A stretch of DNA of 64,000 bases, from contig CAIZFE010000004.1 of NCBI GenBank assembly GCA_903932145.1, forward strand, positions 1-64,000, given 5' to 3'. Position 1 is the stretch's first letter, and the number at the start of each line of letters is the position of its first letter. The stretch is from an uncultured Rhodopila sp. GTDB lineage: Bacteria; Pseudomonadota; Alphaproteobacteria; Acetobacterales; Acetobacteraceae. Positions 1 through 64,000 of the stretch are shown here, in pieces. The translations under genes were made by a program, and so were the position numbers. Under the pieces are notes generated by a model. The model was not told the DNA's origin, searched no databases, and saw only the letters and a program-made list of their open reading frames with translations.

Positions 1-72
1 ACCGTGCTGACCGAACCCACTCCGATCCAGAAGAAGGCATTCGATCTCCTGGGAGTGAAATGTAGCCAGTAG
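1..72 (+). CDS. C-terminal fragment of an unidentified protein, possibly a transposase
   Basis: The window opens inside a reading frame that ends at a TAG at 70-72 and gives 23 residues finishing KKAFDLLGVKCSQ. The short tail has the flavour of IS transposase C-termini, and it is followed at once by AT-rich DNA and a truncated gene, which would fit an insertion-sequence end. The family assignment is a weak impression; the rest of the gene lies outside the window. Confidence 0.35.
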   Translation, partial: TVLTEPTPIQKKAFDLLGVKCSQ

Positions 73-439
73 CGCGGGGAGTTTTGGCATTTTACTTAAA
101 TATTTCAGATATTTGCGCCCCCTTAAAGACGGAATCTCGGGCTAGCGGGTTTCGTGAAGAGCAGCCCGGATTGTAAAATTAAATCTTACATTTTTGAGAA
201 GTTGGTTCATATACAAAACCCCGAACCGAACTTGGCTATGAACGGTTTTTTTCTGTGCGGAAACATGGCATACATGTGCTTTGGCAAATTGCATGGGCCA
301 TCTCCAATCATGGTGAATTTTTCCAATAACAAAATTCTTAATCTTATTCTTTATGATTATCCCGAACGAGGCGCACACCCGGCAAGTTCTCTCTGCAATC
401 AGGTGAAGGAGATCGACAGCAATCGGTAGTCCGGATTAG
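73..439. other. AT-rich stretch without a convincing gene
   Basis: Roughly 370 bases that are far richer in A and T than the rest of the window, with runs such as TTACTTAAATATTT and AATAACAAAATTC. A 91-codon frame on the plus strand (154-429) and overlapping minus-strand frames exist, but none has a ribosome-binding site, the local GC3 bias or a recognisable motif. It looks like imported or insertion-associated DNA next to the fragment at 1-72. Confidence 0.5.
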
Positions 440-826
440 GCGGACGTTAGCGGCATCAACGCGATCGACAACGCGGTACTGGACCGCGGCGCGGCGCCGG
501 CCGATCTGGTTTCGGCGCAAATCGTGCTGGCGGACGGCGGCAATCTGGCCACCGTCATGTCCGCGGTCGCGCACTCGGCCGAGTCGCAGGCCGACATGGC
601 CAGCACCTATGCCGCCGAAGAGGTCGCCGCTCCGACCCAGGCGGAGTTCACCGCGTTCGCCGACGCGATGTCCACCAGCTACGGCTCGGCGATGAAGCTG
701 GCTTCGATCGATCCGGGCACCGGGCAGCAGGCCATCCTTGCCGATACCAGCCTCACCAACCCTCTGGCCGAACCCGCCCGCCTCCGCCGCAAAAACCGCT
801 TGCGCAGCCGTGAATTGACCCGGTAG
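440..826 (+). pseudogene. 5'-truncated hypothetical gene remnant
   Basis: After an in-frame TAG at 437-439 the frame is open with strong GC3 bias and encodes 128 codons. The sequence is alanine-rich (for example NLATVMSAVAHSAESQAD) and ends in a basic tail, RRKNRLRSRELTR. The first in-frame ATG is only at 524, yet coding-like sequence begins well before it, at the edge of the AT-rich stretch. I read it as the 3' part of a gene whose start was lost. A real short gene starting at 524 is possible. No family recognised. Confidence 0.45.
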
Positions 827-879
827 TAACTAACCAGTTAATCCATACCATCGTCCAACGACGGGAGCCAGGAGGGAGC

Positions 880-1587
880 ATGATGACCGAAACCGCGCCG
901 TTTCGCCCGATCGAGGCAGGCAGCCAGCCGGCGAACGACACGCCGTTGTACCGCAGCACCGGTTTGCGTCACCCGGCACGGCCGCCGCTCCGTATCCCGC
1001 AGACCGTGACAGAGACCACCGGCCCCCGGTTCAGGCCGGTTCAGTTCGGCCCGATCGCCGATCTTTCGGTGGTCAACCGCAAGCAGGCCGTCGGAGAGCG
1101 GATCATCGTCCGCGGCCGTGTGGTGGACGAGGACAATCGTCCGGTGCCGCACACGATGATCGAGATCTGGCAAGCCAATACCGGCGGCCGTTACGATCAT
1201 CCCGGCGATCAGCACGACGCGCCGCTGGACCCCAATTTCCATGGCAGCGGCCGGGTGTTCTCGGATGCCGATGGCTGGTACCAGTTCGTCACGATCAAGC
1301 CGGGTGCCTATCCCTGGCACAACCATCATAACGCTTGGCGGCCGAACCATATTCATTACTCACTGTTCGGCACCGGGTTCGGGCAGCGAGTGATCACCCA
1401 GATGTATTTCCCCGGCGATCCATTGCTGGCGCTCGACCCGATCTATCACGCCATCCCCGACCAGGCCGCTCGGGAGCGTCTGATTTCCAGCTTCGACATC
1501 AATATCACCTCGCCGGACCGGGCGTTGGGGTATCGTTTTGACTTCGTCCTGCGTGGCCGCCACGCCACGCCAACCGAGCAGGGCTGA
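880..1587 (+). CDS. pcaH: Protocatechuate 3,4-dioxygenase, beta subunit
   Basis: Intradiol ring-cleaving dioxygenase subunit carrying the non-heme Fe(III). With the alpha subunit it converts protocatechuate and O2 to 3-carboxy-cis,cis-muconate in the cytoplasm. The 235 residues show the long N-terminal arm of beta subunits and the four iron ligands of the family: Tyr105 in GGRYDH, Tyr144 in PGAYPW, and His157 and His159 in RPNHIH. A GGAGGG ribosome site precedes the ATG at 880; an ATG at 883 is equally possible. It is followed 3 bases later by the alpha subunit and then a protocatechuate-forming enzyme, so it is the first gene of a catabolic operon. Family assignment is secure. Confidence 0.95.
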   Translation: MMTETAPFRPIEAGSQPANDTPLYRSTGLRHPARPPLRIPQTVTETTGPRFRPVQFGPIADLSVVNRKQAVGERIIVRGRVVDEDNRPVPHTMIEIWQANTGGRYDHPGDQHDAPLDPNFHGSGRVFSDADGWYQFVTIKPGAYPWHNHHNAWRPNHIHYSLFGTGFGQRVITQMYFPGDPLLALDPIYHAIPDQAARERLISSFDINITSPDRALGYRFDFVLRGRHATPTEQG

Positions 1588-1590
1588 GAC

Positions 1591-2112
1591 ATGCTTGTTG
1601 CAACCTCTCATCAGACGATCGGGCCGTATTGGCATTTGATCGAGGACCCGGCGTGGTCGAATCTGTTGCGTTTCGGGGCCGAGGGCGACCGGATCGTGCT
1701 GACCGGGACCGTCACCGACGGCGGCGGCGAGCTGGTCACCGACGCGGCGATTGAGATTTGGCAAACCAGCCCGGCGGCCTCCGACGGTTTCCCGGCGTTC
1801 GGGCGGTGCCAAACCGATGCGACCGGGTCGTTCCGGTTCACCACGCTGAAGCCGGGACCGGTGGCGGGACTGGGCAATGCGCAGCAAGCGCCGCATGTGG
1901 CGATCTCGATCTTCGCGCGCGGGTTGCTGACGTCGCTGACCACGCGGCTGTATTTTCAGGATGAGCCGCTGAACGAATCCGATCCGGTTTTGTCGCTGAT
2001 CGAAGACCCCGCACGCCGCGCAACACTGATCGCCCGGAAGGTGTCGGACGATGCATGGCACCTGGATATCCGGCTCCAGGGTGAGAACGAGACTGTCTTT
2101 ATGGAAATCTGA
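1591..2112 (+). CDS. pcaG: Protocatechuate 3,4-dioxygenase, alpha subunit
   Basis: Structural partner of PcaH in the protocatechuate 3,4-dioxygenase oligomer. The 173 residues keep the intradiol fold (TVTDGGGELVTDAAIEIWQ, a beta-sandwich core, and the SIFARGLL strand where the beta subunit has its HIH) but lack the iron-binding Tyr and His residues, as is normal for alpha subunits. N-terminal SHQTIGPYWHL is characteristic. It starts 3 bases after the pcaH stop, so translation is probably coupled. Length is typical for a compact alpha subunit. Confidence 0.93.
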   Translation: MLVATSHQTIGPYWHLIEDPAWSNLLRFGAEGDRIVLTGTVTDGGGELVTDAAIEIWQTSPAASDGFPAFGRCQTDATGSFRFTTLKPGPVAGLGNAQQAPHVAISIFARGLLTSLTTRLYFQDEPLNESDPVLSLIEDPARRATLIARKVSDDAWHLDIRLQGENETVFMEI

Positions 2113-2227
2113 TAGCTGCGCGCGACGTCTCGCCGTGTCCGTTTACCCTGATGCCAATGCAACAAAGCTGCGCTATGGTGCGGGAGAGACATCAAGCCGA
2201 CCGCCTCCCCAAGGGACACGTGCAGCC

Positions 2228-4108
2228 ATGAGCATCGCCGCTTTGCCGAAATCCATCGCAACTGTATCCATCAGCGGTGACCTTGCCGAAAAGATGGAGG
2301 CCGCAGCCGCTATCGGCTTCGATGGCGTCGAGATTTTCGAAAACGACCTGCTGACGTTCGACGGAACCCCGAAGGACGTCCGCTATCTGGCGGACAGCCT
2401 TGGCCTGAGCATCACCTGCTTCCAGCCGTTTCGCGAATTCGAATCGATGCCAGATCCGCAGCGCGCCCGCAACATGGACCGGGCGGAGCGCAAATTCGAT
2501 GTCATGCAGCAGCTCGGTGCCGAGTTGCTGCTGGTGTGCAGCAATGTCTCACCGGCCTCGATCGATGACGATTCCCGCGCGGCAGCCGACCTGCGGGAAA
2601 TGGCGGAACGGGCGCACAAACGCGGCCTGCGGATCGGGTTTGAGGCGTTGGCCTGGGGCCGCAACATCAATAATTGGAAGCATGCCTGGCGGGTCATCGA
2701 CATGGCCGACCACCCTGCCCTCGGCCTGATCGTCGATAGCTTCCACACCCTCGCTCTCAGTGACGATCTGTACGGTCTGAACGCGGTTCCGCCGGAAAAG
2801 ATATTTTTCGCCCAGATTGCCGACGCACCGGACCTGACCATGGATGTGCTGTCCTGGAGCCGGCATTATCGCAATTTTCCCGGCCAGGGCGGGTTGCCGG
2901 TGGTGCAGTTCGTGCGCGACCTGATCGCCGCCGGGTATCGCGGGCCGCTGTCGCTGGAAATCTTCAACGACGAATTCCGCTCGGCTCCGGCACGATTGAT
3001 CGCCCGCGACGGGTTGCGGTCTTTGATATTGGTCGAAGCCGATGCGGGCGTGACCACCTTGCCCACCGCCCCGGTGTTCGATGGGGTCGAATTCCTGGAA
3101 TTCGCGGTGGACGAACAATCCGGCCGGCGGCTGGCCGAAACCTTGCGCGGTCTGGGGTTTCATTACGTCGGACGCCATAAGTCGAAAGCCGTCGATTTGT
3201 TCCGCCAGGGCCGGATCAACATGATCCTGAACGCCGAACCGGACAACGCCGCCTCGGAACACTTCCAGTTCCACGGCCCGTCGGTCTGTGCGATGGCGTT
3301 TCGGGTCGATAACGCGGCCCGCGCCATCAAGCGGGCCGAGGCACTGCTGTGTCCGCCGTGGCAGGAACCCACCGGCCCCGGGGAAAAGCAAATTCCGGCG
3401 GTGCGCGCGCCCGACGGCACCCTGGTCTATCTGGTCGAGCGGGCAACCGACGGCTCGACGATTTACGACGCCGACTTCAACATTTTCGCCGAGGCGACAC
3501 CGGAATCGATGTTGACGTCGATCGATCACATCGCGCAGGCGCTGCCGACCAGCCGGATGGATAGCTTCGTGCTGTTTTACCGGTCCATGTTCGGATTCAT
3601 GCCGGAGCAGCTTTGGGAATTGCCGGATACGATGGGATTGATCCGCAGCCGGACGATGACCAGCCCGGATCGGGACATTCGTCTGCCGCTGAATATCTCG
3701 GAAAGCCGGGAAACCACCACTGGCCGTTTCCTGACCACAACGTCCGGCGCCGGGGTGCAGCATATCGCCATGGCCACCACGGACATCGTGCGCACGATCG
3801 AACAACTGTCCAGCCGGGGCGCTCGGTTCCTGCCGATTCCTGGCAATTATTACGAAGACATCGAGGCGCGCTGGGGCCTGGACGCGGAACGGCTGGCTTT
3901 GCTGCGCAAGCACAACATTCTGTACGACCGCGATAACACAGGCGAATTCCTGCACGCCTACACCGACCCGTTCGACGACCGGTTCTTCTTCGAGATTGTC
4001 CAGCGCATCGGCGGCTACCAGCAGTACGGCGCGGCGAACGCCTCGGTGCGCATGGCGGCACAGGCGAAGCGGCGCGGTGCCACCCAAAAATCGGAATTGC
4101 CCGCGTAA
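2228..4108 (+). CDS. 3-dehydroshikimate dehydratase fused to a 4-hydroxyphenylpyruvate-dioxygenase-like domain (QsuB type)
   Basis: Predicted to dehydrate 3-dehydroshikimate to protocatechuate, the substrate of the adjacent pcaHG product. Residues about 1-270 form a sugar-phosphate isomerase/epimerase-like TIM barrel (GFDGVEIFENDL near the start, CSNVS, FEALAWG, IVDSFHTL, LSLEIFNDEF) with the acidic and His metal-ligand positions of AsbF/QuiC-type dehydratases. Residues about 290-610 are two glyoxalase-like modules of the HPPD fold (HIAQALP near 430; QHIAMATTDI near 510; FFFEIVQRIGG near 590). I chose the ATG at 2228, after ACGTGCAGCC, because the longer frame from 2051 overlaps pcaG and has no coding character; this gives 626 residues. 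QsuB of Corynebacterium has the same architecture; the role of the HPPD half is unsettled. Confidence 0.88.
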   Translation: MSIAALPKSIATVSISGDLAEKMEAAAAIGFDGVEIFENDLLTFDGTPKDVRYLADSLGLSITCFQPFREFESMPDPQRARNMDRAERKFDVMQQLGAELLLVCSNVSPASIDDDSRAAADLREMAERAHKRGLRIGFEALAWGRNINNWKHAWRVIDMADHPALGLIVDSFHTLALSDDLYGLNAVPPEKIFFAQIADAPDLTMDVLSWSRHYRNFPGQGGLPVVQFVRDLIAAGYRGPLSLEIFNDEFRSAPARLIARDGLRSLILVEADAGVTTLPTAPVFDGVEFLEFAVDEQSGRRLAETLRGLGFHYVGRHKSKAVDLFRQGRINMILNAEPDNAASEHFQFHGPSVCAMAFRVDNAARAIKRAEALLCPPWQEPTGPGEKQIPAVRAPDGTLVYLVERATDGSTIYDADFNIFAEATPESMLTSIDHIAQALPTSRMDSFVLFYRSMFGFMPEQLWELPDTMGLIRSRTMTSPDRDIRLPLNISESRETTTGRFLTTTSGAGVQHIAMATTDIVRTIEQLSSRGARFLPIPGNYYEDIEARWGLDAERLALLRKHNILYDRDNTGEFLHAYTDPFDDRFFFEIVQRIGGYQQYGAANASVRMAAQAKRRGATQKSELPA

Positions 4109-4156
4109 ACGAAATACCGTACGCGAGCCTCACTTATTCAACCGGGGAAACGAAAA

Positions 4157-5377
4157 ATGACGCCTTCCAAGACTGGCCTGCTTACGTCGCGCCGCACGGC
4201 CCTGTTCGGCGCCGCCGCCCTGGCCATGCCGCACATCGCGCGCGCGGTGGAGCCCATCAAGATCGGCCTGCTGCTGGCCAAGACCGGCGGGATCGCGGCG
4301 CAAACGGAATATTTGGCGAACGGCACCTATGTGGCGCTGGAAGAGCGCAACAACATGATCATGGGCCAACCGGCCGAATTGATCTGGCTGGATGAACCGA
4401 GCCCGCAGGCATCCACGCAGAATATGCTGAAGCTGGTGCAGGAAAACAAAGTTGCCGCCGTGCTGGGTGGCTCGTTGTCGTCCAACGCTCTGGCGGAGGA
4501 AGCAACGGCGGCACAGTTGAAGATCCCGTTCATCTGCAACAACGGCGCGGCCACCGACATCACGGGTAAGAACTGCAACCGCTACACGTTCCGGATCAAC
4601 ACGCCGGTGGTGGTGCAGTCGCGCATGCTGGCGCCGTTCGCGCTGACCTACGGCAAGAAGTGGTATCACATCACCGCGTCCTATGCCTTCGGCCAGGACA
4701 TCCTGAAGTCGTCGCGCGAACTGCTGAAGGCGGCGGGCGGCACCGAGGTCGGGTTCGACGAAGTGCCGTTGAACACGCCCGATTTCAGCTCGTTCATTCT
4801 GAAAATCCGGGCAGCCAAGCCGGATGTGGTCGTAGGTGGTCTGGCGGCGGGCGATTTGTCCACGTTCCTGAAGCAGTGGAACGAACTCGGCATGAAGGGC
4901 AAGATCCCGTTCGTCGAAATCGCCATTGGCGATACCGACATTTGGGCGGTGGGACCGGAAGCGGCGAACGGCACGTTTACCAAAATGTGGTATTACCAGA
5001 ATCCGGATAATACCGCGGAAGAAAAAGTGTTCGCCGCGGATTATCTGAAGAAATACAGCAAGCCGGCGGCCGACAAGGCCTGGATGGGCTGGATCGCCGC
5101 ACGTTCTCTGTTCGATTCAATCGATGCCGCGAAGTCGCTTGAGGCGATGCCGATCGTTGAGGCGTTGGAAGCCTGGAAGGTTCCGGCGGGCAATTCGTCC
5201 TACCGCTATCGCACATTCGACCACCAGTTGCTGGTGCGCAATCTGGCGGTCAGCGTGAAGGACAAGATCACCGACAAGTGGGACTACTTCGACGTGAAGG
5301 CGACGCTGCCGCAAAATCCGGCCGACGTCGACAGCGTGTTCGGCTCGCAGGAAGAAATCGGCTGCAAAATGAGCTGA
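4157..5377 (+). CDS. Branched-chain-type ABC transporter substrate-binding protein (copy 1)
   Basis: Periplasmic type-I binding protein of the LivK/UrtA class that feeds solute to the LivHMGF-type transporter encoded downstream. The 406 residues begin with a probable Tat signal (SRRTALFG followed by a hydrophobic stretch ending HIARA), then the mature protein begins near EPIKIGLLLAKTGG. Two periplasmic-binding lobes follow. It lies about 50 bases after the dehydratase gene and is closely related to the next gene, so they form a tandem duplication. Given the pca neighbours the ligand may be an aromatic or hydroaromatic acid rather than an amino acid; this is inference. Confidence 0.85.
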   Translation: MTPSKTGLLTSRRTALFGAAALAMPHIARAVEPIKIGLLLAKTGGIAAQTEYLANGTYVALEERNNMIMGQPAELIWLDEPSPQASTQNMLKLVQENKVAAVLGGSLSSNALAEEATAAQLKIPFICNNGAATDITGKNCNRYTFRINTPVVVQSRMLAPFALTYGKKWYHITASYAFGQDILKSSRELLKAAGGTEVGFDEVPLNTPDFSSFILKIRAAKPDVVVGGLAAGDLSTFLKQWNELGMKGKIPFVEIAIGDTDIWAVGPEAANGTFTKMWYYQNPDNTAEEKVFAADYLKKYSKPAADKAWMGWIAARSLFDSIDAAKSLEAMPIVEALEAWKVPAGNSSYRYRTFDHQLLVRNLAVSVKDKITDKWDYFDVKATLPQNPADVDSVFGSQEEIGCKMS

Positions 5378-5383
5378 TAAATC

Positions 5384-5416
5384 GGGGGCGCCATGCGGAA
5401 TGCGTATGGTGTCCCC
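5384..5416 (+). terminator. Hairpin between the two binding-protein genes
   Basis: GGGGGCGCCAT at 5384-5394 can pair with ATGGTGTCCCC at 5406-5416, eleven pairs including two G-U wobbles, around an 11-base loop. No T-run follows, so it is not a classical intrinsic terminator. It could be an RNA-stabilising or partial-termination element that sets the ratio of the two binding proteins. Confidence 0.35.
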
Positions 5417-5484
5417 GAACGGCTTCTGCAAAGATTGCGGTCTACAAGCGCATCCGGCGTAAAAAAAAGTAAAGGGAGACTGTC

Positions 5485-6711
5485 ATGAAATCGAACACCA
5501 CCGGCCTGCTGATTCCGCGCCGTAAGGCGCTGTTTGGGGCCGCCGCCGCATCGCTGGCCGCTCCGTTCGTCGCGCGCGCCGCCGACCCGATCAAGATCGG
5601 GTTGCTACTGGCCAAAACCGGGCAGATCGCAGGGCAGACGGAGTACCTCGCCAACGGTTCGTTCCTCGCGCTTGAACAGCGCAACAATATGATTATGGGT
5701 CAGCCGGCCGAACTGGTGTGGCTGGACGAACCCAGCCCGCAGGCGGCGACGCAGAACATGCAGAAACTGGTGCAGGAGAACAAGGTTTGCGCCATCCTCG
5801 GCGGCGCTTTGTCATCCAACGCGCTGGCCGAGGAAGCCACCGCCGCGCAGTTGAAAATCCCGTTTGTGTGCGACAACGCCGCGGCGACCGACATTACGGG
5901 CAAGAACTGTAATAAATACACCTTCCGGTTGAACACGCCGGTGGCGGTGCAGCAGCGGATGCTGGCGCCGTATGCGCTCAGCTACGGCAAGCGCTGGTAC
6001 CACATCACCGCGTCGTTTGCGTTCGGCCAGGACATCCTGCGCTCGTCTCGCGAACTGCTGAAAGCCGCCGGTGGAACTGAGGTCGGATCCGATGAGGTGC
6101 CGTTGAACACGGCCGATTTCAGCTCGTTCATCCTGAAGATCCGTCAGGCCAAGCCCGACGTTGTCGTGGGCGGCCTGTCGGCCGGCGATCTGACCACGTT
6201 CCTGAAGCAGTGGAACGAGCTGGGCATGAAAGGCAAGATCCCGTTCGTCGAGATCGCCATCGGCGACACTGACATCTGGTCGGTGGGCGCGGAAGCCGCG
6301 ACCGGCGTTTTCACCAAGATGTGGGACCACACCAACCCGAACAATCCGCCAGAAGAGAAAGCCTTCGCCGAAGCGTATTTGAAGAAATACGGCAAGCCGG
6401 CGGCCGATAAGGCATGGATGGGCTGGATCACCGCGCGTTCGTTGTTCGAATCCATCGACGCGGCCAAATCGACCGACGCCATGGCGATCGTCGAGGGGCT
6501 GGAAGCCTGGAAGGTGCCAGCGGGCAGCTCGTCCTACAGCTACCGGAAGTTCGATCACCAGATGTTGGTGCGGAACCTTGCGGTGGCGGTGAAGCCGAAG
6601 ATTACCGACAAGTGGGACTACTTCGACGTCAAGGCGACGCTGCCGGAGAATCCGGCCGATCTGGACAAGGTGTTCGGCACCGAAGCGGAAATCGGCTGCA
6701 AGATGGGGTAG
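5485..6711 (+). CDS. Branched-chain-type ABC transporter substrate-binding protein (copy 2)
   Basis: Second periplasmic binding protein of the LivK/UrtA class, 408 residues, nearly superimposable on the preceding gene along its whole length: shared blocks include IKIGLLLAKTG, YLANG, NNMIMGQPAEL, LGGSLSSNALAEE-type and WHYITAS-type regions, and a shared C-terminus EIGCKM. The N-terminus has a Tat-like signal (PRRKALFGAAAASLAAP, cleavage near VARA). An AGGGAGA ribosome site precedes the ATG. Differences between the copies cluster in surface positions as far as I can tell by eye. The pair presumably gives two ligand specificities or dosage for one membrane transporter. Confidence 0.85.
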   Translation: MKSNTTGLLIPRRKALFGAAAASLAAPFVARAADPIKIGLLLAKTGQIAGQTEYLANGSFLALEQRNNMIMGQPAELVWLDEPSPQAATQNMQKLVQENKVCAILGGALSSNALAEEATAAQLKIPFVCDNAAATDITGKNCNKYTFRLNTPVAVQQRMLAPYALSYGKRWYHITASFAFGQDILRSSRELLKAAGGTEVGSDEVPLNTADFSSFILKIRQAKPDVVVGGLSAGDLTTFLKQWNELGMKGKIPFVEIAIGDTDIWSVGAEAATGVFTKMWDHTNPNNPPEEKAFAEAYLKKYGKPAADKAWMGWITARSLFESIDAAKSTDAMAIVEGLEAWKVPAGSSSYSYRKFDHQMLVRNLAVAVKPKITDKWDYFDVKATLPENPADLDKVFGTEAEIGCKMG

Positions 6712-6800
6712 CCAGACGCCCGCCCTTTCCCGTTGGTCCCGGCCGGACTTGGCCGTCAGGCATCGGAGATAAGGCAGGCGCGACTCAGACTTCCCCCGAC

Positions 6801-6888
6801 CGTCATGGCCGGGCTCGGTTCGGCCAAACACGACGTCCTTGCTGTAAGCCAGTCAGTCGTGGGTGACCGGGCCAAGCCCGGTCATGAC
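6801..6888. repeat. Paired palindromic intergenic repeat (REP/BIME-like)
   Basis: In the 322-base gap between the second binding protein and livH, CGTCATGGCCGGG begins one hairpin and GTGACCGGGCCAAGCCCGGTC forms a second in opposite orientation, separated by a short spacer around CACGACGTCC. The same arrangement and sequence recur at 15590-15682, and single half-elements recur near 13.8 kb. The remaining gap (to 7033) holds further partial copies such as ACCGGCATGACACA and no gene. Confidence 0.6.
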
Positions 6889-7033
6889 ACAGTCCAGAGG
6901 GCCGAGACCGGCATGACACAATTGAGAGGGCCGGGTTTGTTGCCTCCTCGTTATCCCCGGATCAAGTTCCCGGGTGCCGGGCGAGAGACCAATTGACCAC
7001 GATGACGAAGACCGCGGGAAGGATCGCGCACCG

Positions 7034-7924
7034 ATGCCAGACATACTGTTAGCCCAAGTCGATATACTGCTACCCCAGGTCGTCAGCGGTCTGGTCCTGG
7101 GTGGCCTGTACGTGTTGATCGCCATCGGCCTGTCGATCATCTTCGGCCTGCTCGGCATCGTCAATTTCGCGCATGGCACGTTTTTCACGCTTGGCGCCTA
7201 TCTGGCGTTGACACTCTACCAATATTTCGGCTGGCCCGCGGTGATCCTCTCGCCCGTTCTTGTCGGCGCCATCGGCATGGTCGCGGAACGCCTGCTGATA
7301 CGCCGACTGTATGACAAAGAACCACTGATCAGCCTGATCGTCACCTTCGCCCTCGCGCTGCTGATCGAGGCCACGATCCGTCTGATCTACGGCGGCATCG
7401 GCCAGCCGTTCAGCCCGCCGCCGTTCCTGTCCGGCTTCATGGAATTTGGCCCGGTCCTGATCACCAACTACCGCTTCAGCGTGATGCTGACGACCGCCGC
7501 TGTGCTGCTGGCTCTCTGGCTATTCCTGGAGAAAACCCCGTTCGGCCGCATCCTCCGCGCCGGCTCGCGCGACCCCGAGATGGTCGGGCTGCTCGGTATC
7601 AACCTACCGCGGGTGCTGACATGGGTGTTCGGACTGGGCTGCGCTATCTCCGGCATCGCCGGCGTGCTGGCGGCACCGCTGTGGACGATTACCCCGTCGA
7701 TGGCGACCAACGCCATCATGCCCGCCTTCGTGGTCGTTGCAATCGGCGGCCTGGGATCGTTCGCCGGCGCCGTCATCGCCGGTCTGATGGTCGGCGTCGT
7801 GATCGCCCTGACCACCCAATTTTACCCGTCCGGCTCCGGTGCCGTGATGTATGTCTTCATGGCGCTGATGCTGCTGTTAAGGCCGCGCGGCTTGCTTGGT
7901 GAGCGTTGGGAGCGCTTCGAATGA
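7034..7924 (+). CDS. livH: Branched-chain-type ABC transporter permease LivH
   Basis: Inner-membrane permease, 296 residues, with about eight hydrophobic helices and the family landmarks GLSIIFGLLGIVNFAHG near residue 35 and a C-terminal ALMLLLRPRGLLGE. The ATG at 7034 is chosen because the upstream extension from 6974 is charged, non-hydrophobic and overlaps the repeat region; family members start just before the first helix. The stop overlaps the start of the next gene (ATGA at 7921-7924), indicating coupled translation with the fused LivMGF partner. Confidence 0.9.
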   Translation: MPDILLAQVDILLPQVVSGLVLGGLYVLIAIGLSIIFGLLGIVNFAHGTFFTLGAYLALTLYQYFGWPAVILSPVLVGAIGMVAERLLIRRLYDKEPLISLIVTFALALLIEATIRLIYGGIGQPFSPPPFLSGFMEFGPVLITNYRFSVMLTTAAVLLALWLFLEKTPFGRILRAGSRDPEMVGLLGINLPRVLTWVFGLGCAISGIAGVLAAPLWTITPSMATNAIMPAFVVVAIGGLGSFAGAVIAGLMVGVVIALTTQFYPSGSGAVMYVFMALMLLLRPRGLLGERWERFE

Positions 7925-10428
7925 TCAACACCCTGCGTCACCCCGTCCTCGTCGTGCTGCTTGTCCTGATCGGCCTGACAGGCTTGTGGCACCTGATCGG
8001 CGCACCCATCGGCCTGATCACCCAAATCGCGATCTACACGCTGTACGGCGCGGGTGTCTGCGTGCTGGTCAGCTACACCGGCCTGGTGCCGTTCGGCGCC
8101 TCGGTCTTCTTCGGTTGCGCCAGCTATGCGGTCGCCTTCGTCATGCTGCGTGGCGCCCCGAACGAGATCGTCGCGTTGATTGCGTGCGTTGCTTTCTCCA
8201 TGGTCCTGGCCGCCGTCATCGCGCTGATCATCCTGCGCCGCCGTGGCTTGTATTTCTCGCTGCTGACACTGGCGTTTTCACAGATCGCGTTCGAGATCGC
8301 GTTCAAATGGACCGACGTCACGGGTGGCGAGAACGGGCTGCAAGGCGTGCCCCGCCCGATCTTTACCAGCGCCTGGTCGTTTCATGCGTTCACCATCGTC
8401 ACCGTCTGCCTCGGCATGGGGCTGCTGTGGCGCATCGCGCACTCACCGTTCGGCCGCTCATTGCAGGCACTGCGAGATAATGAACAGCGCGCGCAAAGTC
8501 TCGGCTACGACACGTTCAAGCTGAAGTTCGTATCATTCGTGCTGATGGGCGGCGTGGTCGGTTACGCCGGTGGCCTGCTCGCCTTCATGATCAACGGCGC
8601 CTATGCCGACAATCTGAGCTGGCAGCATGCCGGTGACTCGTTGCTGATGGCGGTGCTGGGCGGGGTGCATCACTTCCTCGGCCCGTTGTGGGGTGCGATC
8701 GCGTTCATCCTGCTGGAGGACCGCCTGTCCGCTATCACCGAAAGCTGGTGGCTGATCTTCGCGCCGATCGTGATTCTGTTCGCTTTGGCATCACCCGAAG
8801 GCATGCAGGGCCTGCTGTTCCGCGTCATGCGGCGCGACGACTGGACCCTGACCCGCAAACGCATTCCGGCGCGCCCAGCGGTGATTGAGCCCTATCAGGC
8901 GACCGGCGCGAAGATGGATCCGACGAAGCCGATCCTGACGGTGACCGGTCTGCACAAGCGGTTCGGCTCGCTGGTGGTGGCGACCGACCTCAATCTCCAG
9001 GTGTATCCGTATAAGCTGCACAGCTTCATCGGGCCGAACGGCGCGGGCAAGACGACGTTCTTCAACATGCTGACCGGCATTCTGAAACCCAACGCCGGCA
9101 GCCTGGAGTTCGACGGCCACGACATCACCAACCTGCCCGTCCACAAGCGCATCCGGCTCGGTTTGTCGCGATCGTTCCAGATTCTGAGCGTGTTCCCCAA
9201 CCTGACCGCGTTCGAGAATGTCCGTGTCGCGGTGCAGGCGCAGGACAAACGCGCCTGGAGCCTGTGGCGTGACGCATACGACCACGACGACCTCAATGCC
9301 CGCACATGGTCGTTGCTGGCCGCCGTCGGGCTGGAAGACCGAGCCGCCGATCCGTGCGCGAATTTGGGGCACGGCCAGCGACGGTTGTTGGAGATCGCGA
9401 TCTCCCTGGCCACCGATGCCAAGCTGTTGCTGTTGGACGAGCCATTGGCCGGTCTGGCGGAATCCGATCGGGTGGTGGTCAGCGCGCTGATCCGCAAGCT
9501 GGCCGACTCCTACGCCGTGCTGCTGATCGAACATGATATCGATCGCGTGCTGGCGTTGTCCGACCGCATCACCGTGCTGCACCAGGGCCGTCTGATCGCC
9601 GACGGCAAGCCCGCCGAGGTCGGCAGCAACCCCGAGGTCATCACCGCCTACATGGGCGCCGAACGGATCGTGCCGCCGCCGGCTCCGTCCGAGGCGGATC
9701 GGGCCGCGCATGCCGCCAGCAAACCGATCCTGGTGGTGGAGAAGCTGCGTGCCGGTTATGCGGGCAGCACGGTGCTGGAAGATCTGTCGTTGATTGTCCA
9801 CGAAGGCGAGGCGGTGGCTTTGCTGGGACGTAACGGTGTTGGCAAGACGACAACGCTGCGCGCCATTACGGGGACAGTGCGATCAAGCAGTGGCTCGATT
9901 ACGCTGGACGGTGGGGTGATTACCAACGCGCGGCCGTACGAGATCAACCAGAAGGGGATCTCGCTGGTGCCTGAAGGACGGCGGTTGTTCCCGAACCTGA
10001 CGGTGCTGGACAATCTGCGGCTGGCGATGCGGCCGGGCGGGGCGTCGCTGGACGACGTCTATGCGTTATTTCCGAAACTGAAGATCCTGCAAAAGTCGAA
10101 GGCGGAAAGCCTGTCGGGTGGCGAGCGGCAGATGCTGGCGATCGCCCGGGCGCTGATGGTGCCGGCAAAGCTGATCCTGCTGGATGAGCCGTTCGAGGGT
10201 CTGGCACCGGCCATCGTCAAGGAAGTGATGGACGCGCTGGCTCAGTTGCGCGGCCGGGTGGCGATGGTGATCGTCGAGCATCACGCCGAGACGGTGCTGC
10301 CGCTGGTGGACCGGGCGTATGTGCTGGTGAACGGACAGGTGGCGTTCGAGGGTACGGCGAAGTCGCTGGAGGACGATCCGGAGTTGCAGGCGCGGTTGCT
10401 GGGCGTGGTGCAGAAGGACGCGGCGTAA
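7921..10428 (+). CDS. Single-chain LivM-LivG-LivF: permease fused to two ABC ATPases
   Basis: One 835-residue polypeptide combines three subunits that are normally separate. Residues about 1-300 are a LivM permease (hydrophobic helices, RRRGLYFSLLTLAFSQ, GGENGLQG, GPLWGAI). Residues about 338-590 are a LivG ATPase with Walker A GPNGAGKTTFF, a degenerate signature LGHGQRR and Walker B LLLLDEPLAGL. Residues about 605-835 are a LivF ATPase with Walker A GRNGVGKTTT, signature LSGGERQ and Walker B LILLDEPFEGL. The frame is open throughout, with no internal stop or frameshift. It starts at ATG 7921 inside the livH stop. With LivH and the two binding proteins it makes a complete transporter. Confidence 0.92.
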   Translation: MINTLRHPVLVVLLVLIGLTGLWHLIGAPIGLITQIAIYTLYGAGVCVLVSYTGLVPFGASVFFGCASYAVAFVMLRGAPNEIVALIACVAFSMVLAAVIALIILRRRGLYFSLLTLAFSQIAFEIAFKWTDVTGGENGLQGVPRPIFTSAWSFHAFTIVTVCLGMGLLWRIAHSPFGRSLQALRDNEQRAQSLGYDTFKLKFVSFVLMGGVVGYAGGLLAFMINGAYADNLSWQHAGDSLLMAVLGGVHHFLGPLWGAIAFILLEDRLSAITESWWLIFAPIVILFALASPEGMQGLLFRVMRRDDWTLTRKRIPARPAVIEPYQATGAKMDPTKPILTVTGLHKRFGSLVVATDLNLQVYPYKLHSFIGPNGAGKTTFFNMLTGILKPNAGSLEFDGHDITNLPVHKRIRLGLSRSFQILSVFPNLTAFENVRVAVQAQDKRAWSLWRDAYDHDDLNARTWSLLAAVGLEDRAADPCANLGHGQRRLLEIAISLATDAKLLLLDEPLAGLAESDRVVVSALIRKLADSYAVLLIEHDIDRVLALSDRITVLHQGRLIADGKPAEVGSNPEVITAYMGAERIVPPPAPSEADRAAHAASKPILVVEKLRAGYAGSTVLEDLSLIVHEGEAVALLGRNGVGKTTTLRAITGTVRSSSGSITLDGGVITNARPYEINQKGISLVPEGRRLFPNLTVLDNLRLAMRPGGASLDDVYALFPKLKILQKSKAESLSGGERQMLAIARALMVPAKLILLDEPFEGLAPAIVKEVMDALAQLRGRVAMVIVEHHAETVLPLVDRAYVLVNGQVAFEGTAKSLEDDPELQARLLGVVQKDAA

Positions 10429-10451
10429 CAACCGCTCGGATACTCCACATC

Positions 10452-10482
10452 CGTCTTGGCCCGGCTTGTCCGGGCCAAGACG
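10452..10482. terminator. Strong hairpin between convergent genes
   Basis: CGTCTTGGCCCGG (10452-10464) is perfectly complementary to CCGGGCCAAGACG (10470-10482) around a 5-base loop. It lies 23 bases after the LivMGF stop and 156 bases before the hrpB stop, in the convergent gap, so a bidirectional transcript-end role is likely. There is no T-run on either side. The right arm sequence recurs near 15756-15770, so it also belongs to the dispersed repeat set. Confidence 0.5.
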
Positions 10483-10638
10483 ATGGGGTGCGGGAGTCGG
10501 CATCAACGGCCGGTGGTACAGGGCCGCGCAGCCTACCTGACCGCGCCAATATCGTCATGGCGGGCGACGGGCCGCCATCAACGTCTTTCTGGAAAACCGG
10601 GGGTGAATGACGCAGGCCGGGTGGGCGAACCGAGCCTC

Positions 10639-13077
10639 CTATCGCGGCGCCGTCTCCGGCGGACGGCCGCCATCTTCCGGCCAGTTGTGCCGCGGGTAGC
10701 GCCCACGCATGTCCCGCCGAGCATCGGCCCAGGCGCCTTTCCAGAAGCCGGCCAGATCTGACGTGACCGCGATCGGCCGCCCGGCAGGGGAGAGCAGCGC
10801 GATCCGCAGCGGAATCTGGCCGTTGGCGAGCAACGGCGTCGTCGCCAACCCGTAGAACGCCTGCGCCTTCGCGGCGGCCAGCGGCGAACCCTCGGTATAA
10901 TCGATCGCGGCACGGCCTCCGGGTAGCGGCAGATGGGTCGGCAGGTCGCGGTCCAGGCGCGACGCAAGGTCCCAAGCCATGGCGCCGCGCAGGATGCCGT
11001 GCAGATCCAGTTTGGCGATGTCTGACAGCCTGGTAACGCCGGCCAGAAACGGCGTCAGCCACGCCTGGATCGTCGTTTTCAGTCCGAGGTCGGAGAGGTC
11101 CGGCCAACCCGCATCCGCTTCAATCCCCCGCATCAGGGCGACGCGCGCCTGAAGTTGGCGGGTCGCATCGGTCCAGGGCAACGGGCGAAGATCCTGCGCG
11201 GCCACAACGTTCGCCAGCGCCTCGGCGATCAGCGACGGATCGCCGGCCTCGGTGCGATCGGACAGGATCAGCGCACCCAGACGGCGGCGGCGGCGCACCA
11301 GCACCGTGCCTGTCGTTGAGTCGAAGCCCGATTCCACTTGTTCGGTCACCCTCACGGTCAGCGACGACGGCAGCGCGTCGGGGTCGAGCGTCGCGGCCAA
11401 CCGGATGCGTGACGCGGTTTTCAGTTCCAGCGACGCGGCGACCAGCAACCCGGCTTTTGACAGCGGATCGGTGACCGGGATGCGCGCGCTGCCGCCGCCG
11501 GAGAGGCGGAACGACCCCGGCTCGCCGCGCCGCTGGGCGATGCGATCGGGGAACGCGGCGGCGAGCAACGGGCCGGGTTCGCCAAAGGCCTCGGTGTTGC
11601 GGGGCACGCGCATGCGGCGGCGGTATTGGTCGGAGGTTTGGCGGATGCGGTGCAACACGCCCCGGTCGGCATTCGGGTCGCCGTGCGCGATGGCGTTCAG
11701 GCGGGTGGTGATATCGGCGGGTGCTTCCTGGCCGCGCAGCGGGTCGCGCTCCTCCAGCAGGGCGGCGAGATCGGCGGCCAGGGCAGCCTGTTCGTTGCTG
11801 CCGGCGGCCAGCATCATCGCCGCCAGCCGCGGATGGGCGCCAATCCGAGCCATTTCGCGGCCGGTGGTGGTGATGCGGTCTTCGGGGTCGAGCGCGCCCA
11901 GGTCTTTCAGTAATGCGGCGGCGGCGGCCAACGCTCCGGCCGGCGGTTTGTCCTGGAAGGCCAGATCGGCCGGAGCGGTGCCCCAGGCGGCGCATTCCAG
12001 GACCAGTCCGGATAGTTCGGCCTCCAGGATTTCCGGGCGGTCGAAGGCGGGGAGGCCGCGGTGCATGGCTGGCGACCAGACGCGGATGGCGGTTCCGGGC
12101 GCCTCACGGCCCGCACGACCGGAGCGTTGGTCGGCGGCGGCGCGGGAAATACGGGCGGTGGTCAGGCGGGTCAGGCCGGTCGCCGGGTCAAGCCGCGGAG
12201 TGCGGCGCCAGCCTCCGTCCACCACGATGCGGACACCGGGGACGGTCAGCGAGGTTTCCGCGATCGACGTGGCCAGCACCACCCGGCGGGTCTCGGCCGG
12301 ACGCAGGGCGCGGTCCTGTTCGGCGGGCGGCAGGTCGCCGTGCAGCGGCAGGACCAGGGCGCCGCAATTGTCCAGCGCGGACTGGACCCGGCGGATTTCG
12401 GCCATGCCGGGAAGGAAGGCGAGGATGTCGCCCTGATGCTGCGCCAGGGCCGCGCGGATGGCGCGGGCAACGGCATCGGACAGGTCGCGGATATGCGGGA
12501 TGTCGCGGGCTTGGTGCTCGACGGTGATCGGGTACTGCCGGCCGGCGCTTTCGATCACCTCGGCGTCCATCAGGCCGGACAGGCGGGCGCCGTCGGCCGT
12601 GGCGGACATGGCGAGCAGCCGGAGTTCCGGCCGTAGCATGCGTTGCAGGTCGAGGCACAACGCCAGGCCCAAATCGGATTCCAGCGAGCGTTCGTGGATT
12701 TCGTCCAGGATCACCGCGGCGACGCCGTCCAGGCCGGGATCGGATTGCAGGCGGCGGAGCAGCAGGCCCTCGGTGATGACCTCCACGCGGGTTTCGGCCG
12801 AACCGGCGCCATCGAGCCGGGTGCGGTAGCCGATCGTTTGTCCCACCGGCTGGCCGATCAACGACGCCATCCGCGTCGCCGCCGCTCGGGTTGCCAGGCG
12901 GCGGGGTTCCAGCATCAGGATGCGGCCGTCGCCGCGCCACGGGGCGTCGAGCAGGGCCAGCGGCACCAGCGTGGTCTTGCCGGCGCCGGGCGGGGCAACG
13001 AGCACGGCGTTGCGGCCGGCGTTCAGCACGGCATGCAGGGCGGGAAGGGCGTCGGAAACGGGGAGGTTCAGGGGCAC
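10639..13077 (-). CDS. hrpB: ATP-dependent RNA helicase HrpB
   Basis: DExH-box superfamily 2 helicase of the HrpA/HrpB class. Visible motifs: Walker A PPGAGKTT near residue 30, DEIHERSLESD (motif II plus the HrpB-type extension) near 130, SATAD, and motif VI QRSGRAGR near 310, then HA2 and the long C-terminal HrpB domain ending WPED. I use the GTG at 13077 (VPLNLPVSDALPAL), which matches where family proteins begin; a longer frame to 13194 adds 39 uncharacteristic residues. About 812 residues, normal for HrpB. Its cellular RNA substrate is not well established in the family. Monocistronic, convergent with the transporter genes. Confidence 0.93.
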   Translation of the reverse strand: MPLNLPVSDALPALHAVLNAGRNAVLVAPPGAGKTTLVPLALLDAPWRGDGRILMLEPRRLATRAAATRMASLIGQPVGQTIGYRTRLDGAGSAETRVEVITEGLLLRRLQSDPGLDGVAAVILDEIHERSLESDLGLALCLDLQRMLRPELRLLAMSATADGARLSGLMDAEVIESAGRQYPITVEHQARDIPHIRDLSDAVARAIRAALAQHQGDILAFLPGMAEIRRVQSALDNCGALVLPLHGDLPPAEQDRALRPAETRRVVLATSIAETSLTVPGVRIVVDGGWRRTPRLDPATGLTRLTTARISRAAADQRSGRAGREAPGTAIRVWSPAMHRGLPAFDRPEILEAELSGLVLECAAWGTAPADLAFQDKPPAGALAAAAALLKDLGALDPEDRITTTGREMARIGAHPRLAAMMLAAGSNEQAALAADLAALLEERDPLRGQEAPADITTRLNAIAHGDPNADRGVLHRIRQTSDQYRRRMRVPRNTEAFGEPGPLLAAAFPDRIAQRRGEPGSFRLSGGGSARIPVTDPLSKAGLLVAASLELKTASRIRLAATLDPDALPSSLTVRVTEQVESGFDSTTGTVLVRRRRRLGALILSDRTEAGDPSLIAEALANVVAAQDLRPLPWTDATRQLQARVALMRGIEADAGWPDLSDLGLKTTIQAWLTPFLAGVTRLSDIAKLDLHGILRGAMAWDLASRLDRDLPTHLPLPGGRAAIDYTEGSPLAAAKAQAFYGLATTPLLANGQIPLRIALLSPAGRPIAVTSDLAGFWKGAWADARRDMRGRYPRHNWPEDGGRPPETAPR

Positions 13078-13215
13078 GGTGGGCGTGTGATAGCCGGTTC
13101 GCGGGGCTGCGTCATAATTAGCTGGCCAGAAGCGCTTCCGGCTTTTCAAATCGTGGGACGGCGTCTGATTGCACGGGTCGATGCCCTCACACACGAGAGG
13201 GCGGCGCGGGACTGG

Positions 13216-13506
13216 TTACCCGAACCGCCTGACCGGCATGGGCGGCACGGGGTCGCGGCCCATGCGGAGGTTCCAGTAGGCCCAGGATCGTGCATCGATG
13301 ATCCCTGGCGGGGCGTTGTCCAGAGCCTCGCGGAAATCGTCGTCCGAAACGTAAGGGCGGAGTGCCCGCAGGTCGTCCGGCGTTGCTCGGTTCATCACGT
13401 AGGCCATGAAGCGGATCGGGTCGCCGAGGGCCCGGGCCGGCGGCTCGAACCAGATGATCCGGCGGGCGAGGGCTTCGGTTTCGGGGTTGACGGGGATAGG
13501 TTTCAT
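13216..13506 (-). CDS. Small protein of an uncharacterised family paired with a HicB-like protein
   Basis: 96 residues with a distinctive conserved-looking core: RRIIWFEPPARALGDPIRFMAY, then a helical region ending FREALDNAPPGIIDARSWAYWN and a C-terminal PPMPVRRFG. I have seen similar small proteins beside nucleotidyltransferase or toxin-antitoxin genes in alphaproteobacteria, but I cannot name a function. Its ATG overlaps the stop of the HicB-like gene (13503-13506), so the two are translationally coupled and probably work together. The aromatic and Pro-rich conserved segments suggest a compact protein-protein interaction fold. Could be a toxin, antitoxin or regulator. Confidence 0.7.
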   Translation of the reverse strand: MKPIPVNPETEALARRIIWFEPPARALGDPIRFMAYVMNRATPDDLRALRPYVSDDDFREALDNAPPGIIDARSWAYWNLRMGRDPVPPMPVRRFG

Positions 13507-13715
13507 GCGCCGGGGCCGTCTTTATGCGCGTCGGAGTCGATCCTGTTATCGCGGCGATAGGCGAGGACCATGCGGATTGTCTCCTCGGCCATGGCGAGCG
13601 CTTCGGCCTCAGTGTCGCCTTCGGTCACGACCTCCGGGAGAGCCGGGACATGCACGGTGAAGCCGCCCTCGGGCTGCGGTTCAAGAACGACGGTGTAGTC
13701 GAATAAGCGGGACAC
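13503..13715 (-). CDS. HicB-family antitoxin-like protein
   Basis: Short protein with the HicB partial RNase-H-like fold: FDYTVVLEPQPEGGFTVHVP, then LPEVVTEGDTEAEALAMAEE and a short helix. I take the GTG at 13715 (VSRLFDYTV), which is where HicB proteins normally begin; the longer frame to 13844 runs through intergenic repeat DNA. 70 residues. No C-terminal ribbon-helix-helix domain is visible, so DNA binding may be lacking. A canonical HicA toxin is not adjacent; the partner is the unknown 96-residue protein overlapping by 4 bases. Confidence 0.8.
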   Translation of the reverse strand: MSRLFDYTVVLEPQPEGGFTVHVPALPEVVTEGDTEAEALAMAEETIRMVLAYRRDNRIDSDAHKDGPGA

Positions 13716-13800
13716 GGTCTGGTCCTGTATTGGGCGGTTGGTCTTGATATAGTCGGCCGGCTGGTCCGGGCAACCTATGCCGCGACATTGCCGCCACAGG

Positions 13801-13888
13801 TGGCCCGGACGAGCCGGGCCATGACGGATCGGCGGTCTTCGCAACGAATCGAGTGGTTACTCTGGCGAACCAACCGGGCCATGACGGA
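13801..13888. repeat. Dispersed palindromic repeat elements
   Basis: TGGCCCGG (13801-13808) pairs with CCGGGCCA (13814-13821) around ACGAG, followed by TGACGG; a second half-element, CCGGGCCATGACGGA, occurs at 13874-13888. The same CCGGGCCATGACGG core occurs in the repeats at 6801-6888 and 15590-15682. The gap between the HicB-like gene and the ABC permease otherwise holds nothing recognisable. Confidence 0.5.
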
Positions 13889-13914
13889 CATCATTCCGCC
13901 ATTACCCGGCACAA

Positions 13915-14709
13915 TCAGGCCCGCCACCCCAGGAAAAACCGCTCCAGCCGGCCGATCACCCAGGATACCAGCAGACCGAGCACGGACAGGACGACGATGC
14001 CGGCGAGCAGGTTGTCGGTGTCGTAGAGGTTGCCGGCGGACAGGACGAACGCGCCGATGCCGCGTTCGGCGCCGATCATCTCGGCTGCTACCAGTAATAC
14101 GATGGCTATTGAGGTGGTGACCCGGAAGCCGCTTAATATGGCCGGCAGCGCGGCGGGCAGAACGATTTTGCGGATGATCGACCAGTGCGACAGGCCGAAG
14201 CTTTGACCCATGCGGATCAGGCCGCGCGGGACGTTGTCCACGCCCCCGGCTGTCGCGATCACGGTGGGGAAGAAGACGCCGAACGACAGGGTGGCCAGTT
14301 TGGAGCCCTCGCCGATGCCGAACCAGATGATGAACAGGGGAACGAGGGCGATCTTGGGGATCGGGAACAGGGCCGACACGACCGCCATGCCAGGGGAGCG
14401 CAGCGCCGACCACAGGCCGATGGCCAGCCCCATGCCGATCCCGAACACGGTGCCGGTGATCCAGCCGACTGTCAGCCGCATCAGCGACGCGGACAGGTGG
14501 TTCCACAGTTCTCCGCTGATCGTCAGCGCCCAGAGGGCTCTCGCGATGGCGATCGGGGGTGGCAGGAACAGGGTGGGAATGACGCCGGCGGAGGCTCCGG
14601 CTTGCCACAGTAAGATGATCCCGATCAGCGTGGCGGTGGCGGCGGGGGCGGAGTCTTTTGGCGCGAAGCCGCCGCCGCGGAACGGGATGGGGCCGTTAAG
14701 GCGTGACAT
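13915..14709 (-). CDS. ABC transporter permease, nitrate/sulfonate/taurine (SsuC/TauC) family
   Basis: 264-residue inner-membrane permease with about six helices and the BPD_transp_1 cytoplasmic loop: EGSKLATLSFGVFFPTVIATAGG followed by MGQSFGLSHWSIIRKIVLPAALPAI, the EAA-type contact for the ATPase. The N-terminal AATATLIGIILLWQ helix is typical of the SsuC/TauC group. It overlaps the ATPase gene by 14 bases. No periplasmic binding protein lies on either side, so the substrate (sulfonate, nitrate, bicarbonate, pyrimidine precursor or other) cannot be assigned. Confidence 0.88.
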   Translation of the reverse strand: MSRLNGPIPFRGGGFAPKDSAPAATATLIGIILLWQAGASAGVIPTLFLPPPIAIARALWALTISGELWNHLSASLMRLTVGWITGTVFGIGMGLAIGLWSALRSPGMAVVSALFPIPKIALVPLFIIWFGIGEGSKLATLSFGVFFPTVIATAGGVDNVPRGLIRMGQSFGLSHWSIIRKIVLPAALPAILSGFRVTTSIAIVLLVAAEMIGAERGIGAFVLSAGNLYDTDNLLAGIVVLSVLGLLVSWVIGRLERFFLGWRA

Positions 14710-15487
14710 CGATACGCTCCCGTTCGGCGGTGGCGGCGTCGTCGCGGATCATGCGCCACAGGCGTTGTTCCAGCGCGATCAGGTCCGGGTCGGTCGGGGA
14801 GCGGCCGGGCAGCGGCCGGTCCACGCGGATGATGTCGCGGATTTCTCCCGGGCGGCGGGACAGGACCACGATTTGGTGCCCGAGCCGGACGGCCTCGGCG
14901 AGGTTGTGGGTGACATAGATGGTGGTGGTGCCGGCGGCGGTGATGATGGCGGAGAACTCGTCCAGCAGCAGGTCTCTTGTCTGGGCGTCCAAAGCTGACA
15001 GCGGTTCGTCCAGCAGCAGGCAGGCGGGGCGGACGGCCAGGGCGCGGGCGATGCCGACACGCTGGCGCATGCCTCCGGAGAGTTGGCGGGGCCAGGCTTT
15101 GGCGAAGTCGGTGAGGCCGGTCAGGGCGAGGACGTCGGCGACGCGGGTGGCGGTGTCGGCGCGGCTCAGGCGGTCTTCCAGCACCAACGCGACGTTGCCG
15201 GCGACGCTGCGCCAGGGCAGCAGCGAAAAATCCTGGAACACGTAGGTCAGCGGGTTGAGGCAGTTGTCCGGGGTGTCGCCGGCGCAGGTGACGCTGCCCT
15301 CGGTGGGTGCCAGCATGCCGCCCATGATACCCAGAAGAGTGGATTTGCCGCAGCCGGAGGGGCCGACGAGGACGGTGACCTCGCCGGGTTCGGCGGTCAG
15401 GGAGATGGTTTGCAAGACCTGAAGACCGCCGTAGCGATGGCTGACATTTTGCACAGTCAGGCGCAGACCGGTTCGGTTAGCCGGCAT
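14696..15487 (-). CDS. ABC transporter ATPase, SsuB/TauB/NrtD family
   Basis: ATP-hydrolysing partner of the permease gene it overlaps. Walker A VGPSGCGKSTLL, Q-loop YVFQDFSLLPW, signature LSGGMRQR, Walker B ACLLLDEPLSALD and the switch YVTHNLAEA are all present in order. I prefer the ATG at 15487 (MPANRTGLRL), giving 263 residues; a TTG at 15523 would add 12 residues without a better ribosome site. Sits at the promoter-proximal end of the pair, with repeat DNA upstream. Confidence 0.88.
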   Translation of the reverse strand: MPANRTGLRLTVQNVSHRYGGLQVLQTISLTAEPGEVTVLVGPSGCGKSTLLGIMGGMLAPTEGSVTCAGDTPDNCLNPLTYVFQDFSLLPWRSVAGNVALVLEDRLSRADTATRVADVLALTGLTDFAKAWPRQLSGGMRQRVGIARALAVRPACLLLDEPLSALDAQTRDLLLDEFSAIITAAGTTTIYVTHNLAEAVRLGHQIVVLSRRPGEIRDIIRVDRPLPGRSPTDPDLIALEQRLWRMIRDDAATAERERIDVTP

Positions 15488-15589
15488 GGATTGCCGCTCA
15501 ATCCGTGATAGATCGTCGCTCAACCCCGCATGCCCCGGCTCGACCGCAAAGGCATCAACTTAAGCGGTGGGCGGAGAGGATTTGCCCAT

Positions 15590-15682
15590 CCGTCATGGCC
15601 GGGATTGGCCCGGCCATCCACGACTTCCTGTGCCGCCGCCAAGCAAAGTCGTGGGTGACCGGGCCAGGCCCGGTCATGACGG
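15590..15682. repeat. Paired palindromic intergenic repeat (REP/BIME-like), second full copy
   Basis: CCGTCATGGCCGGG near 15590 and CCCGGTCATGACGG near 15682 are the outer ends of a long inverted repeat. Inside are GGCCGGGATTGGCCCGGCC and GTGACCGGGCCAGGCCCGGTC, separated by CCACGACTTCC...GTCGTGG. Organisation matches 6801-6888. The surrounding gap (15488-15794) contains a further half-element, GTCCGGGCCAAGACG near 15756, and no gene. Confidence 0.6.
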
Positions 15683-15794
15683 AGACAAAAAAGCCGCGTC
15701 CGGTAAACGAATTTTCTCCGCATGCCGCTCAAGTGGATGCCTGTGCGGCTCGTCCGGGCCAAGACGAAATTCGACCGATCTGCCTTGGCGTCGC

Positions 15795-16460
15795 CTAAGC
15801 CGGCAGATGTAGCTTTGCGTCCGTCCGCGCCTGCAAATCCTCAAGACTTAGCCCCGGCGCCATGCCCAGCACGACGAACCCGCGATCGGTGACGTCGATC
15901 GTCGCCAGGTTGGTGTAGATGCGCTTCACGGCGCCCGGCGCGGTCAGCGGGTAGGAGCATTTCGTGACCAGCTTCGAAGACCCGTCCTTCGTCGTGTGCT
16001 CCATCAGCACCCACAAGCGCTTGGCACCGGCCGCCAGATCCATCGCGCCGCCAACCGCCGGGGCGGTGTCGTTCTCACTGGTGGCCCAGTTGGCGATGTC
16101 ACCATTGTCGGCGACCTGGAACGCGCCCAGCACGCACAAATCAAGGTGCCCGCCCCTGATCATCGAGAAGCTGTCGGCGTGATGACAGAAACTGCCGCCC
16201 GGCAGCATCGTCACGTACTGCTTGCCGGCATTGATCAGCCAGGGCTCGATCTTGTCCTTCTCCGGCGCCGGTCCCATGCCGAGGACGCCGTTTTCGGAGT
16301 GGAAGATGACTTCCCGGCCGGCGGGCACGTAGTCGGAAATCATTGTGGGAATGCCGATGCCCAGGTTGACGTACCAACCCTCGGGGATGTCGGCGGCGGC
16401 GCGTTGCGCCATCTGCGGACGGGTGAACGGCTTGAACGAAGCGACGGCGGTTTCGGACAT
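15795..16460 (-). CDS. pcaJ: 3-oxoacid/3-oxoadipate CoA-transferase, beta subunit
   Basis: Class I CoA-transferase B subunit, 221 residues. It carries the catalytic glutamate in the SENGVLGMGP motif and the typical GIGIPTMISDYVP start and GGAMDLAAGAKR helix. With the A subunit it moves CoA from succinyl-CoA to 3-oxoadipate (if PcaIJ) or acetoacetate (if ScoAB). The pcaHG genes nearby and the transporter genes upstream in the same operon favour 3-oxoadipate, but sequence alone does not separate the two. The ATG at 16460 has a GGAG nine bases upstream; a TTG at 16481 overlapping the pcaI stop is an alternative. Confidence 0.85.
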   Translation of the reverse strand: MSETAVASFKPFTRPQMAQRAAADIPEGWYVNLGIGIPTMISDYVPAGREVIFHSENGVLGMGPAPEKDKIEPWLINAGKQYVTMLPGGSFCHHADSFSMIRGGHLDLCVLGAFQVADNGDIANWATSENDTAPAVGGAMDLAAGAKRLWVLMEHTTKDGSSKLVTKCSYPLTAPGAVKRIYTNLATIDVTDRGFVVLGMAPGLSLEDLQARTDAKLHLPA

Positions 16461-16477
16461 AACAGGGGTCTCCGAGA

Positions 16478-17161
16478 TCAAAAGCCGGAAGGGTCACCAT
16501 ACGGAACGTGCAGCACACGGTCCACGAAGATACCGGGGGTCACGACGTGATCGGGGTCGATCTCGCCGAGTTCACGGATGTGCTGTGCCTGCACCAGGGA
16601 CAGGTCGGAGGCCATCGCGCAGAGCGGATTGAAGTTCCGGCCGGACTGTTTGAAGGTCAGGTTGCCCCAACGATCGGCCTCCCACGCTTCCACCAGGCCG
16701 ACGTCGCCTTTCAGCCATTCTTCCAGGATGTAGGTGCGGCCGCCGATTTCGCGGTGCTCCTTGCCCACGGCCATTTTGGTGCCGACGCCCGTCGCGGTGA
16801 AAAACGCCGGGACCCCTGCCCCGGCGGCGCGCATCCGTTCCGCCAGCGTCCCTTGCGGCACGATCTCCAATTCGATCTTGCCGGCGCGATACAGCGTTTC
16901 GAACACGACGGGATCGGAGCTGCGCGGGAACGAGCAGATGATCTTGCGGACGCGGTTCAACTCCATCAGGCGGGCCAACCCGACATGGCCGGCGCCGGCG
17001 TTGTTGGCGGCGACGACGAGGTCCTTGGCCCCCTGCTCGATCAGCCCGTCAATCAGGGCGTTGGGTTGGCCGACGGAGCCGAAACCACCCAGCAGGACGA
17101 CGGAGCCATCCTTGATGCCGGACATCAGGTCGGCCATGGACTGGACGATCTTGTTGATCAT
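16478..17161 (-). CDS. pcaI: 3-oxoacid/3-oxoadipate CoA-transferase, alpha subunit
   Basis: Class I CoA-transferase A subunit, 227 residues, with the glycine-rich CoA-binding segment GGFGSVGQPNALI and the conserved NNAGAG, GTLAERMRA and GVPAFFTATGVGT blocks. Lies immediately before the B subunit gene, the usual order. It follows livF after a 109-base gap that shows no obvious hairpin, so it may be cotranscribed with the livKHMGF genes or have its own promoter. Acts in the last steps of the beta-ketoadipate pathway if the PcaI assignment holds. Confidence 0.86.
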   Translation of the reverse strand: MINKIVQSMADLMSGIKDGSVVLLGGFGSVGQPNALIDGLIEQGAKDLVVAANNAGAGHVGLARLMELNRVRKIICSFPRSSDPVVFETLYRAGKIELEIVPQGTLAERMRAAGAGVPAFFTATGVGTKMAVGKEHREIGGRTYILEEWLKGDVGLVEAWEADRWGNLTFKQSGRNFNPLCAMASDLSLVQAQHIRELGEIDPDHVVTPGIFVDRVLHVPYGDPSGF

Positions 17162-17270
17162 ACGAGGCGTTTCCTAGAGCGCGTTGTGCGGATGGTTTAG
17201 CGCCCCGAGACGCTGATGCCAAGACTGCGGCCCCGGCCGGCGGGCGAAAACCGGTAGGACGAGCGCCGCT

Positions 17271-17966
17271 TCAATAGTAACTCCAGAAGTTCGATGCCCG
17301 GGCTTCATCGGGATCGCCGTCAAAGACAATCCGCCCACTGTTCATGATGATCACCCGGTCGGCGATCTTCATCGCGGCGGCGACGTTCTGCTCGACCAAA
17401 ACCGCGGTCATCGCGTGCGATTTGCAGACGTCGCGGACCTGTTCGAACATCCGCTCCACCAGATTGGGCGCCAGTCCGATCGACGGCTCATCCAGCATCA
17501 AGCAGCGCGGCGTGCCCAAAATCGCCAGTGACAGCGCCAACATCTGCTGTTGCCCCCCGCTCATGCTGCCTGCTCTTGTGTCACGGCGCTCCGCCAGCAC
17601 GGGAAACAATTTGTAGATGTCGGGGACGTCGAACATCGCTCCGGCGCCGACATTCCGAGCCGCGACGACCGAGACGTTTTCGGCAACGGTCAGGTCCGGG
17701 AAGATGCCGCGGCCCTCCGGCAGCAGACGCACGCCAAGTGCGACGCGATCCGCGACGCTGAGGCGGCCGATATTCTGTCCGTCGAACAAAATCTCGCCGG
17801 CGGTCGGGCGCAGAAGCCCCATGATCGATTTCAGCGTCGTGGTTTTACCGGCGCCGTTGTGGCCGAGAAAGGCGAGGATCTGCCCCGGCGCCAGTGAAAA
17901 CGATACGTTCGAAACGACGGTTTTGGCGCCGTATCCCGATTCCAGGGCGTTCAATGCCAGCATCAT
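17271..17966 (-). CDS. livF: Branched-chain-type ABC transporter ATPase LivF
   Basis: 231-residue cytoplasmic ATPase. Walker A GHNGAGKTTT, signature MSGGQQQ (Met in place of Leu) and Walker B RCLMLDEPSIGLAP are in order, followed by LVEQNVAAA, the LivF-type switch. Its start codon shares bases with the livG stop at 17966, showing tight coupling. Fourth and last transporter component downstream of livK-livH-livM-livG, and just upstream of pcaI. Confidence 0.9.
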   Translation of the reverse strand: MMLALNALESGYGAKTVVSNVSFSLAPGQILAFLGHNGAGKTTTLKSIMGLLRPTAGEILFDGQNIGRLSVADRVALGVRLLPEGRGIFPDLTVAENVSVVAARNVGAGAMFDVPDIYKLFPVLAERRDTRAGSMSGGQQQMLALSLAILGTPRCLMLDEPSIGLAPNLVERMFEQVRDVCKSHAMTAVLVEQNVAAAMKIADRVIIMNSGRIVFDGDPDEARASNFWSYY

Positions 17967-18730
17967 CAGATCGTGCCGCCGAAATAGATTTCTGCCAGCG
18001 CCGGATCGTTGACGATGGCCTCAGGGGTGCCTTGCGCCATCAGGTGACCTTGATGCAAGAACAGAACGTCGTCGGCGATCTGCTGCACGACACGGGTGTT
18101 GTGTTCCACGACCAGCAGCGTCTTCCCGTCGTCCTGCAGCCGCCGCAGCAAGGCCATGACGCCGTCCAGGGCGCCGGCGGATAAGCCCGAGGCGGGTTCG
18201 TCCAGCAGGATCAGTTCGGCGCCTGTGGCCAGGACTCGGGCAATGGTCAGCAGCTTTTGTTCGCCGTAGGACAGATTGCGGGTAAAATCGTTGGCCCGCT
18301 CGATCAAGCCCACGCGGTTCAGGATCGCCAGGGCTTCGACGCGGCGGTGCCGCTGGGCGGAGGCGACATGGAACGGCCGGAAGATGGCGGCCACCGGTTC
18401 CTCGCCGGTTTGTGCCGGCATGCTGGCCAGGACGTTGTCGATCGCCGTCAGATCGACGAACAGCCGCAGGTTCTGGAACGTCCTTGCGATGCCCGCGGCG
18501 ACGATCGCCTGTGGCTTCCAACCATCCAGCGTTTGCCCCTTGAAGCTGACCGAGCCAGCTCCAGGACGCAGAAAACCGGTGATGACGTTGAAGATCGTTG
18601 TTTTGCCGGCACCGTTGGGGCCAACCAGGCAGGTGATCTTGCCCTGCTGGACTGTGAAGCCGCAATCGTTCAGCGCCTTCAGGCCGCCGAAGCTGACATC
18701 GACTCCGGACGCCTGGAGATACGCGGTCAT
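17966..18730 (-). CDS. livG: Branched-chain-type ABC transporter ATPase LivG
   Basis: 254-residue ATPase. Walker A VGPNGAGKTTIF, the LivG-specific ARTFQNLRLF Q-loop, signature LSYGEQKLL and Walker B LILLDEPASGL are visible, and the C-terminal YFGGTI fits the family. Overlaps livM by 4 bases and livF by 1. Partner of LivF in powering the LivHM permease. Confidence 0.9.
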   Translation of the reverse strand: MTAYLQASGVDVSFGGLKALNDCGFTVQQGKITCLVGPNGAGKTTIFNVITGFLRPGAGSVSFKGQTLDGWKPQAIVAAGIARTFQNLRLFVDLTAIDNVLASMPAQTGEEPVAAIFRPFHVASAQRHRRVEALAILNRVGLIERANDFTRNLSYGEQKLLTIARVLATGAELILLDEPASGLSAGALDGVMALLRRLQDDGKTLLVVEHNTRVVQQIADDVLFLHQGHLMAQGTPEAIVNDPALAEIYFGGTI

Positions 18731-19590
18731 AGCTTTTCCCCCGCCAGGCCCTGAGGGCGGAACAGCATGAACGCAATCAGCAAGACGCCGTAGATCAGTT
18801 GCCGAGCGGCCGCGGCGACCGTGGTGGGAATATCGACCAAGGTCAGGATTTGCGGCAATGCCAGCAGCAGGAAGGGTCCCAGGATCGACCCCGCCAGAGT
18901 GCGGGCGCCGCCGACCACGACCATGGTCAGCAACAAAATCGACGAGTCCAGATCGAACGACGACGGATCGATAAAGCTCAGGAACGTTGCGTATAATCCG
19001 CCTGCTGTGCCGGCGAAGGCGCCTGCCAGGGCAGCCGCGGAGACTTTGGCGCGCAGCACGCTTTTGCCGGCGGCGGCGACCGCGAGTTCATCCTCGCGGA
19101 TGGCGCGTAGCAGGCGTCCGAACGGGGCGCGCATCACCAGCCAGAAAATCAGGCAACCCAGGCCCATGCCGGCGACGCACAGGGAGACAACTTCGCCGCT
19201 GCTCTCCAGCGCCTTTCCTGCCAGGTCGGGAGGTGGAATGCCGGGCAGGCCGTTGGCGCCTCCGGTGCCGTCGGTCCAGTTGGTGAAGACGGCGGTGGCC
19301 AGTAGCTGAATGCCGAACGATGTCACGACGAAGTAGTCGCCGGACACGCGCAACGCGGGCAGTGTGACCAGGATGTTCAGGGCGATGCAGCACAGCGCGG
19401 CGATGGCCAGCGCGGGAAGGAAGGACATCGTCTCGTTCATCAGGAAGAACGCAACGATATAGGCGCCGACGCCGAAGACGGCCGCCTGGGAAACCGAGAA
19501 GATCCCGGCGATGCCGACCAGAAGGTTCGTCGATAGCCCCAACAGGACGTAGATCGAGGCTAAGGCGATGTAGCTGAACCAGAAATCCAT
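18727..19590 (-). CDS. livM: Branched-chain-type ABC transporter permease LivM
   Basis: 287-residue inner-membrane permease with about eight helices and LivM landmarks: NLLVGIAGIFSVSQAAVFGVGAY near residue 25, the SGDYFVVTSFGIQLLA segment and TDGTGGANGLPGIP near 105, then the cytoplasmic loop with RAIREDELAVAAAG. Overlaps livG by 4 bases and follows livH by 3. Shows ordinary, unfused organisation in contrast to the LivMGF fusion at 7.9-10.4 kb. Confidence 0.9.
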   Translation of the reverse strand: MDFWFSYIALASIYVLLGLSTNLLVGIAGIFSVSQAAVFGVGAYIVAFFLMNETMSFLPALAIAALCCIALNILVTLPALRVSGDYFVVTSFGIQLLATAVFTNWTDGTGGANGLPGIPPPDLAGKALESSGEVVSLCVAGMGLGCLIFWLVMRAPFGRLLRAIREDELAVAAAGKSVLRAKVSAAALAGAFAGTAGGLYATFLSFIDPSSFDLDSSILLLTMVVVGGARTLAGSILGPFLLLALPQILTLVDIPTTVAAAARQLIYGVLLIAFMLFRPQGLAGEKL

Positions 19591-19593
19591 GGT

Positions 19594-20460
19594 CTAGCGC
19601 GCCGCCGCGAACAGGCCGGTGGGGCGGAACAGCATGAAGACGACGAAGATGAAGAAGGTCACGCCGATGCTCCATTCGCCGGGAATGAACAGCAGCGACA
19701 TGTTTTGCAGTTCGGTAATGACGATGGCCAATACGAAGGCTCCGGTGATGCTGCCTACCCCGCCGGCGATCATCGCGATCGTTGCGGTCAGCAGCGGCGT
19801 CACGCCGTTATAGGGTTGCAAGCCGAAGTCCAGCGGCACCAGGATTCCAGGCAGGCAGACCAGCGCCGAGGCGATCGCCATGACATAAATATGGACACGC
19901 CGTGGCTGCAGGCGAACGATTTCCGCCAGGAACGGATTGGACGCCACAGCCCGGATTTGCTTGCCCAGGATCGTTCCGTGAGAGAACCACATCACCCCGC
20001 CATAGGCGGCGACATTGACCAGCACAGTCAGTAGCTGGGTCATTGTCAGGCGAACGTTGCCGCCTAAATGGAAGACCTGACTCCCCCACGGCAGTTCGAA
20101 CTGCAGGATGTTGGCCGTAAACACGGCCGCCAGGATGTTTTGAATGACGGCCAGTGTGCCCAGTGACGCGATCAGTACGACAAGATGCGTTGCCCTGCGT
20201 CTCTCCAGCCGAGCATAGAGGACGCCCTGAATGAGGGCGCCCAGCGCTGTCGCGGCGGCGATTGCTCCCACAAACGCGATTGGAGCGGGGAAACCATGCC
20301 GCAGCAACGACCATGCGACGTAGCCGCTCATTGTATAGACACCGGCGTGCGCCACGTGGAAAATCTTGGTCGTGGCGTAGACCAGAGAAAAACTGACCGC
20401 GACGATGCCCAGGGCGCAGCCCGTCACGATCCCATTGCACAAAAGCTGTAAGGCGAGCAT
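19594..20460 (-). CDS. livH: Branched-chain-type ABC transporter permease LivH
   Basis: 288-residue inner-membrane permease. The N-terminal helix pair GIVAVSFSLVYATTKIFHVAHAG and the C-terminal FMLFRPTGLF are typical LivH features, and a YEA-like loop lies around residue 180. It starts 3 bases after the livK stop. It pairs with LivM to form the translocation path for whatever LivK binds. Confidence 0.89.
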   Translation of the reverse strand: MLALQLLCNGIVTGCALGIVAVSFSLVYATTKIFHVAHAGVYTMSGYVAWSLLRHGFPAPIAFVGAIAAATALGALIQGVLYARLERRRATHLVVLIASLGTLAVIQNILAAVFTANILQFELPWGSQVFHLGGNVRLTMTQLLTVLVNVAAYGGVMWFSHGTILGKQIRAVASNPFLAEIVRLQPRRVHIYVMAIASALVCLPGILVPLDFGLQPYNGVTPLLTATIAMIAGGVGSITGAFVLAIVITELQNMSLLFIPGEWSIGVTFFIFVVFMLFRPTGLFAAAR

Positions 20461-20463
20461 CGG

Positions 20464-21564
20464 TCAGTCGCTGCTCATCTGCTTGATCGTCACGTCCTTG
20501 CCGCCCTTCATCACGTTGATGTCCAGCGGCACGGTTGCTGTGTTGGTCTTGAACTCCAGTGGAATAAGGCCCTGGAATTTGCCGATCGTGAACAGCATGT
20601 CATGCATGGATTCGCCGGTGATCGGCTTGCCCTCGGTCAACAGGCGATCGGTCACCGCCAGGATGATCTGGGTCGCGTTGTAGTATTGGCGAACGAAGAA
20701 TTCCATCTCGACACCGAACTTCGCCTTGAACTCGGCGGCCAGTTCCGGCGGGGCGTCGATGCGGACCTGCGTATGGACGATGCCCTCGGACGACGGATCG
20801 GCGACAAGCGTCGGATCTTGCAGGAATGTCGTGCCGGCAACGGCGAAGTTCAAACCAAGCTGCTTGTATTGTTGGGCCATTTGCAGCGCGGCGGCGGTGA
20901 TCGATACCAGCATCACCTCGGGCTTGGCGTCGGCAAGTTTCAGCAGAGCCGGACGGAAATCGGTTTGGCCGAACTGGGTCGGCTCCTGCGCCAGAATGGT
21001 TCCGCCGGCTTCGGGGAAGTATTTCTGGTAGTCATCGCGCCCGGCGATGCCGGCGGCGTCGTTTTCAAACAGGATCGCCGCCTGCTTTTTGCCCTCGCCC
21101 GCCAGGTATTTGGAGATGACCTTGATCTCATCGCCGATCGTCGGCAGCGTGTTGACCAGATAGGGCGAGGCGGTCGCCAGCTTGTCGGCCTGCGCGCCGG
21201 CGTTCACCAGCAGAATCTTCTTCCGCGTCGCCAGGGGAGCCATCGCCAGCGACGGGCCCGAGTAGGCGCTGAAGATCATCGGCACGTGCTGCAGATCGGC
21301 CAGTTTGTTGAAGCTGAGGATCGATTGGTCGGGCTTGGCCTGGTTATCCTCGAACAGGATTTCGATTGTGTTGCCATGGACGCCGCCGGCCGCGTTGGCT
21401 TTTTCGACCGCGAACTGGATGCCGCGCATCTGCTGCGTGCCGATCCCTGCACCGGGGCCGGTCAACGGCAGGATGGCACCGAACCGGATGGTGTCGGCAT
21501 GCGCACTCGTTGCAGCCAATACGACCGCGATGACCCCAATTCCATAGCGAAGGAGAGTGCGCAT
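20464..21564 (-). CDS. livK: Branched-chain-type ABC transporter substrate-binding protein LivK
   Basis: 366-residue periplasmic binding protein with a Sec signal (MRTLLRYGIGVIAVVLAATSAHA, cleavage after AHA) and the mature start DTIRFGAILPLTGPGAGIG. The ATG at 21564 is chosen because it opens the signal peptide; the frame to 21621 adds a non-signal leader. First gene of a minus-strand unit livKHMGF-pcaIJ, transcribed divergently from an MFS gene across about 160 bases. Not a close copy of the two binding proteins at 4.2-6.7 kb. Ligand unknown; the pcaIJ linkage suggests an aromatic or dicarboxylic acid. Confidence 0.88.
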   Translation of the reverse strand: MRTLLRYGIGVIAVVLAATSAHADTIRFGAILPLTGPGAGIGTQQMRGIQFAVEKANAAGGVHGNTIEILFEDNQAKPDQSILSFNKLADLQHVPMIFSAYSGPSLAMAPLATRKKILLVNAGAQADKLATASPYLVNTLPTIGDEIKVISKYLAGEGKKQAAILFENDAAGIAGRDDYQKYFPEAGGTILAQEPTQFGQTDFRPALLKLADAKPEVMLVSITAAALQMAQQYKQLGLNFAVAGTTFLQDPTLVADPSSEGIVHTQVRIDAPPELAAEFKAKFGVEMEFFVRQYYNATQIILAVTDRLLTEGKPITGESMHDMLFTIGKFQGLIPLEFKTNTATVPLDINVMKGGKDVTIKQMSSD

Positions 21565-21722
21565 CGACGTTTCCCTTAGATTGTTGGGGGTAGGCTTATG
21601 CGGGGCACGATGCGGGGTCAAGCCGCGCCGCAGGTTCCTCTCGCACTTTGCCTGCGATCTGCTAGCATCGCTGCCAATCGCCAGGGACGCCCAAGTCCCG
21701 GCACTATAAGGGGGCTACGACC

Positions 21723-23069
21723 ATGGATGTGACTCCATCGCGTGCCGGGCTACAGAATGAGATCACCGATCTGGAGCGGCAGACCATCGCCCGCGTCTCC
21801 CGGCGGCTGCTGCCATTGCTCATGGCGTGTTATTTTGTTGCGTATCTTGACCGGGTGAACGTCGGGTTCGCCTCGCTGACCATGAATAAGGCGCTGGGCT
21901 TCAGTTCCGCCGTGTATGGGTTTGGCGGCGGTATTTTCTTCCTGGGATATTTCATCTTCGAGGTCCCCAGCAACGTTCTGCTCAGCAAAGTTGGTGCGCG
22001 GCGCTGGATCGCTCGGATTTTGGTGACCTGGGGCATTATTTCCGCCTGCACGGCGTTCATTACTGGTCCAACCTCGTTCTACTCGGTGCGGTTCCTGTTG
22101 GGAATCGCCGAGGCAGGGTTCTTCCCGGGCATCATCCTGTATCTGACCTGGTGGTTTCCGTCTTACTACCGGTCCCGCATCGTCGGTATCTTCATGGCCG
22201 CGATCCCGCTGTCGAATATTTTGGGCTCACTCGTTTCGGGCGTGCTGCTCGATCTCGACGGTTGGATGGGGCTCGCCGGCTGGCAGTGGCTGTTCATTAT
22301 GGAGGCAGCGCCCGCGGTGGTTCTGGGCGTCGCGTTCTGGATCTACATGACGGATTGGCCGTCCCAGGCGCATTGGCTGACCGACGAACAGCGCGGCTGG
22401 CTGACTGCCCGGTTGGACGCCGAACGCGCGCAGCGTGAGGAAATCAAGCACTACAGCCTGTGGCAGGCGCTGACGAACCGGCGGGTGCTGACGCTGAGTC
22501 TGGTGTATTTCGGCGGCACGTTCTCCGGCTACGGCATCGTGCTGTTCCAACCGCAAATCGTGCATCGGCTGTCCGCCGGGTTCGGAATGACCGGGTTGAT
22601 CAATGCGGTCCCTTACGTGTTCGCGGCCATCGCGATGGTGCTGTGGGGGCGTCACTCCGACCATACCGGCGAGCGGCCGCGACACGTTGCGGCAGCTTAC
22701 TCGGTCGGAGCGATGGGCCTGATTGCCACCGCGATGATGACCGATCCGCTGCTGACGATGACCATGCTGGTGGTGGCGGCGATGGGGCAGTCGTCCACCG
22801 GGCCGACGTTCTGGACGCTGCCCACGGCGATGCTGTCAGGCACGGCGGCGGCGGGCGGGATCGCGCTGATCAACGCGTTGGGCAATCTGGGCGGATTCTT
22901 CGGGCCGTATCTGTTCGGACTGATTAAGGACGCCACCGGCGGCAGTTTCACCTATGCGTTGATGGTGCTGGCGCTTGGTCCTATCTGCTCGGCAACGATT
23001 GTGTTGATGCTGGGGCACGATCGGCGGCTGGAGCATATTCCGGGGCGGCAGGCGGCCGCGCGGCGCTAA
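21723..23069 (+). CDS. MFS transporter, anion:cation symporter (ACS) family
   Basis: 448 residues with twelve predicted helices. The first loop carries YLDRVNVGFASLTMNKALGFS and helix 4-5 has GIAEAGFFPGIILYLTWWFP, both signatures of the ACS group that includes phthalate, 4-hydroxyphenylacetate, tartrate and glucarate importers. Central loop around residues 215-245 is hydrophilic. Divergent from livK, sharing the intergenic region at 21565-21722, so coordinated control with the liv-pca operon is plausible. Likely imports an organic acid with protons; exact substrate not readable from sequence. Confidence 0.88.
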   Translation: MDVTPSRAGLQNEITDLERQTIARVSRRLLPLLMACYFVAYLDRVNVGFASLTMNKALGFSSAVYGFGGGIFFLGYFIFEVPSNVLLSKVGARRWIARILVTWGIISACTAFITGPTSFYSVRFLLGIAEAGFFPGIILYLTWWFPSYYRSRIVGIFMAAIPLSNILGSLVSGVLLDLDGWMGLAGWQWLFIMEAAPAVVLGVAFWIYMTDWPSQAHWLTDEQRGWLTARLDAERAQREEIKHYSLWQALTNRRVLTLSLVYFGGTFSGYGIVLFQPQIVHRLSAGFGMTGLINAVPYVFAAIAMVLWGRHSDHTGERPRHVAAAYSVGAMGLIATAMMTDPLLTMTMLVVAAMGQSSTGPTFWTLPTAMLSGTAAAGGIALINALGNLGGFFGPYLFGLIKDATGGSFTYALMVLALGPICSATIVLMLGHDRRLEHIPGRQAAARR

Positions 23070-23072
23070 AGG

Positions 23073-23306
23073 TTATTCTTCGTCCTGGTCTGGCTCGTCG
23101 CTCAGAACCAAGCGAGGCTTGTTGGGAAACCTGAGGCTACTGTAAAGAGTCCGGCATGGAAGGGCGATTTCCGGATCAGCGATTTCGAGCATGGACTCCA
23201 ATCCTTCGATCGTTTGATACGCCCATGATCCGTCGTCCTGGCGTTTCCAGTGAATAATTTTTGGCTCAGCCGTTTCCACCAGGATGATATGCCGCAGGCT
23301 GGGCAT
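23073..23306 (-). pseudogene. Remnant of a Uma2-family (DUF820) protein
   Basis: 77 codons resembling only the C-terminal third of Uma2/DUF820 proteins: a strand LRHIILVETAEPKIIHWKR, then WAYQTIEGLESMLEIADPEI and a closing LYSSLRFP. The catalytic PD-(D/E)XK core that should precede it is absent, because upstream sequence turns into the unrelated region near 23.35 kb. It ends 3 bases from the MFS stop. Either a broken gene or a small independent protein; the truncated reading is favoured. Confidence 0.5.
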
Positions 23307-23376
23307 CGGGCGCTGCGGTTCTGGGTTGAGGCGGGATCATAGCAGGAAATGGCGCCGCCGCACGTCCCAACCGGTT

Positions 23377-23568
23377 ATGATCATCAGCATCACGATCCCG
23401 CTGGACGAAGACGCCGCCCGCGCGCTGCAAGCCGATCCCGTCAAACTTCAGGTGCTCGGCCAGCTGCTGAGCGGTTGGCTGCGGCCGGAGGGACAGACCG
23501 GCCGGCTTCTCCGTGCGATAGACAAGGATGCCGCGCAGTCGGGACGTGAAGGACAACACGTTTCTTAG
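23377..23568 (+). CDS. Small antitoxin-like protein beside a PIN-toxin remnant
   Basis: 63 residues from ATG 23377: a short strand IISITIPLDED, two amphipathic helices, and a charged tail. Composition and position directly before PIN-like sequence suggest the antitoxin of a VapBC-like pair. The last residues (GREGQHVS) come from reading out of frame into the toxin scrap that starts at 23543, so the native C-terminus has been replaced. No family confirmed. Confidence 0.4.
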   Translation: MIISITIPLDEDAARALQADPVKLQVLGQLLSGWLRPEGQTGRLLRAIDKDAAQSGREGQHVS

Positions 23569-23647
23569 GCTGGTGTTGGCGTCCGATGCCCCGCTCCTTG
23601 TGTCCAGGGACGAGGACTTGCTGACCCTCGACCCGGGGCGAGGCTGA
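23543..23647 (+). pseudogene. C-terminal scrap of a PIN-domain toxin
   Basis: In the frame starting at 23543 the sequence reads DVKDNTFLRLVLASD then APLLVSRDEDLLTLDPGRG and a stop. This matches the end of PIN-domain ribonucleases, where a D..D.FL..A motif is followed by a buried strand ending SRD.DLL. Everything before it (the first catalytic Asp and the Glu helix) is missing, and it overlaps the antitoxin-like frame. A deletion joined the antitoxin directly to the toxin's tail. Confidence 0.55.
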
Positions 23648-24121
23648 AAGATCGTTCGCCCCGCCTCTTACCTCGCCGTGCCGGCGATCTGAAACGTTTC
23701 CGCCCGCCGGTCCGCCGCCACGGTAGCTGCGGCAAAGTCAGCCGATGCTGACCCCGGTTGCCTCGGCCATACCCGGGATCGTCGCGTCGATCTCGTCCTG
23801 GTTTTTCCCCATTGCTCGGGCAGTCGCCATGATTCCCGATCCCCATGAGCTTTGGCGTTGCTGCCACGGCGGTGGCGCTTGTGTGGGCGGCGGGACAGCA
23901 AGGAAGCAATTGTCAATGATTTAGGGGATGAAGGGGATTGCTGCTGTGTTGCCGGAGCCTCCGGTGATGCACGAACCCACCTGCCGGGCATCCTCTTCAT
24001 CCCCAAAATGCCCTCAACCATTGACATTTTGTTTCTTGGGGGCCACCCGCGCGGCGCCCATCCTGACATGTTGCCGCGTTAAACAGCAGGCTGGGCCGAC
24101 TGCGGCGGCATGCACGTCAGT
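23648..24121. other. Gap without a recognisable gene
   Basis: About 470 bases with short frames on both strands and no convincing ribosome sites or motifs. A 30-codon minus-strand frame (23738-23830, beginning MATARAMGKNQDEID) has coding-like composition but no known match in my memory. The stretch probably holds debris from the broken toxin region and leads into the promoter region of the next gene. Confidence 0.4.
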
Positions 24122-24122
24122 G

Positions 24123-24151
24123 TTGACATAATCTAACCTTTATGTTAGTCA
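24123..24151 (+). promoter_or_regulatory. Conserved promoter-like block of duplicated gene, copy 1
   Basis: TTGACA at 24123-24128 is followed by CTAAC (24133-24137) and GTTAG (24144-24148), an interrupted inverted repeat. The same block precedes copy 2 at 60470-60498. TTGACA lies only 35 bases before the ATG, so if it is the -35 box the transcript would be almost leaderless; a -10 box would fall at TAGTCA (24146-24151), a poor match. Confidence 0.45.
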
Positions 24152-24157
24152 ACAAAC

Positions 24158-24991
24158 ATGGAGCATACGGCGCCAACGACGACCCGGCCTGCCCCGCCCG
24201 ATCCAACACAGGATCAGGCCGGCCGCACCATGCCGCAACGTCTCGCTGCCCTGCTGCATGTCGTCCGGGTCCTGCTCAGCCACGGCCGCCGGCTTGTCGA
24301 GACGGTGCCGGCGCGCACCGCCAATGTGGAATTCGCCGCCCTGGCGGCGGTTTGCGGCACCTACACGCTGGCGACCATCCTCGCCCGGCTCCAGCGCGGC
24401 ATTCTGCGCGCCATGGCGTTGGAGCGCTATCTGCTCGCCCGCGCCGCAAAAGGCCGCGAGATCGGATTCGTCTATTACAAGGACCCACGCGAACGTGCGC
24501 CGGCCAAGCCGGCAGCGGAACCGCAGAAGGGGGAGCCGGCTTCTGACGAGGCGGCAAGCGAAGTCCAGGGTGGCCGTGCCAAGTCCGGCGAAGACGAAGC
24601 GGCGCCGAAGCGCCCCGCGTTCGATCCGGACGATCTCCGTATCCCCACCCCTGAGGAACTCGACGCCGAGGTGCGCCGCCGGCCGCTCGGACGGACCATC
24701 CTCTCGATCTGCATGGACCTCGCGGTCATTCCGAGTTTCTGCACCGGCCCATTCTGGAACCAGATATTCGATACGCTAAATAATTACGGCGGTAGTTTCA
24801 CCACGCTGTTTAAAATACGAGCACACCGCGAGACATCGTTTCAGAAAGAGCGGGACAAAAAGCCGGACACCTGGGACTTTGACTGGACGTTCCCACCGCC
24901 GGAGACGGTTCGTCAGGTGCTGGGGTACATGATCGGCGAGGCGCCGATTTTGGACCCGTTTGATCCACTGCCGGCCACCGCTCCGTCCTGA
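24158..24991 (+). CDS. Unrecognised duplicated protein, copy 1
   Basis: 277 residues with no family I can name; a close paralogue lies at 60506-61339. N-terminus is low-complexity (Thr/Pro/Asp) ending QDQAGRTMP. Residues about 25-95 are conserved: LAALLHVVRVLL, a moderately hydrophobic segment AALAAVCGTYTLATILARL, and LQRGILRAMALERYLLARA followed by KGREIG. Residues about 110-150 are a variable Ala/Pro/Glu linker. Residues about 150-270 are the best conserved part: FDPDDLRIPT, RRPLGRTILSICMDLAVIP, FCTGPFWNQIF, the ETVRQVLGYMIGEAPILDP end. Cysteines in CMD and FCTG are shared by both copies. Possibly membrane-associated. Flanks are conserved too, so the duplicated unit is larger than the gene. 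Confidence 0.8.
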   Translation: MEHTAPTTTRPAPPDPTQDQAGRTMPQRLAALLHVVRVLLSHGRRLVETVPARTANVEFAALAAVCGTYTLATILARLQRGILRAMALERYLLARAAKGREIGFVYYKDPRERAPAKPAAEPQKGEPASDEAASEVQGGRAKSGEDEAAPKRPAFDPDDLRIPTPEELDAEVRRRPLGRTILSICMDLAVIPSFCTGPFWNQIFDTLNNYGGSFTTLFKIRAHRETSFQKERDKKPDTWDFDWTFPPPETVRQVLGYMIGEAPILDPFDPLPATAPS

Positions 24992-25324
24992 CTCTCATGC
25001 TTCTGGACAGGCGTCGCACCCTCTGATTCCGGGGGCGTTTTCACGCGCGAACCGGGCCGGCCTCGTCACGGGTGAACGCAGGGGCCGGGACATCTCCGTC
25101 TTCGGATCCACGAATTAAGAAAAATCTCTCATAAAATGGGATACATTCTCAGGACGTGGCTTTTGAGACGATGTTGAGCGCGCACCTCTTGAATCAACGG
25201 TCTGGAGGATCGACTCTGCGGTGCCGCGATAGGTGCCCCGGACAATCCCCCCGATCAAGTCCCGGGACGGGGAAAACGATCAACGCGAACGCCCTTGGGT
25301 ATAACTCCAGCCGCTGTTCAGTCC
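24992..25324. other. Gap with the conserved 3' flank of the duplicated unit
   Basis: At 25015-25037 is a block beginning CGCACCCTCTGATTCC that is identical to 61363-61385 after copy 2, followed by a related stretch through GCGCGCGAACCGG-like sequence. Beyond about 25060 nothing recognisable is seen before the alcohol dehydrogenase stop; short frames here lack ribosome sites. Confidence 0.5.
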
Positions 25325-26449
25325 TTACCCCGCGCCGTCGAACACGATCACCGACCGGATCGCGCGTCCCGCCTTCAGGTCGTCGAACCCGCGGTTGATG
25401 TCCTCCAGCGCGATCCGCTGCGTGATCAATCCGTCCAGCTTCAACTCGCCACGCAGATACGACCGCGCCAAGGCCGGAAAATCCGTCGCGGTTTGCGCGC
25501 CGCCATAGCTCGACCGGGTAATTCGTTTCTCGCCCATCAGCGCGCCCCAACGGAACGAGACGTCCTGGTTCACACCGACCTTCCCTAACCAGACGATTTC
25601 GCCGCCAACCCGACAGGCTTCGGTTGAACAGCGGAACGAGGCCTCGTTGCCCGCCGCTTCCAGCACGCAATCGGCGCCTCGGCCGGCGGTGATGGCGCGC
25701 ACCGCCGCCACCGGATCGGTATTGCGCGCGTTCACCGTGTGGGTCGCGCCAACCTCGCGCGCCATGGCCAGCTTCGCATCGTCCAAATCCACCGCCAGGA
25801 TTTGGGACGCTCCTGCCAACCTCGCACCCTGCACCGCCGAAAGCCCGACGGCGCCGCAGCCGATCACCATGGCGGTGTCGCCGTAGCGCAACCCCGCGAT
25901 GCGGGTCGCCGCCCCGACGCCGGTCAGCACGCCGCAGCCCAGTAGGCAGGCGCGATCCAGCGGCATCTCGGACGGAATGGCGATCGCGCAGGCGTCGGTA
26001 ACGATGGCATATTCGGCGAAACCCGCGATGTGCATCATCGTCCGCACCGGCTGGCCGCCCAGACTTAACCGCGTTGTGCCCTCGAATGTCACCGCACTTG
26101 GACCTTGCGATACGTAGCGCTCGCACAGGATCGGCTGGCCGCGTTCGCAGTGGAAACAGCGTCCGCAATGCGGGTTCCAGGATAGCACGACACGTTCCCC
26201 CACCCGTCCCGAATCGACGCCGGGACCGACCGCGGCGATGGTTCCGGCCGCCTCGTGCCCCAACACGATCGGCATTGGATAGACCAGTTGGCCCTGGATG
26301 ACTTCCAGATCGGTATGACACAGGCCGGCCGCGCCGATCCGGACCAGCACCTCGCCTGCGTGCGGCGCGTCCGCCCGGACGGTTTCGATCCGCAGCCTTT
26401 CGCCGGGTCCGGTCAGAACGGCGGCGCGGAAGCTCAAGGCCGGAGTCAT
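25325..26449 (-). CDS. Zinc-dependent alcohol dehydrogenase (class III / NDMA-type MDR family)
   Basis: 374-residue medium-chain dehydrogenase/reductase. Catalytic zinc ligands appear as Cys in GLCHTDLEV, His-Glu in LGHEAAG and Cys in LLGCGVLTGVG; the structural zinc lobe CGRCFHCERGQPILC has four cysteines; the nucleotide fold is VIGCGAVGLSAVQG with an acidic residue (AVDLDD) for NAD. The arrangement is that of the class III alcohol/formaldehyde or aryl-alcohol dehydrogenase group. The ATG at 26449 is used since the extension to 26533 is basic and uncharacteristic. Monocistronic. Substrate uncertain; a benzyl-type alcohol would fit the aromatic catabolism nearby. Confidence 0.88.
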   Translation of the reverse strand: MTPALSFRAAVLTGPGERLRIETVRADAPHAGEVLVRIGAAGLCHTDLEVIQGQLVYPMPIVLGHEAAGTIAAVGPGVDSGRVGERVVLSWNPHCGRCFHCERGQPILCERYVSQGPSAVTFEGTTRLSLGGQPVRTMMHIAGFAEYAIVTDACAIAIPSEMPLDRACLLGCGVLTGVGAATRIAGLRYGDTAMVIGCGAVGLSAVQGARLAGASQILAVDLDDAKLAMAREVGATHTVNARNTDPVAAVRAITAGRGADCVLEAAGNEASFRCSTEACRVGGEIVWLGKVGVNQDVSFRWGALMGEKRITRSSYGGAQTATDFPALARSYLRGELKLDGLITQRIALEDINRGFDDLKAGRAIRSVIVFDGAG

Positions 26450-26680
26450 CGCAGGTGCCTTTTCGAAATGTCCGGCAACCGGCAAACGCCGGTTTGGGAG
26501 CGCGACGCTAACGGGGCGCGGGCGGCCTGTCACGCCGGCCCAACGTCGGATGGTCGGCGAGCAGAATTGGGCCGTCCGTGTCCCGGCACCGTGGATCGCG
26601 ATAACCGCCGTTGATTAGCCACACCCCGGGCACTAGTTTGCACCCATGAACAAAAAGACCTCTTCCGAAGCTTCCCCGCT

Positions 26681-27058
26681 ATGAGCGACCTGTTCGCCCC
26701 CGAGGGCGGCTGGCGCGTCCGCATCCTGGATCTGTCCGGCGGTGCCCAGGACAACATCACCGAGGAAGTCGGCGGCTTCGACACGCTGATGCACGCCAAC
26801 GCCTTCGCCCGCCGCTACGTCCGCGACTCGGTCGAACGCTGCCGCGTTCCCGGCATGTCCTCCAAGGACGTGCTGGAAGCGTGGTTCGCCTTCGGTGAGG
26901 ACGCCGTCGTCATCGACGCCGAGGAGGGCGGCTGGAAAAGCGCCACCGAACTCGGTGACTTCGTGGATTCCCGAGCCAGCAGCGAGGACCGGGACTGGCG
27001 CGCGCTGGACCCGCGCCGGGAAGAACTCGATGCGGATCTGGACGAGGACGACGCATGA
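26681..27058 (+). CDS. Conserved-looking acidic hypothetical protein before the GluRS-like gene
   Basis: 125 residues, strongly acidic at the C-terminus (LDADLDEDDA). It opens with WRVRILDLSGGAQDNITEEVGGFDTLMHANAFARRYVRDSVERCR, an alternating strand-helix pattern, then a central LEAWFAFGEDAVVIDAEEG. No family recognised. Its stop overlaps the next gene's ATG (27055-27058), indicating a two-gene unit with the GluRS-like protein. Coding bias is strong, so it is real. Confidence 0.75.
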   Translation: MSDLFAPEGGWRVRILDLSGGAQDNITEEVGGFDTLMHANAFARRYVRDSVERCRVPGMSSKDVLEAWFAFGEDAVVIDAEEGGWKSATELGDFVDSRASSEDRDWRALDPRREELDADLDEDDA

Positions 27059-28374
27059 TCCGCGTCCGGTTCGCCCCTACCCCGACCGGCAATCTGTTCG
27101 TCAGCGGTCTAAGGGTGGCTTTGGCGAACTACCTGTTCGCCCGCCGCAACAGCGGCGAGATGCTGCTGCGGATTGACGATCTGGACCCGGAACGCTCCAT
27201 CCACGCCGACCAGATCATGCAGGATTTGCGCTGGGCGGGGATCGACTGGACCAATTCGTTCCGCCAGTCCGAACGGCTGGAGCTGTATCAGGACACCATC
27301 GAGGGATTAAAGAAGGACAAATTCATCTATCCCTGTTTTGAGTCCGACGAGGAACTGAAGGCCAAGGCGGAATTCCGCCGCAAGCGGAACCAGTCACCGA
27401 TTTACGACCGCGCCATGCTGAAGCTGACGGACAAGCAGCGTATGGACGCCGAGGCCGGTGGCAAGCGCCCGCATTGGCGCTTCAAGCTGTCCGGCCGCTC
27501 GCTGGAATGGACAGATATGATCCTGGGGCCGCGTAGCGCCATGCTGTCGGCGGTGTCCGACCCGGTCCTGGTGCGGGCGGATGGATCGCCCACGCCGATC
27601 CTGGCCAGCGTGGTCGATGACATCAATCATCGCACCACGCACATTATCCGAGCTGAGGATAATGCCGGGAACACGGCGGTGCAGATCGAATTGTTCCAGG
27701 TATTGCGCGGGCCGCAACCGCGAATGCGGTTCGGTCATCTGCCCGCGCTGACCGATAGCCAGGTTGGTTCGGCCACCGGTGGACGCCGCACCGGCAGCCT
27801 GCGCAGCCTGCGGGCCGATGGCGTCGAACCGTCGGCCATCGCGACCTGCCTGATCGGCAAGCTCCGCGACGGCGACGAACCGCTCTCGCTGGACGAACTG
27901 GCGCAGCGTTTCGAACTGGCCGATCTCACCGCATCCCGTTTCGATATTACCCGGATGCTGGCAATCAACCGGAACGTGCTGCATGGCCTGAGCTTCGCGG
28001 CGGTGGCCGATCGGTTGCCCCCCGGGGCGACGGAAGCATTCTGGTTGGCGGTTCGCGGTCATCTCGACCTGCTGAACGAAGCCCGCGGCTGGTGGGATGT
28101 CGTTGCCGGCACCATCGTGCCGCCGGTGGTTGAAGGCGCCCGCGACCTACTGTTGACGGCCGAATCATTGCTGCCGGCGGAACCGTGGGGCAATGACGTG
28201 TGGTCCACCTGGATGACAGCCCTGGAACAGGCCACGGGGCAAACCGGCGATAATCTTCTGGGGGTGCTGCGTCTGGCGTTGACCGGTGAGGATAGCGGTC
28301 CCGACCTACGCGGGCTGTTGCCGTTGATCGGCCGTCCCCGGGCCGCGAGCCGGCTGATAATCGCGGCATCCTGA
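27055..28374 (+). CDS. Glutamyl-tRNA synthetase paralogue with degraded catalytic signatures
   Basis: 439-residue class I GluRS-type protein: FAPTPTGNLF at the start, LLRIDDLDPERS, an intact TDMILGPRSA and VVDDINHRTTHIIRAEDNAGNT core, and a C-terminal anticodon-binding-like region. The two catalytic motifs are altered. The HIGH box reads FVSG where family members have HVGG or HIGN. The KMSKR loop (LSKRHG in other GluRS) is replaced by GSATGGRRTG. The frame is intact and GC3-biased, so the gene is maintained. It could be a tRNA-modifying or amino-acid-transferring paralogue, a regulator, or an aminoacylating enzyme with unusual motifs. A standard GltX is presumably elsewhere. Confidence 0.85.
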   Translation: MIRVRFAPTPTGNLFVSGLRVALANYLFARRNSGEMLLRIDDLDPERSIHADQIMQDLRWAGIDWTNSFRQSERLELYQDTIEGLKKDKFIYPCFESDEELKAKAEFRRKRNQSPIYDRAMLKLTDKQRMDAEAGGKRPHWRFKLSGRSLEWTDMILGPRSAMLSAVSDPVLVRADGSPTPILASVVDDINHRTTHIIRAEDNAGNTAVQIELFQVLRGPQPRMRFGHLPALTDSQVGSATGGRRTGSLRSLRADGVEPSAIATCLIGKLRDGDEPLSLDELAQRFELADLTASRFDITRMLAINRNVLHGLSFAAVADRLPPGATEAFWLAVRGHLDLLNEARGWWDVVAGTIVPPVVEGARDLLLTAESLLPAEPWGNDVWSTWMTALEQATGQTGDNLLGVLRLALTGEDSGPDLRGLLPLIGRPRAASRLIIAAS

Positions 28375-28463
28375 TCGACGTTGCATTATCGGTATTAACT
28401 TCTACCCGAAGTCGGGTTTATACCAGGATATGACTCCGATAGGCGGGGTCAGGGGACAATCCC

Positions 28464-30059
28464 ATGCTTCGGATCGGACTTGATACCGATCAGCCCGGCG
28501 TTCGGTTTAGCCGAACGGCCTGGTGGCTGACGGCTGTGACAATGATATTCGCGATCGGGCTGCTTGCGTTCGGTGGCTTGACAATTCTGGATTCCAAGAC
28601 CGCAACCTGGCATCAGGCGACCCGGGTTTCGGATCAATTGGTTCGCGTACTGACCCGAGAGCTGGCCCGTGCCTTCAGCGCGCAGGACCTGGCTCTACAG
28701 GCGGTGATCGCCGCCCGGGGCCGATCGGATATTGACCGGATCGGTTCGGATGCGCGCGAGGCCGCTCTGGCCGGCATGGGCGTCAGAGGCGAGGCGACAG
28801 GCAGTCTGATTGTTGTCAATCCCAAAGGCGACGTGGTCGCGTCGTCCCCGGCCACCCGCCTGGCGGGGATCACTGTTGCCAGCCAGGAGTTTTTCAAGGT
28901 TCATCAGGACCATGCCGACGCCGGGCTGTTCATCGGTCAGCCGTTTCCGAATCCGATGCGCAATGGGGAAGTCAGCATCGCGATCAGCCGCCGCCTGACC
29001 CGTTCGGATGGCGACTTCAATGGCGTCGCCGCCAGCGTGGTGCCGTTGTCCTGGCTGAGCGACTTGTTCGGCGATCTCGGTCTGGCGGAGACCGCATCGG
29101 TCATGCTCGTTCGATCCGACGGGCAGGTGGCGGTGCGCTTTCCAATCCCGGCCGGCGATACCGATAACGACCTGTCCAAGACCCCGGTCTTCCACAGCTA
29201 TGCGGCGGGCGATGCCGGATATCTGGTTGGCACCGGCTCCGCCGACGCTATTGACCGCCTCTACTCGTTCCGCCATTTGCCCGAACTGCCGCTGATCCTG
29301 AGCGTCGGGATCGCGGTGCATGAGATCGAAGCGGACTGGTTGCGAAACGCGCTGATCCACGGCACGATCCTGGTTCTGTTTGGCGTTGCCACGATTGGTT
29401 TATGCCTGTGGCTTCGGCGGGAAAACCGGGGACGCATGGTCGCGGAAGCGGTGCTGCGCGACGCCGCGGTGCAAAAGGCAATCTCGTCAGGCGCCGATGG
29501 CCTGACCGGCCTCACCAGCCGCAAATTGTTCGACGAGCGGTTGGGCCGGGAGTGGAACCGATCGATCCGAGCGGGGACGCCCATCGCGCTGGTGCTGCTC
29601 GATACGGACCGATTCAAGGGGTTCAACGACCGGTACGGCCACAGCGAAGGTGATCTTGTGCTGCGCGCTATCGCCGATTGCATTGCTCGTTGCGCGCAGC
29701 GCCCCGGGGATACCAATGCCCGCTTTGCCGGCGAGGAGTTCGCTGTGCTGTTGCCCGAAACCGACATGACGGGTGCCGCAATCGTTGCCGAACGCATCCG
29801 GGAGGCTGTCGAGGCCCTGGCGATCCCATACGAGGGTAGTGCAGCCGGGCGTGTCACGGTCAGTGTCGGCGTCACCATGGCCCGTCCGGTGGCCGGCGAG
29901 AAGCAAGGCTCGCTCGTCGCCCGTGCCGACATTGCGTTGACCGCCGCGAAGGCGGCCGGGCGGAACATGATCGGTCGAAGCGCCGCCGATGGAACGGTCG
30001 CCGTCGGTGAGATGCCGTTGTTCGTTCAGCCCAGGTTTTATACAGCCGCGTCCGTTTAG
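28464..30059 (+). CDS. Membrane-bound diguanylate cyclase with periplasmic sensor
   Basis: 531 residues: transmembrane helix about 19-42, a periplasmic Cache-like sensor about 43-290 (SLIVVNPKGDVVASS, VVPLSWL, YSFRHLPELPLILSVGI), a second helix about 293-315, then a GGDEF domain about 345-510. The active-site loop is AGEEF (residues 422-426), an accepted variant. An RxxD inhibitory site RPGD (413-416) lies the usual distance upstream, so product feedback is expected. It makes cyclic-di-GMP from two GTP, linking an extracellular signal to surface behaviour. Convergent with the following TPR-glycosyltransferase gene, overlapping by 4 bases. Confidence 0.92.
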   Translation: MLRIGLDTDQPGVRFSRTAWWLTAVTMIFAIGLLAFGGLTILDSKTATWHQATRVSDQLVRVLTRELARAFSAQDLALQAVIAARGRSDIDRIGSDAREAALAGMGVRGEATGSLIVVNPKGDVVASSPATRLAGITVASQEFFKVHQDHADAGLFIGQPFPNPMRNGEVSIAISRRLTRSDGDFNGVAASVVPLSWLSDLFGDLGLAETASVMLVRSDGQVAVRFPIPAGDTDNDLSKTPVFHSYAAGDAGYLVGTGSADAIDRLYSFRHLPELPLILSVGIAVHEIEADWLRNALIHGTILVLFGVATIGLCLWLRRENRGRMVAEAVLRDAAVQKAISSGADGLTGLTSRKLFDERLGREWNRSIRAGTPIALVLLDTDRFKGFNDRYGHSEGDLVLRAIADCIARCAQRPGDTNARFAGEEFAVLLPETDMTGAAIVAERIREAVEALAIPYEGSAAGRVTVSVGVTMARPVAGEKQGSLVARADIALTAAKAAGRNMIGRSAADGTVAVGEMPLFVQPRFYTAASV

Positions 30060-31537
30060 TCCGCTTCCCCCGCGGTTGGCGTTGGCGGACCAGACATCTC
30101 CGCCAACGCCGCCGCCACCCGCGTGAAAACGTCGCTCCATTGGCGCGCGACGGTCTGACGAAAGAGCCGGACGGTCGGATACCAAGGGGTGTCGGATCGG
30201 TCGAGCAGCCAGCGCCAGTCGGGGGAGGTCGCCAGCAAGATCCACACGGGCTTGCCCATGGCGGCCGCCAGATGCCCGACCGAGGTATCGACGGTGATCA
30301 CCAGATCAAGGCACTCCAGCAGAGCCATGGTATCGGTGTAGTCGCGAACCTCGGCACCGATATTGATCAGCGGTGCGCGTCCAAAATAGCGGCCGGCCTG
30401 ATCCGCCGACGGCCCCTTCTGCAGCGACACCAAAGCGATGCCGGGCAGTGCCGCCAGCGGCGCGAAATCGGCCAGTTTCGACGACCGGCGGCGATCGTTG
30501 TTATGCGTCGGCCGCCCGGCCCAGACGATTCCGACCCGTTTGTGCGACCCGGGAGCCAGGCGCCGGAGCCGCTCTTTCCATGTGGCCACTCGACCGGGAT
30601 CGGCGTGGAGGTAAGGGATCGGGGCGTGCATATGATCGACCCGGGTGCCGAACAAACGCGGCAACCCGGACAGCGCCGCGAAGGCTTTGAACGGCGGACA
30701 TGTCTCCCACCGGTAGAAGATTTTGTCCTCGGGCAGAAACTGCCGCAGCACCGGCACCATCTCCGACGAACAGGCGATGATCGCGTCGGGGCAGCGTTCC
30801 AGTACCAGCGGGATGTAGCGGGAGAACTGGATAACATCTCCAAAACCCTGGTCGGCCACCAGCAGCAGCGTGCCGTCATCGAACGGCTGGCCATCCCATT
30901 GCGGTTTGTCGGTGGGCGGCATGAGGCGGGCGGCATCGGCTATGCGAAAGCGCCATTCATATTCCTCCCAGCCGTTCTCCCAGTCGCCGGTGAGCAACAG
31001 CGCCTCGGCTCGGGCGAAATGGGCGCCCGCCATGCCGGGGGACATCATCAACGCGCGGTCGGCCGCCGCGATGGCTTCGTCTGGCTCCACTCGTTCGTAA
31101 TGGATGACCGACAGGTTGTGCAGGCACAGCGGATCGCTGGGGGCCAGGGCGGCGGCGCGTTTCGCGGCGATCACGGCATCGTCGAGTCGGTTCAGGGTGC
31201 GATAGACCTCGCAGATGTTGCGCAGATACAGCGCAATATCGACGCCGCGGTCGATCGCCCGTTCCATTTTCGCCAGCGCTTCGTCCTGGCGGCCCAGACG
31301 GAAGGCGACGATCCCGGACATATGCAGCGTGTCCGGTTGGTCTGGGGCGACGGCCAGAATGTAGTTCAGCAGGCGGTCGGCTTCCGCCATCTTGCCTGAC
31401 CGCTCGTACTGCGCCGCGACGGTGAAGAGTTCCGCCAACGGCACCGGCACCATGATGTCACCCGACCGTTGCAGCGTCCGGCCGTCAGGTGCGGTCAGCC
31501 CTGATGTGGTGGTCGGGGCCTGGAGTAACGGGTCCAT
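30056..31537 (-). CDS. TPR protein with C-terminal glycosyltransferase-like (GT-B/GT9-type) domain
   Basis: About 493 residues. Residues 40-190 hold four to five TPR-like helix pairs (LFTVAAQYERSGKMAEADRLL, then AVAPDQPDTLHMSGIVAFRLG, and ALAPSDPLCLHNLSVI). Residues about 210-470 resemble heptosyltransferase-like domains common after bacterial TPR arrays: LLLVADQGFGDVIQFSRY, RVGIVWAGRPTHNNDRRRS and DLVITVDTSVGHLAAAMGKPVW. I place the start at ATG 31537; a TTG at 31561 overlapping the upstream gene is an alternative. Cotranscribed with the TPR-sulfotransferase. Probably modifies a protein or surface glycan; acceptor unknown. Confidence 0.82.
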   Translation of the reverse strand: MDPLLQAPTTTSGLTAPDGRTLQRSGDIMVPVPLAELFTVAAQYERSGKMAEADRLLNYILAVAPDQPDTLHMSGIVAFRLGRQDEALAKMERAIDRGVDIALYLRNICEVYRTLNRLDDAVIAAKRAAALAPSDPLCLHNLSVIHYERVEPDEAIAAADRALMMSPGMAGAHFARAEALLLTGDWENGWEEYEWRFRIADAARLMPPTDKPQWDGQPFDDGTLLLVADQGFGDVIQFSRYIPLVLERCPDAIIACSSEMVPVLRQFLPEDKIFYRWETCPPFKAFAALSGLPRLFGTRVDHMHAPIPYLHADPGRVATWKERLRRLAPGSHKRVGIVWAGRPTHNNDRRRSSKLADFAPLAALPGIALVSLQKGPSADQAGRYFGRAPLINIGAEVRDYTDTMALLECLDLVITVDTSVGHLAAAMGKPVWILLATSPDWRWLLDRSDTPWYPTVRLFRQTVARQWSDVFTRVAAALAEMSGPPTPTAGEAD

Positions 31538-31541
31538 CGGG

Positions 31542-33374
31542 CTAATCGACAGCGTAGCCAAGCCGCTCGATATGGCCTTGCAGGATCGGGATCACCGGTT
31601 CCAGATGCCGTCGGTAGTTCTTGTACCGGAATCGTGACGAGGCGTATAACGGTTCGGTCACCTGCGCGTAGCTGGCGGTGCGGGCGTAGCGCTGGTTCTC
31701 GTGGAATTGCAGGCACCCGGGATCGAACGTCTCGCCAACGAAATCCAGCACCAAACGGACGGTGGATTCCTGATCGGTGACCATGTCCTCGTAACGTACC
31801 GGCAGGTAGCGCAGAGCCATCTCGGATCGGTATTTTTGCACCAGATCCATCACCCGGACGTAATGCAGGGCCGCGGTTTCAAGCGCGCTGGCGCAGAAGA
31901 AACCGTGGGTGAAATGATTGGACACGGCGGACACCATGATGTCCAGCGGATGCCGGATGACATGGATCAGCGGCGCCTCGGGGAACAGCAAGGCGATCAG
32001 GCCGAGATGCGTTTCATTCAGCGGCATCTTATCGGTGAACCATGCGGCCTCCGGCGTCAGGATGCCCATTTGCCCGACTTTTTGCAGGTAGTAGTCGCGC
32101 AGATTGTCCAATCCCTCCCGCTGGTCGCCCATCCACAGTTCCGCCAGCGCCTCCGGGTAGCCCAGGGGAGAATTCAGCATGCGCGGCATCAGGCCGGTCA
32201 GATCGTTGATCAACGGCAATTCGTCGCCGGCAACGATCTTCGGATGGGCGGATAAGGTCTGCTCCATCAGCGTGGTGCCCGATCGCGGGAAGCCCAGCAC
32301 AAAAATGGGCTGCGCCACATCGGTGCGCACCGTCGCCCTTGGCAGGGTCCCGAGGCGGCCGGCGGTGAAAAAGCCGCCCAGGCGCTGGATGATGTTGTCC
32401 GCCTGACCATCCAGATAGGCATGTCCGCTGAGTTCGCGGGCAATCCGCTTGCCCTCGGCAAACGCCTCGAACGCGGCGTCATACCGGCCCATCTGGTCCA
32501 GCAGGCGGCCCTTTTCCGCCAGTTCGTTGGCGCCCAGACGGCCTTCCGTCAGCTTCGCAATCTCGTCCAGCGTCGTCAGCGCTTCGTCGGTCTTCTTCGT
32601 CCGCCCCAGAAGCACCGCCCTGGACAACAACTGACCGGGATCGTTCGGCCACTTCTCTGCCATCCCGTCCAGGATAGCGGCGGCGGCATCGAACTTGCGG
32701 TCGGCCTCCTCCAGCCGGGCCCAACCGAGCATGGTCTGGCGAATGTCCGGGGCGGCGGCGGCGGATTCCTGGTAGAGTGCGCGCCCTTCCTCCATCCGGC
32801 CCTGGTTCTTCAGGTTCCACGCGAGGTTGGCCAGCAAGATCGGATCGCGTCCGCCGCTGAGTTCAAGCACCTTGCGATAATGGTATTCGCCGACCAGAGG
32901 CCGCTGCGCTTCGGTGGTGATCATACCCATCAGGTTGTGGGCCTGCGGATTCTGCGGCGCGATGCGGACGGCGTTGCGGGCCTGGACCTCGGCTTCGTGG
33001 ATCGCGCCCTTGCCCAGCAACAGCAGGGCGTATTCGTTGGTGGCGGCGAAGTTGTTCGGGTCGAGTGTGACCACGCGGCGGATCAGCGCCTCGGCGGCGG
33101 CATGGTTCCCCTGGTCTCGGCGGATCTGATACAGCACCGTCAGCGCCCCGGGGCGGTCCGGGGCGAGTTCCAGCACGTCCAGGCACAGGCGTTCGGCGGT
33201 CTCGATGGCACCCTGGCGGTGAGCCGTGACGGCACGCTCCACCAGCGGTATCAGATGGCGCGACGAATCGGCCGGCGGCATTGCGGCCGCGTTCATGGAG
33301 CAGCAACGGGCGGCGCGGAGGCCACTGCCACAAGGGCACATTGGGAAGGCGGTTTGCGACATGAGACCATGCAT
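31542..33374 (-). CDS. TPR-repeat sulfotransferase
   Basis: 610 residues. An N-terminal cysteine cluster CPCGSGLRAARCC resembles a small SEC-C-type zinc motif. Residues about 45-330 are a long TPR array (for example ETAERLCLDVLELAPDRPG and ALLLLGKGAIHEAEVQARN). Residues about 345-600 are a PAPS-dependent sulfotransferase: the 5'-phosphosulfate loop VLGFPRSGTTLMEQTLSAHP and the 3'-phosphate segment LIHVIRHPLDIMVSAVSNHF with the catalytic-site context. Starts at ATG 33374 or 33362. Upstream of and close to the TPR-glycosyltransferase gene, suggesting a two-enzyme modification unit in the cytoplasm. Confidence 0.87.
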   Translation of the reverse strand: MHGLMSQTAFPMCPCGSGLRAARCCSMNAAAMPPADSSRHLIPLVERAVTAHRQGAIETAERLCLDVLELAPDRPGALTVLYQIRRDQGNHAAAEALIRRVVTLDPNNFAATNEYALLLLGKGAIHEAEVQARNAVRIAPQNPQAHNLMGMITTEAQRPLVGEYHYRKVLELSGGRDPILLANLAWNLKNQGRMEEGRALYQESAAAAPDIRQTMLGWARLEEADRKFDAAAAILDGMAEKWPNDPGQLLSRAVLLGRTKKTDEALTTLDEIAKLTEGRLGANELAEKGRLLDQMGRYDAAFEAFAEGKRIARELSGHAYLDGQADNIIQRLGGFFTAGRLGTLPRATVRTDVAQPIFVLGFPRSGTTLMEQTLSAHPKIVAGDELPLINDLTGLMPRMLNSPLGYPEALAELWMGDQREGLDNLRDYYLQKVGQMGILTPEAAWFTDKMPLNETHLGLIALLFPEAPLIHVIRHPLDIMVSAVSNHFTHGFFCASALETAALHYVRVMDLVQKYRSEMALRYLPVRYEDMVTDQESTVRLVLDFVGETFDPGCLQFHENQRYARTASYAQVTEPLYASSRFRYKNYRRHLEPVIPILQGHIERLGYAVD

Positions 33375-33501
33375 CCGGGTAACGGCGCCGAGGCGGAAAT
33401 AACGCGTTCCGTATAGTCAGCGGCGACGGGCGCGGTAAGGGTTATGTGATGACCGGCTTCGACCGGTCGCGGCCTTCTCTCGATCAATGCGATTTGACCG
33501 G

Positions 33502-33858
33502 TCAGAAGACCTTGTCGGCCGGAGCGCAGGTGTAGTTTCGTTCTCTTTTGGCCATTCCGCCGTTACCCGACCATGAAATGACCGCCGTCCCGGTGGGGCG
33601 ATCGAACAGAACGATGGCCTCGGCGCCATTCGTGATCTTCAGGATGCCCTGCGCCCTGGCGTCAGAAACCGTCAGGAATCCCTGATAGCGTCTGCCAAAG
33701 GCATCTTGTAGCTCGCCGGTGCCATTACTGAAGATGCGCAGGGAAACCACCTCGTGATCGGCGCCGTGTTCGCACCGTAGCAGGGACTGGGCGTTCGCCG
33801 AGGAGCCGGCCGTCAATACCAGAACCGCAGCGATGACAGAGGCTTTCCAGTGCGGCAT
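33502..33858 (-). CDS. Small secreted hypothetical protein
   Basis: 118 residues starting at ATG 33858 with a clear Sec signal (MPHWKASVIAAVLVLTAGSSANA, cleavage before QSLLRC). The mature part holds two cysteines (LLRCEHG and YTCAPAD) likely joined by a disulfide and a beta-rich pattern, loosely like MliC-type lysozyme inhibitors, although the diagnostic motif is not clear. It begins 2 bases after the CoA-transferase stop, in the same orientation. Function not assigned. Confidence 0.7.
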   Translation of the reverse strand: MPHWKASVIAAVLVLTAGSSANAQSLLRCEHGADHEVVSLRIFSNGTGELQDAFGRRYQGFLTVSDARAQGILKITNGAEAIVLFDRPTGTAVISWSGNGGMAKRERNYTCAPADKVF

Positions 33859-33860
33859 TT

Positions 33861-35885
33861 TCACCCCAGGGTTCCCGCTTGCCGGAGTTCCGCGACCGCT
33901 GCCGCAGGCAGTCCGAGAACCTCCTGCAAGACCGTGTCCGTATCGGCCCCCAGACCAGGCGCGGGTCCGGTCGCCCGTCCGCACGAGGCACGCCACGGCA
34001 GTCCCGGCACTACGCCCAACCCATAAGCATCCCAAAAGCCGCGCTCGGTCAGGTGGGCGTCGGCGACAAGATCGCTCGAACGGCTGAGGATCGCGGCTGG
34101 AAAGCCGGCTTTGATCAGTACGGACACCGCATCCGTGACTGACCCGATTGGCTGGACCAACGGACAATCCGACCCGACCGCGATCCAGTCGTCCGGCCCT
34201 GCGCCACGATACACCCGGCCTGTCTCCGGCGCGTTCGGCTCATCTGACAATTGCCCGGCCAGCAGCGGTTCCGCCATCGTCCACAGCATCGCCTCGATCA
34301 TCGAGAAATCCACCCGCGCGACGACACCGGAGCGGCGGCGCCAAATGGCGGCGGCCGTTATAAATGCCAGCATCAAACCGCACATCGGATCGAGCCATGC
34401 CATGCCGACGCGCGGCGCCCGATCCGGATGGCGGTTCAGTCCGGCGAACCCGGCGTAACACTGTAATAATGTCCCGTAGGCCACCGCGTGCGCCTCCGGC
34501 CCGGTGCGTCCAAGGCCGGAGGCGGAGACGTAGATCAGTCTCGGGTTGATCGCCCGCAGTGCATCGGCACCCAGGCCGAGACGGTCCATCACACCGGTGG
34601 CAAAGTTTTCGACCAGCACATCGGCGTTGGCGGCAAGGGCTTTGGCGATATCGACGGCCTCGGGTTGCTTCAGGTCCAGGACGATGCCTTGCTTGGCCTG
34701 TCCCAGGACCGTGTGCAATTCCGAGGTCCGGCCGGGATCGCCGCGGCCAGGGGCCTCGATCTTGATGACCTCGGCGCCCATCGCGGCGAGAGTGCGGGTG
34801 GAGGTTGGTCCTGCGATCACCCAACTGAAATCCAGGACGCGGATGCCGGCAAGGGGAAGCCTGGCTGTGGCCGGAACAGCGGGCGGGCTGTCCGTGACGG
34901 GGGCGGCATGTTCGCTTATCCCAAACGGCGACCCCGGCACTTGAACAGTCTGCCCGCATACCATCGCCGGCCGGAAAAAGCCCCGGTGCCGAAGCTGCGC
35001 GGACTCCAAATGTTCGGCGGGTTCGCACAAAGGGAAGCTGGGGACGTGCGCGGCCTGGGCGGTTGCGGCGATCCATCGCTTATCGTGCCACCGGCTCCAC
35101 TCCGACATCAGGGCATGCAGCGCGTCCCAGTTCGCCACGCGGCCTTGCTTCGTCGCGAACCGCGGCTCCCGGCCCCAGGCGGGCGAGCCCATCGCCGCCA
35201 GCCACGACGCCCATTGCCGGTCTTCCCGAGGTGATATCGCGGCATAGCCGTCGCGGGCGGGCAGGATGCAGACGGTGGCGCCGTTGCCGTCCGCCACCCG
35301 CTTGCGGGACCAACTGAAGCCGGTCTGGCCCGCGCGTGCCAACTCGGTGATTGCGATCGTGGCCAGCGCCTCGTGGATCGAGACATCGACGAGCGACCCG
35401 TCCCGCAACAACGCCGCATGCATCCCGGCGCACGCCCCGGCCAAGCCGCCGAGGAATGCCGATTGTTCGCCAATCGGGGACATCGGCGGTTCGTCCAGGT
35501 CGTCCACCTGTCCCGTCAGCATGCGCGCCATACCGCTGGCAAAGTGCAGTGTGAGGTCGGTGGCGGGTTCCTCGGCGCGAGGGCCGGTTTGGCCGAACGG
35601 AGAAATCAAGACCAACGCCGCCGCTGGATTGGCCAGGCGCAAAATTTCCGGGTCACGCCCGGTCTGCCGAAGCGTGAGTGGGCTACCCTCGCAGATAATC
35701 AGGTCGGCCGACCCGATGTCGCCTCCACCATCGGGGCCGCCGTTTAGGTGATCGGCAAGCGGCGTGAAGCGATCGCAACCAATCCGGGTCACGCTGGCGC
35801 CGACATCGGCGAACAGTCGGCCGCACACCGCCGCGGCGAGACCGGGTCCGATCTGCACCACACGAAATCCGTCCAAGACTGTCAT
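33861..35885 (-). CDS. Double-domain family III (CaiB/BaiF) CoA transferase
   Basis: 674 residues containing two CaiB/BaiF modules in one chain. The first, about 1-315, opens FRVVQIGPGLAAAVCGRLFADVGASVTRI and is divergent. The second, about 330-670, has the canonical IRVLDFSWVIAGPTSTRTLAAMGAEVIKIE and PGRGDPGR motifs, with Asp in WLDPMCGLMLA near the catalytic position. ATG 35885 chosen over the longer frame to 36062, whose leader is not conserved-looking. Predicted to transfer CoA between organic acids; with two modules it may work as a pseudo-dimer. Downstream secreted protein gene starts 2 bases after its stop. Confidence 0.86.
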   Translation of the reverse strand: MTVLDGFRVVQIGPGLAAAVCGRLFADVGASVTRIGCDRFTPLADHLNGGPDGGGDIGSADLIICEGSPLTLRQTGRDPEILRLANPAAALVLISPFGQTGPRAEEPATDLTLHFASGMARMLTGQVDDLDEPPMSPIGEQSAFLGGLAGACAGMHAALLRDGSLVDVSIHEALATIAITELARAGQTGFSWSRKRVADGNGATVCILPARDGYAAISPREDRQWASWLAAMGSPAWGREPRFATKQGRVANWDALHALMSEWSRWHDKRWIAATAQAAHVPSFPLCEPAEHLESAQLRHRGFFRPAMVCGQTVQVPGSPFGISEHAAPVTDSPPAVPATARLPLAGIRVLDFSWVIAGPTSTRTLAAMGAEVIKIEAPGRGDPGRTSELHTVLGQAKQGIVLDLKQPEAVDIAKALAANADVLVENFATGVMDRLGLGADALRAINPRLIYVSASGLGRTGPEAHAVAYGTLLQCYAGFAGLNRHPDRAPRVGMAWLDPMCGLMLAFITAAAIWRRRSGVVARVDFSMIEAMLWTMAEPLLAGQLSDEPNAPETGRVYRGAGPDDWIAVGSDCPLVQPIGSVTDAVSVLIKAGFPAAILSRSSDLVADAHLTERGFWDAYGLGVVPGLPWRASCGRATGPAPGLGADTDTVLQEVLGLPAAAVAELRQAGTLG

Positions 35886-36060
35886 CGCACCATTCCTCGC
35901 CGCTGGATGAAACGATGCACAGAGACGGCGCGGTTTACAAATCCGTCCGTCGGGGCTCTGGCCACGTCGTGAATGCAAACGGCGAGGCACCCGCGTACCA
36001 TTCCTATCTCGCAGGGACGCCAAGGAAGCACCATGTTGCGGCAGCAAGCAGGAGGTCGCC

Positions 36061-36969
36061 ATGGCCAGCTATGACTTCGTCACCGTCAACGTCTTCACTG
36101 ACCAACGTTTTCACGGTAATCCGCTGGCGGTGATCCCCGATGCTAACGGCTTGAGCGACGCGCAGATGCAGGCCATCGCGACGGAGTTCAATCTGTCGGA
36201 AACCACCTTTGTCCTGCCCCCCGATGATCCTCGCCACCACGCCCGCGTGCGCATTTTCACCCGTTCGGCGGAAATGCCGTTCGCCGGTCATCCCAACGTC
36301 GGCACCGGGTTCGTCCTGGCCGGAATGGCTGAGAACCCACCCGAACACTACACGTTCGAGGAAATCGCCGGGCTCGTCCGCGTCCACATCCTGCGTGATG
36401 CCGGCGGGGCGATTGCGGGGGCACGCATTGCCGCGCCGCGGTCTCTGTCGATCGATATCGGCATTCCGCTGGAGGTCGTTGCCGCCTGCGCCAGCCTGGA
36501 CAGCGGCGATATCGCGACCTTGTGCCATACGCCGCTGGTTGCCTCCGTCGGCACGCCTTTCGTCATTGCCGAGGTCGCCAGCGTTGAGGCGTTGTCGCGC
36601 GCCGCCCCGGACATGGTGGCGTTCCGAACCGCCGCCACGCGGTTTCCTGATTTGGCGGGGCGCTTCGCGGTTTATCTGTATGCCTGGGTCGAAGGCGGCG
36701 AGCGTCGCATCCGCGCCCGCATGTTCGCGCCGTTGGGTGGGACGTTCGAGGACCCGGCGACCGGCAGCGCCGCCGCTACGCTGGCTGCCCTGCTGACCTC
36801 GATGGCGCCGGGGGACAACGTCGACCTGCTGTATGCGATCGAGCAGGGGGTGGAGATGGGGCGGCCGAGCCTGATCATCGCCTCGGCCGTGAAGACGGGA
36901 GAAGGGCCGGTGTCGGCGAGTGTCGCGGGCAGTTGCGTCCCGGTGATGCGCGGAACGATACAGGTCTGA
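36061..36969 (+). CDS. PhzF-family epimerase/isomerase
   Basis: 302 residues of the diaminopimelate-epimerase-like PhzF fold: VFTDQRFHGNPLAVIPDA, the catalytic Glu in NLSETTFVLPP near residue 45, FTRSAEMPFAGHPNVGTGFVL, and the second-lobe FEDPATGSAAATLAALL. Family members isomerise or epimerise small carboxylic acids; the native substrate cannot be read here. Divergent from the CoA transferase gene with a strong AGGAGG before its ATG. Convergent with the VapC gene. Confidence 0.9.
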   Translation: MASYDFVTVNVFTDQRFHGNPLAVIPDANGLSDAQMQAIATEFNLSETTFVLPPDDPRHHARVRIFTRSAEMPFAGHPNVGTGFVLAGMAENPPEHYTFEEIAGLVRVHILRDAGGAIAGARIAAPRSLSIDIGIPLEVVAACASLDSGDIATLCHTPLVASVGTPFVIAEVASVEALSRAAPDMVAFRTAATRFPDLAGRFAVYLYAWVEGGERRIRARMFAPLGGTFEDPATGSAAATLAALLTSMAPGDNVDLLYAIEQGVEMGRPSLIIASAVKTGEGPVSASVAGSCVPVMRGTIQV

Positions 36970-36980
36970 CCGCGCGCCCG

Positions 36981-37370
36981 TCAGTGGGAGGCGTTGCCGA
37001 GGACCGGCACGTCGTAGCGGTCGAAGGCGCGGTCGGCGGACACCAGTGTCAGGTCGCCGGTCATCGCCTGGGCGATCAGCATGCGGTCGAACGGGTCGCG
37101 GTGATGTTTCGGCAGGCGGCCCGCCTCGATTCCGTGGGCACATTCAATCGGCAGCACCCCGAAACCCATGCCGGCTATGATCTCATCGAACCGGTCCAGT
37201 GGGAAATCAATACGGCCGCTCGCTTGCTTGATCGATATCTCCCACGGGGTGACAGCGCTGACCAGAATGTCGTGGTCCGGTGATTCAAGCACGGCCTGGA
37301 TCCGCCGGTCGAGCCGGCCGGTATCCGAGACCGCCCAGATGAAGATGTGAGTATCCAGAAGGAAAACCAG
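36981..37370 (-). CDS. vapC: VapC-family PIN-domain ribonuclease toxin
   Basis: About 129 residues with the four acidic PIN residues in order: Asp in LVFLLDTHIFIWAV, Glu in VTPWEISIK, Asp in HHRDPFDRMLIAQA and Asp in TLVSADRAFDRYD. No ATG precedes the first catalytic strand; CTG at 37370 is the best start candidate and lies 4 bases after the antitoxin stop; the first internal ATG-like start near 37292 would lose the essential first Asp. Single-strand-specific endoribonuclease, expected to be held inactive by the Phd-type partner encoded upstream. Module appears intact. Confidence 0.85.
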   Translation of the reverse strand: MVFLLDTHIFIWAVSDTGRLDRRIQAVLESPDHDILVSAVTPWEISIKQASGRIDFPLDRFDEIIAGMGFGVLPIECAHGIEAGRLPKHHRDPFDRMLIAQAMTGDLTLVSADRAFDRYDVPVLGNASH

Positions 37371-37374
37371 CGGC

Positions 37375-37608
37375 CTATTCCCCGAACGCCTTCAGAAACT
37401 CCTCCGGCATCGGATCGTCGAAGTCCGGACCAACCGTGATCAGACCGGCATAGCGGCCGAGCGGACGCGGCGTGGTGCGCTTGGCAAGCGGGACCAGACG
37501 CGCAAGCGGGCGGCCCGCCTTGGCGATGATGATTTCCTCGCCCGCGGCGGCGCGTTCGACCAACGCCGAGAGATTGGTTTTCGCATCGTAGAGATTAACG
37601 GTGTCCAT
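37375..37608 (-). CDS. Phd/YefM-family antitoxin
   Basis: 77 residues beginning MDTVNLYDAKTNLSALVERAAAGEE, the Phd/YefM DNA-binding fold, with IIIAKAGRPLARLVP next and a divergent toxin-binding tail ending EEFLKAFGE. Start ATG 37608 follows a CAGGAG ribosome site that sits inside a perfect palindrome. Partner of the VapC toxin immediately downstream. Expected to bind its own operator and repress the pair. Confidence 0.9.
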   Translation of the reverse strand: MDTVNLYDAKTNLSALVERAAAGEEIIIAKAGRPLARLVPLAKRTTPRPLGRYAGLITVGPDFDDPMPEEFLKAFGE

Positions 37609-37615
37609 AGCCGGC

Positions 37616-37637
37616 TCCTGACCAACGTTGGTCAGGA
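37616..37637. promoter_or_regulatory. Perfect 22-base palindromic operator before the antitoxin
   Basis: TCCTGACCAAC at 37616-37626 is followed directly by its exact reverse complement at 37627-37637. It begins 7 bases upstream of the antitoxin ATG and includes the ribosome-binding AGGA. Placement and symmetry are what an autoregulating Phd/YefM dimer would recognise; occupancy would also block ribosome access in the transcript's gene region. Confidence 0.75.
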
Positions 37638-37762
37638 TATGGCCTCGGGTTGCGCTCGCGTCAACGAAAGAGACTAAACCGTCCATCTTCGCACCTCGTG
37701 TTGATCGGATGCGAGGATGATAGACAACGGACCTTAACGAAGGGTTAACACCGGAGAAGAAA

Positions 37763-39586
37763 TCATTCGACTGTCACTGATTTTGCCAGATTGCGGGGTT
37801 GGTCAACGTCGGTGCCCTTCAGCACCGCCACCTGATATGCCAGCATCTGCACCGGGATTGCGTACAGGATGGGCGCAACGAACGGATCGACTGCCGGCAA
37901 AATGACCGTTTCCACCGCGATGCCCTTCAGCTTCGCCGCGCCGGCGGCATCGCTGAACACGATCACCTGACCACCGCGCGCCGCCGCCTCTTGCAGGTTG
38001 GAGGCGGTTTTTTCGAATAGCGGTCCGGACGGTGCGATGGCGATTACCGGCACGGCCGGGTCGATCAACGCGATCGGGCCGTGCTTCATCTCACCGGCGG
38101 CATAGCCCTCGGCATGGATATAGCTGATTTCTTTTAGTTTCAGCGCACCTTCCATGGCGATCGGGAAGCAGTTGCCGCGTCCCAGGAACAGCACGTCGCG
38201 GGCCTTCGCGACGCGATGGGCGATGGCGTCCAGAGCCGATTCATTTTCCAGAATTTCCGCCGCTCGGCTGGGGACCTCGAGCAAAGCCGCCGTCATCGCG
38301 GCTTCCTGCTCAGCGGAAATCGCCCCGGTTGCCCGGCCGGCTGCCAATGCCAGACAGGCCAACACCGACAACTGGGCGGTGAACGCCTTGGTGCTCGCCA
38401 CGCCAATCTCGGGGCCAGCCACGGTTTCCAGCACCGCGTCGCTCTCGCGCGCCATCGTGCTTTCCGGCACGTTCAGAATCGACAAGACCTGTTGGCCTTG
38501 CTCGCGCATGTAGCGTAGCGCCGCCAACGTGTCGGCTGTCTCACCGGATTGTGACACCAGCAAACCGAGCCCGCCGGCGGGCATCGGCGGCGTGCGATAG
38601 CGGAACTCGCTGGCGACATCGCCGTCGGTAGGGATACGGGCAATGGCCTCGAACCACCAACGTCCGACGAGACCCGCGTAGAACGCGCTGCCACACGCGC
38701 TCATGGTGATTCGCGACACTTTTCTGAAATCGATCCCGAGATCGGGCAGCGCGACGGCCCGGCTCCCCGGGTTGATCATCTGATGCAGCGTGTCGCCGAT
38801 GACGGCCGGGTGCTCGTGGAGTTCCTTCTCCATGAAATGGCGGAAATTACCCTTGCCGATCGCGGCCCCGGTCAGGCGGGTCAGCTTGATCTCGCGCTCG
38901 ACCTGATTGCCGTCGATGTCGAAGAACTGGGCGCCCTTGCGATCCACCACGGTCCAGTCGCCATCGCGCAAATAGGCGATGCGGCGGGTCAGCGGCGCCA
39001 ACGCCAGGGCGTCAGAGCCGACAAACATCTCGTCCTCGCCAAAGCCGATGGCCAGCGGAGCGCCGTGCTGGGCGCCGATAATCAGTTCCGGATGGCCGGC
39101 GAAAATCATCGCCAGGGCGTAGGCGCCTTCCAGACGTCGAAGGGCGGCGCCCGCGGCCTCGATCGGTGCCATGCCGCGCTTCAGGTTGAGATCGACGAGC
39201 TGAGCGACGGTTTCGGTGTCGGTCTCGGTGCTGAATTCCTGGCCCTCGGCTTCCAGTTCGGCCCGCAGTTCGGCGTGATTTTCGATAATGCCGTTATGCA
39301 CCAGCGACACCCGGGTGGTGCCGTGCGGATGGGCGTTGCTTTCGGTCGGGGCGCCATGCGTCGCCCACCGGGTGTGGCCGATCCCGATCGAGCCGGCCAT
39401 CGCCAGATGATCGAGCGACGCGGCCAGGTTGCCCAGCTTGCCCTCGGCCCGGCGCCGGTCGATGTGACCGTTCACCAGGGTGGCGATGCCGGCGCTGTCA
39501 TAGCCGCGATATTCCAGCCGCCGCAGCGCCTCCAACAAGATGGGAGCCGCGGGACGCGCACCGATAACGCCGACAATGCCACACAT
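37763..39586 (-). CDS. glmS: Glutamine-fructose-6-phosphate aminotransferase (isomerizing)
   Basis: 607 residues. N-terminal Ntn amidotransferase begins MCGIVGVIG with Cys2 as nucleophile, followed by RWATHGAPTESNAHPH; two SIS isomerase domains follow (SACGSAFYAGL, SQSGETADTLAALR, GRGNCFPIAMEGALKLKE). The C-terminus DQPRNLAKSVTVE is canonical. Converts fructose-6-phosphate and glutamine to glucosamine-6-phosphate, the entry to peptidoglycan and lipopolysaccharide amino sugars. Starts directly after the glmU stop, forming a glmU-glmS operon. Confidence 0.97.
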   Translation of the reverse strand: MCGIVGVIGARPAAPILLEALRRLEYRGYDSAGIATLVNGHIDRRRAEGKLGNLAASLDHLAMAGSIGIGHTRWATHGAPTESNAHPHGTTRVSLVHNGIIENHAELRAELEAEGQEFSTETDTETVAQLVDLNLKRGMAPIEAAGAALRRLEGAYALAMIFAGHPELIIGAQHGAPLAIGFGEDEMFVGSDALALAPLTRRIAYLRDGDWTVVDRKGAQFFDIDGNQVEREIKLTRLTGAAIGKGNFRHFMEKELHEHPAVIGDTLHQMINPGSRAVALPDLGIDFRKVSRITMSACGSAFYAGLVGRWWFEAIARIPTDGDVASEFRYRTPPMPAGGLGLLVSQSGETADTLAALRYMREQGQQVLSILNVPESTMARESDAVLETVAGPEIGVASTKAFTAQLSVLACLALAAGRATGAISAEQEAAMTAALLEVPSRAAEILENESALDAIAHRVAKARDVLFLGRGNCFPIAMEGALKLKEISYIHAEGYAAGEMKHGPIALIDPAVPVIAIAPSGPLFEKTASNLQEAAARGGQVIVFSDAAGAAKLKGIAVETVILPAVDPFVAPILYAIPVQMLAYQVAVLKGTDVDQPRNLAKSVTVE

Positions 39587-40921
39587 TCAAATATGTTCCT
39601 TCTTCGCGGCTTTCGCGGCTTTTGCCGCCACCCGCATCTCAATTGCCCGGCCTGGTTTCTGCACCTGGCGTCCGCGCGCCAGGGCCAGCGCGTCTTGTGC
39701 CACGTCATCCGTAATCACACTGCCGGCGGCGAGGATGGCCCCGTCGCCCACAGAGACCGGCGCGACCAATGCAACATCCGAACCAACAAACACGTTCGCG
39801 CCGATCGTCGTCCGATGCTTGTTGGTGCCGTCATAGTTACACGTGATCGTGCCGGCACCGATGTTGGTCTTCGATCCGACCGTCGCGTCACCGATATAAC
39901 TCAGATGGTTCGCCTTGACACCGGTTGATAGGTGCGAGGCCTTGATTTCCACGAAATTACCGACGTGGACGTCCTGATCCAGCACCGCGCCGGGGCGCAG
40001 GCGGGCGAATGGACCGATGATACTGCCGGACCCGATCGTGGCACCCTCGATATGGCTGAAGGCGCGGATCGTCACGTTGCCGGCCACCGTGACGCCGGGG
40101 CCGAAAAAGACGTTCGGTTCAATGGTGACGTCGGCTGCAAGCCGGGTGTCGTGGCACAGGAAGACCGAGGATGGATCGACCATCGTGACACCGGCTTCCA
40201 TTGCGGCATCGCGCATCCAGCCTTGCAGCACCGCCTCGGCCTTGGCCAGTTCGCCGCGGGCGTTGACGCCCGCCAGTTCATCGGCCGGAGCCTCGACCGC
40301 GCGGACCGGCCGGCCGGCGGCATGCGCGAGGGCGACGACATCGGTCAGATAATATTCAGCCTTGGCATTGTCGTTACGCACGGCTTTCAGCCAGCCCTGC
40401 ATGTCAGCCGAACCGCCACACAGAACGCCCGCATTGCACAGGTCGATGCCGCGCTCGGCGGCGGAAGCGTCGGCATATTCGACGATCCGTTCCACCAGGC
40501 CGCCATCATTGGTGATCACGCGCCCGTATTTGGCCGGATCGGACGGGCGGAACGCCAGCAGCGACAGCGAGCCGGGCGTGCAGCTTTCCAGCAAGCGGCG
40601 CAGCGTCGCTGTGCGGATCAGGGGATTGTCAGCATACAGCACCGCGACCTGGCCGGTGCCGAAATGCTCCATCGCCTGCATGGCCGCGTGGGCGGTGCCC
40701 AAACGTTCTTCCTGCACCACGCAAACGTGTGGCTGCGCGGCGAGCCGAACCGCCTCCATATCCGGTCCCAGCACGACCACGATGCGGTCGAACACGGGGG
40801 CGCAGCTTGCCAGGAGGTGACCCAGCATTGACCGGCCGGCCAATCGGTGCAGGGTCTTCGGCAATGATGACTTCATTCTGGTGCCGAGACCGGCTGCCAG
40901 GATAATTGCGGTTGCTTGCAT
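39587..40921 (-). CDS. glmU: Bifunctional UDP-N-acetylglucosamine pyrophosphorylase / glucosamine-1-phosphate acetyltransferase
   Basis: 444 residues. N-terminal nucleotidyltransferase with IILAAGLGTRMKSSLPKTLH; C-terminal left-handed beta-helix of hexapeptide repeats (for example VTIEPNVFFGPGVTVAGNV and HLSYIGDATVGSKTNIGAGT). The acetyltransferase active region NYDGTNKHRTTIG is present. Carries out the last two steps of UDP-GlcNAc synthesis. Shares an operon with glmS, its stop abutting the glmS ATG. The Ala/Lys-rich tail AKAAKAAKKEHI is a local feature. Confidence 0.97.
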   Translation of the reverse strand: MQATAIILAAGLGTRMKSSLPKTLHRLAGRSMLGHLLASCAPVFDRIVVVLGPDMEAVRLAAQPHVCVVQEERLGTAHAAMQAMEHFGTGQVAVLYADNPLIRTATLRRLLESCTPGSLSLLAFRPSDPAKYGRVITNDGGLVERIVEYADASAAERGIDLCNAGVLCGGSADMQGWLKAVRNDNAKAEYYLTDVVALAHAAGRPVRAVEAPADELAGVNARGELAKAEAVLQGWMRDAAMEAGVTMVDPSSVFLCHDTRLAADVTIEPNVFFGPGVTVAGNVTIRAFSHIEGATIGSGSIIGPFARLRPGAVLDQDVHVGNFVEIKASHLSTGVKANHLSYIGDATVGSKTNIGAGTITCNYDGTNKHRTTIGANVFVGSDVALVAPVSVGDGAILAAGSVITDDVAQDALALARGRQVQKPGRAIEMRVAAKAAKAAKKEHI

Positions 40922-41028
40922 GTGTGGCCCCTGCTTCGCTAGGGGGACTGGCGTAGCGGTGACGGAGGATGGATGTCAAAGGGCACCGTTATGATATTGG
41001 TTCAATTCACATTTTGGAGTGCACCATA

Positions 41029-41685
41029 GTGACCAGAACACTGCTGCTCGACCTGGATGGGACATTGGTCGATACCGTCCCCGACCTGGCGGCGGCTGTG
41101 AACCGCCTGATGCAGTCGCGCGGGTTGCCGATTTTCACGCGGCCGCAGGTGGCGGCGATGGTCGGCGACGGAGTCGCGGTGCTGACAGCCCGGGCATTTG
41201 CCGCCCATGATATTCAACCCGACGCCTCGGCCGTCGCGGACCTGACGGCCGACTACACAGCCAACGTGGCCGTCGCGAGCCGGCTTTATCCCGGCGTGCT
41301 GCCGGTGTTGACCGCGCTGATGCGGCAGGGTTGGCGGCTGGCGGTTTGCACCAACAAGCCAGAGAAGGCCGCGCGCTTGCTGCTGCACTCGGTCGGGGTG
41401 CTGCCGCTGCTGTATGCCGTCGGTGGCGGCGACAGCTTTGCCTGGCGCAAGCCCGATCCCGCCCATCTGCTGGCGACATTGTGCAAGGCTGGCGGGAAGG
41501 CGGACGCGGCCCTGATGGTCGGCGATCATCGCAACGATGTCGTGGCGGCCTCGGGGGCGGGGGTGCGCTGCATCTTCGCGGGCTGGGGGTATGGGCCGAT
41601 CGGGATGGCGGAGGGCAGCGCGGCGGTGGCCAGGACTATTTCGGAGGTTGCCGAGATCGCTAACCGGTTGCTGCCGGCGCGGTAG
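41029..41685 (+). CDS. gph: Phosphoglycolate phosphatase-like HAD hydrolase
   Basis: 218 residues of the HAD superfamily: motif I LLLDLDGTLVDTVPDL, motif II CTNKPEKA, motif III Lys in RKPDPAHLL and motif IV MVGDHRNDV. A helical cap (about 15-85) places it in the Gph group, which removes phosphate from 2-phosphoglycolate. I use the GTG at 41029 with GGAG upstream; a longer frame from 40969 adds a non-homologous leader. Divergent from glmU. Confidence 0.88.
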   Translation: MTRTLLLDLDGTLVDTVPDLAAAVNRLMQSRGLPIFTRPQVAAMVGDGVAVLTARAFAAHDIQPDASAVADLTADYTANVAVASRLYPGVLPVLTALMRQGWRLAVCTNKPEKAARLLLHSVGVLPLLYAVGGGDSFAWRKPDPAHLLATLCKAGGKADAALMVGDHRNDVVAASGAGVRCIFAGWGYGPIGMAEGSAAVARTISEVAEIANRLLPAR

Positions 41686-41767
41686 CGTCAGGCGGCGCCC
41701 AAACATAAGAAAATCGGCCGCCAGACCACCCGTTTCGCCTTGGCCCGGGTGAGCCGGACCAGGTCCG

Positions 41768-42280
41768 TCACGAAGACGGGCGCAACGCGTCCGTGAAGGC
41801 GTTCAGGACCGCGATGTCGAAACATGCGAAAATGACCTGTTCGATCGTTCGGTCGGAGCTCAGGACCTGTCTCACGGTGCCGATCGCGATCCGGGCGGCG
41901 TCCTGGATCGGGTAGCCATAAATGCCGCAACTGATCGCCGGAAATGCGATCGTCTGTAGTTTGTGCGCGATGGCGAGGTCCAGACTGTTCCGGTAGCAGC
42001 CTGCCAGCAGGTCCGGCTCACCATGTTTGCCATCGCGGTACCGGGGGCCGACGGCGTGGATCACATAGCGGGCAGGCAGGCGTTACCCTTGGGTGAGCCG
42101 AACCTCGCCGGTAGGGCAGCCGCCAAGGGTTCGGCATTCCTTTAGCAGGTCCGGCCCGGCTGCGCGGTGGATGGCGCCGTCCACGCCGCCTCCACCCAAC
42201 AAGGTCTGGTTGGCGGCGTTGACGATGGCGTCCACCGCCAGGGTGGTGATGTCGGCTTGCCGGATTTGGATACGTTGCAT
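41768..42280 (-). pseudogene. Macro-domain (ADP-ribose-binding) protein interrupted by one stop codon
   Basis: Begins [20 protein letters not shown] and [22 protein letters not shown], the macro-domain signature of O-acetyl-ADP-ribose deacetylases, then [11 protein letters not shown]. At 42083-42085 the next codon is TAA where homologues have Tyr, and the same frame carries on RLPARYVIHAVGP through SCGIYGYP to LRPSS. One substitution at 42083 would restore a 170-residue protein. No frameshift is needed, so inactivation looks recent or the base could be a sequencing error. An in-frame restart at 42064 would lack the ADP-ribose-binding Asn-rich loop. Confidence 0.85.
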
Positions 42281-42285
42281 GTGAT

Positions 42286-42540
42286 CACCCTTTATCTCGA
42301 CAGATGCGACGCTGTGACACCTGAGGCCGCACTTGCGATACCCTACAGGTTACGGTTCGAAGCCGAACAGGGATTCGCGACGCCTGGCCGGACGATCGAA
42401 AGCCTGCCCGTGCCGCTGAGCAAGGCGCAATCGGATATTCGCTGGCGGCTGGCCTCGCATCGCGATCCCAAACGCTACGTGACGGGCAGCGGTTACCTGA
42501 TATGCGGCCGAGTTCGGCTATATCGATGCCCGCCCCCGGC
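42286..42540. other. Gap with an unassigned coding-like fragment
   Basis: A plus-strand frame here reads [19 protein letters not shown] and SDIRWRLASHRDPKRYVTGSG with coding-like composition before dissolving into repeat sequence. It has no good start and no family that I recognise, so I leave it as a probable gene scrap between two other remnants. Confidence 0.35.
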
Positions 42541-42660
42541 CCCGGGCGGACATTCGAACTGACCGAGCTGGCCCTCAAACCGTCGCCGACCCACCCAAAA
42601 TCGTCGTCGCCTGAGCCGACAGCACACCGCCATTCCCATGCACCACGGCCTCGTCCGTCG
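42541..42660 (-). pseudogene. Duplicated 3' scrap of a thiolase-like gene
   Basis: On the minus strand this reads VVHGNGGVLSAQATT then ILGGSATV and a stop at 42575-42577, identical in peptide to the end of the thiolase-like protein encoded at 45777-46931. The similarity continues past the stop into the GGGCGGACATTCG arm that also follows that gene. Upstream coding similarity is lost within about 90 bases. It is a fragment left by a partial duplication or by loss of a paralogue. Confidence 0.8.
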
Positions 42661-42709
42661 CGACCATGTCACCATATAATGGCGGATGGCCGTCGGCGAT
42701 GCTCCTCTG

Positions 42710-43030
42710 TCATCCGGGTATTGAGGGCCGAGAGATTCGCATGCGTCCGTTGCGAAGGGTGACAATGGCGCCGGCCAACTCTGAACCATGGCGATCCAGC
42801 AAATCGGTCATCAGTGCAATCCGTTCGGTCACCGGCACATCCGGCAACCGGACGATGCCTGCGTGCCCGGCCCCGAGCAAATAGACCAATGTCCCGAAAT
42901 CACTGCCTGTCGTTACAAGAATGCGCTCTTCTTCAGCGGCGATACGCAGCAGTTCCGTGTCGCCGGGGTCAGGCTCATAGTGCCAGGTGGGCAACACGTC
43001 ATGACCCCGGGGCGTAAGCAAGGCAGGCGC
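42710..43030 (-). pseudogene. N-terminally truncated DUF5615 (PIN-like) toxin
   Basis: Coding sequence from about 43030 reads LLTPRGHDVLPTWHYEPDPG, LLRIAAEEERILVTTGSDFGTLVYL and AGIVRLPDVP, the core of DUF5615 PIN-like proteins. The initial segment with the first catalytic acidic residue (normally FLLDENL-like) is missing: the frame runs instead into the antitoxin gene. No proper start codon remains. See the overlapping DUF433 entry. Confidence 0.65.
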
Positions 43031-43196
43031 GAATGTCCTCGGTCTGCAGACCCGGGTAATCGTCCAGGATCGCCTCCTGTGTTTCACCCTGTGCCAACAG
43101 GCTGAGAATCAACTCGACCGAAATGCGCCTGCCGCGCACGATCGGCTTGCCGCCAAAGATGGCTGGGTCGCTGGTGATACGGTTAAGCTGGTCCAT
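42999..43196 (-). CDS. DUF433-family antitoxin, C-terminally truncated
   Basis: 65 residues opening MDQLNRITSDPAIFGGKPIVRGRRI and LILSLLAQGETQEAILDDYPGLQTEDIRACLAYA, a nearly complete DUF433 protein. After CLAYA it continues only PGS before a stop, because a deletion has joined it to the middle of the DUF5615 gene one frame away. The HTH-like core is intact so DNA binding may persist; it probably lacks the toxin-contact tail. Confidence 0.7.
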   Translation of the reverse strand: MDQLNRITSDPAIFGGKPIVRGRRISVELILSLLAQGETQEAILDDYPGLQTEDIRACLAYAPGS

Positions 43197-43359
43197 CGCA
43201 TCCTTTCAATATATCAGCGCCTGACGCCCGTCTGGCTTGCCGGTGCCGAAAGACCATCATAGGCGACCAGACCAATACGCATCGGTTGTGCCGCGCCCAC
43301 TCCAGGGCTTCATCGATCGCGCTGCCGATCGAGTCCACCGCCCGTCCCGTACCAATCAC

Positions 43360-43677
43360 TCAGTTGTCGCCACCGTCCCGCTTCGCCAACGCCGCGCTTT
43401 CTCGTTTGAGGGGACGGCCTGTGGGACACGCCTCCAGCGCGAAGCCGTGCAAGGCGTTGATCAAACTGTCGGGCATTTGCCGATAGAAAATGAACTGCCC
43501 ACGACGCTCGCTTTCCACCAGCCCAGCCGCCTCCAGGATAGACAGGTGCTGAGAAATGGACGGCTTGGACATGGCAAAGCGTGCGGCTATCTCGCCTGCG
43601 CTGAGCTCGGCTTGAGAGAGATAAGCCAGGATCTGACGCCGAACGGACGATGCCAGGGCTTCGAAAACACGCTGCAT
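43360..43677 (-). CDS. ArsR/SdpR-family transcriptional regulator
   Basis: 105 residues with a winged helix: MQRVFEALASSVRRQILAYLSQ, ELSAGEIAARFAMSKPSISQHLSILEAAGLV as the helix-turn-helix, and the wing ERRGQFIFYRQM. No metal-binding cysteine pair of the ArsR type is seen, so it is closer to the SdpR/autorepressor kind. ATG 43677 follows an AAGG and sits just outside a long inverted repeat; an ATG at 43707 lies inside that repeat and is less likely. Divergent from the desaturase gene, which it probably controls together with itself. Confidence 0.87.
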   Translation of the reverse strand: MQRVFEALASSVRRQILAYLSQAELSAGEIAARFAMSKPSISQHLSILEAAGLVESERRGQFIFYRQMPDSLINALHGFALEACPTGRPLKRESAALAKRDGGDN

Positions 43678-43686
43678 GCCTTGGTA

Positions 43687-43748
43687 TTTAGGTGATAAAC
43701 TAAGCATTGACAAGCTCGGCTGTGTCGATGTTTAGTCTATTACCTAAA
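43687..43748. promoter_or_regulatory. Long inverted repeat between the regulator and the desaturase
   Basis: A 26-base arm at 43687-43712 (starting TTTAGGT, containing ACTAA and CAT) matches the reverse complement of 43723-43748 at 22 positions, around a 10-base centre. It is AT-rich and fills the divergent promoter gap. This is a strong candidate operator for the adjacent ArsR-type regulator, wide enough for two dimers. Confidence 0.75.
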
Positions 43749-43769
43749 CACCGAAATTGGTTCCGAACC

Positions 43770-44696
43770 ATGACCGCAGCATTCCGATGCACTTCAACCA
43801 CTCGCATGATCGCCGATGCGAACACGTCCGCGGCTGATGGTCGCCTCGAATGGGCGCCGGCCAAGTCACTCTGGATCGGCGGGATGCTGTTGGCAGCGGT
43901 GCTCCTGGGTCCCGTCTTTGTCACGCCTGGAGCCGTCGCGCTGTTCGCGGCAACGACAGTTGTCACCCTTTGCGCCGGACACTCGGTTGGAATGCACCGG
44001 TTGCTGGTTCATCGCAGTTTCTCGGCTAAGCCCCTGGTCGAGTACGTCCTGGTCTATCTGGGAACGCTGGTCGGGATGGCGGGTCCGGTGGGCATGGTGC
44101 GCCTCCATGACATGCGTGATTGGGCGCAACGGCAATCCGCCTGCCACGATCTGCTCGCCAACCGGCTTCCGATACTGCGCGACGCGGTGCTACAGATGCA
44201 CGCGCGCCTGATCCTGACACATCCACCTCGGTTTCTCGTGGAGTCCCGGATTACCGGCGACAGAGTGTTTCGCTGGCTGGAAGCGAGCTGGATGTTACAG
44301 CAGCTCCCGTGGGCCGCGCTGTTCTACGCGGCAGGAGGACTGCCGTGGGTAGTTTGGGGCATTCCAGTCCGAATTGCAGTATCGCTTACCGGCCACTGGC
44401 TCGTTGTGCACCTGACCCACCGTTATGGCCCACAGGGCTGGGTGGTCGACGGTGAGTCCGTTCAAGGGCATGACCTGCCGGCGGCGGCTTGGCTCACCTT
44501 CGGCGAGGCTTGGCATTCGACCCATCATGCATGGCCGGACTCAGCGCGCCTCGGGACGGAACCGGGCCAAGCCGACCCCGGTTGGTGGCTGCTGCGCGGC
44601 TTGGAGCGCTTGGGCCTTGTCTGGGATTTGAAGCAGCCTGGCGTTTTACAGCCGCGGCCCGGCGTTCGCCGACTGCGGGCTACAGTTGGGCCATAG
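43770..44696 (+). CDS. Fatty acid desaturase, acyl-CoA/acyl-lipid membrane type
   Basis: About 308 residues with hydrophobic pairs (LWIGGMLLAAVLLGPVFV, AVALFAATTVVTLCAG). Iron-binding histidines are present but unusual: box 1 GHSVGMHRLLVHRSF, a second segment VRLHDMRDWAQRQSACHDLL in place of a plain HxxHH, and box 3 EAWHSTHHAWPDSARLG. This variant occurs in alphaproteobacterial desaturases as far as I recall. Start is uncertain: ATG 43770 or 43806 are both beyond the operator; the ATG-like start at 43707 lies within it. Likely regulated by the divergent ArsR-type gene in response to a membrane or lipid cue. Confidence 0.82.
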   Translation: MTAAFRCTSTTRMIADANTSAADGRLEWAPAKSLWIGGMLLAAVLLGPVFVTPGAVALFAATTVVTLCAGHSVGMHRLLVHRSFSAKPLVEYVLVYLGTLVGMAGPVGMVRLHDMRDWAQRQSACHDLLANRLPILRDAVLQMHARLILTHPPRFLVESRITGDRVFRWLEASWMLQQLPWAALFYAAGGLPWVVWGIPVRIAVSLTGHWLVVHLTHRYGPQGWVVDGESVQGHDLPAAAWLTFGEAWHSTHHAWPDSARLGTEPGQADPGWWLLRGLERLGLVWDLKQPGVLQPRPGVRRLRATVGP

Positions 44697-44799
44697 TTCA
44701 ATCCCCCCTTGGTGGCAACATTCTCGCAGGCTGATGGATGGTGTGGGATTCAAAAATTATGCACCAAGGGCCGGCCGGTATAGGCTTCGCTTGTACTTA

Positions 44800-45585
44800 C
44801 TACGGCATCGGATCACATTGGGGGGTGCTCAGAGGTTGTGCCTCGGCGTTACCGTTGCTATCGAGCGTCAGAGCCACGTCATACGAAACAATACTAGGAT
44901 CATCGTCCGGTGGAGGCATTAGACCTATCGGGTTCCCCTCATAGCCTTTCTTGCAAACTTCTGCTGTAGGCGGCTCAGAAAATGCGCCGCGTGGAATATC
45001 GCCTTTGGACAGCAATTGCGCCCAACACCGATCACGGTCAGACAGCAGCGAGCAGGGGGCGTTGACACCGCGTCGATAGCGCATGTGCAAAACACCCCCG
45101 GTCATCTTGACCGAGGTGATGCCGTACAAGCCCAGGTATCCATCGGCACCCAATACGCCGTCTTGGAAAAGCTGATGGCCGTTCCGCACATTGAAAACAA
45201 TGAATTGGCTGGCTCCACCCGGGTCAGCCGCTTCAAACAACAGAAAATCACCCAAGCGGCCATTAAAATAGAACCCGGCGCTCGATAGCTTCACCGAGTT
45301 AGGCTTGCTCCGCCCACATTTAGCCCGTGCGCCGTTCTCCGGCTGTGGCAGGATCAGCGCATCCTCCGGTGCCGGGGATTTGCTATCTGATACTTGGATC
45401 ATGACATCGTCATAAAGGTAGCAGGTTACGGCGTAATCGCCCGGCGGCGTCGCGCTTGGCGGTATCTCGATTACATTTGCGGGGGGATCGAAGCCCAAAA
45501 TTGTTTGTGCTGTCGCTGGCGCCACGACAAGTGCAAGTATCAGGCTCGTGCAAGCTAGCCGATCAAGTATGGTATTGTTTCGCAT
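44800..45585 (-). CDS. Secreted hypothetical protein
   Basis: 261 residues from ATG 45585 with a Sec signal (LACTSLILALVVAPATAQ, cleavage after ATA or TAQ). The mature protein has several cysteines (VTCYLYDD, AKCGRSK, APCSLLSDRDRCW, EVCKKG), suggesting periplasmic disulfides, and ends in an acidic-Pro segment. No family recognised. Codon use is somewhat less GC-biased than neighbours, consistent with an accessory gene. Isolated, with no operon partner visible. Confidence 0.7.
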   Translation of the reverse strand: MRNNTILDRLACTSLILALVVAPATAQTILGFDPPANVIEIPPSATPPGDYAVTCYLYDDVMIQVSDSKSPAPEDALILPQPENGARAKCGRSKPNSVKLSSAGFYFNGRLGDFLLFEAADPGGASQFIVFNVRNGHQLFQDGVLGADGYLGLYGITSVKMTGGVLHMRYRRGVNAPCSLLSDRDRCWAQLLSKGDIPRGAFSEPPTAEVCKKGYEGNPIGLMPPPDDDPSIVSYDVALTLDSNGNAEAQPLSTPQCDPMP

Positions 45586-45726
45586 GGCCACCATTCTAAC
45601 CCCACGGGACAGGATGACAACCAAGCCCGTTTCTACACAAGAGCGACCGGGTCGCAGAAATCAAGAATTTTGTTCTGGAAGTTTGTCTAAACAAAATCAG
45701 TCCTGTGGCGTGCGCGTAAATCAGTT

Positions 45727-45758
45727 CGAATGTCCGCCCCAACCAGGGCGGACATTCG
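45727..45758. terminator. Strong hairpin after the thiolase-like gene
   Basis: CGAATGTCCGCCC (45727-45739) pairs perfectly with GGGCGGACATTCG (45746-45758) around CAACCA. It begins about 20 bases past the thiolase-like stop on the minus strand. No T-run. A one-armed, degraded version follows the duplicated thiolase scrap at 42.54 kb. Confidence 0.5.
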
Positions 45759-45776
45759 GACCGACTGTGCTTCCCC

Positions 45777-46931
45777 TCAAACCGTCGCCGACCCACCCAA
45801 AATCGTCGTCGCCTGCGCCGACAGCACGCCGCCATTCCCATGCACAACGGCCACATCAGCCCCGGCAACCTGCCGCTGCCCGCAGTCCCCGCGCAGTTGC
45901 CGCACCGCCTCGATCAGCAGGAACAGCCCGTACATCCCGGGGTGACAATACGACAGCCCGCCGCCATTGGTGTTGACCGCCAGCGATCCCCCCGGCGCTA
46001 TCCGGCCTCCCGCCACGAACGGCCCGCCCTCGCCTTTCCCGCAGAACCCGAGGTCCTCCAGGAACAGGATCGTATTGATCGTGAACGCATCATACAGCGC
46101 CACCACCTTCACATCCGCCGGTTTTACGCGCGCCGCCCGATAGGCCTGTGCCCCGGACTGGATCGCCCCGGTATGCGTCAGCACCGGCATCGAACTGATC
46201 GAGGCATGCGTGATCGACTGCCCGCTGCCCAGCACATACACCGGCTTCTGCTTCATCGACTTCGCGCGATCCGCCCGCACCAGGATGATCGCGCCGCCGC
46301 CATCGGTCACCAGACACACATCCCGCACCGTGAACGGATCGCTGATCGGTCGGGCATTCAGGACATCGGCAATGGTCAGCGGCTTTTTCTCCCAAGCCAC
46401 CGGGTTCATCAGCGCCCACTCCCTGGCCGCCACCGCCACCGCCGCCATCTGCTCACGCGTCGTGCCATACTCGTGCATGTGCCGGTTGGCCGCCATCGCG
46501 TATGCGGTCGCCGGCAGGAACGGCTTGAACGGAGTCTCGTACGGGTTGAACTCCCGAGCACTGGCGGCGCGACGGCCAACGGTGCGCTGAGTGCTGCCAT
46601 AGGCGACAACGGCGACCGAACACAGCCCGGCCTCCAGCGCCGCATGGGCGTGCGCGACATGGACCTCGAACGAGGACCCGCCGACGATGGTGCTGTCGGT
46701 GTAGGCATTCGGCAGCCCCAGGTATTCGACCAGCGACATCGCCGACGTCCGAGCCTGCGTGGTCGCGCAGAACAATCCGTCCACATCGGCCAGCGTCAGC
46801 CCGGCATCGATCAATGCTCTGTGAATCCCCTGCGCCATCAGATCCAGCGGGCTCATCAGCGCGGCAACCGCGCCCAGATCGGATTCGGCGGCGCCAACAA
46901 TGGCGACGCTGCCGCGTGTCACATTGGCCAT
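45777..46931 (-). CDS. Thiolase-superfamily protein (SCP-x / acetyl-CoA acetyltransferase-like)
   Basis: 384 residues of the thiolase fold, closest to the non-condensing lipid-transfer-associated group: VAIVGAAESDLG, GLFCATTQARTSAMSLVEYLG where the nucleophile Cys would lie, YGSTQR, VTDGGGAIILVRAD, and the C-terminal NTNGGGLSYCHPGMYG with a conserved His and Cys. Start is ATG 46931 (or GTG 46934), overlapping the DUF35 stop. This pairing with an OB-fold/DUF35 partner is typical for acyl-CoA degrading thiolases of steroid or aromatic side chains; the substrate is not readable. Confidence 0.86.
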   Translation of the reverse strand: MANVTRGSVAIVGAAESDLGAVAALMSPLDLMAQGIHRALIDAGLTLADVDGLFCATTQARTSAMSLVEYLGLPNAYTDSTIVGGSSFEVHVAHAHAALEAGLCSVAVVAYGSTQRTVGRRAASAREFNPYETPFKPFLPATAYAMAANRHMHEYGTTREQMAAVAVAAREWALMNPVAWEKKPLTIADVLNARPISDPFTVRDVCLVTDGGGAIILVRADRAKSMKQKPVYVLGSGQSITHASISSMPVLTHTGAIQSGAQAYRAARVKPADVKVVALYDAFTINTILFLEDLGFCGKGEGGPFVAGGRIAPGGSLAVNTNGGGLSYCHPGMYGLFLLIEAVRQLRGDCGQRQVAGADVAVVHGNGGVLSAQATTILGGSATV

Positions 46932-47314
46932 CACGCGCCCTCCACCGGAGTGAACACGGGGTACGGGTCTTCATCGCCCTCCGGCGTATGCACCCGGAAC
47001 TTCACCCGCATGCCGATCTTGACGGATGTCGGCTCGATATCCTCCACCCGGCTCATCATGCGAAAACCTTCGTCCACATCGACCAGACAGACATTGTATT
47101 TCGGCCCCTGCTGCGGATGGACCACGGTCGTTGCGTGAACGGTGGCAAGCCCCGCGCTGACCCGCCATTCCAGGTCAGCCGCGCCGGTTCTCGGTGCGAT
47201 GACGCGCGGATAGAAGACGACCTGCCGCGCGGAGGGGCTGAACTGGTAGCCCAACTCCCCTCGCTTCAGATGAGCGATGTATGTCGCAAGTGGCGACTCG
47301 GCCGCGTTCGGCAT
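46931..47314 (-). CDS. DUF35/OB-fold acyl-CoA-associated protein lacking the zinc ribbon
   Basis: 127 residues. The C-terminal OB fold is clear: ATVHATTVVHPQQGPKYNVCLVDVDEG, then VKIGMRVKFRV and a PVFTPV end. The N-terminal rubredoxin-like zinc ribbon of DUF35 proteins normally has two CxxC pairs, but here the equivalent FSPSARQVVFYPRVIAPRTGAADLEW has no cysteine. It overlaps the thiolase-like start, and such pairs form a functional complex that hands acyl-CoA to the thiolase. Confidence 0.8.
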   Translation of the reverse strand: MPNAAESPLATYIAHLKRGELGYQFSPSARQVVFYPRVIAPRTGAADLEWRVSAGLATVHATTVVHPQQGPKYNVCLVDVDEGFRMMSRVEDIEPTSVKIGMRVKFRVHTPEGDEDPYPVFTPVEGA

Positions 47315-47434
47315 GGCACTGGTTCCCCTGACGTTTCGGCGATCACGCTAGCAACCCGGGCGCGTCCGGACAAACTTGCTTCATTCCCTAACGCGACGCT
47401 TGCACCAGACCCGCGTAAAGACCAGATTTCGTCC

Positions 47435-48031
47435 ATGGCCAGTTCGCACCCTCCCTCTGTTACCCAGTCGCCCGATGACGGCTTCCTGACCGGCCAGTTG
47501 CTGATTGCGATGCCGGCCATGGCTGACCCGCGCTTTCAACAAAGCCTGATCTATGTCTGCGCCCATACGCCGGAAGGCGCGATGGGTCTCGTGCTGAACC
47601 GTCCGATCATCAAGCCGACCTTTGACGACCTGCTGAAGCAACTCAGCGTCGAACCGCTGCCTCCCGTCCGGCAGATCAAGCTCTGCGCCGGTGGCCCGGT
47701 GGAAAACGCCCGCGGTTTCGTCCTGCACACCAACGACTGGACCGGTGAGGGCAGCCTGAAGGTGGACAACGCCATGGCGCTGACCGCCAGCCTGGATGTC
47801 CTGAAAGTCATCGCTGAGGGCGGCGGCCCCCGCGAATGCGTCCTCGCGCTCGGGTATGCCGGTTGGGGACCGGGTCAACTCGACCAGGAGATCCAGCAGA
47901 ATTCCTGGCTGTCGGTGCAGGCTGACGAGACCCTGCTGTTCGATGCCGATCACGACACCAAATGGCGGCGGGCGTTCGCCAAATTGCGGGTCGATCCGTT
48001 GCTGCTGTCGGACACCGCCGGACACGCATAA
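47435..48031 (+). CDS. YqgE/AlgH family protein (UPF0301)
   Basis: 198 residues with the family blocks FLTGQLLIAMPAMADPRFQQSLIYVCAH, GAMGLVLNRP, GGPVENARGFVLH and ALGYAGWGPGQLDQEIQQNSWL. Conserved in proteobacteria; a role in transcriptional control of surface polymers was proposed for AlgH but the molecular function is unsettled. ATG at 47435 fits the family start; the longer frame from 46814 is antisense to the thiolase and DUF35 genes. Confidence 0.9.
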   Translation: MASSHPPSVTQSPDDGFLTGQLLIAMPAMADPRFQQSLIYVCAHTPEGAMGLVLNRPIIKPTFDDLLKQLSVEPLPPVRQIKLCAGGPVENARGFVLHTNDWTGEGSLKVDNAMALTASLDVLKVIAEGGGPRECVLALGYAGWGPGQLDQEIQQNSWLSVQADETLLFDADHDTKWRRAFAKLRVDPLLLSDTAGHA

Positions 48032-48113
48032 AATCGTTCGCTGTTAACGTTTCGGTAAGGTTTTGCCCGTATGACTCGCATGCGTCGCAGCACCCCATCC
48101 GAAAGAGCCCGTC

Positions 48114-48362
48114 GTGATCGCATCGTTATCCGCAATAGCGTCCGTTGTCCGCGAGGTCTTGCACGACCGCGACCTTGATATCGCCCTGACCACGCGTTTC
48201 GACGATCTGCCCGACTGGGACTCGATGGATCTGGTCAGCGTCGTGGTCGAAATCGAATGCCGTTTCGATGTGCAGTTTGAACTGGTCGAGATCGAACGCA
48301 TCATCACCATCGGCGATCTGGTTCATATGCTGGAGGCAAAACAAATCCTGACCGCGGTCTGA
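48114..48362 (+). CDS. Acyl carrier protein
   Basis: 82 residues with a four-helix carrier fold and the phosphopantetheine attachment serine in DWDSMDLVSVVVEIE. Acidic, as expected. GTG start at 48114 preceded by AAAGAG. It ends 5 bases before the MBOAT gene, which is followed without a gap by an SGNH-type gene, so it likely supplies an acyl or aminoacyl group as a thioester to the membrane acyltransferase (compare DltC). Not the fatty-acid-synthesis ACP, whose context would be fab genes. Confidence 0.87.
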   Translation: MIASLSAIASVVREVLHDRDLDIALTTRFDDLPDWDSMDLVSVVVEIECRFDVQFELVEIERIITIGDLVHMLEAKQILTAV

Positions 48363-48367
48363 CGCCG

Positions 48368-49762
48368 GTGGGTTTTAGCGGTCTTCCATTCCTGTTGGGT
48401 TTTTTGCCGTTGTTTCTGGTCGGCGTTGCCATCGCCGAACGCTTCGGGACGGACTGGACGAAGAACTGGCTGATCGCCGCATCGTTGCTGTTTTATGGCG
48501 TCGGAGCCCCGTCGTTCCTGCCGCTGTTGCTCCTGTCCGTCGGCGGCAACTACCTGTTGTTGCACGCAATGTCCGGCTCCGGCCGATGGGCGGCCTTCGG
48601 CGTCGCTGCCAACATCGCGGTGCTGGGCTGGTTCAAATACTGGGCGCCGGAAACCCCGCTGTTGGGTTTGAGCTTCTTCACATTCACCCAAATCGCCTGC
48701 CTGCTGCATCACGCCGGGGGCGACGTTCCGCCTCCGAAAGCGCGAGATTACATCCTGTTCGCCGCTTTCTTCCCCGCCTTGCTGGCCGGTCCCATCCTGA
48801 ATCCGCGCGAGATGCTGCCACAGTTCGCAAGAACCACGGGTTGGGCGCTGACCGAACGCACCTTCACCATCGGCAGCGGCTTTTTTATCATCGGGTTGTT
48901 GAAGAAAGCCCTGGTGGCGGACCCGCTTTCCACCGTCGTGGCCGCTGGTTTCGCCAACCCGGAGGCGCTGACACTCTTATCCGCCTGGCAGGCCGCGATG
49001 GCTTATTCACTGCAACTGTATTTTGATTTCTCCGGCTACACCGACATGGCGATTGGCCTGTCCCGGATGGTTGCGCTGCGCTTTCCCGACAATTTTGATC
49101 AGCCCTACAAAGCGCCGTCGCTTATTCAGTATTGGCAGCGCTGGCACATGTCGCTGACAGGCTTTCTGATGACGTCCGTCCACGCGCCGCTGACCCTGGC
49201 CATCCTGCGTTGGCGCAAGCAGCACGGCCTCGGGATCGATGCGGCGTCACAACGCACCGCCGCCGGATTTGTGTCCATGATCGGGGTCCCGGTTGTCGTG
49301 ACGATGATGCTGGTCTCCCTTTGGCACGGCGCCACATTGCCGTTTCTGCTGTTCGGGCTGCTGCACGCGGGGGGGCTGCTGGTCAACCATCTCTGGCGGG
49401 TGAACCGGCGGCCACCACCGCCGCTTTTTGTGTGCATCGCGCTGACGTATCTCTGCATTCTGATCGGAGCGGTGCTGTTTCGGGCAAGCTCAGCCCGTGC
49501 GGCGGGGGCGGTTTTTGCCGCAATGGCCGGCCTGCGTGGTCTGGGCAGCGTCCAACCCGATATCCATGCGATCACCGACGTCTCCTGGCTGGCGGCCCTA
49601 TACGCGATCGTCTGGTTTGCCCCGACCACCCGCCAGTGGATGGAGGCCGACCGCTTCGCCGCCCCGCTCTCGCCGCAATGGGCCGTCGCCCTGGGATGTG
49701 CGGCGACGCTCGGCCTGTTAGGCGCCGGCGGTTCGTCCGAATTTCTGTATGTTCGCTTCTGA
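48368..49762 (+). CDS. Membrane-bound O-acyltransferase (MBOAT, AlgI/DltB-like)
   Basis: 464 residues with ten or more helices and MBOAT landmarks: FFTFTQIACLLHHAGGDVPP, LQLYFDFSGYTDMAIGLSRMVALRFP and the catalytic-His segment VSLWHGATLPFLLFGLLHAGG. GTG start at 48368. Its stop overlaps the next ATG (TGATG at 49760-49764). Expected to move an acyl group from a cytoplasmic carrier (probably the ACP before it) to an extracytoplasmic polymer or sugar acceptor. Confidence 0.92.
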   Translation: MGFSGLPFLLGFLPLFLVGVAIAERFGTDWTKNWLIAASLLFYGVGAPSFLPLLLLSVGGNYLLLHAMSGSGRWAAFGVAANIAVLGWFKYWAPETPLLGLSFFTFTQIACLLHHAGGDVPPPKARDYILFAAFFPALLAGPILNPREMLPQFARTTGWALTERTFTIGSGFFIIGLLKKALVADPLSTVVAAGFANPEALTLLSAWQAAMAYSLQLYFDFSGYTDMAIGLSRMVALRFPDNFDQPYKAPSLIQYWQRWHMSLTGFLMTSVHAPLTLAILRWRKQHGLGIDAASQRTAAGFVSMIGVPVVVTMMLVSLWHGATLPFLLFGLLHAGGLLVNHLWRVNRRPPPPLFVCIALTYLCILIGAVLFRASSARAAGAVFAAMAGLRGLGSVQPDIHAITDVSWLAALYAIVWFAPTTRQWMEADRFAAPLSPQWAVALGCAATLGLLGAGGSSEFLYVRF

Positions 49763-50838
49763 TGCGCGGTCCGCGACTGATGGGCTTGTCGGCCGTGGTC
49801 AGTTTCGCCTCAATCTGGATCTGGATCGTGGTGATGCCGATGGCCTTCATGGACCCGGAGTATGCGTCCTGGCGCGCCAAGCTGACGATGCTCGATCGCT
49901 GCGACATCGGCGAGGCGATCGTGCTCGGCGATTCCCGAGCGGCGGCCGGTATCCTGCCGAACCGCTTGCCGTTTCGTGCGACCAACCTCGCCATCGGTGG
50001 CGGCGAGGCGATCGAGGCCATGGCGGCCCTGACCCGGGTGCTGCATTGCCAGGACTTACCACGGCTGGCGATCATCTCGATCGATCCCGGTCATTTCACC
50101 CGGCCGGACCTGTTCTGGTACCGCAGCGTGCGCTACGGATTTGTCTCGGTGCACGACATCGCCGCGCTGCGTGAGGCCTCGCGTAAGACCGGCGATGGGT
50201 CGGTGTATGACGGGCATCGCACCAGCGGTCTGCCAACCGCGCTACGCGACCTGGAGTATAGGATACAGTTTCCGCCGTTGTATTTCTCCAGTCTGCTCCA
50301 CGGTGGCCTGGTGGTTCGCGAGACTGGAAACGCAACCATTCTGGCCGGGACCCTGGCGTCGAGAGGCCAGTATTATTTTGGATCCAACGCCGGTTCGGAC
50401 ACAGTCGCGTTCGATGGCCATATGGACTCGTTCCAGGCGCTGCCGATCCTTGATCATTACTTCGACACCGTTCTATCGGCGCTCGACCGGCACGGGATCG
50501 AGGCCCTTTTCGTAGCCATGCCGGTGAACGACGCGACCGGACAACAGGTGCGGCCCGCCGTGCGGGAACAGTTCCGGGCGTATCTGTCGGATTACGAACG
50601 GCGCTACCCGCATTTCCATGTCGCGGGTGATCTGATGCCGTCCTGGCCGAACCGTCTGTTCGGCGACACGTTCTCCCATCTGAACCCGGAGGGCGCGGAA
50701 CGCTTCAGTGCCGCGCTGGCTCAACGGCTACAGGATGCCCCGCCAAGGACACAGAATGAGGCGCAAAATGGGTGGTTGAGCGACACCGGCGCGGCGGCTT
50801 CCGCCAAGGTCGTGCCCATCTCGAAACGTGGATCGTAG
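49762..50838 (+). CDS. SGNH/DltD-like membrane-anchored hydrolase or acyltransferase accessory
   Basis: 358 residues with an N-terminal hydrophobic anchor (LMGLSAVVSFASIWIWIVVMPMAF) and a periplasmic SGNH-like domain: EAIVLGDSRAAAGILP (nucleophile Ser block), NLAIGGGEAIEAM, and TFSHLNPEGAERFSAAL carrying the catalytic His. Directly coupled to the MBOAT gene by a 1-base overlap. The final 118 bases overlap the 3' end of the radical SAM gene on the other strand. The upstream part of the long frame (from 49132) is antisense-like and excluded. Role inferred from DltD and AlgX/AlgJ partners of MBOATs. Confidence 0.83.
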   Translation: MRGPRLMGLSAVVSFASIWIWIVVMPMAFMDPEYASWRAKLTMLDRCDIGEAIVLGDSRAAAGILPNRLPFRATNLAIGGGEAIEAMAALTRVLHCQDLPRLAIISIDPGHFTRPDLFWYRSVRYGFVSVHDIAALREASRKTGDGSVYDGHRTSGLPTALRDLEYRIQFPPLYFSSLLHGGLVVRETGNATILAGTLASRGQYYFGSNAGSDTVAFDGHMDSFQALPILDHYFDTVLSALDRHGIEALFVAMPVNDATGQQVRPAVREQFRAYLSDYERRYPHFHVAGDLMPSWPNRLFGDTFSHLNPEGAERFSAALAQRLQDAPPRTQNEAQNGWLSDTGAAASAKVVPISKRGS

Positions 50839-51656
50839 GCCAGCAACGTGCAGGCCAGCACGACCGGAGAAGCTGCGTTCCGGCGCTTCACCACCATCCG
50901 GGCACCGGCGCACATCACGTCGTCCGGCGATTTGTGCAGGATGCCCCAGCAGGCGGTGGTGATCTCCGGCACATCGCGCTCCGGTTCCATTTCGGGGAAC
51001 AGCATCAGGCGGACGGGGTCATGCGCGTCCACCGGAATGTTGTGCGCGGTGAACAGTGCGGCAAACCCGTCGCGCAACGACTGTTCGGTTTCCCCCGTGA
51101 ACCGCCGGCCGGCGACGTCCAGTTTGAAGCCATTGCGGGCCAGCCAGATCAGCCCATCCAGCGCAGGCGCCCAGCTTCGCCGCCCGCGTTCCTGTTCGTG
51201 GATGGGCGGGTCGTAATGATCCAGCGAAACACGGATGGTTAGCCGATCGCCGTAGCGTTCGCGCAACGCCAACATCTCGGATCGCAGTTTTCGCAGCGGT
51301 TTCATCGCGTTGGTCAGAACCAGGGCGTCCAGACCACGCGACAACACGGCATCCAACATCGCGGTAATATCGGGGTTCATGAACGGTTCGCCGCCGGTAA
51401 AGCCAATCAGTTTCGTCGGCAGCCGGTCGCGTGCGATTTCATCCAGGTAGGTCTGGACCTCAGCCAACGTCAGGTAGGACAGCCGGTCGTTGCGGGGCGA
51501 GGACTCGATATAGCAGTTAAGGCAGGTCAGGTTGCACAGAGTGCCGGTGTTGAACCACAGGGTTTCCAACGCCCGCAGCGCGACGGTGGCACGCGTCTCG
51601 CCCTTCGCCGTTACGAACGGATCGCGGAATTTGGCCGGGTTCAACGCGCTGGTCAT
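50721..51656 (-). CDS. Radical SAM protein with C-terminal cysteine cluster
   Basis: 311 residues. The radical SAM cluster motif is CNLTCLNC near residue 40, followed by LIGFTGGEPFMNPD (SAM-binding GGE) and a VSLDHYDPPIHEQERG strand. The C-terminus FCASFCVLGGASCSR offers further cysteines, like a short SPASM/twitch site for an auxiliary cluster. ATG 51656 chosen; TTG 51665 is the alternative. It is convergent with and overlaps the SGNH gene by 118 bases. Substrate unknown; peptide or sugar modification are both possible. Confidence 0.87.
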   Translation of the reverse strand: MTSALNPAKFRDPFVTAKGETRATVALRALETLWFNTGTLCNLTCLNCYIESSPRNDRLSYLTLAEVQTYLDEIARDRLPTKLIGFTGGEPFMNPDITAMLDAVLSRGLDALVLTNAMKPLRKLRSEMLALRERYGDRLTIRVSLDHYDPPIHEQERGRRSWAPALDGLIWLARNGFKLDVAGRRFTGETEQSLRDGFAALFTAHNIPVDAHDPVRLMLFPEMEPERDVPEITTACWGILHKSPDDVMCAGARMVVKRRNAASPVVLACTLLAYDPRFEMGTTLAEAAAPVSLNHPFCASFCVLGGASCSR

Positions 51657-51802
51657 CTGATCCAAAGCCGGTCTCCCGCGGGTCCTGTTGCCGGGGACGG
51701 AGGCGGTGTGATCACAGCCAATCGTCCCTTCGCATCGCCGCTGATCTCAATACGAGGAGCGCGGCGAAGCAGCAATGCCGGGGGGCCGTTTCCGCCGATC
51801 AG
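51653..51802 (-). CDS. Possible short ORF overlapping the radical SAM start
   Basis: A frame of up to 50 codons ends at a TGA that overlaps the radical SAM ATG by one base. It reads LIGGNGPPALLLRRAPRIE and SGDAKGRLAVITPPPSPATG, then PAGDRLWIR, with GC3-biased codons. No ATG or GTG opens it; CTG 51802 or TTG 51775 would have to serve. It may be a small precursor or accessory peptide of the radical SAM enzyme, or the tail of a lost gene. Low confidence. Confidence 0.25.
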   Translation of the reverse strand: MIGGNGPPALLLRRAPRIEISGDAKGRLAVITPPPSPATGPAGDRLWIR

Positions 51803-51882
51803 ACCGATGTGCTCCCATCTGAGGGAGGCACATCGGCCAACAGATCGTCTCGCGTCTCAAGGGCCGTGACTATCGCCCTCCC

Positions 51883-53082
51883 TTACGCCGCCCGCGCGAC
51901 AAGGTGTCCGACCCGCCGCAGCAACGGCGTCACCATCGGCACGGTCAGCATCGTGCTGGCCACTGCCATCAACAGCAGGGCCGTGAAGGTTTCGTTGGTG
52001 ATGATGTGCTTGTCGAGCAGGATGTTGACGAAGATGATCATGATCAGCGCCTTGGTCTGTAGCAGCCAGCCAATCATCGAGGCTTCACCGGGCGCCCAGC
52101 GCAAGATGCGCCCAGCCAGATGGATCCCAGCTAACTTGCCGCCTACCGAAGCCGCCAGAAGCCAGGCCGCTGCCACGAACACCGCCGCGCCGCCGACGTC
52201 CCATTGGGTGCGCAAGCCGGTGCTGAGGAAGAACACCGGCATCACGGCCAGCAGCACATGGTGGCGCAGCAGATCCATCTTCTTCTGGTCGAACCATTGC
52301 CCGTCCAGCACCGCGCCGGCCAGGAAGGCACCGACCATGAAGTGCAGGCCCGACCAGTCGGCGCTGAATCCGCAGGCGGCCAGCCAAATGAGGCCGACAT
52401 ACCAACGATCGCGTTCGGGGATGGCTCGCATCAACCGGCGCAGCAGCACGGTGACGACGGCAAAGCCAATCAGGAAGCTCGCCTGGCGGCCCACACGCTC
52501 CCAATCCAACAGGATCAGCGCCAGCACGCCCCAAATCGCAACGTCGTCCATGCTGGCATAGCGCAGGATGCGCTGGCCGATCGGCTGGCGCAGAAGCTCA
52601 AGCTTTTCCATGAAGAGGATGAGGATCGGCAGTGCGGTCACCGCGCAGGCCATGCCCACGCCCAGCACGAACTGCCAGTCCTGCGCCATCGGGCCGATCC
52701 AGCCCGGCGTGGCCAGCATGGCGGCGCCGGCGATGCAGCCAAGCAGCAGCGGCGTGCCCAGCGCCAGTCCGGCCGTGATGCTGGTTTCGCGCCGATACCG
52801 CCAGGCCTCGCCGAGGTCGAGCTCGATGCCGGCGATCCAGACAAACAGCATCACCGCCCACCAGGCAACGCCGTTGAGCGCGGTGATCACCGTCGGGTTA
52901 AAAACGAAATTGTAGTACTGTGGCAGTGCAGCCCCCAGCACGCCCGGACCGAGCAGGATGCCGGTGATGATCTGTACAACGACCAATGGTGCCCAGTACT
53001 CGGTGTTCCCCAGTCGCCATATCAGATAGGGCACGGAAAAGATGATCAGCATCGCGATTAGATAGATTTCAGAGGTATTCAC
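51883..53082 (-). CDS. Cation:proton antiporter, CPA2/NhaS3-like
   Basis: 399 residues with about eleven to twelve helices: QIITGILLGPGVLG near residue 40, GLALGTPLLLGCIAG, the DDVAIWGVLALILL helix with the acidic pair seen in sodium/proton exchangers, and GAFLAGAVLDGQWFDQKK. The Na_H_Exchanger fold is clear; ion preference (Na+ or K+) is not. A small isolated gene, with the radical SAM unit upstream and the decayed HigBA region on the other side. Confidence 0.9.
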   Translation of the reverse strand: MNTSEIYLIAMLIIFSVPYLIWRLGNTEYWAPLVVVQIITGILLGPGVLGAALPQYYNFVFNPTVITALNGVAWWAVMLFVWIAGIELDLGEAWRYRRETSITAGLALGTPLLLGCIAGAAMLATPGWIGPMAQDWQFVLGVGMACAVTALPILILFMEKLELLRQPIGQRILRYASMDDVAIWGVLALILLDWERVGRQASFLIGFAVVTVLLRRLMRAIPERDRWYVGLIWLAACGFSADWSGLHFMVGAFLAGAVLDGQWFDQKKMDLLRHHVLLAVMPVFFLSTGLRTQWDVGGAAVFVAAAWLLAASVGGKLAGIHLAGRILRWAPGEASMIGWLLQTKALIMIIFVNILLDKHIITNETFTALLLMAVASTMLTVPMVTPLLRRVGHLVARAA

Positions 53083-53680
53083 GTTGCATTCTCTTCGGTC
53101 ATCGGGGTTTGCATTGAAGGAGACGGCCCCATGACCTGGCGGCGCGGCAGCATGCTACAGCGTTTGGTCATGTACGAAATTTCCAAGCGAACGATGTGCT
53201 GTTCCCGCCGCGCCTCGTAACGACGCACAGCACGGAATGTCCTTCGAAGGCCAGATGGGGCGGGTCAGGAAAAAATGGGCGGTTCGGCACAACGCGTTGT
53301 CGAATATCCGGAATAGTCGGATATGATAACGTTTACGCCGCTGCTCAAAGGCCTCGCCGCTATGCGGGGGGACCGTAAAAACAGCACCATGGCTTTAGTC
53401 GCGCCTGGATCACGTCGAGAGGTCCTTGTCTGGCAAATGCAACAATCAGGTGGACAATAACGTTCGCATTATGCACTGCGGGATAACCCCTGTCCAGATG
53501 AAATAATCCGGTGTTAGCGCGCAGTCAGAATGTCCCTTTCGGGACCTTGTCCCATGAGGAGACCGCACGCCGGACGCGGATCGAGCCGCTCTTGCGAGAG
53601 ACCTGCCTCGATTTTGGTCCCTGTACCTTTCACAGTGCCAATCCTGGTGCATCATGATCGGCCCCGGTCCCACCGATTGA
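53083..53680. other. Gap without a recognisable gene
   Basis: About 600 bases of mixed composition with short frames on both strands, none with a ribosome site or motif I trust. It contains the direct-repeat-like CCGGAATAGTCGGATATG near 53.31 kb and AT-richer patches. It precedes the toxin remnant and probably belongs to the same degraded accessory segment. Confidence 0.4.
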
Positions 53681-54197
53681 GAGCCGCTTTTTGCCCCCTG
53701 TGCCTTTGACTACCCGGGCAGGGCGTGTGCCCACAATCGCGAACGAAATGGAATTTTTCTGGTAGGGGGCGGCATGTTCGGCGTGAATGAGACGCCGTTC
53801 TATCGGGATTTGATACGCGTGGCCGATGAGCGATTTAACGCTCAGCTAAAAACACTCCCCTTGAGGCGTGGAGGCAAAAGATGACGGTGACGATTTTATG
53901 AAGGATTTCGCGCCGGAGGAGCGCGCCAAGGTTGCCGCACGCACGGCTGAACTGATTGAGGAAGAGTTGAGCCGCCGCGATCCGCGACAGGCACAACATT
54001 TGACGCAGGAACGGATGCACGGAGCTGATGGGTGTCGAGAAGGCGAGCGTTTCCCGTCTGGAACGCCGCGCCGATCTGCTTCTGTCCACGCCCAGTGGCT
54101 GCTGCGATGGGTGGGGAAACTGCGGCTTGTTGCAGAATTCCCCAACCGGCCCCCCGTGACAGTCGCAACGCGCCGCTCTAACCGAAACCGCGCTTAG
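53681..54197 (+). pseudogene. Decayed HigBA (Gp49-like toxin and XRE antitoxin) module
   Basis: Toxin part: from 53681 to a stop at 53884 the frame reads FAPCAFDYPGRACAHNRERN, IFLVGGGMFGVNETPFYRDL and IRVADERFNAQLKTLP, the C-terminal half of Gp49/HigB-like RelE toxins (compare the AFDP and ADERF..HL pattern); the N-terminal half is absent. Antitoxin part: from ATG 53898 it reads MKDFAPEERAKVAARTAELIEEE through LTQERMH, then an extra G near 54021 shifts into ELMGVEKASVSRLERRADLLL, the helix-turn-helix core, and at least one further shift (a G-run near 54113) leads to LRLVAEFPNRPPV. Not functional as it stands. Confidence 0.75.
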
Positions 54198-54240
54198 GGC
54201 AGGACGAGCGTGGCGACCGGTTGACGGCCCGGTTGCCCCC

Positions 54241-55086
54241 TCACCCCACCCAATCCAACCCCACATCCAACACCGTCGCCGAGTGCGTCAGCCACCCCAC
54301 CGACAGCAAATCCACGCCGCTGGCCGCAATCGCCGGCGCGGTATCCGGCCTGATCCGCCCCGAGGCTTCGGTGATCGCGCGGCCGTCCACCATTCCGACA
54401 GCCTCACGCAACATGTCCGGCCCCATGTTGTCCAGCAGCACCGCATCGACCCGCAGCGTCATCGCCTCGGCCAGTTGCTCCAGAGTATCGACCTCGAGTT
54501 CGATCTTCACGAGGTGCCCGACCCCAGCCCGCGCCCGCTCGACCGCTGCCCGCACCCCGCCTGCAATAGCGACGTGGTTGTCCTTGATCAGCACCGCGTC
54601 ATCCAACCCGAACCGGTGGTTCGATCCGCCGCCCACCCGCACGGCATATTTCTGCGCGAACCGCAGTCCCGGCATGGTCTTACGGGTGCAACAAACCTGC
54701 GCCTTCATCCCGGCGATCGCATCCGCGATGCCGCGCGTGGCGGAGGCAACGCCGCTCAGGTGACACAGGAAATTCAGCGCCGTTCGTTCCGCCGTCAGGA
54801 TCCCGCGCGCCGGCCCGGTGATCGTTGCGATCAGATCGCCCGGCTGCAACCGGCTGCCGTCGGGCCGAGCGACCTCGACCTTGATGTCCGGGTCGATCAA
54901 CCGGAACGCCATGGTCGAGAAATCCAGCCCGGCCACCACGCCGGACTGCCGCGCCATTAACGCGCACCGGGTCAACGCACCGGCGGGGACGATGGAATCC
55001 GTCGTCAGGTCCCCTGCCCGCCCCAGATCCTCCAGCAACGCGGCGCGGACGGACGGTTCGATCATGATCAGCGGCAACGGGCTCAT
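54241..55086 (-). CDS. nadC: Nicotinate-nucleotide pyrophosphorylase (carboxylating)
   Basis: 281 residues of the quinolinate phosphoribosyltransferase family: LTTDSIVPAG, RTALNFLCHLSGVASATRG, CTRKTMPGLR (catalytic Arg/Lys), HRFGLDDAVLIKDNH and ELEVDTLEQL. Converts quinolinate and PRPP to nicotinate mononucleotide. ATG 55086 overlaps the nadA stop (TGATG), so nadA-nadC are one operon, under the two operators upstream of nadA. The frame extending to 55221 is antisense-overlapping leader and was dropped. nadB is not here. Confidence 0.96.
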   Translation of the reverse strand: MSPLPLIMIEPSVRAALLEDLGRAGDLTTDSIVPAGALTRCALMARQSGVVAGLDFSTMAFRLIDPDIKVEVARPDGSRLQPGDLIATITGPARGILTAERTALNFLCHLSGVASATRGIADAIAGMKAQVCCTRKTMPGLRFAQKYAVRVGGGSNHRFGLDDAVLIKDNHVAIAGGVRAAVERARAGVGHLVKIELEVDTLEQLAEAMTLRVDAVLLDNMGPDMLREAVGMVDGRAITEASGRIRPDTAPAIAASGVDLLSVGWLTHSATVLDVGLDWVG

Positions 55087-56069
55087 CAGCGCACCGCCAG
55101 CATGCGTTCGACCGACAAGCGCGCTCGGTCCATCAACGCCGGGTCGATCACCACTTCCTCGGTCATCGTTTCTAAAGCGTTCCTGATCCCCGGCAGGGTG
55201 ATTCGTTTCATGTGCGGGCACAGATTGCAGGGCCGGACAAACTCGATATCCGGATACCCCACCGAAACGTTATCCGCCATCGAGCATTCCGTTAAAAGAA
55301 CAACCCGAGCGGGCCGCTCGCGTCCGACATAGCCGGACATATCGGCGGTGGAACCGGTATAATCCGCCTCGGCCACCACATCCGGCGGACATTCCGGGTG
55401 CGCCAAGATCGTCACCCCCGGATAATCCGCCCGCAGCGCCCGCACTTCAGCGGCGGTAAAGCGTTCATGCACCTCGCAATGCCCGGCCCAGGCGATAATC
55501 TTCACCTTCGTTTGCGCAGCGATGTTCTGCGCCAGGTATTCGTCCGGCAGCATGATCACACGCTCCACACCGAGCGATTCCACGACTTTCAAGGCGTTGC
55601 CGGAGGTGCAACAAATATCAGATTCCGCCTTCACCGCGGCGGACGAATTCACATACGTCACGACAGGCACGCCAGGATGCCGTTGCCGCATCAACCGCAC
55701 GTCCGCCGCCGTGATCGACTCCGCCAGCGAGCAGCCCGCCCGGCTGTCCGGGATCAAGACCGTCTTTGACGGGTTCAGCATCTTCGCCGTCTCCGCCATG
55801 AAATGCACCCCGGCCAGGACGATGACCTGTTCGTCCACCTTCATCGCCTCGCGCGCCAGCGCCAGGCTGTCGCCCACGATGTCGGCGACGCAGTGAAAAA
55901 TCTCCGGCGTCATGTAATTGTGAGCCAGGATCACGGCATTCCGCTCCCGTTTCAGCCGCAGGATCGCCTCGATGTCGTCGGCGAACACCGGCCATTCGAT
56001 GGCGGGTATGAGCGTCCTGACCCGGTCATAAAGCGGGGCAGTGCGTTCGAGCAGAGCAGTTGCGGACAT
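55086..56069 (-). CDS. nadA: Quinolinate synthase A
   Basis: 327 residues with the three cysteines that bind the [4Fe-4S] cluster ([25 protein letters not shown]), and the family segments [11 protein letters not shown] and [11 protein letters not shown]. Condenses iminoaspartate with dihydroxyacetone phosphate to quinolinate. Strong ribosome site AGGAGG before ATG 56069. The aspartate-oxidising partner (NadB or an aspartate dehydrogenase) must be elsewhere. First gene of the nadAC operon; promoter overlaps two NadQ-like operators. Confidence 0.96.
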
Positions 56070-56084
56070 CGGTACCTCCTGAGT

Positions 56085-56103
56085 AATGCTCTATATGAGC
56101 ATT
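56085..56103. promoter_or_regulatory. Operator palindrome 1 upstream of nadA
   Basis: AATGCTC (56085-56091) and GAGCATT (56097-56103) are a perfect 7-base inverted repeat around TATAT. It lies 16 bases upstream of the nadA ATG, just before the ribosome site. The core ATGCTC-N5-GAGCAT recurs at operator 2. It is a candidate site for the NadQ-like repressor encoded at 57-58 kb. Confidence 0.75.
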
Positions 56104-56111
56104 ATTGGCCG

Positions 56112-56132
56112 TTATGCTAGCGATGAGCATAA
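56112..56132. promoter_or_regulatory. Operator palindrome 2 and nadA promoter
   Basis: TTATGCT and AGCATAA (56112-56118 and 56126-56132) enclose seven bases; one position breaks the ATGCTC-N5-GAGCAT core. A minus-strand -35 TTGACA fits at 56136-56141 and a -10-like TAGCAT at 56114-56119 with a 16-base spacer, so this operator sits on the promoter itself, ideal for repression. Its centre is 28 bases from that of operator 1. Confidence 0.65.
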
Positions 56133-56176
56133 GGATGTCAAGCGGGCCTGACATGCTAATATCCTGCATCCGGCCG

Positions 56177-56527
56177 ATGGAGACGACGGTGACAACGCGT
56201 ACGAAAGACGGGAGTGCGATCCATGATCCGGTCCTGCGAAGCTTCGAGGCGGCGCTGACCGAGATGTATGGCGATGACCTCGACCGTGTGGTGCTGTTCG
56301 GATCGCGGGCGCGGGGCGACGCCCGTCCGGACTCCGATTACGATGTCGCGGTGTTCCTGAAATCGATGCCGGATCGCTGGGCGGAACTGGACCGGCTGGC
56401 CGCGTTATCCGGGGCGTTCATTGACGAGGCCGACGTGTTCTTTGACGCGAAGCCATTCCTCGCGACCGCTTCCCGGGACCGCACTCCCTTGATGCGTGAA
56501 ATCAGGCGGGACGGAATTGACCTATGA
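56177..56527 (+). CDS. MNT-type minimal nucleotidyltransferase (antitoxin-like)
   Basis: 116 residues with the nucleotidyltransferase signature VVLFGSRARGDARPDSDYDVAVFL (GS then two Asp) near residue 35-60. In MNT/HEPN pairs this protein AMPylates and neutralises the HEPN toxin. ATG 56177 chosen; the frame begins farther upstream (56105) inside the nadA operator region and that extension looks non-coding. The stop overlaps the HEPN ATG by 4 bases (56524-56527). Divergent from nadA. Confidence 0.85.
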   Translation: METTVTTRTKDGSAIHDPVLRSFEAALTEMYGDDLDRVVLFGSRARGDARPDSDYDVAVFLKSMPDRWAELDRLAALSGAFIDEADVFFDAKPFLATASRDRTPLMREIRRDGIDL

Positions 56528-56913
56528 CGCCCGAAACCAGCCTTTTTCTGGATAAGGCCGATCGAACGTTACAAGAAGCAGACGCGATGGTGTCCATCGC
56601 TCTCTACGATCCGGCAGGACGAACGGCTTATCTGGCTGCGTTTCATGCTGCACCGGCGCTCATTTCCGAACGAACAGGTAGATCCGTAAAGACCCATGCC
56701 GGAGTTCACTCAGAGTTTCATCGGCTTACGAAAAACGACATTGACCTTCCCGTCGATCTTCGGGCGTTCCTCCGGCAGGCCTACAATCTGAAATCACATG
56801 CGGACTACGACATCAACCCCGATTCGGGACTATCTCCTGATCGTGCAGAAGACGCCGTGGCGACCGCGAAGCGCTTCGTCGCCTGGTTCCGCGGCAAGCT
56901 GGCCGAGGAATAA
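56524..56913 (+). CDS. HEPN-domain protein (toxin-like)
   Basis: 129 residues, all-helical: LFLDKADRTLQEADAMV, the AAYLAAFHAAPALISE-type central helix, and FLRQAYNLKSHADYDINPD near residue 85. The motif spacing is R-then-seven-then-H (RQAYNLKSH), a little longer than the classic Rx4-6H of HEPN ribonucleases, so activity is uncertain. Coupled to the MNT gene. Together they look intact, unlike most other modules in the window. Confidence 0.82.
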   Translation: MTPETSLFLDKADRTLQEADAMVSIALYDPAGRTAYLAAFHAAPALISERTGRSVKTHAGVHSEFHRLTKNDIDLPVDLRAFLRQAYNLKSHADYDINPDSGLSPDRAEDAVATAKRFVAWFRGKLAEE

Positions 56914-57014
56914 GGCCAGTTCCGCTGTCAATACACGGGGCTGAGCCACTGGTTTGCTCAACCGTTCCTCCGCCAGTGTAAGCTGTCAATCGTCCTAACA
57001 GCGCAACGCTGTGG

Positions 57015-58025
57015 TTACACCGCCCGCACGAGCGGCAGCTTGGTCCCGGCCACCTGCCGTTCCGCCAGCACCTCGCGCCGGAAGCGGAACATTTTGGCGG
57101 GCCGGCCGCCGGTTTCGGTTGTTACTTCGCCGGTTTCCTCCACCAGATCCTGCTGGTCGATCAGGCGGCGGAAATTCTGTTTGTGCAGCAACCGTCCAGC
57201 CAGCGCCTCCACGGTCCGCTGCAACTGGAGCAAGGTAAATCCGGGCGGCATCAGTTCGAACACCACCGGCCGATATTTGATTTTGGCCCGCAACCGGGCA
57301 ATACCGGTGGCGAGGATGCGGCGATGATCGTGACGCATGGGCTCACCCAGGGCCGCGGTCAGGGTGTCCGACAGGCCGGCGATCCGGTGCCTCCCTTCGG
57401 CGACGAGGCCCGCCTCCCACAGCAGTTCATACCGCTGTAGTACCAGTTCTTCGTTCCAGCGTTGCCCCCGCAGTCCGAAATTGATGGTGATACGCCGTTG
57501 CCGGTCGCGTTCGATCGCGGGGTCCCCGGCGCTGTCGGCCCATTCGTACAACGGCGGCGCCAGGATCGCCTCCCCCAGCGCGGCGCCGGGACCGCGAAAA
57601 TCCTCCCAGGGGAAGAAACGATACCAGGGCTGCCACGCCGCATCCCAGCCCGCCACCACCGGCGCCTCCCGCGTCAGGCCCAGATAGCTGACCGACACGA
57701 CGCGACCCAATGTGCCTTGCTTTCGGTCCTGATCGGCAAACGTGTAGAGTTGCTCGACATACCCCAGCGGATGATGGGTTTGCGTTTCCACCCATGATCG
57801 CAGGCCCGCCTGAAGCGAACGGTGCACCGGCTCAAACGGGCCGGAGGGCAATGCCCGGCCATGTTCGATGCTCAGGACGCGTGGCTCGCCCGCGGTGACC
57901 GCAACAATCACGGCCGTGAGTTCGGCGGCAACCGCAACGGAGTCAAATACGGCGCCGGACGCATGATCGCTCGCGGCGTCGGTCGTGTCGGCGCTGGTGG
58001 TGCTGTCGATGCGTGTATCCGGCAT
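57015..58025 (-). CDS. nadQ: NadQ-like regulator: Nudix-like domain with C-terminal winged helix
   Basis: 336 residues. Residues about 30-175 form a Nudix-fold sensor (ELTAVIVAVTAGEPRVLSIEHGRALPSGPFEP, VSVSYLGLTREAP) without the full catalytic Nudix box. Residues about 230-335 form a winged helix: KYRPVVFELMPPGFTLLQLQRTVEALAG and LHKQNFRRLIDQQDLVEETGEVT, ending RFRREVL. This matches the alphaproteobacterial NAD regulator usually called NadQ, which senses ADP-ribose-type metabolites and represses nadABC. Start ATG 58025; the frame to 58067 is an alternative. Its expected target, nadAC, is 1 kb away with two candidate operators. Confidence 0.87.
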   Translation of the reverse strand: MPDTRIDSTTSADTTDAASDHASGAVFDSVAVAAELTAVIVAVTAGEPRVLSIEHGRALPSGPFEPVHRSLQAGLRSWVETQTHHPLGYVEQLYTFADQDRKQGTLGRVVSVSYLGLTREAPVVAGWDAAWQPWYRFFPWEDFRGPGAALGEAILAPPLYEWADSAGDPAIERDRQRRITINFGLRGQRWNEELVLQRYELLWEAGLVAEGRHRIAGLSDTLTAALGEPMRHDHRRILATGIARLRAKIKYRPVVFELMPPGFTLLQLQRTVEALAGRLLHKQNFRRLIDQQDLVEETGEVTTETGGRPAKMFRFRREVLAERQVAGTKLPLVRAV

Positions 58026-58086
58026 GGCGCGCTTGTCGCATGCCGGACGCGGCATCGCTACCGCCAATTCAAGCCCAAAAGCCGCG

Positions 58087-58251
58087 CTAGTCGCCCTTCA
58101 GCACGACGTCTTTGATCGCGGCCCCGGCTCCCAGGATCATCGCCTGCGTTGCGAACGACAGGATCGCGGCACCGATCATCGCGCCGGCCCACCAATTCCC
58201 GGCGGGAAGCTGAGGCATCGGGACGCCGCCGGTGTTTTTGAGTCGCTGCAT
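58087..58251 (-). CDS. Small single-helix membrane protein
   Basis: 54 residues: a short polar N-terminus (MQRLKNTGGVPMPQLPAGN), one hydrophobic segment AGAMIGAAILSFATQAMILGAG, and KDVVLKGD. ATG 58251 is preceded by GGAGATTGGAC. It lies 61 bases upstream of nadQ in the same orientation. No family recognised; possibly a leader or membrane peptide. Confidence 0.6.
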   Translation of the reverse strand: MQRLKNTGGVPMPQLPAGNWWAGAMIGAAILSFATQAMILGAGAAIKDVVLKGD

Positions 58252-58463
58252 GTCCAATCTCCATTCCCGATCGGTCGGGTTGAAATATGACGAAGAAGCC
58301 CGACAACCCGCCTGAACGTTAGCGATGCCGTTAATTTCCAATGCTCGGTCGAAATCACGTCAGTTTGACCGTTACGGTCATGCCGGGCACCCGGCCTACC
58401 GTATCTCGACAGGGCCGACGGTCCGGGCAAGTATTCCCGCATCTTAAAAAGGGAAACATCCAC

Positions 58464-58949
58464 ATGGACGTCCTGCTGCCCCTCGCCGAAAAAATCGGAG
58501 CCCGCCTAAAAGAACGCGGGGAAACGATCGGCATCGCCGAATCCTCCACCGGTGGCCTGCTGTCCGCCGCATTGCTGTCCGTCGGAGGCGCGTCGGCCTA
58601 TTTCCGTGGCGGCGGCGTGATTTACACCGCCTACGCCCGGAAAGCGTTCCTGGAGATCCCCAATCCGCTGCCCGCTCCACTCGAACGGGCATCCACCGAA
58701 CCCTACGCCCTGCTGCTGGCCGACACCGTGCGGGCGCGCCTGGACGCGACCTGGGGCCTGGGCGAAACCGGCGCCACCGGTCCAACCGGTAACCGATACG
58801 GCGACAAAGCCGGACATACCTGCATCGCGGTGACCAGCGCGGGGTTTTCGAAACTGATCACGCTGGAAACCGGAAGCCCTGACCGCATCGGCAACATGCG
58901 CGCATTCGGCATCCGAGCGCTGGAATTGCTGGCCGAAGCGCTGGGGTAA
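58464..58949 (+). CDS. pncC: CinA-C-domain amidase, PncC-like (NMN deamidase)
   Basis: 161 residues of the CinA C-terminal family: TIGIAESSTGGLLSAAL with catalytic Ser-type context, FRGGGVIYT, and GETGATGPTGNRYGDKAGHT. Stand-alone proteins of this kind deamidate nicotinamide mononucleotide to nicotinate mononucleotide in NAD recycling, which suits the nadA-nadC-nadQ neighbourhood. ATG 58464 chosen, matching the family start. Monocistronic. Confidence 0.85.
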   Translation: MDVLLPLAEKIGARLKERGETIGIAESSTGGLLSAALLSVGGASAYFRGGGVIYTAYARKAFLEIPNPLPAPLERASTEPYALLLADTVRARLDATWGLGETGATGPTGNRYGDKAGHTCIAVTSAGFSKLITLETGSPDRIGNMRAFGIRALELLAEALG

Positions 58950-59016
58950 CGATTCCGCCGCGCCGCATCATCCCCGGATCAGGCGGGATGACGCGGTGCG
59001 ACGAGAGTAGATGACC

Positions 59017-59913
59017 TTACTTCGGGTCGGCCAGCCTGGCGGCCAGACCAATATCGTTGACCTGCAACGGTTCCTTCCGCAGCAACTCCTCCAGATACGC
59101 GTTGGTCGCCTGTTGGGCGCGGTTCTGCCGCAGCGCCGCCACCAGATTGGGTTTCACCTGATCCAGCGGCAGCGTGCTTTGCGGGCGGGTGCCCAGCAGC
59201 TTCACTATGTGCCACGCATCCTTGACGCGAAACGGTTCGCTGACCGCGTTTTCGCTGAGTCCCGCCAGCGCGTCGCGAACGGGTTTCAAAAGCTGATCTT
59301 CCCGCAGCCAGCCAAGATCGCCACCGTTAGGCGCCGAATTCGTGTCCTGAGAGCTGGTCTTTGCGATATCGGCGAAATTGGCCTTCGGCTTCGCCAGTTG
59401 GCCCCGGATCTCCTTGGCCTTCTTGTGGGCCTCCTCGTCGACCTCCTTGGTGGCATTCGCCGGCATCAGGATCGCGATCTGCGCGACATGGAACTGCGGC
59501 GGCACCGCAAAACGCGCCTTATTGGACTCATAGGCCGCTTCCAGGTCTGCCTGACTCGGGTAGGCGGGATCGATTTGCGCGTGTGAGGCCAGCCAGGACT
59601 GTAGAATCGCCGTGTCCCGGGCATCGTTCGCTCGGGCGATCACGTCGGGGTTCTGCTCCCATTTGGCCGCAAGCGCCTCCTTCAGCAGGATTTGGCGGAT
59701 CATGCGGTCTTTGACGAACTCCGAGACGGTCTGCGGATTGGCCAGAACCTGATCCCGGACGGCTGGATCCACCCGGGTCAGCACATCGCGAAGGTCCGAC
59801 GTGGTCAACTGTACGTCGCCGCGGCGGGCAACGATATCGGTTGGCGGGGCATCCGCGGCGGCGAGAAACACACCGATCGGCAGCAACAGAGCCAGCCGTG
59901 AAAATGAACGCAT
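59017..59913 (-). CDS. Periplasmic parvulin-type peptidyl-prolyl isomerase / chaperone (SurA/PrsA-like)
   Basis: 298 residues. Signal sequence MRSFSRLALLLPIGVFLAAADA; N-terminal helical chaperone region (DPAVRDQVLANPQTVSEFVKD and QILLKEALAAKWEQNPDVI); then the parvulin domain from about 130: QFHVAQIAILMP, FADIAKTSSQDTNSAPNGGDLGWL, VSEPFRVKDAWHIVKLLG. It helps outer-membrane protein folding in the periplasm. Start at ATG 59913 inside a longer frame to 60543, chosen because it opens the signal peptide. Confidence 0.9.
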   Translation of the reverse strand: MRSFSRLALLLPIGVFLAAADAPPTDIVARRGDVQLTTSDLRDVLTRVDPAVRDQVLANPQTVSEFVKDRMIRQILLKEALAAKWEQNPDVIARANDARDTAILQSWLASHAQIDPAYPSQADLEAAYESNKARFAVPPQFHVAQIAILMPANATKEVDEEAHKKAKEIRGQLAKPKANFADIAKTSSQDTNSAPNGGDLGWLREDQLLKPVRDALAGLSENAVSEPFRVKDAWHIVKLLGTRPQSTLPLDQVKPNLVAALRQNRAQQATNAYLEELLRKEPLQVNDIGLAARLADPK

Positions 59914-60469
59914 CGTAAGCGATCTCCATTGGAGCGCGGCCGAACCGCGCGACAGCGGTGGTTTAGTCGGAAGAGGATGCCGATAGCCATCTGTTCCAGG
60001 GCCTCGGGCAGGGGAATCGCGTGACCGAGCGAACTCGCAAACGTCGCAACGTTCTGACCGTGATCGATCCGGCGTCGAACCCGGCCGGCGTCGAACCCGG
60101 GTTGTGGTCAGGTTTGTATTTCTGGCGAAAAGAAAGCGCAGCACAGGTATCCAGCCCGGTTCGGACACCGCAACAGCCGAAAATCCGGATGCGCCGAGCC
60201 GGGGCGGAGGCGTTATTCCGTGGCGGCCGCGGCGGCGGGACGGCCCCGGGTCAACGCCAAGGCGCCAAGGCGCCAATGACGATGCCATGCTCGGCTGGCC
60301 TAACCGACGACGGCCGGAAGAGCGTCCGGCATCCTGGCGTTCAATTGGCATGTTCGGAACGCGTTTGCCGGCACTTGGAACGTCTCCGCCACCACCGCCC
60401 CGCGCCAGTCGGGTCCGCGGATCGGTATGGGTCCGTTGGCTGGACCGCTGCATGGCATGCACGCGGGAA
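59914..60469. other. Gap before copy 2 of the duplicated unit
   Basis: About 555 bases without a gene I can support. A 16-base direct repeat CGGCGTCGAACCCGGC occurs twice near 60070-60100. From about 60453 the sequence GGCATGCACG matches the same distance before copy 1 (near 24108), marking the left edge of the duplicated unit. Confidence 0.45.
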
Positions 60470-60498
60470 TTGACATTATCTAACTTTTGTGTTAATTC
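60470..60498 (+). promoter_or_regulatory. Conserved promoter-like block of duplicated gene, copy 2
   Basis: TTGACA at 60470-60475, CTAAC at 60480-60484 and GTTAA at 60491-60495 keep the spacing of the copy 1 block at 24123-24151. TTGACA is 36 bases before the ATG at 60506. Conservation of this non-coding block in both copies argues that it matters. Confidence 0.45.
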
Positions 60499-60505
60499 AT
60501 AATGC

Positions 60506-61339
60506 ATGGAGCACGCGACGCCAACCATGACCCGGCCTGCCACGCCCGATCCGACACAGGATCAGGCCGGCCGCACGATGCCGGCCACGACTTTACCGGA
60601 ACGCCTCGCCGCCCTGCTGCATGTCGTCCAGGTCTTGCTCGGCCACGGCCGCCGGCTTGTTGAGACCGCCCCTGCCCGCGCCGCCAGCGTCGAATTCGCC
60701 ATCGTGGCCGCCGTTTGCGGAACCTACAGCCTGCCGACCATCCTCGTTCGGCTTCAGCGCGGCATCCTGCGCGCGATGGCCCTGGAGCGTTACCTGCTCG
60801 CCCGCGCCGTGAAAGGCCGCGAGATCGGATGCGTCTACTACAAGGACCCGCGTGATCGCGCGCCGGCCAAGCCGCCAGCGGAACCGCCCGCAGGGGAGCC
60901 GACCGAACTAACGGCGAAACCGCTGACCGAACCGCAAAAGGACGGCCCCAAGCCCAAGCGCCCCGCATTCGACCTGGACGATCTCCGCATCCCCACAGAC
61001 AAGGAACTCGACGCCGAGGTGCGCCGCCGTCCATTCGGCCGCACCATCCTCTCGATCTGCATGGACCTTGCCGTCATCCCTGGTTTCTGTACTGGCCCAT
61101 TCTGGAACCAGATATCCGATACGCTCATGAACTACGGCGGCAGCTTCGCCACGCTGTTTAACATCCGGGAACACCGGGCGACATCGTTTCAGCACGAGCG
61201 GGACAGGAAGCCAGACACCTGGAGCTTTGCCTGGAGGCATCCGCCACTGGAGACGGTCCGCCAGGTGCTTGGGTACCTGATCGGCGAGGCGCCCATTCTG
61301 GACCCGCCCGGCCCGCTTCTGGCCACCGCTCCTCCCTGA
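60506..61339 (+). CDS. Unrecognised duplicated protein, copy 2
   Basis: 277 residues, a close paralogue of the protein at 24158-24991, in the same orientation. Shared segments: LAALLHVV, RRLVET, GREIG, VYYKDPR, RRP-GRTILSICMDLAVIP, FCTGPFWNQI and VRQVLGY-IGEAPILDP. The middle linker (about 115-150, rich in Pro, Thr and Lys) differs most, while the C-terminal part is most constant. Codon bias is high, so both copies appear to be expressed genes. Function unknown; the conserved 5' and 3' flanks suggest transposition-like copying or gene conversion. Confidence 0.8.
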   Translation: MEHATPTMTRPATPDPTQDQAGRTMPATTLPERLAALLHVVQVLLGHGRRLVETAPARAASVEFAIVAAVCGTYSLPTILVRLQRGILRAMALERYLLARAVKGREIGCVYYKDPRDRAPAKPPAEPPAGEPTELTAKPLTEPQKDGPKPKRPAFDLDDLRIPTDKELDAEVRRRPFGRTILSICMDLAVIPGFCTGPFWNQISDTLMNYGGSFATLFNIREHRATSFQHERDRKPDTWSFAWRHPPLETVRQVLGYLIGEAPILDPPGPLLATAPP

Positions 61340-61604
61340 GTCCGATCTTCCCGGCCATGCGCCGCACCCTCTGATTCCGGGGGCGCTTGCGCGCGCGAAC
61401 CGGTGTGATTAATCGCATTGCATTTTTCTTGGTTGCTCTGTGGCCGGTGGTAAGCTTCCCCCGCGCCACAGGCATAAACCGGACGATCATCGGGGCGATT
61501 GCCCCGGAACCTCAGGTGCCCGAAAACGGCGCCCCTGGACCGGATCGCATGAGGACGTCAGCCTGGGTATCCACTCGCGGGCAGCCCGCCTACGATGATC
61601 CACC

Positions 61605-62975
61605 ATGATCCAGAAAATCAGCCCGCTTCCCTCGGTCGATGCCCTCCTCCGAACCCCGGAAACCTCCGTATTGCTGACCCGGTTCGGCCGGCCGGCGGTG
61701 ACCGCCGCATTCCGGGACATCCTGTCCGCCCGCCGCGCCGCCGGAACGTTCGGCGGCCAGCCGGCGGACGTCATCGGCCAGGCCGCGGACCATCTCGCCG
61801 TTCGGTTCACACGCTCGCAGCGTCCGGTGTTCAACATGACGGGCACGGTGCTGCACACCAATCTCGGCCGTTCCCCCATGCCGCCGGAAGCGGCCGAGGC
61901 GGCGGCCGAGGCCATGCGCAATGCCACCACGCTGGAATACGACCTGGAGACGGGCCAACGCGGCGAACGCGATACCCACATCAGCCGCTTGCTGTGCGAC
62001 CTGACCGGCGCCGAGGCGGCCACCGTGGTGAACAACAACGCCGCGGCCGTCATGCTGGTACTCAACACCCTCGCCCCGGGGAAAGAGGTGCCGGTGTCGC
62101 GCGGCGAACTGATCGAGATCGGCGGCGCCTTCCGCGTGCCGGATATCATGAGCCGTTCGGGCGCAATCCTGAAAGAGGTCGGCACCACCAACCGAACCCA
62201 CGCCCGCGACTATAAAGACGCCATCGGCCCCGCCACGGGTGCGCTGATGCGCGTGCACCAGGCCAACTACGCGATCGTCGGGTTTACCGCGATGGTCCCG
62301 GCCGCGACGCTCAGCGGCATCGCTCACGACGCCGGTATCCCGCTGATCGACGATCTCGGCAGCGGCAGCCTGGTCGATCTGGAGCGCTGGGGATTGCCGC
62401 ATGAACCGACCCCGCGGGAGTCGCTGGAAGCCGGCGCCGACGTCGTCACGTTCTCCGGCGACAAGCTGTTGGGGGGACCGCAAGCCGGGCTGATCGTCGG
62501 TCGCGGAAACGTGATAGCGGCGCTTAACCGCAACCCTTTGAAGCGTGCGTTGCGCCTGGACAAGGGGCGGCTGGCCGCTTTGGAGGTGGTGCTGCGGCTG
62601 TATCTGGACCCCGACCGGTTGGCCGAACGGGTGCCCGCGTTGCGTCTTTTGACCCGGCCGGAGTCCGATATCCGAACCACGGCCGAGCGGATTCGGGGTG
62701 CTCTGGCGGCACGCTGGCCGGATCGCACGGTCACCGTTGAGCCCTGCCGAAGCCAGATCGGATCGGGGGCTCTACCCGTCGATCTGCTGGTGTCCAGTGC
62801 CGTCACGATAGAGGGTAAAGGACTGGAAAATATCACAAAATTTCTGCGCTCATTGCCGCGTCCGGTGATCGGCCGGGTTGCCCGCGGGCAGATCATCCTG
62901 GATTGCCGGTGCCTGGAATCCGGCGACGAAGAGGCCTTCATTGCCCAGTTGTCCGGGACCGGCGATACTGGTTGA
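61605..62975 (+). CDS. selA: L-seryl-tRNA(Sec) selenium transferase
   Basis: 456 residues of the PLP-dependent SelA family: VFNMTGTVLHTNLGRSPM, TAAAVVNNNAA-type region (TVVNNNAAAV), IEIGGAFRVPDIMSRSG, and the PLP lysine in FSGDKLLGGPQAGLIVG. It converts seryl-tRNA(Sec) to selenocysteyl-tRNA(Sec) with selenophosphate. ATG 61605 chosen from the family N-terminus. Its TGA stop (62973-62975) lies one base before the tRNA-Sec gene. selB and selD are not in the window. Confidence 0.95.
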   Translation: MIQKISPLPSVDALLRTPETSVLLTRFGRPAVTAAFRDILSARRAAGTFGGQPADVIGQAADHLAVRFTRSQRPVFNMTGTVLHTNLGRSPMPPEAAEAAAEAMRNATTLEYDLETGQRGERDTHISRLLCDLTGAEAATVVNNNAAAVMLVLNTLAPGKEVPVSRGELIEIGGAFRVPDIMSRSGAILKEVGTTNRTHARDYKDAIGPATGALMRVHQANYAIVGFTAMVPAATLSGIAHDAGIPLIDDLGSGSLVDLERWGLPHEPTPRESLEAGADVVTFSGDKLLGGPQAGLIVGRGNVIAALNRNPLKRALRLDKGRLAALEVVLRLYLDPDRLAERVPALRLLTRPESDIRTTAERIRGALAARWPDRTVTVEPCRSQIGSGALPVDLLVSSAVTIEGKGLENITKFLRSLPRPVIGRVARGQIILDCRCLESGDEEAFIAQLSGTGDTG

Positions 62976-62976
62976 C

Positions 62977-63072
62977 GGAGGAGAAGCGGCCCCGGTGGGC
63001 CGGCCGGACTTCAAACCCGGTTAGGGCTGCCCTGCAGCCCCGGGCAGGTTCGACTCCTGCTCTCTTCCGCCA
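62977..63072 (+). tRNA. selC: Selenocysteine tRNA (tRNA-Sec, anticodon TCA)
   Basis: 96 bases including an encoded CCA. An 8-base acceptor stem pairs GGAGGAGA (62977-62984) with TCTCTTCC (63061-63068), then G and CCA. The D-arm is a 6-base stem CGGCCC/GGGCCG, the anticodon loop is CTTCAAA with TCA, a long variable arm lies around GGGCTG...CAGCCC, and the T-arm has GTTCGACTC. These are the features that set tRNA-Sec apart from tRNA-Ser. The anticodon stem closes with an A-C mismatch next to the loop. It abuts selA. Confidence 0.95.
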
Positions 63073-63256
63073 TCTGAATGACCGCTTTCGATGTCGATTT
63101 GGCGTGGCTTTGGCGCCACAGTGTGGCCGCTTCGATGCCTCGCCCTCTCGCTATCGGACATGCGCATCCCTATAGTTGTGGCAGCGGAAAAGCGGGACGC
63201 TGATAATATTCGGACCCTGCTTCGCCCGGTTTACGCAATAAATATGGAGAGGTTAT

Positions 63257-64000
63257 ATGAATTTCCGCAATGCTTTGATGGCGGCCACCTTGTTGACACT
63301 GCCGCTCGCAGCACATGCGCAACCGATCACCGGTTTGTACGTCGGCGCCGGCATCGGTGCGAATTACATGATGGACGAGCATGTCAAGGTCGGCACCCCG
63401 ACGGGCACCGTTACCGACAATTTGGGATCCCGTATCGGACCGGCTGGTGCGATCAGCCTGGGCTATGGCCTCGGCAACGGTGTGCGCGCTGAGCTCGAGG
63501 GCAGCTATCGGGAGAATTCGTTCAACACCGGCCACGGCAGCTTCACCGGCGGCGGCGGTCAGGAACAGAAATACGGCGCGATGGTCAACGTGCTGTATGA
63601 TTTTGCCGGGCTTCCCGTGGTTCAGCCCTATGTCGGCGTCGGCGCCGGCTATCAATGGGCCCAAGAGAACAACCTGCACGTCAGCCAGGGCGTAAACACC
63701 GCCTCCGCGAAAAATGGCACCGAAGGCAAGTTCGCCTATCAGGGCATTTTGGGCGTGGCGCTGCCGCTTGCTGGTGCTCCGGGACTCTCCCTGACGGCTG
63801 ATTACCGCTTCATGGGCCTGGTCGGCGACCGCACCTACAGCAGCAACACCGCAGGTGTGTCCGGCATCAAGTTGGATCACGATTACAACCACACCGTCCT
63901 GGTTGGTCTGCGTTATGCTTTCGGTGCGGCCCCCGCGCCGGCCCCGATGGCACCGCCGGCCGCTCAGGTCGCTCCGTCACCGGTGTCGCGCTCCTACATC
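63257..64000 (+). CDS. OmpA-like outer-membrane protein, 3' end outside the window
   Basis: Open from ATG 63257 to the window edge (248 codons, no stop). Signal peptide MNFRNALMAATLLTLPLAAHA, then an eight-stranded barrel-like series (LYVGAGIGANYMMD, GAISLGYGLGNGVRAELEGSY, VQPYVGVGAGYQWA, GLSLTADYRFMGLV, HTVLVGLRYAFG), a Pro/Ala hinge, and SRSYI, where an OmpA C-terminal peptidoglycan-binding domain normally starts. AGAGG precedes the start. The middle gap from 63073 to 63256 holds no gene. Confidence 0.87.
   Translation, partial: MNFRNALMAATLLTLPLAAHAQPITGLYVGAGIGANYMMDEHVKVGTPTGTVTDNLGSRIGPAGAISLGYGLGNGVRAELEGSYRENSFNTGHGSFTGGGGQEQKYGAMVNVLYDFAGLPVVQPYVGVGAGYQWAQENNLHVSQGVNTASAKNGTEGKFAYQGILGVALPLAGAPGLSLTADYRFMGLVGDRTYSSNTAGVSGIKLDHDYNHTVLVGLRYAFGAAPAPAPMAPPAAQVAPSPVSRSYI

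Follow-up and report, generated by a model that had tools for sequence, protein, structure and literature searches.

A GluRS2 descendant without its signature motifs, maintained across a GlnRS-bearing clade of Acetobacteraceae and probably kept for a non-catalytic role

The window, a 64,000-nucleotide stretch of DNA from an uncultured Rhodopila sp., carries a two-gene unit: a gene for a small acidic protein, here called the partner, and a downstream gene for a glutamyl-tRNA synthetase (GluRS)-like protein, here called pseudo-GluRS2. The two genes share a stop/start overlap (Table 1). The frame of pseudo-GluRS2 is intact and GC3-biased, as the first-pass annotation had stated, with a GC3 of 0.79 (partner, 0.86) at a window GC of 0.64. 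Judging from the matches of L009 and G156 at an equal contig position, the genus of the window appears to include Acidisphaera sp. S103. Elsewhere, the window contains a selenocysteine tRNA gene (62977-63072, + strand; Rfam RF01852, 71.8 bits), for which ARAGORN reads the anticodon tca.

Table 1. Features of the two-gene unit, in window positions. Identities are mean pairwise column identities of 27 eroded genus sequences versus 26 near intact relatives.
Feature	Position	Strand	Details
Acidic partner gene	26681..27058	+	125 aa, no assigned family
Pseudo-GluRS2 ORF	27055..28374	+	439 aa, ATG start, uninterrupted frame
ATGA stop/start overlap of partner and pseudo-GluRS2	27055..27058	+	
Former HIGH box, residues 15-18	27097..27108	+	FVSG replacing HVGN
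Connective-peptide/acceptor-binding region, residues 89-160 (borders as we take them from the fold)	27319..27534	+	Identity 0.707 versus 0.762
Residue 181	27595..27597	+	Pro at the site of an invariant Tyr (121/121 intact, 0/43 GlnRS-clade)
Former KMSKR loop, residues 238-247	27766..27795	+	GSATGGRRTG; Arg at 244 where the catalytic Lys is expected
Anticodon-binding region, residues 301-439	27955..28371	+	Identity 0.677 versus 0.695; PF19269

Pseudo-GluRS2 matches the Pfam family tRNA-synt_1c (E 2e-43) and, barely above the cut-off of 23.6 bits, Anticodon_2 (PF19269; 25.6 bits). Its score against TIGR00464 gltX_bact is 233 bits, below the cut-off of 289.95. The AlphaFold model (mean pLDDT 92.1) shows both the Rossmann and the anticodon-binding domain of the GluRS fold, and its top matches in the PDB are bacterial GluRSs, the closest being the non-discriminating GluRS 2cfo (E 2e-30). 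Orthology and a gene neighbourhood held in common with the GluRS2 of relatives identify the window protein as an orthologue or descendant of the alphaproteobacterial (Acetobacteraceae) GluRS2, and its orthologue is present in most of the 150 family genomes sampled. GluQ-RS is an active enzyme of about 300 aa that has no anticodon-binding domain. Identity with GluQ was rejected, because pseudo-GluRS2 is of full length with PF19269 and a distinct GluQ is encoded in its own genome.

The partner gave nothing above the cut-off against Pfam, DUF1416 scoring below it, and when 60 members of its family were scanned the best E was 0.011 (DUF1416, 29 members), plus a few single matches. No solved relative was found by sequence or by fold, the AlphaFold model (mean pLDDT 89.4) giving weak fold matches only, the best being ERH-2 (E 0.057, prob 0.54, TM 0.30). 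The partner is matched in 134/150 family genomes, and where both genes were found, the 4-base overlap occurs in 36/43 genus or other GlnRS-bearing loci and in 20/24 GlnRS-lacking loci. The suggestion that it is a cofactor was not borne out: the gene adjoins intact GluRS2 too, and it persists in three GlnRS-bearing genomes (G020, G049 and G104) that have no neighbouring GluRS2, so that an obligatory cofactor role finds no support. The partner is independent of GluRS2 catalysis and is not strictly tied to GluRS2. A separate observation comes from the GlnRS-bearing genome G106 (88% complete, 5% contamination), where another GluRS (HIGN and KRLSKR, 37% identity) stands next to the partner gene on the minus strand of L111 (988-2553), as if the GluRS2 slot had been refilled by a different GluRS.

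A working GltX has an H-phi-G-X HIGH box and a KMSKR loop with the catalytic Lys. The first-pass annotation read these in the window protein as FVSG and GSATGGRRTG, and both readings were confirmed; the residues at 242-245, where the catalytic Lys belongs, are GGRR. The possibility that the genuine motifs lie elsewhere in the protein was checked by a whole-protein scan, which found neither HxG nor xSK; displaced motifs were thus rejected and the observation stands. In the model, residues 239-244 have a pLDDT below 50. Position 181, also altered, is the one we take to correspond to Tyr187 of T. thermophilus GluRS.

The loss was followed in relatives, drawn from a family sample of 150 Acetobacteraceae genomes, 23 of which have GlnRS above the cut-off, and from the genus of the window. 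The 172 loci gave 168 GluRS2 sequences, the four loci without a match being stretches fetched around the partner gene; the fragments L076 and L115 (genus), as well as L111, were removed before the tree and the conservation counts. Genomes in which no GlnRS was found gave 122 sequences, and 121 of these retain His and Gly of the HIGH box together with the loop residues S-K-R. Only G067 (85% complete, no GlnRS above the cut-off) departs from this: it has an LSRR loop, groups with the GlnRS clade and was excluded from the "intact" set of 121. Under a strict pattern (H[VIL]G plus K[LMIV]SKR) both motifs are matched in 79 of the 122, because in 38 others LSKR (or FSKR) is preceded by P, A, E, Q or the like, and a further five read HAG or HPG. 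Throughout the intact set, H15, G17, N18, T43, Y181, H203, S243, K244 and R245 are invariant (121/121), and residues 242-245 are L/F/V, S, K and R.

The picture is reversed in genomes that carry GlnRS. Neither strict pattern, HIGH or KMSKR, is matched by any of the 32 genus sequences (three have no coverage of the HIGH box and one none of the loop): His15 is found in 0/29 covering rows, and Lys244 is absent from all, being another residue in 28 and deleted in three, with one fragment ending before it. Outside the genus, 13 of 14 sequences from GlnRS-bearing genomes have no KMSKR, and nine of those 13 also have no strict HIGH box; the fourteenth, from G106, is the different GluRS described above and was not counted. 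Across the 43 GlnRS-clade sequences, K244 and Y181 are retained in none, N18 and H203 in one each, H15 in seven and G17 in nine, one row having no coverage of the HIGH box. Residue 244 is R in 37, G in one and a gap in five. The loss is therefore clade-wide and shared by relatives. Several genus sequences retain an LSRK-like loop, so residual activity may be possible there.

Purifying selection on the gene is strong, and it is not simply decaying. With the GY model, dN/dS is 0.064, 0.086 and 0.106 in eroded clades A, B and C, 0.055 in the close subclade B1 (tree length 0.87) and 0.097 in the whole genus (30 sequences), compared with 0.049-0.103 in intact GluRS2 sets. For the same genus the values are 0.060 for GlnRS (GY, 26 GlnRS, those of G143, G151, G168 and G173 having been excluded from the codon runs by a length filter) and 0.048 for the partner. 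The MG model gives higher values of similar magnitude, 0.066-0.135 for eroded and 0.089-0.150 for intact sets. The low dN/dS and the relatives with the same loss thus support the view of the first-pass annotation that a GluRS-like protein has been maintained although both of its signature motifs are missing.

Conservation was lost mainly where catalysis would take place. Intact relatives have 133 columns with a conservation of at least 95%, and in the GlnRS clade conservation drops under 50% in 13/30 of those within the active site and in 9/103 of the others (Fisher p 4.5e-5); the test is partly circular because the active-site segments were set after seeing the data. As a control, an intact clade of 40 that had been held out retains 0.965 and 0.949 of such columns, counted over the 142 conserved in the remaining intact rows rather than the 133 of the main test. 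When codons were split by the same segments, dN/dS for active-site and other codons was 0.032 and 0.106 in intact sequences; the eroded genus gave 0.067 and 0.100, and a set of 11 eroded sequences from other genera gave 0.158 and 0.112. By the identity measure of Table 1, the region around the KMSKR loop stands at 0.455 in the eroded genus versus 0.619 in near intact relatives. The active site has been freed from its special constraint and the remainder is held as before, which is the pattern of a pseudoenzyme: catalytic residues lost clade-wide, the rest of the protein under purifying selection.

These values weigh against a non-functional relic, made useless by GlnRS, that decays slowly with its frame held by the partner overlap. 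The dN/dS of 0.055-0.106 resembles that of intact GluRS2, also in the shallow subclade B1, where saturation should be slight; the 43 usable sequences are spread over nine genera; the losses are concentrated at the active site; and a 4-base overlap is unable to conserve 439 residues. On the other side, GluRS2 is dispensable in some genomes, since a close GluRS2 is missing from 6 of the 23 family genomes with GlnRS (G020, G049, G084, G104, G134 and G138, of which G134 is 85% complete). Shortened forms of 325-395 aa also occur (G033, G112, G155 and G178), and in most genus comparisons to the window the identity of GluRS2 is below that of GlnRS or the partner, an approximate measure in which the GlnRS of G143, G151, G168 and G173 was unusable. 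Based on dN/dS, a neutral relic was rejected as the main reading, and we regard it as unlikely.

Close full GluRS2 matches are also missing from 5/127 of the other family genomes (G031, G040, G092, G124 and G131), G131 having an intact-looking GluRS2 (HVGN) that is interrupted by a contig end. G031 (100% complete) and G092 (94%) have neither a close GluRS2 nor GlnRS above the cut-off, and their GluRS1 may be non-discriminating. In G062, a second GluRS2 copy is present, outside the sequence set.

In the literature, alphaproteobacterial GluRS2 is credited with supplying GatCAB with tRNA-Gln that carries Glu. The own genome of the window encodes a full GlnRS (704.9 bits; HLGH and LSKR), a GluRS1 with HIGG and KLSKR that is 33% identical to the window protein, a GluQ with HLGH and RLSKR, and GatB. 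In the genus, GlnRS was found in 31/33 genomes (30 above the cut-off); the two genomes without it (77% and 84% complete) gave nothing above the cut-off when searched at E 0.001. GatB matches likewise occur in 31/33 (29 above the cut-off), and AsnRS matches at E 1e-60 in 0/33, the own genome included. With GlnRS, an intact GluRS1 and GatB present and no AsnRS match, catalysis by GluRS2 looks redundant, and the GatB and AsnRS counts fit a GatCAB that serves Asn only.

The frequent presence of GatB in the genus would also suit a subunit that acts as a scaffold in an assembly with GatCAB or GluRS1, for which there are precedents in the T. maritima glutamine transamidosome 3al0, which contains GluRS, and in SLIMP (PMC10570016). 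However, nothing was seen that ties the gene physically or genetically to gatCAB or gltX1, and the genus genome G163 (80% complete) has GatB and no GluRS2 match. Such a subunit is, in our judgement, an improbable explanation.

Arginines at glutamate-binding positions remain in the GlnRS clade. GluRS binds the glutamate carboxylate via arginines (PMC7387524), and by our own mapping of the numbering in that paper these are R5, R39 and R199. They are kept in 40/43, 41/43 and 39/43 GlnRS-clade sequences, and in the genus of the window R5 is kept in 29/29 covered rows and R39 and R199 in 30/30; D188 is retained in 43/43 GlnRS-clade rows. The kept arginines may be structural, or they may mean that glutamate is still bound. 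Together with D188 and the R that replaces K244 in 37/43, they would be compatible with a re-purposed enzyme in which substitute residues still allow glutamate, or a relative of it, to be activated. Yet positions 15, 17, 18, 181, 203 and 243 vary in the clade to an extent that a working active site would hardly tolerate (position 15 is F, L, Y, T, V, H, S or P), and the KMSKR loop, which the model shows as disordered, is not of the same length in all genera. This makes continued activation quite unlikely, and the nature of the lost residues, namely the ATP site and the KMSKR loop, makes an amino-acid-activating role appear unlikely as well. Of the two options offered in the first-pass annotation, the re-purposed protein is favoured over a decaying one by dN/dS, whereas the loss of these residues counts against an amino-acid-transferring enzyme. 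Finally, intact relatives do exist, but a sequencing or assembly error in a single strain is hardly credible and was rejected, because the loss is found in every genus sequence covering the motifs and in 13 sequences of other genera, and also in Acidisphaera sp. S103 (L009), whose record is not marked as a MAG.

In a tree built without the active-site columns, from the 43 GlnRS-clade rows, G067 and 36 of the 121 intact rows picked at random, the presence of GlnRS requires one change, the loss of K244 one and the loss of H15 three. Because GlnRS was gained in one step and K244 lost in one step, their association is a single event. Statistical proof of the link between GlnRS and erosion failed in an independent-pairs test, in which just one independent pair was available. 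In a GlnRS tree that covers 30 of the 64 class GlnRS from outside the family, the 50 family GlnRS form one group with one outside member, with moderate support (92.7/77). There was probably one gain of GlnRS, followed by early loss of the catalytic Lys and piecemeal erosion afterwards. As to the cause, we argue from the logic of the pathway, in which Glu-tRNA(Gln) is no longer needed once GlnRS is present.

Among 64 GlnRS-bearing genomes of the class from outside the family, 59 have no GluRS2-scoring match at E 1e-60, judged by bit scores rather than a tree, so that short pieces could escape. The remaining five all keep LSKR: G504, G223 and G280 have whole proteins with a HIGH box, G411 has an N-terminally truncated protein and G231 a piece at a contig end. 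GlnRS alone, therefore, does not bring erosion. Outside the family GluRS2 is gone or not eroded, and the dead-but-kept copy is seen in this family only. The intact GluRS2 of G504, G223 and G280 (L251, L252 and L253) lies near frames that by eye resemble CysRS and NAD synthetase, and these genomes could be recent GlnRS gains before erosion. The GlnRS of G411, from another alphaproteobacterial family, nests within the Acetobacteraceae GlnRS, which suggests a transfer of GlnRS out of Acetobacteraceae; the truncated GluRS2 frame of this genome is at L254.

Taken together, pseudo-GluRS2 is probably a pseudo-synthetase that is maintained throughout the clade for something other than catalysis, tRNA binding being the likeliest role, as suggested by the retention of the fold, the acceptor-binding region, the anticodon region and the operon coupling. 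GluRS2 would formerly have made Glu-tRNA(Gln) for GatCAB. The arrival of GlnRS would have provided Gln-tRNA(Gln) directly and made the activity of GluRS2 redundant, and this activity would have been lost early in the clade, K244 first and the remaining residues afterwards. GatCAB would have been retained for Asn-tRNA(Asn). The protein itself would have been retained for a function that never needed catalysis, most likely the holding of tRNA (tRNA-Gln or tRNA-Glu), in which it might act as chaperone, competitor or regulator and might be complexed with another protein.

A tentative variant, to which we give a rather low probability, is an ATP-independent sensor of glutamate and/or of charged or uncharged tRNA that regulates something, perhaps with the translationally coupled partner. 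It is considered because the glutamate-binding arginines and the tRNA-contacting parts are kept and the ATP site is erased. If true, this would be a bacterial analogue of synthetase-derived sensors, one that arose after a single GlnRS gain.

The clade amounts to a natural experiment on the fate of tRNA-dependent amidation: GlnRS arrives, GatCAB stays, seemingly for Asn, the catalysis of GluRS2 goes and the protein often remains. A dead GluRS2 that is kept implies a second, non-catalytic function, which perhaps exists already in the active GluRS2 of GlnRS-lacking relatives. In practice, one copy of the "glutamate--tRNA ligase" in such genomes is probably no ligase.

Several known systems invite comparison. 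Like pseudo-GluRS2, GluQ-RS (YadB) is a GluRS paralogue whose fold has been put to another use; it differs in being active, shorter and free of an anticodon domain, and the own genome of the window has its separate GluQ with motifs. The nearest known system is the alphaproteobacterial GluRS2, which according to Dasgupta and Basu (2014; PMC3927822) is marked by H-phi-G-N and, when functional, is predicted to be tRNA-Gln-specific. The intact family relatives carry this mark, and the window protein shares with them orthology, length, domain order and the operon with the 125-aa gene; in contrast, H-phi-G-N (known) and LSKR (intact family) are both missing from it. According to the same paper, two Mesorhizobium and six epsilonproteobacterial genomes combine GluRS2 with GlnRS; its main text contains "KMSKR" 0 times, and its abstract and the sections consulted make no mention of eroded motifs. 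No report of an eroded GluRS2 in Acetobacteraceae was recognised in the open-licence PMC literature, PMC9437257 included, as represented mostly by titles and the starts of abstracts. Thermotoga maritima also has a second GluRS described as inactive: its GluRS2 charges neither tRNA, and its catalytic domain comes from a duplication and keeps H-phi-G-G (PMC3927822); PDB titles name the T. maritima enzyme a non-discriminating GluRS (3afh). In the clade of the window protein, the inactivation accompanies GlnRS. Finally, SLIMP is a catalytically dead SerRS paralogue of insect mitochondria that works with SerRS2alpha (PMC10570016). It resembles pseudo-GluRS2 in that the active site is ablated and the fold is kept across a wide group, and it differs in being a class II protein of a eukaryotic organelle that forms a heterodimer with a live SerRS, whereas pseudo-GluRS2 has no known live partner.
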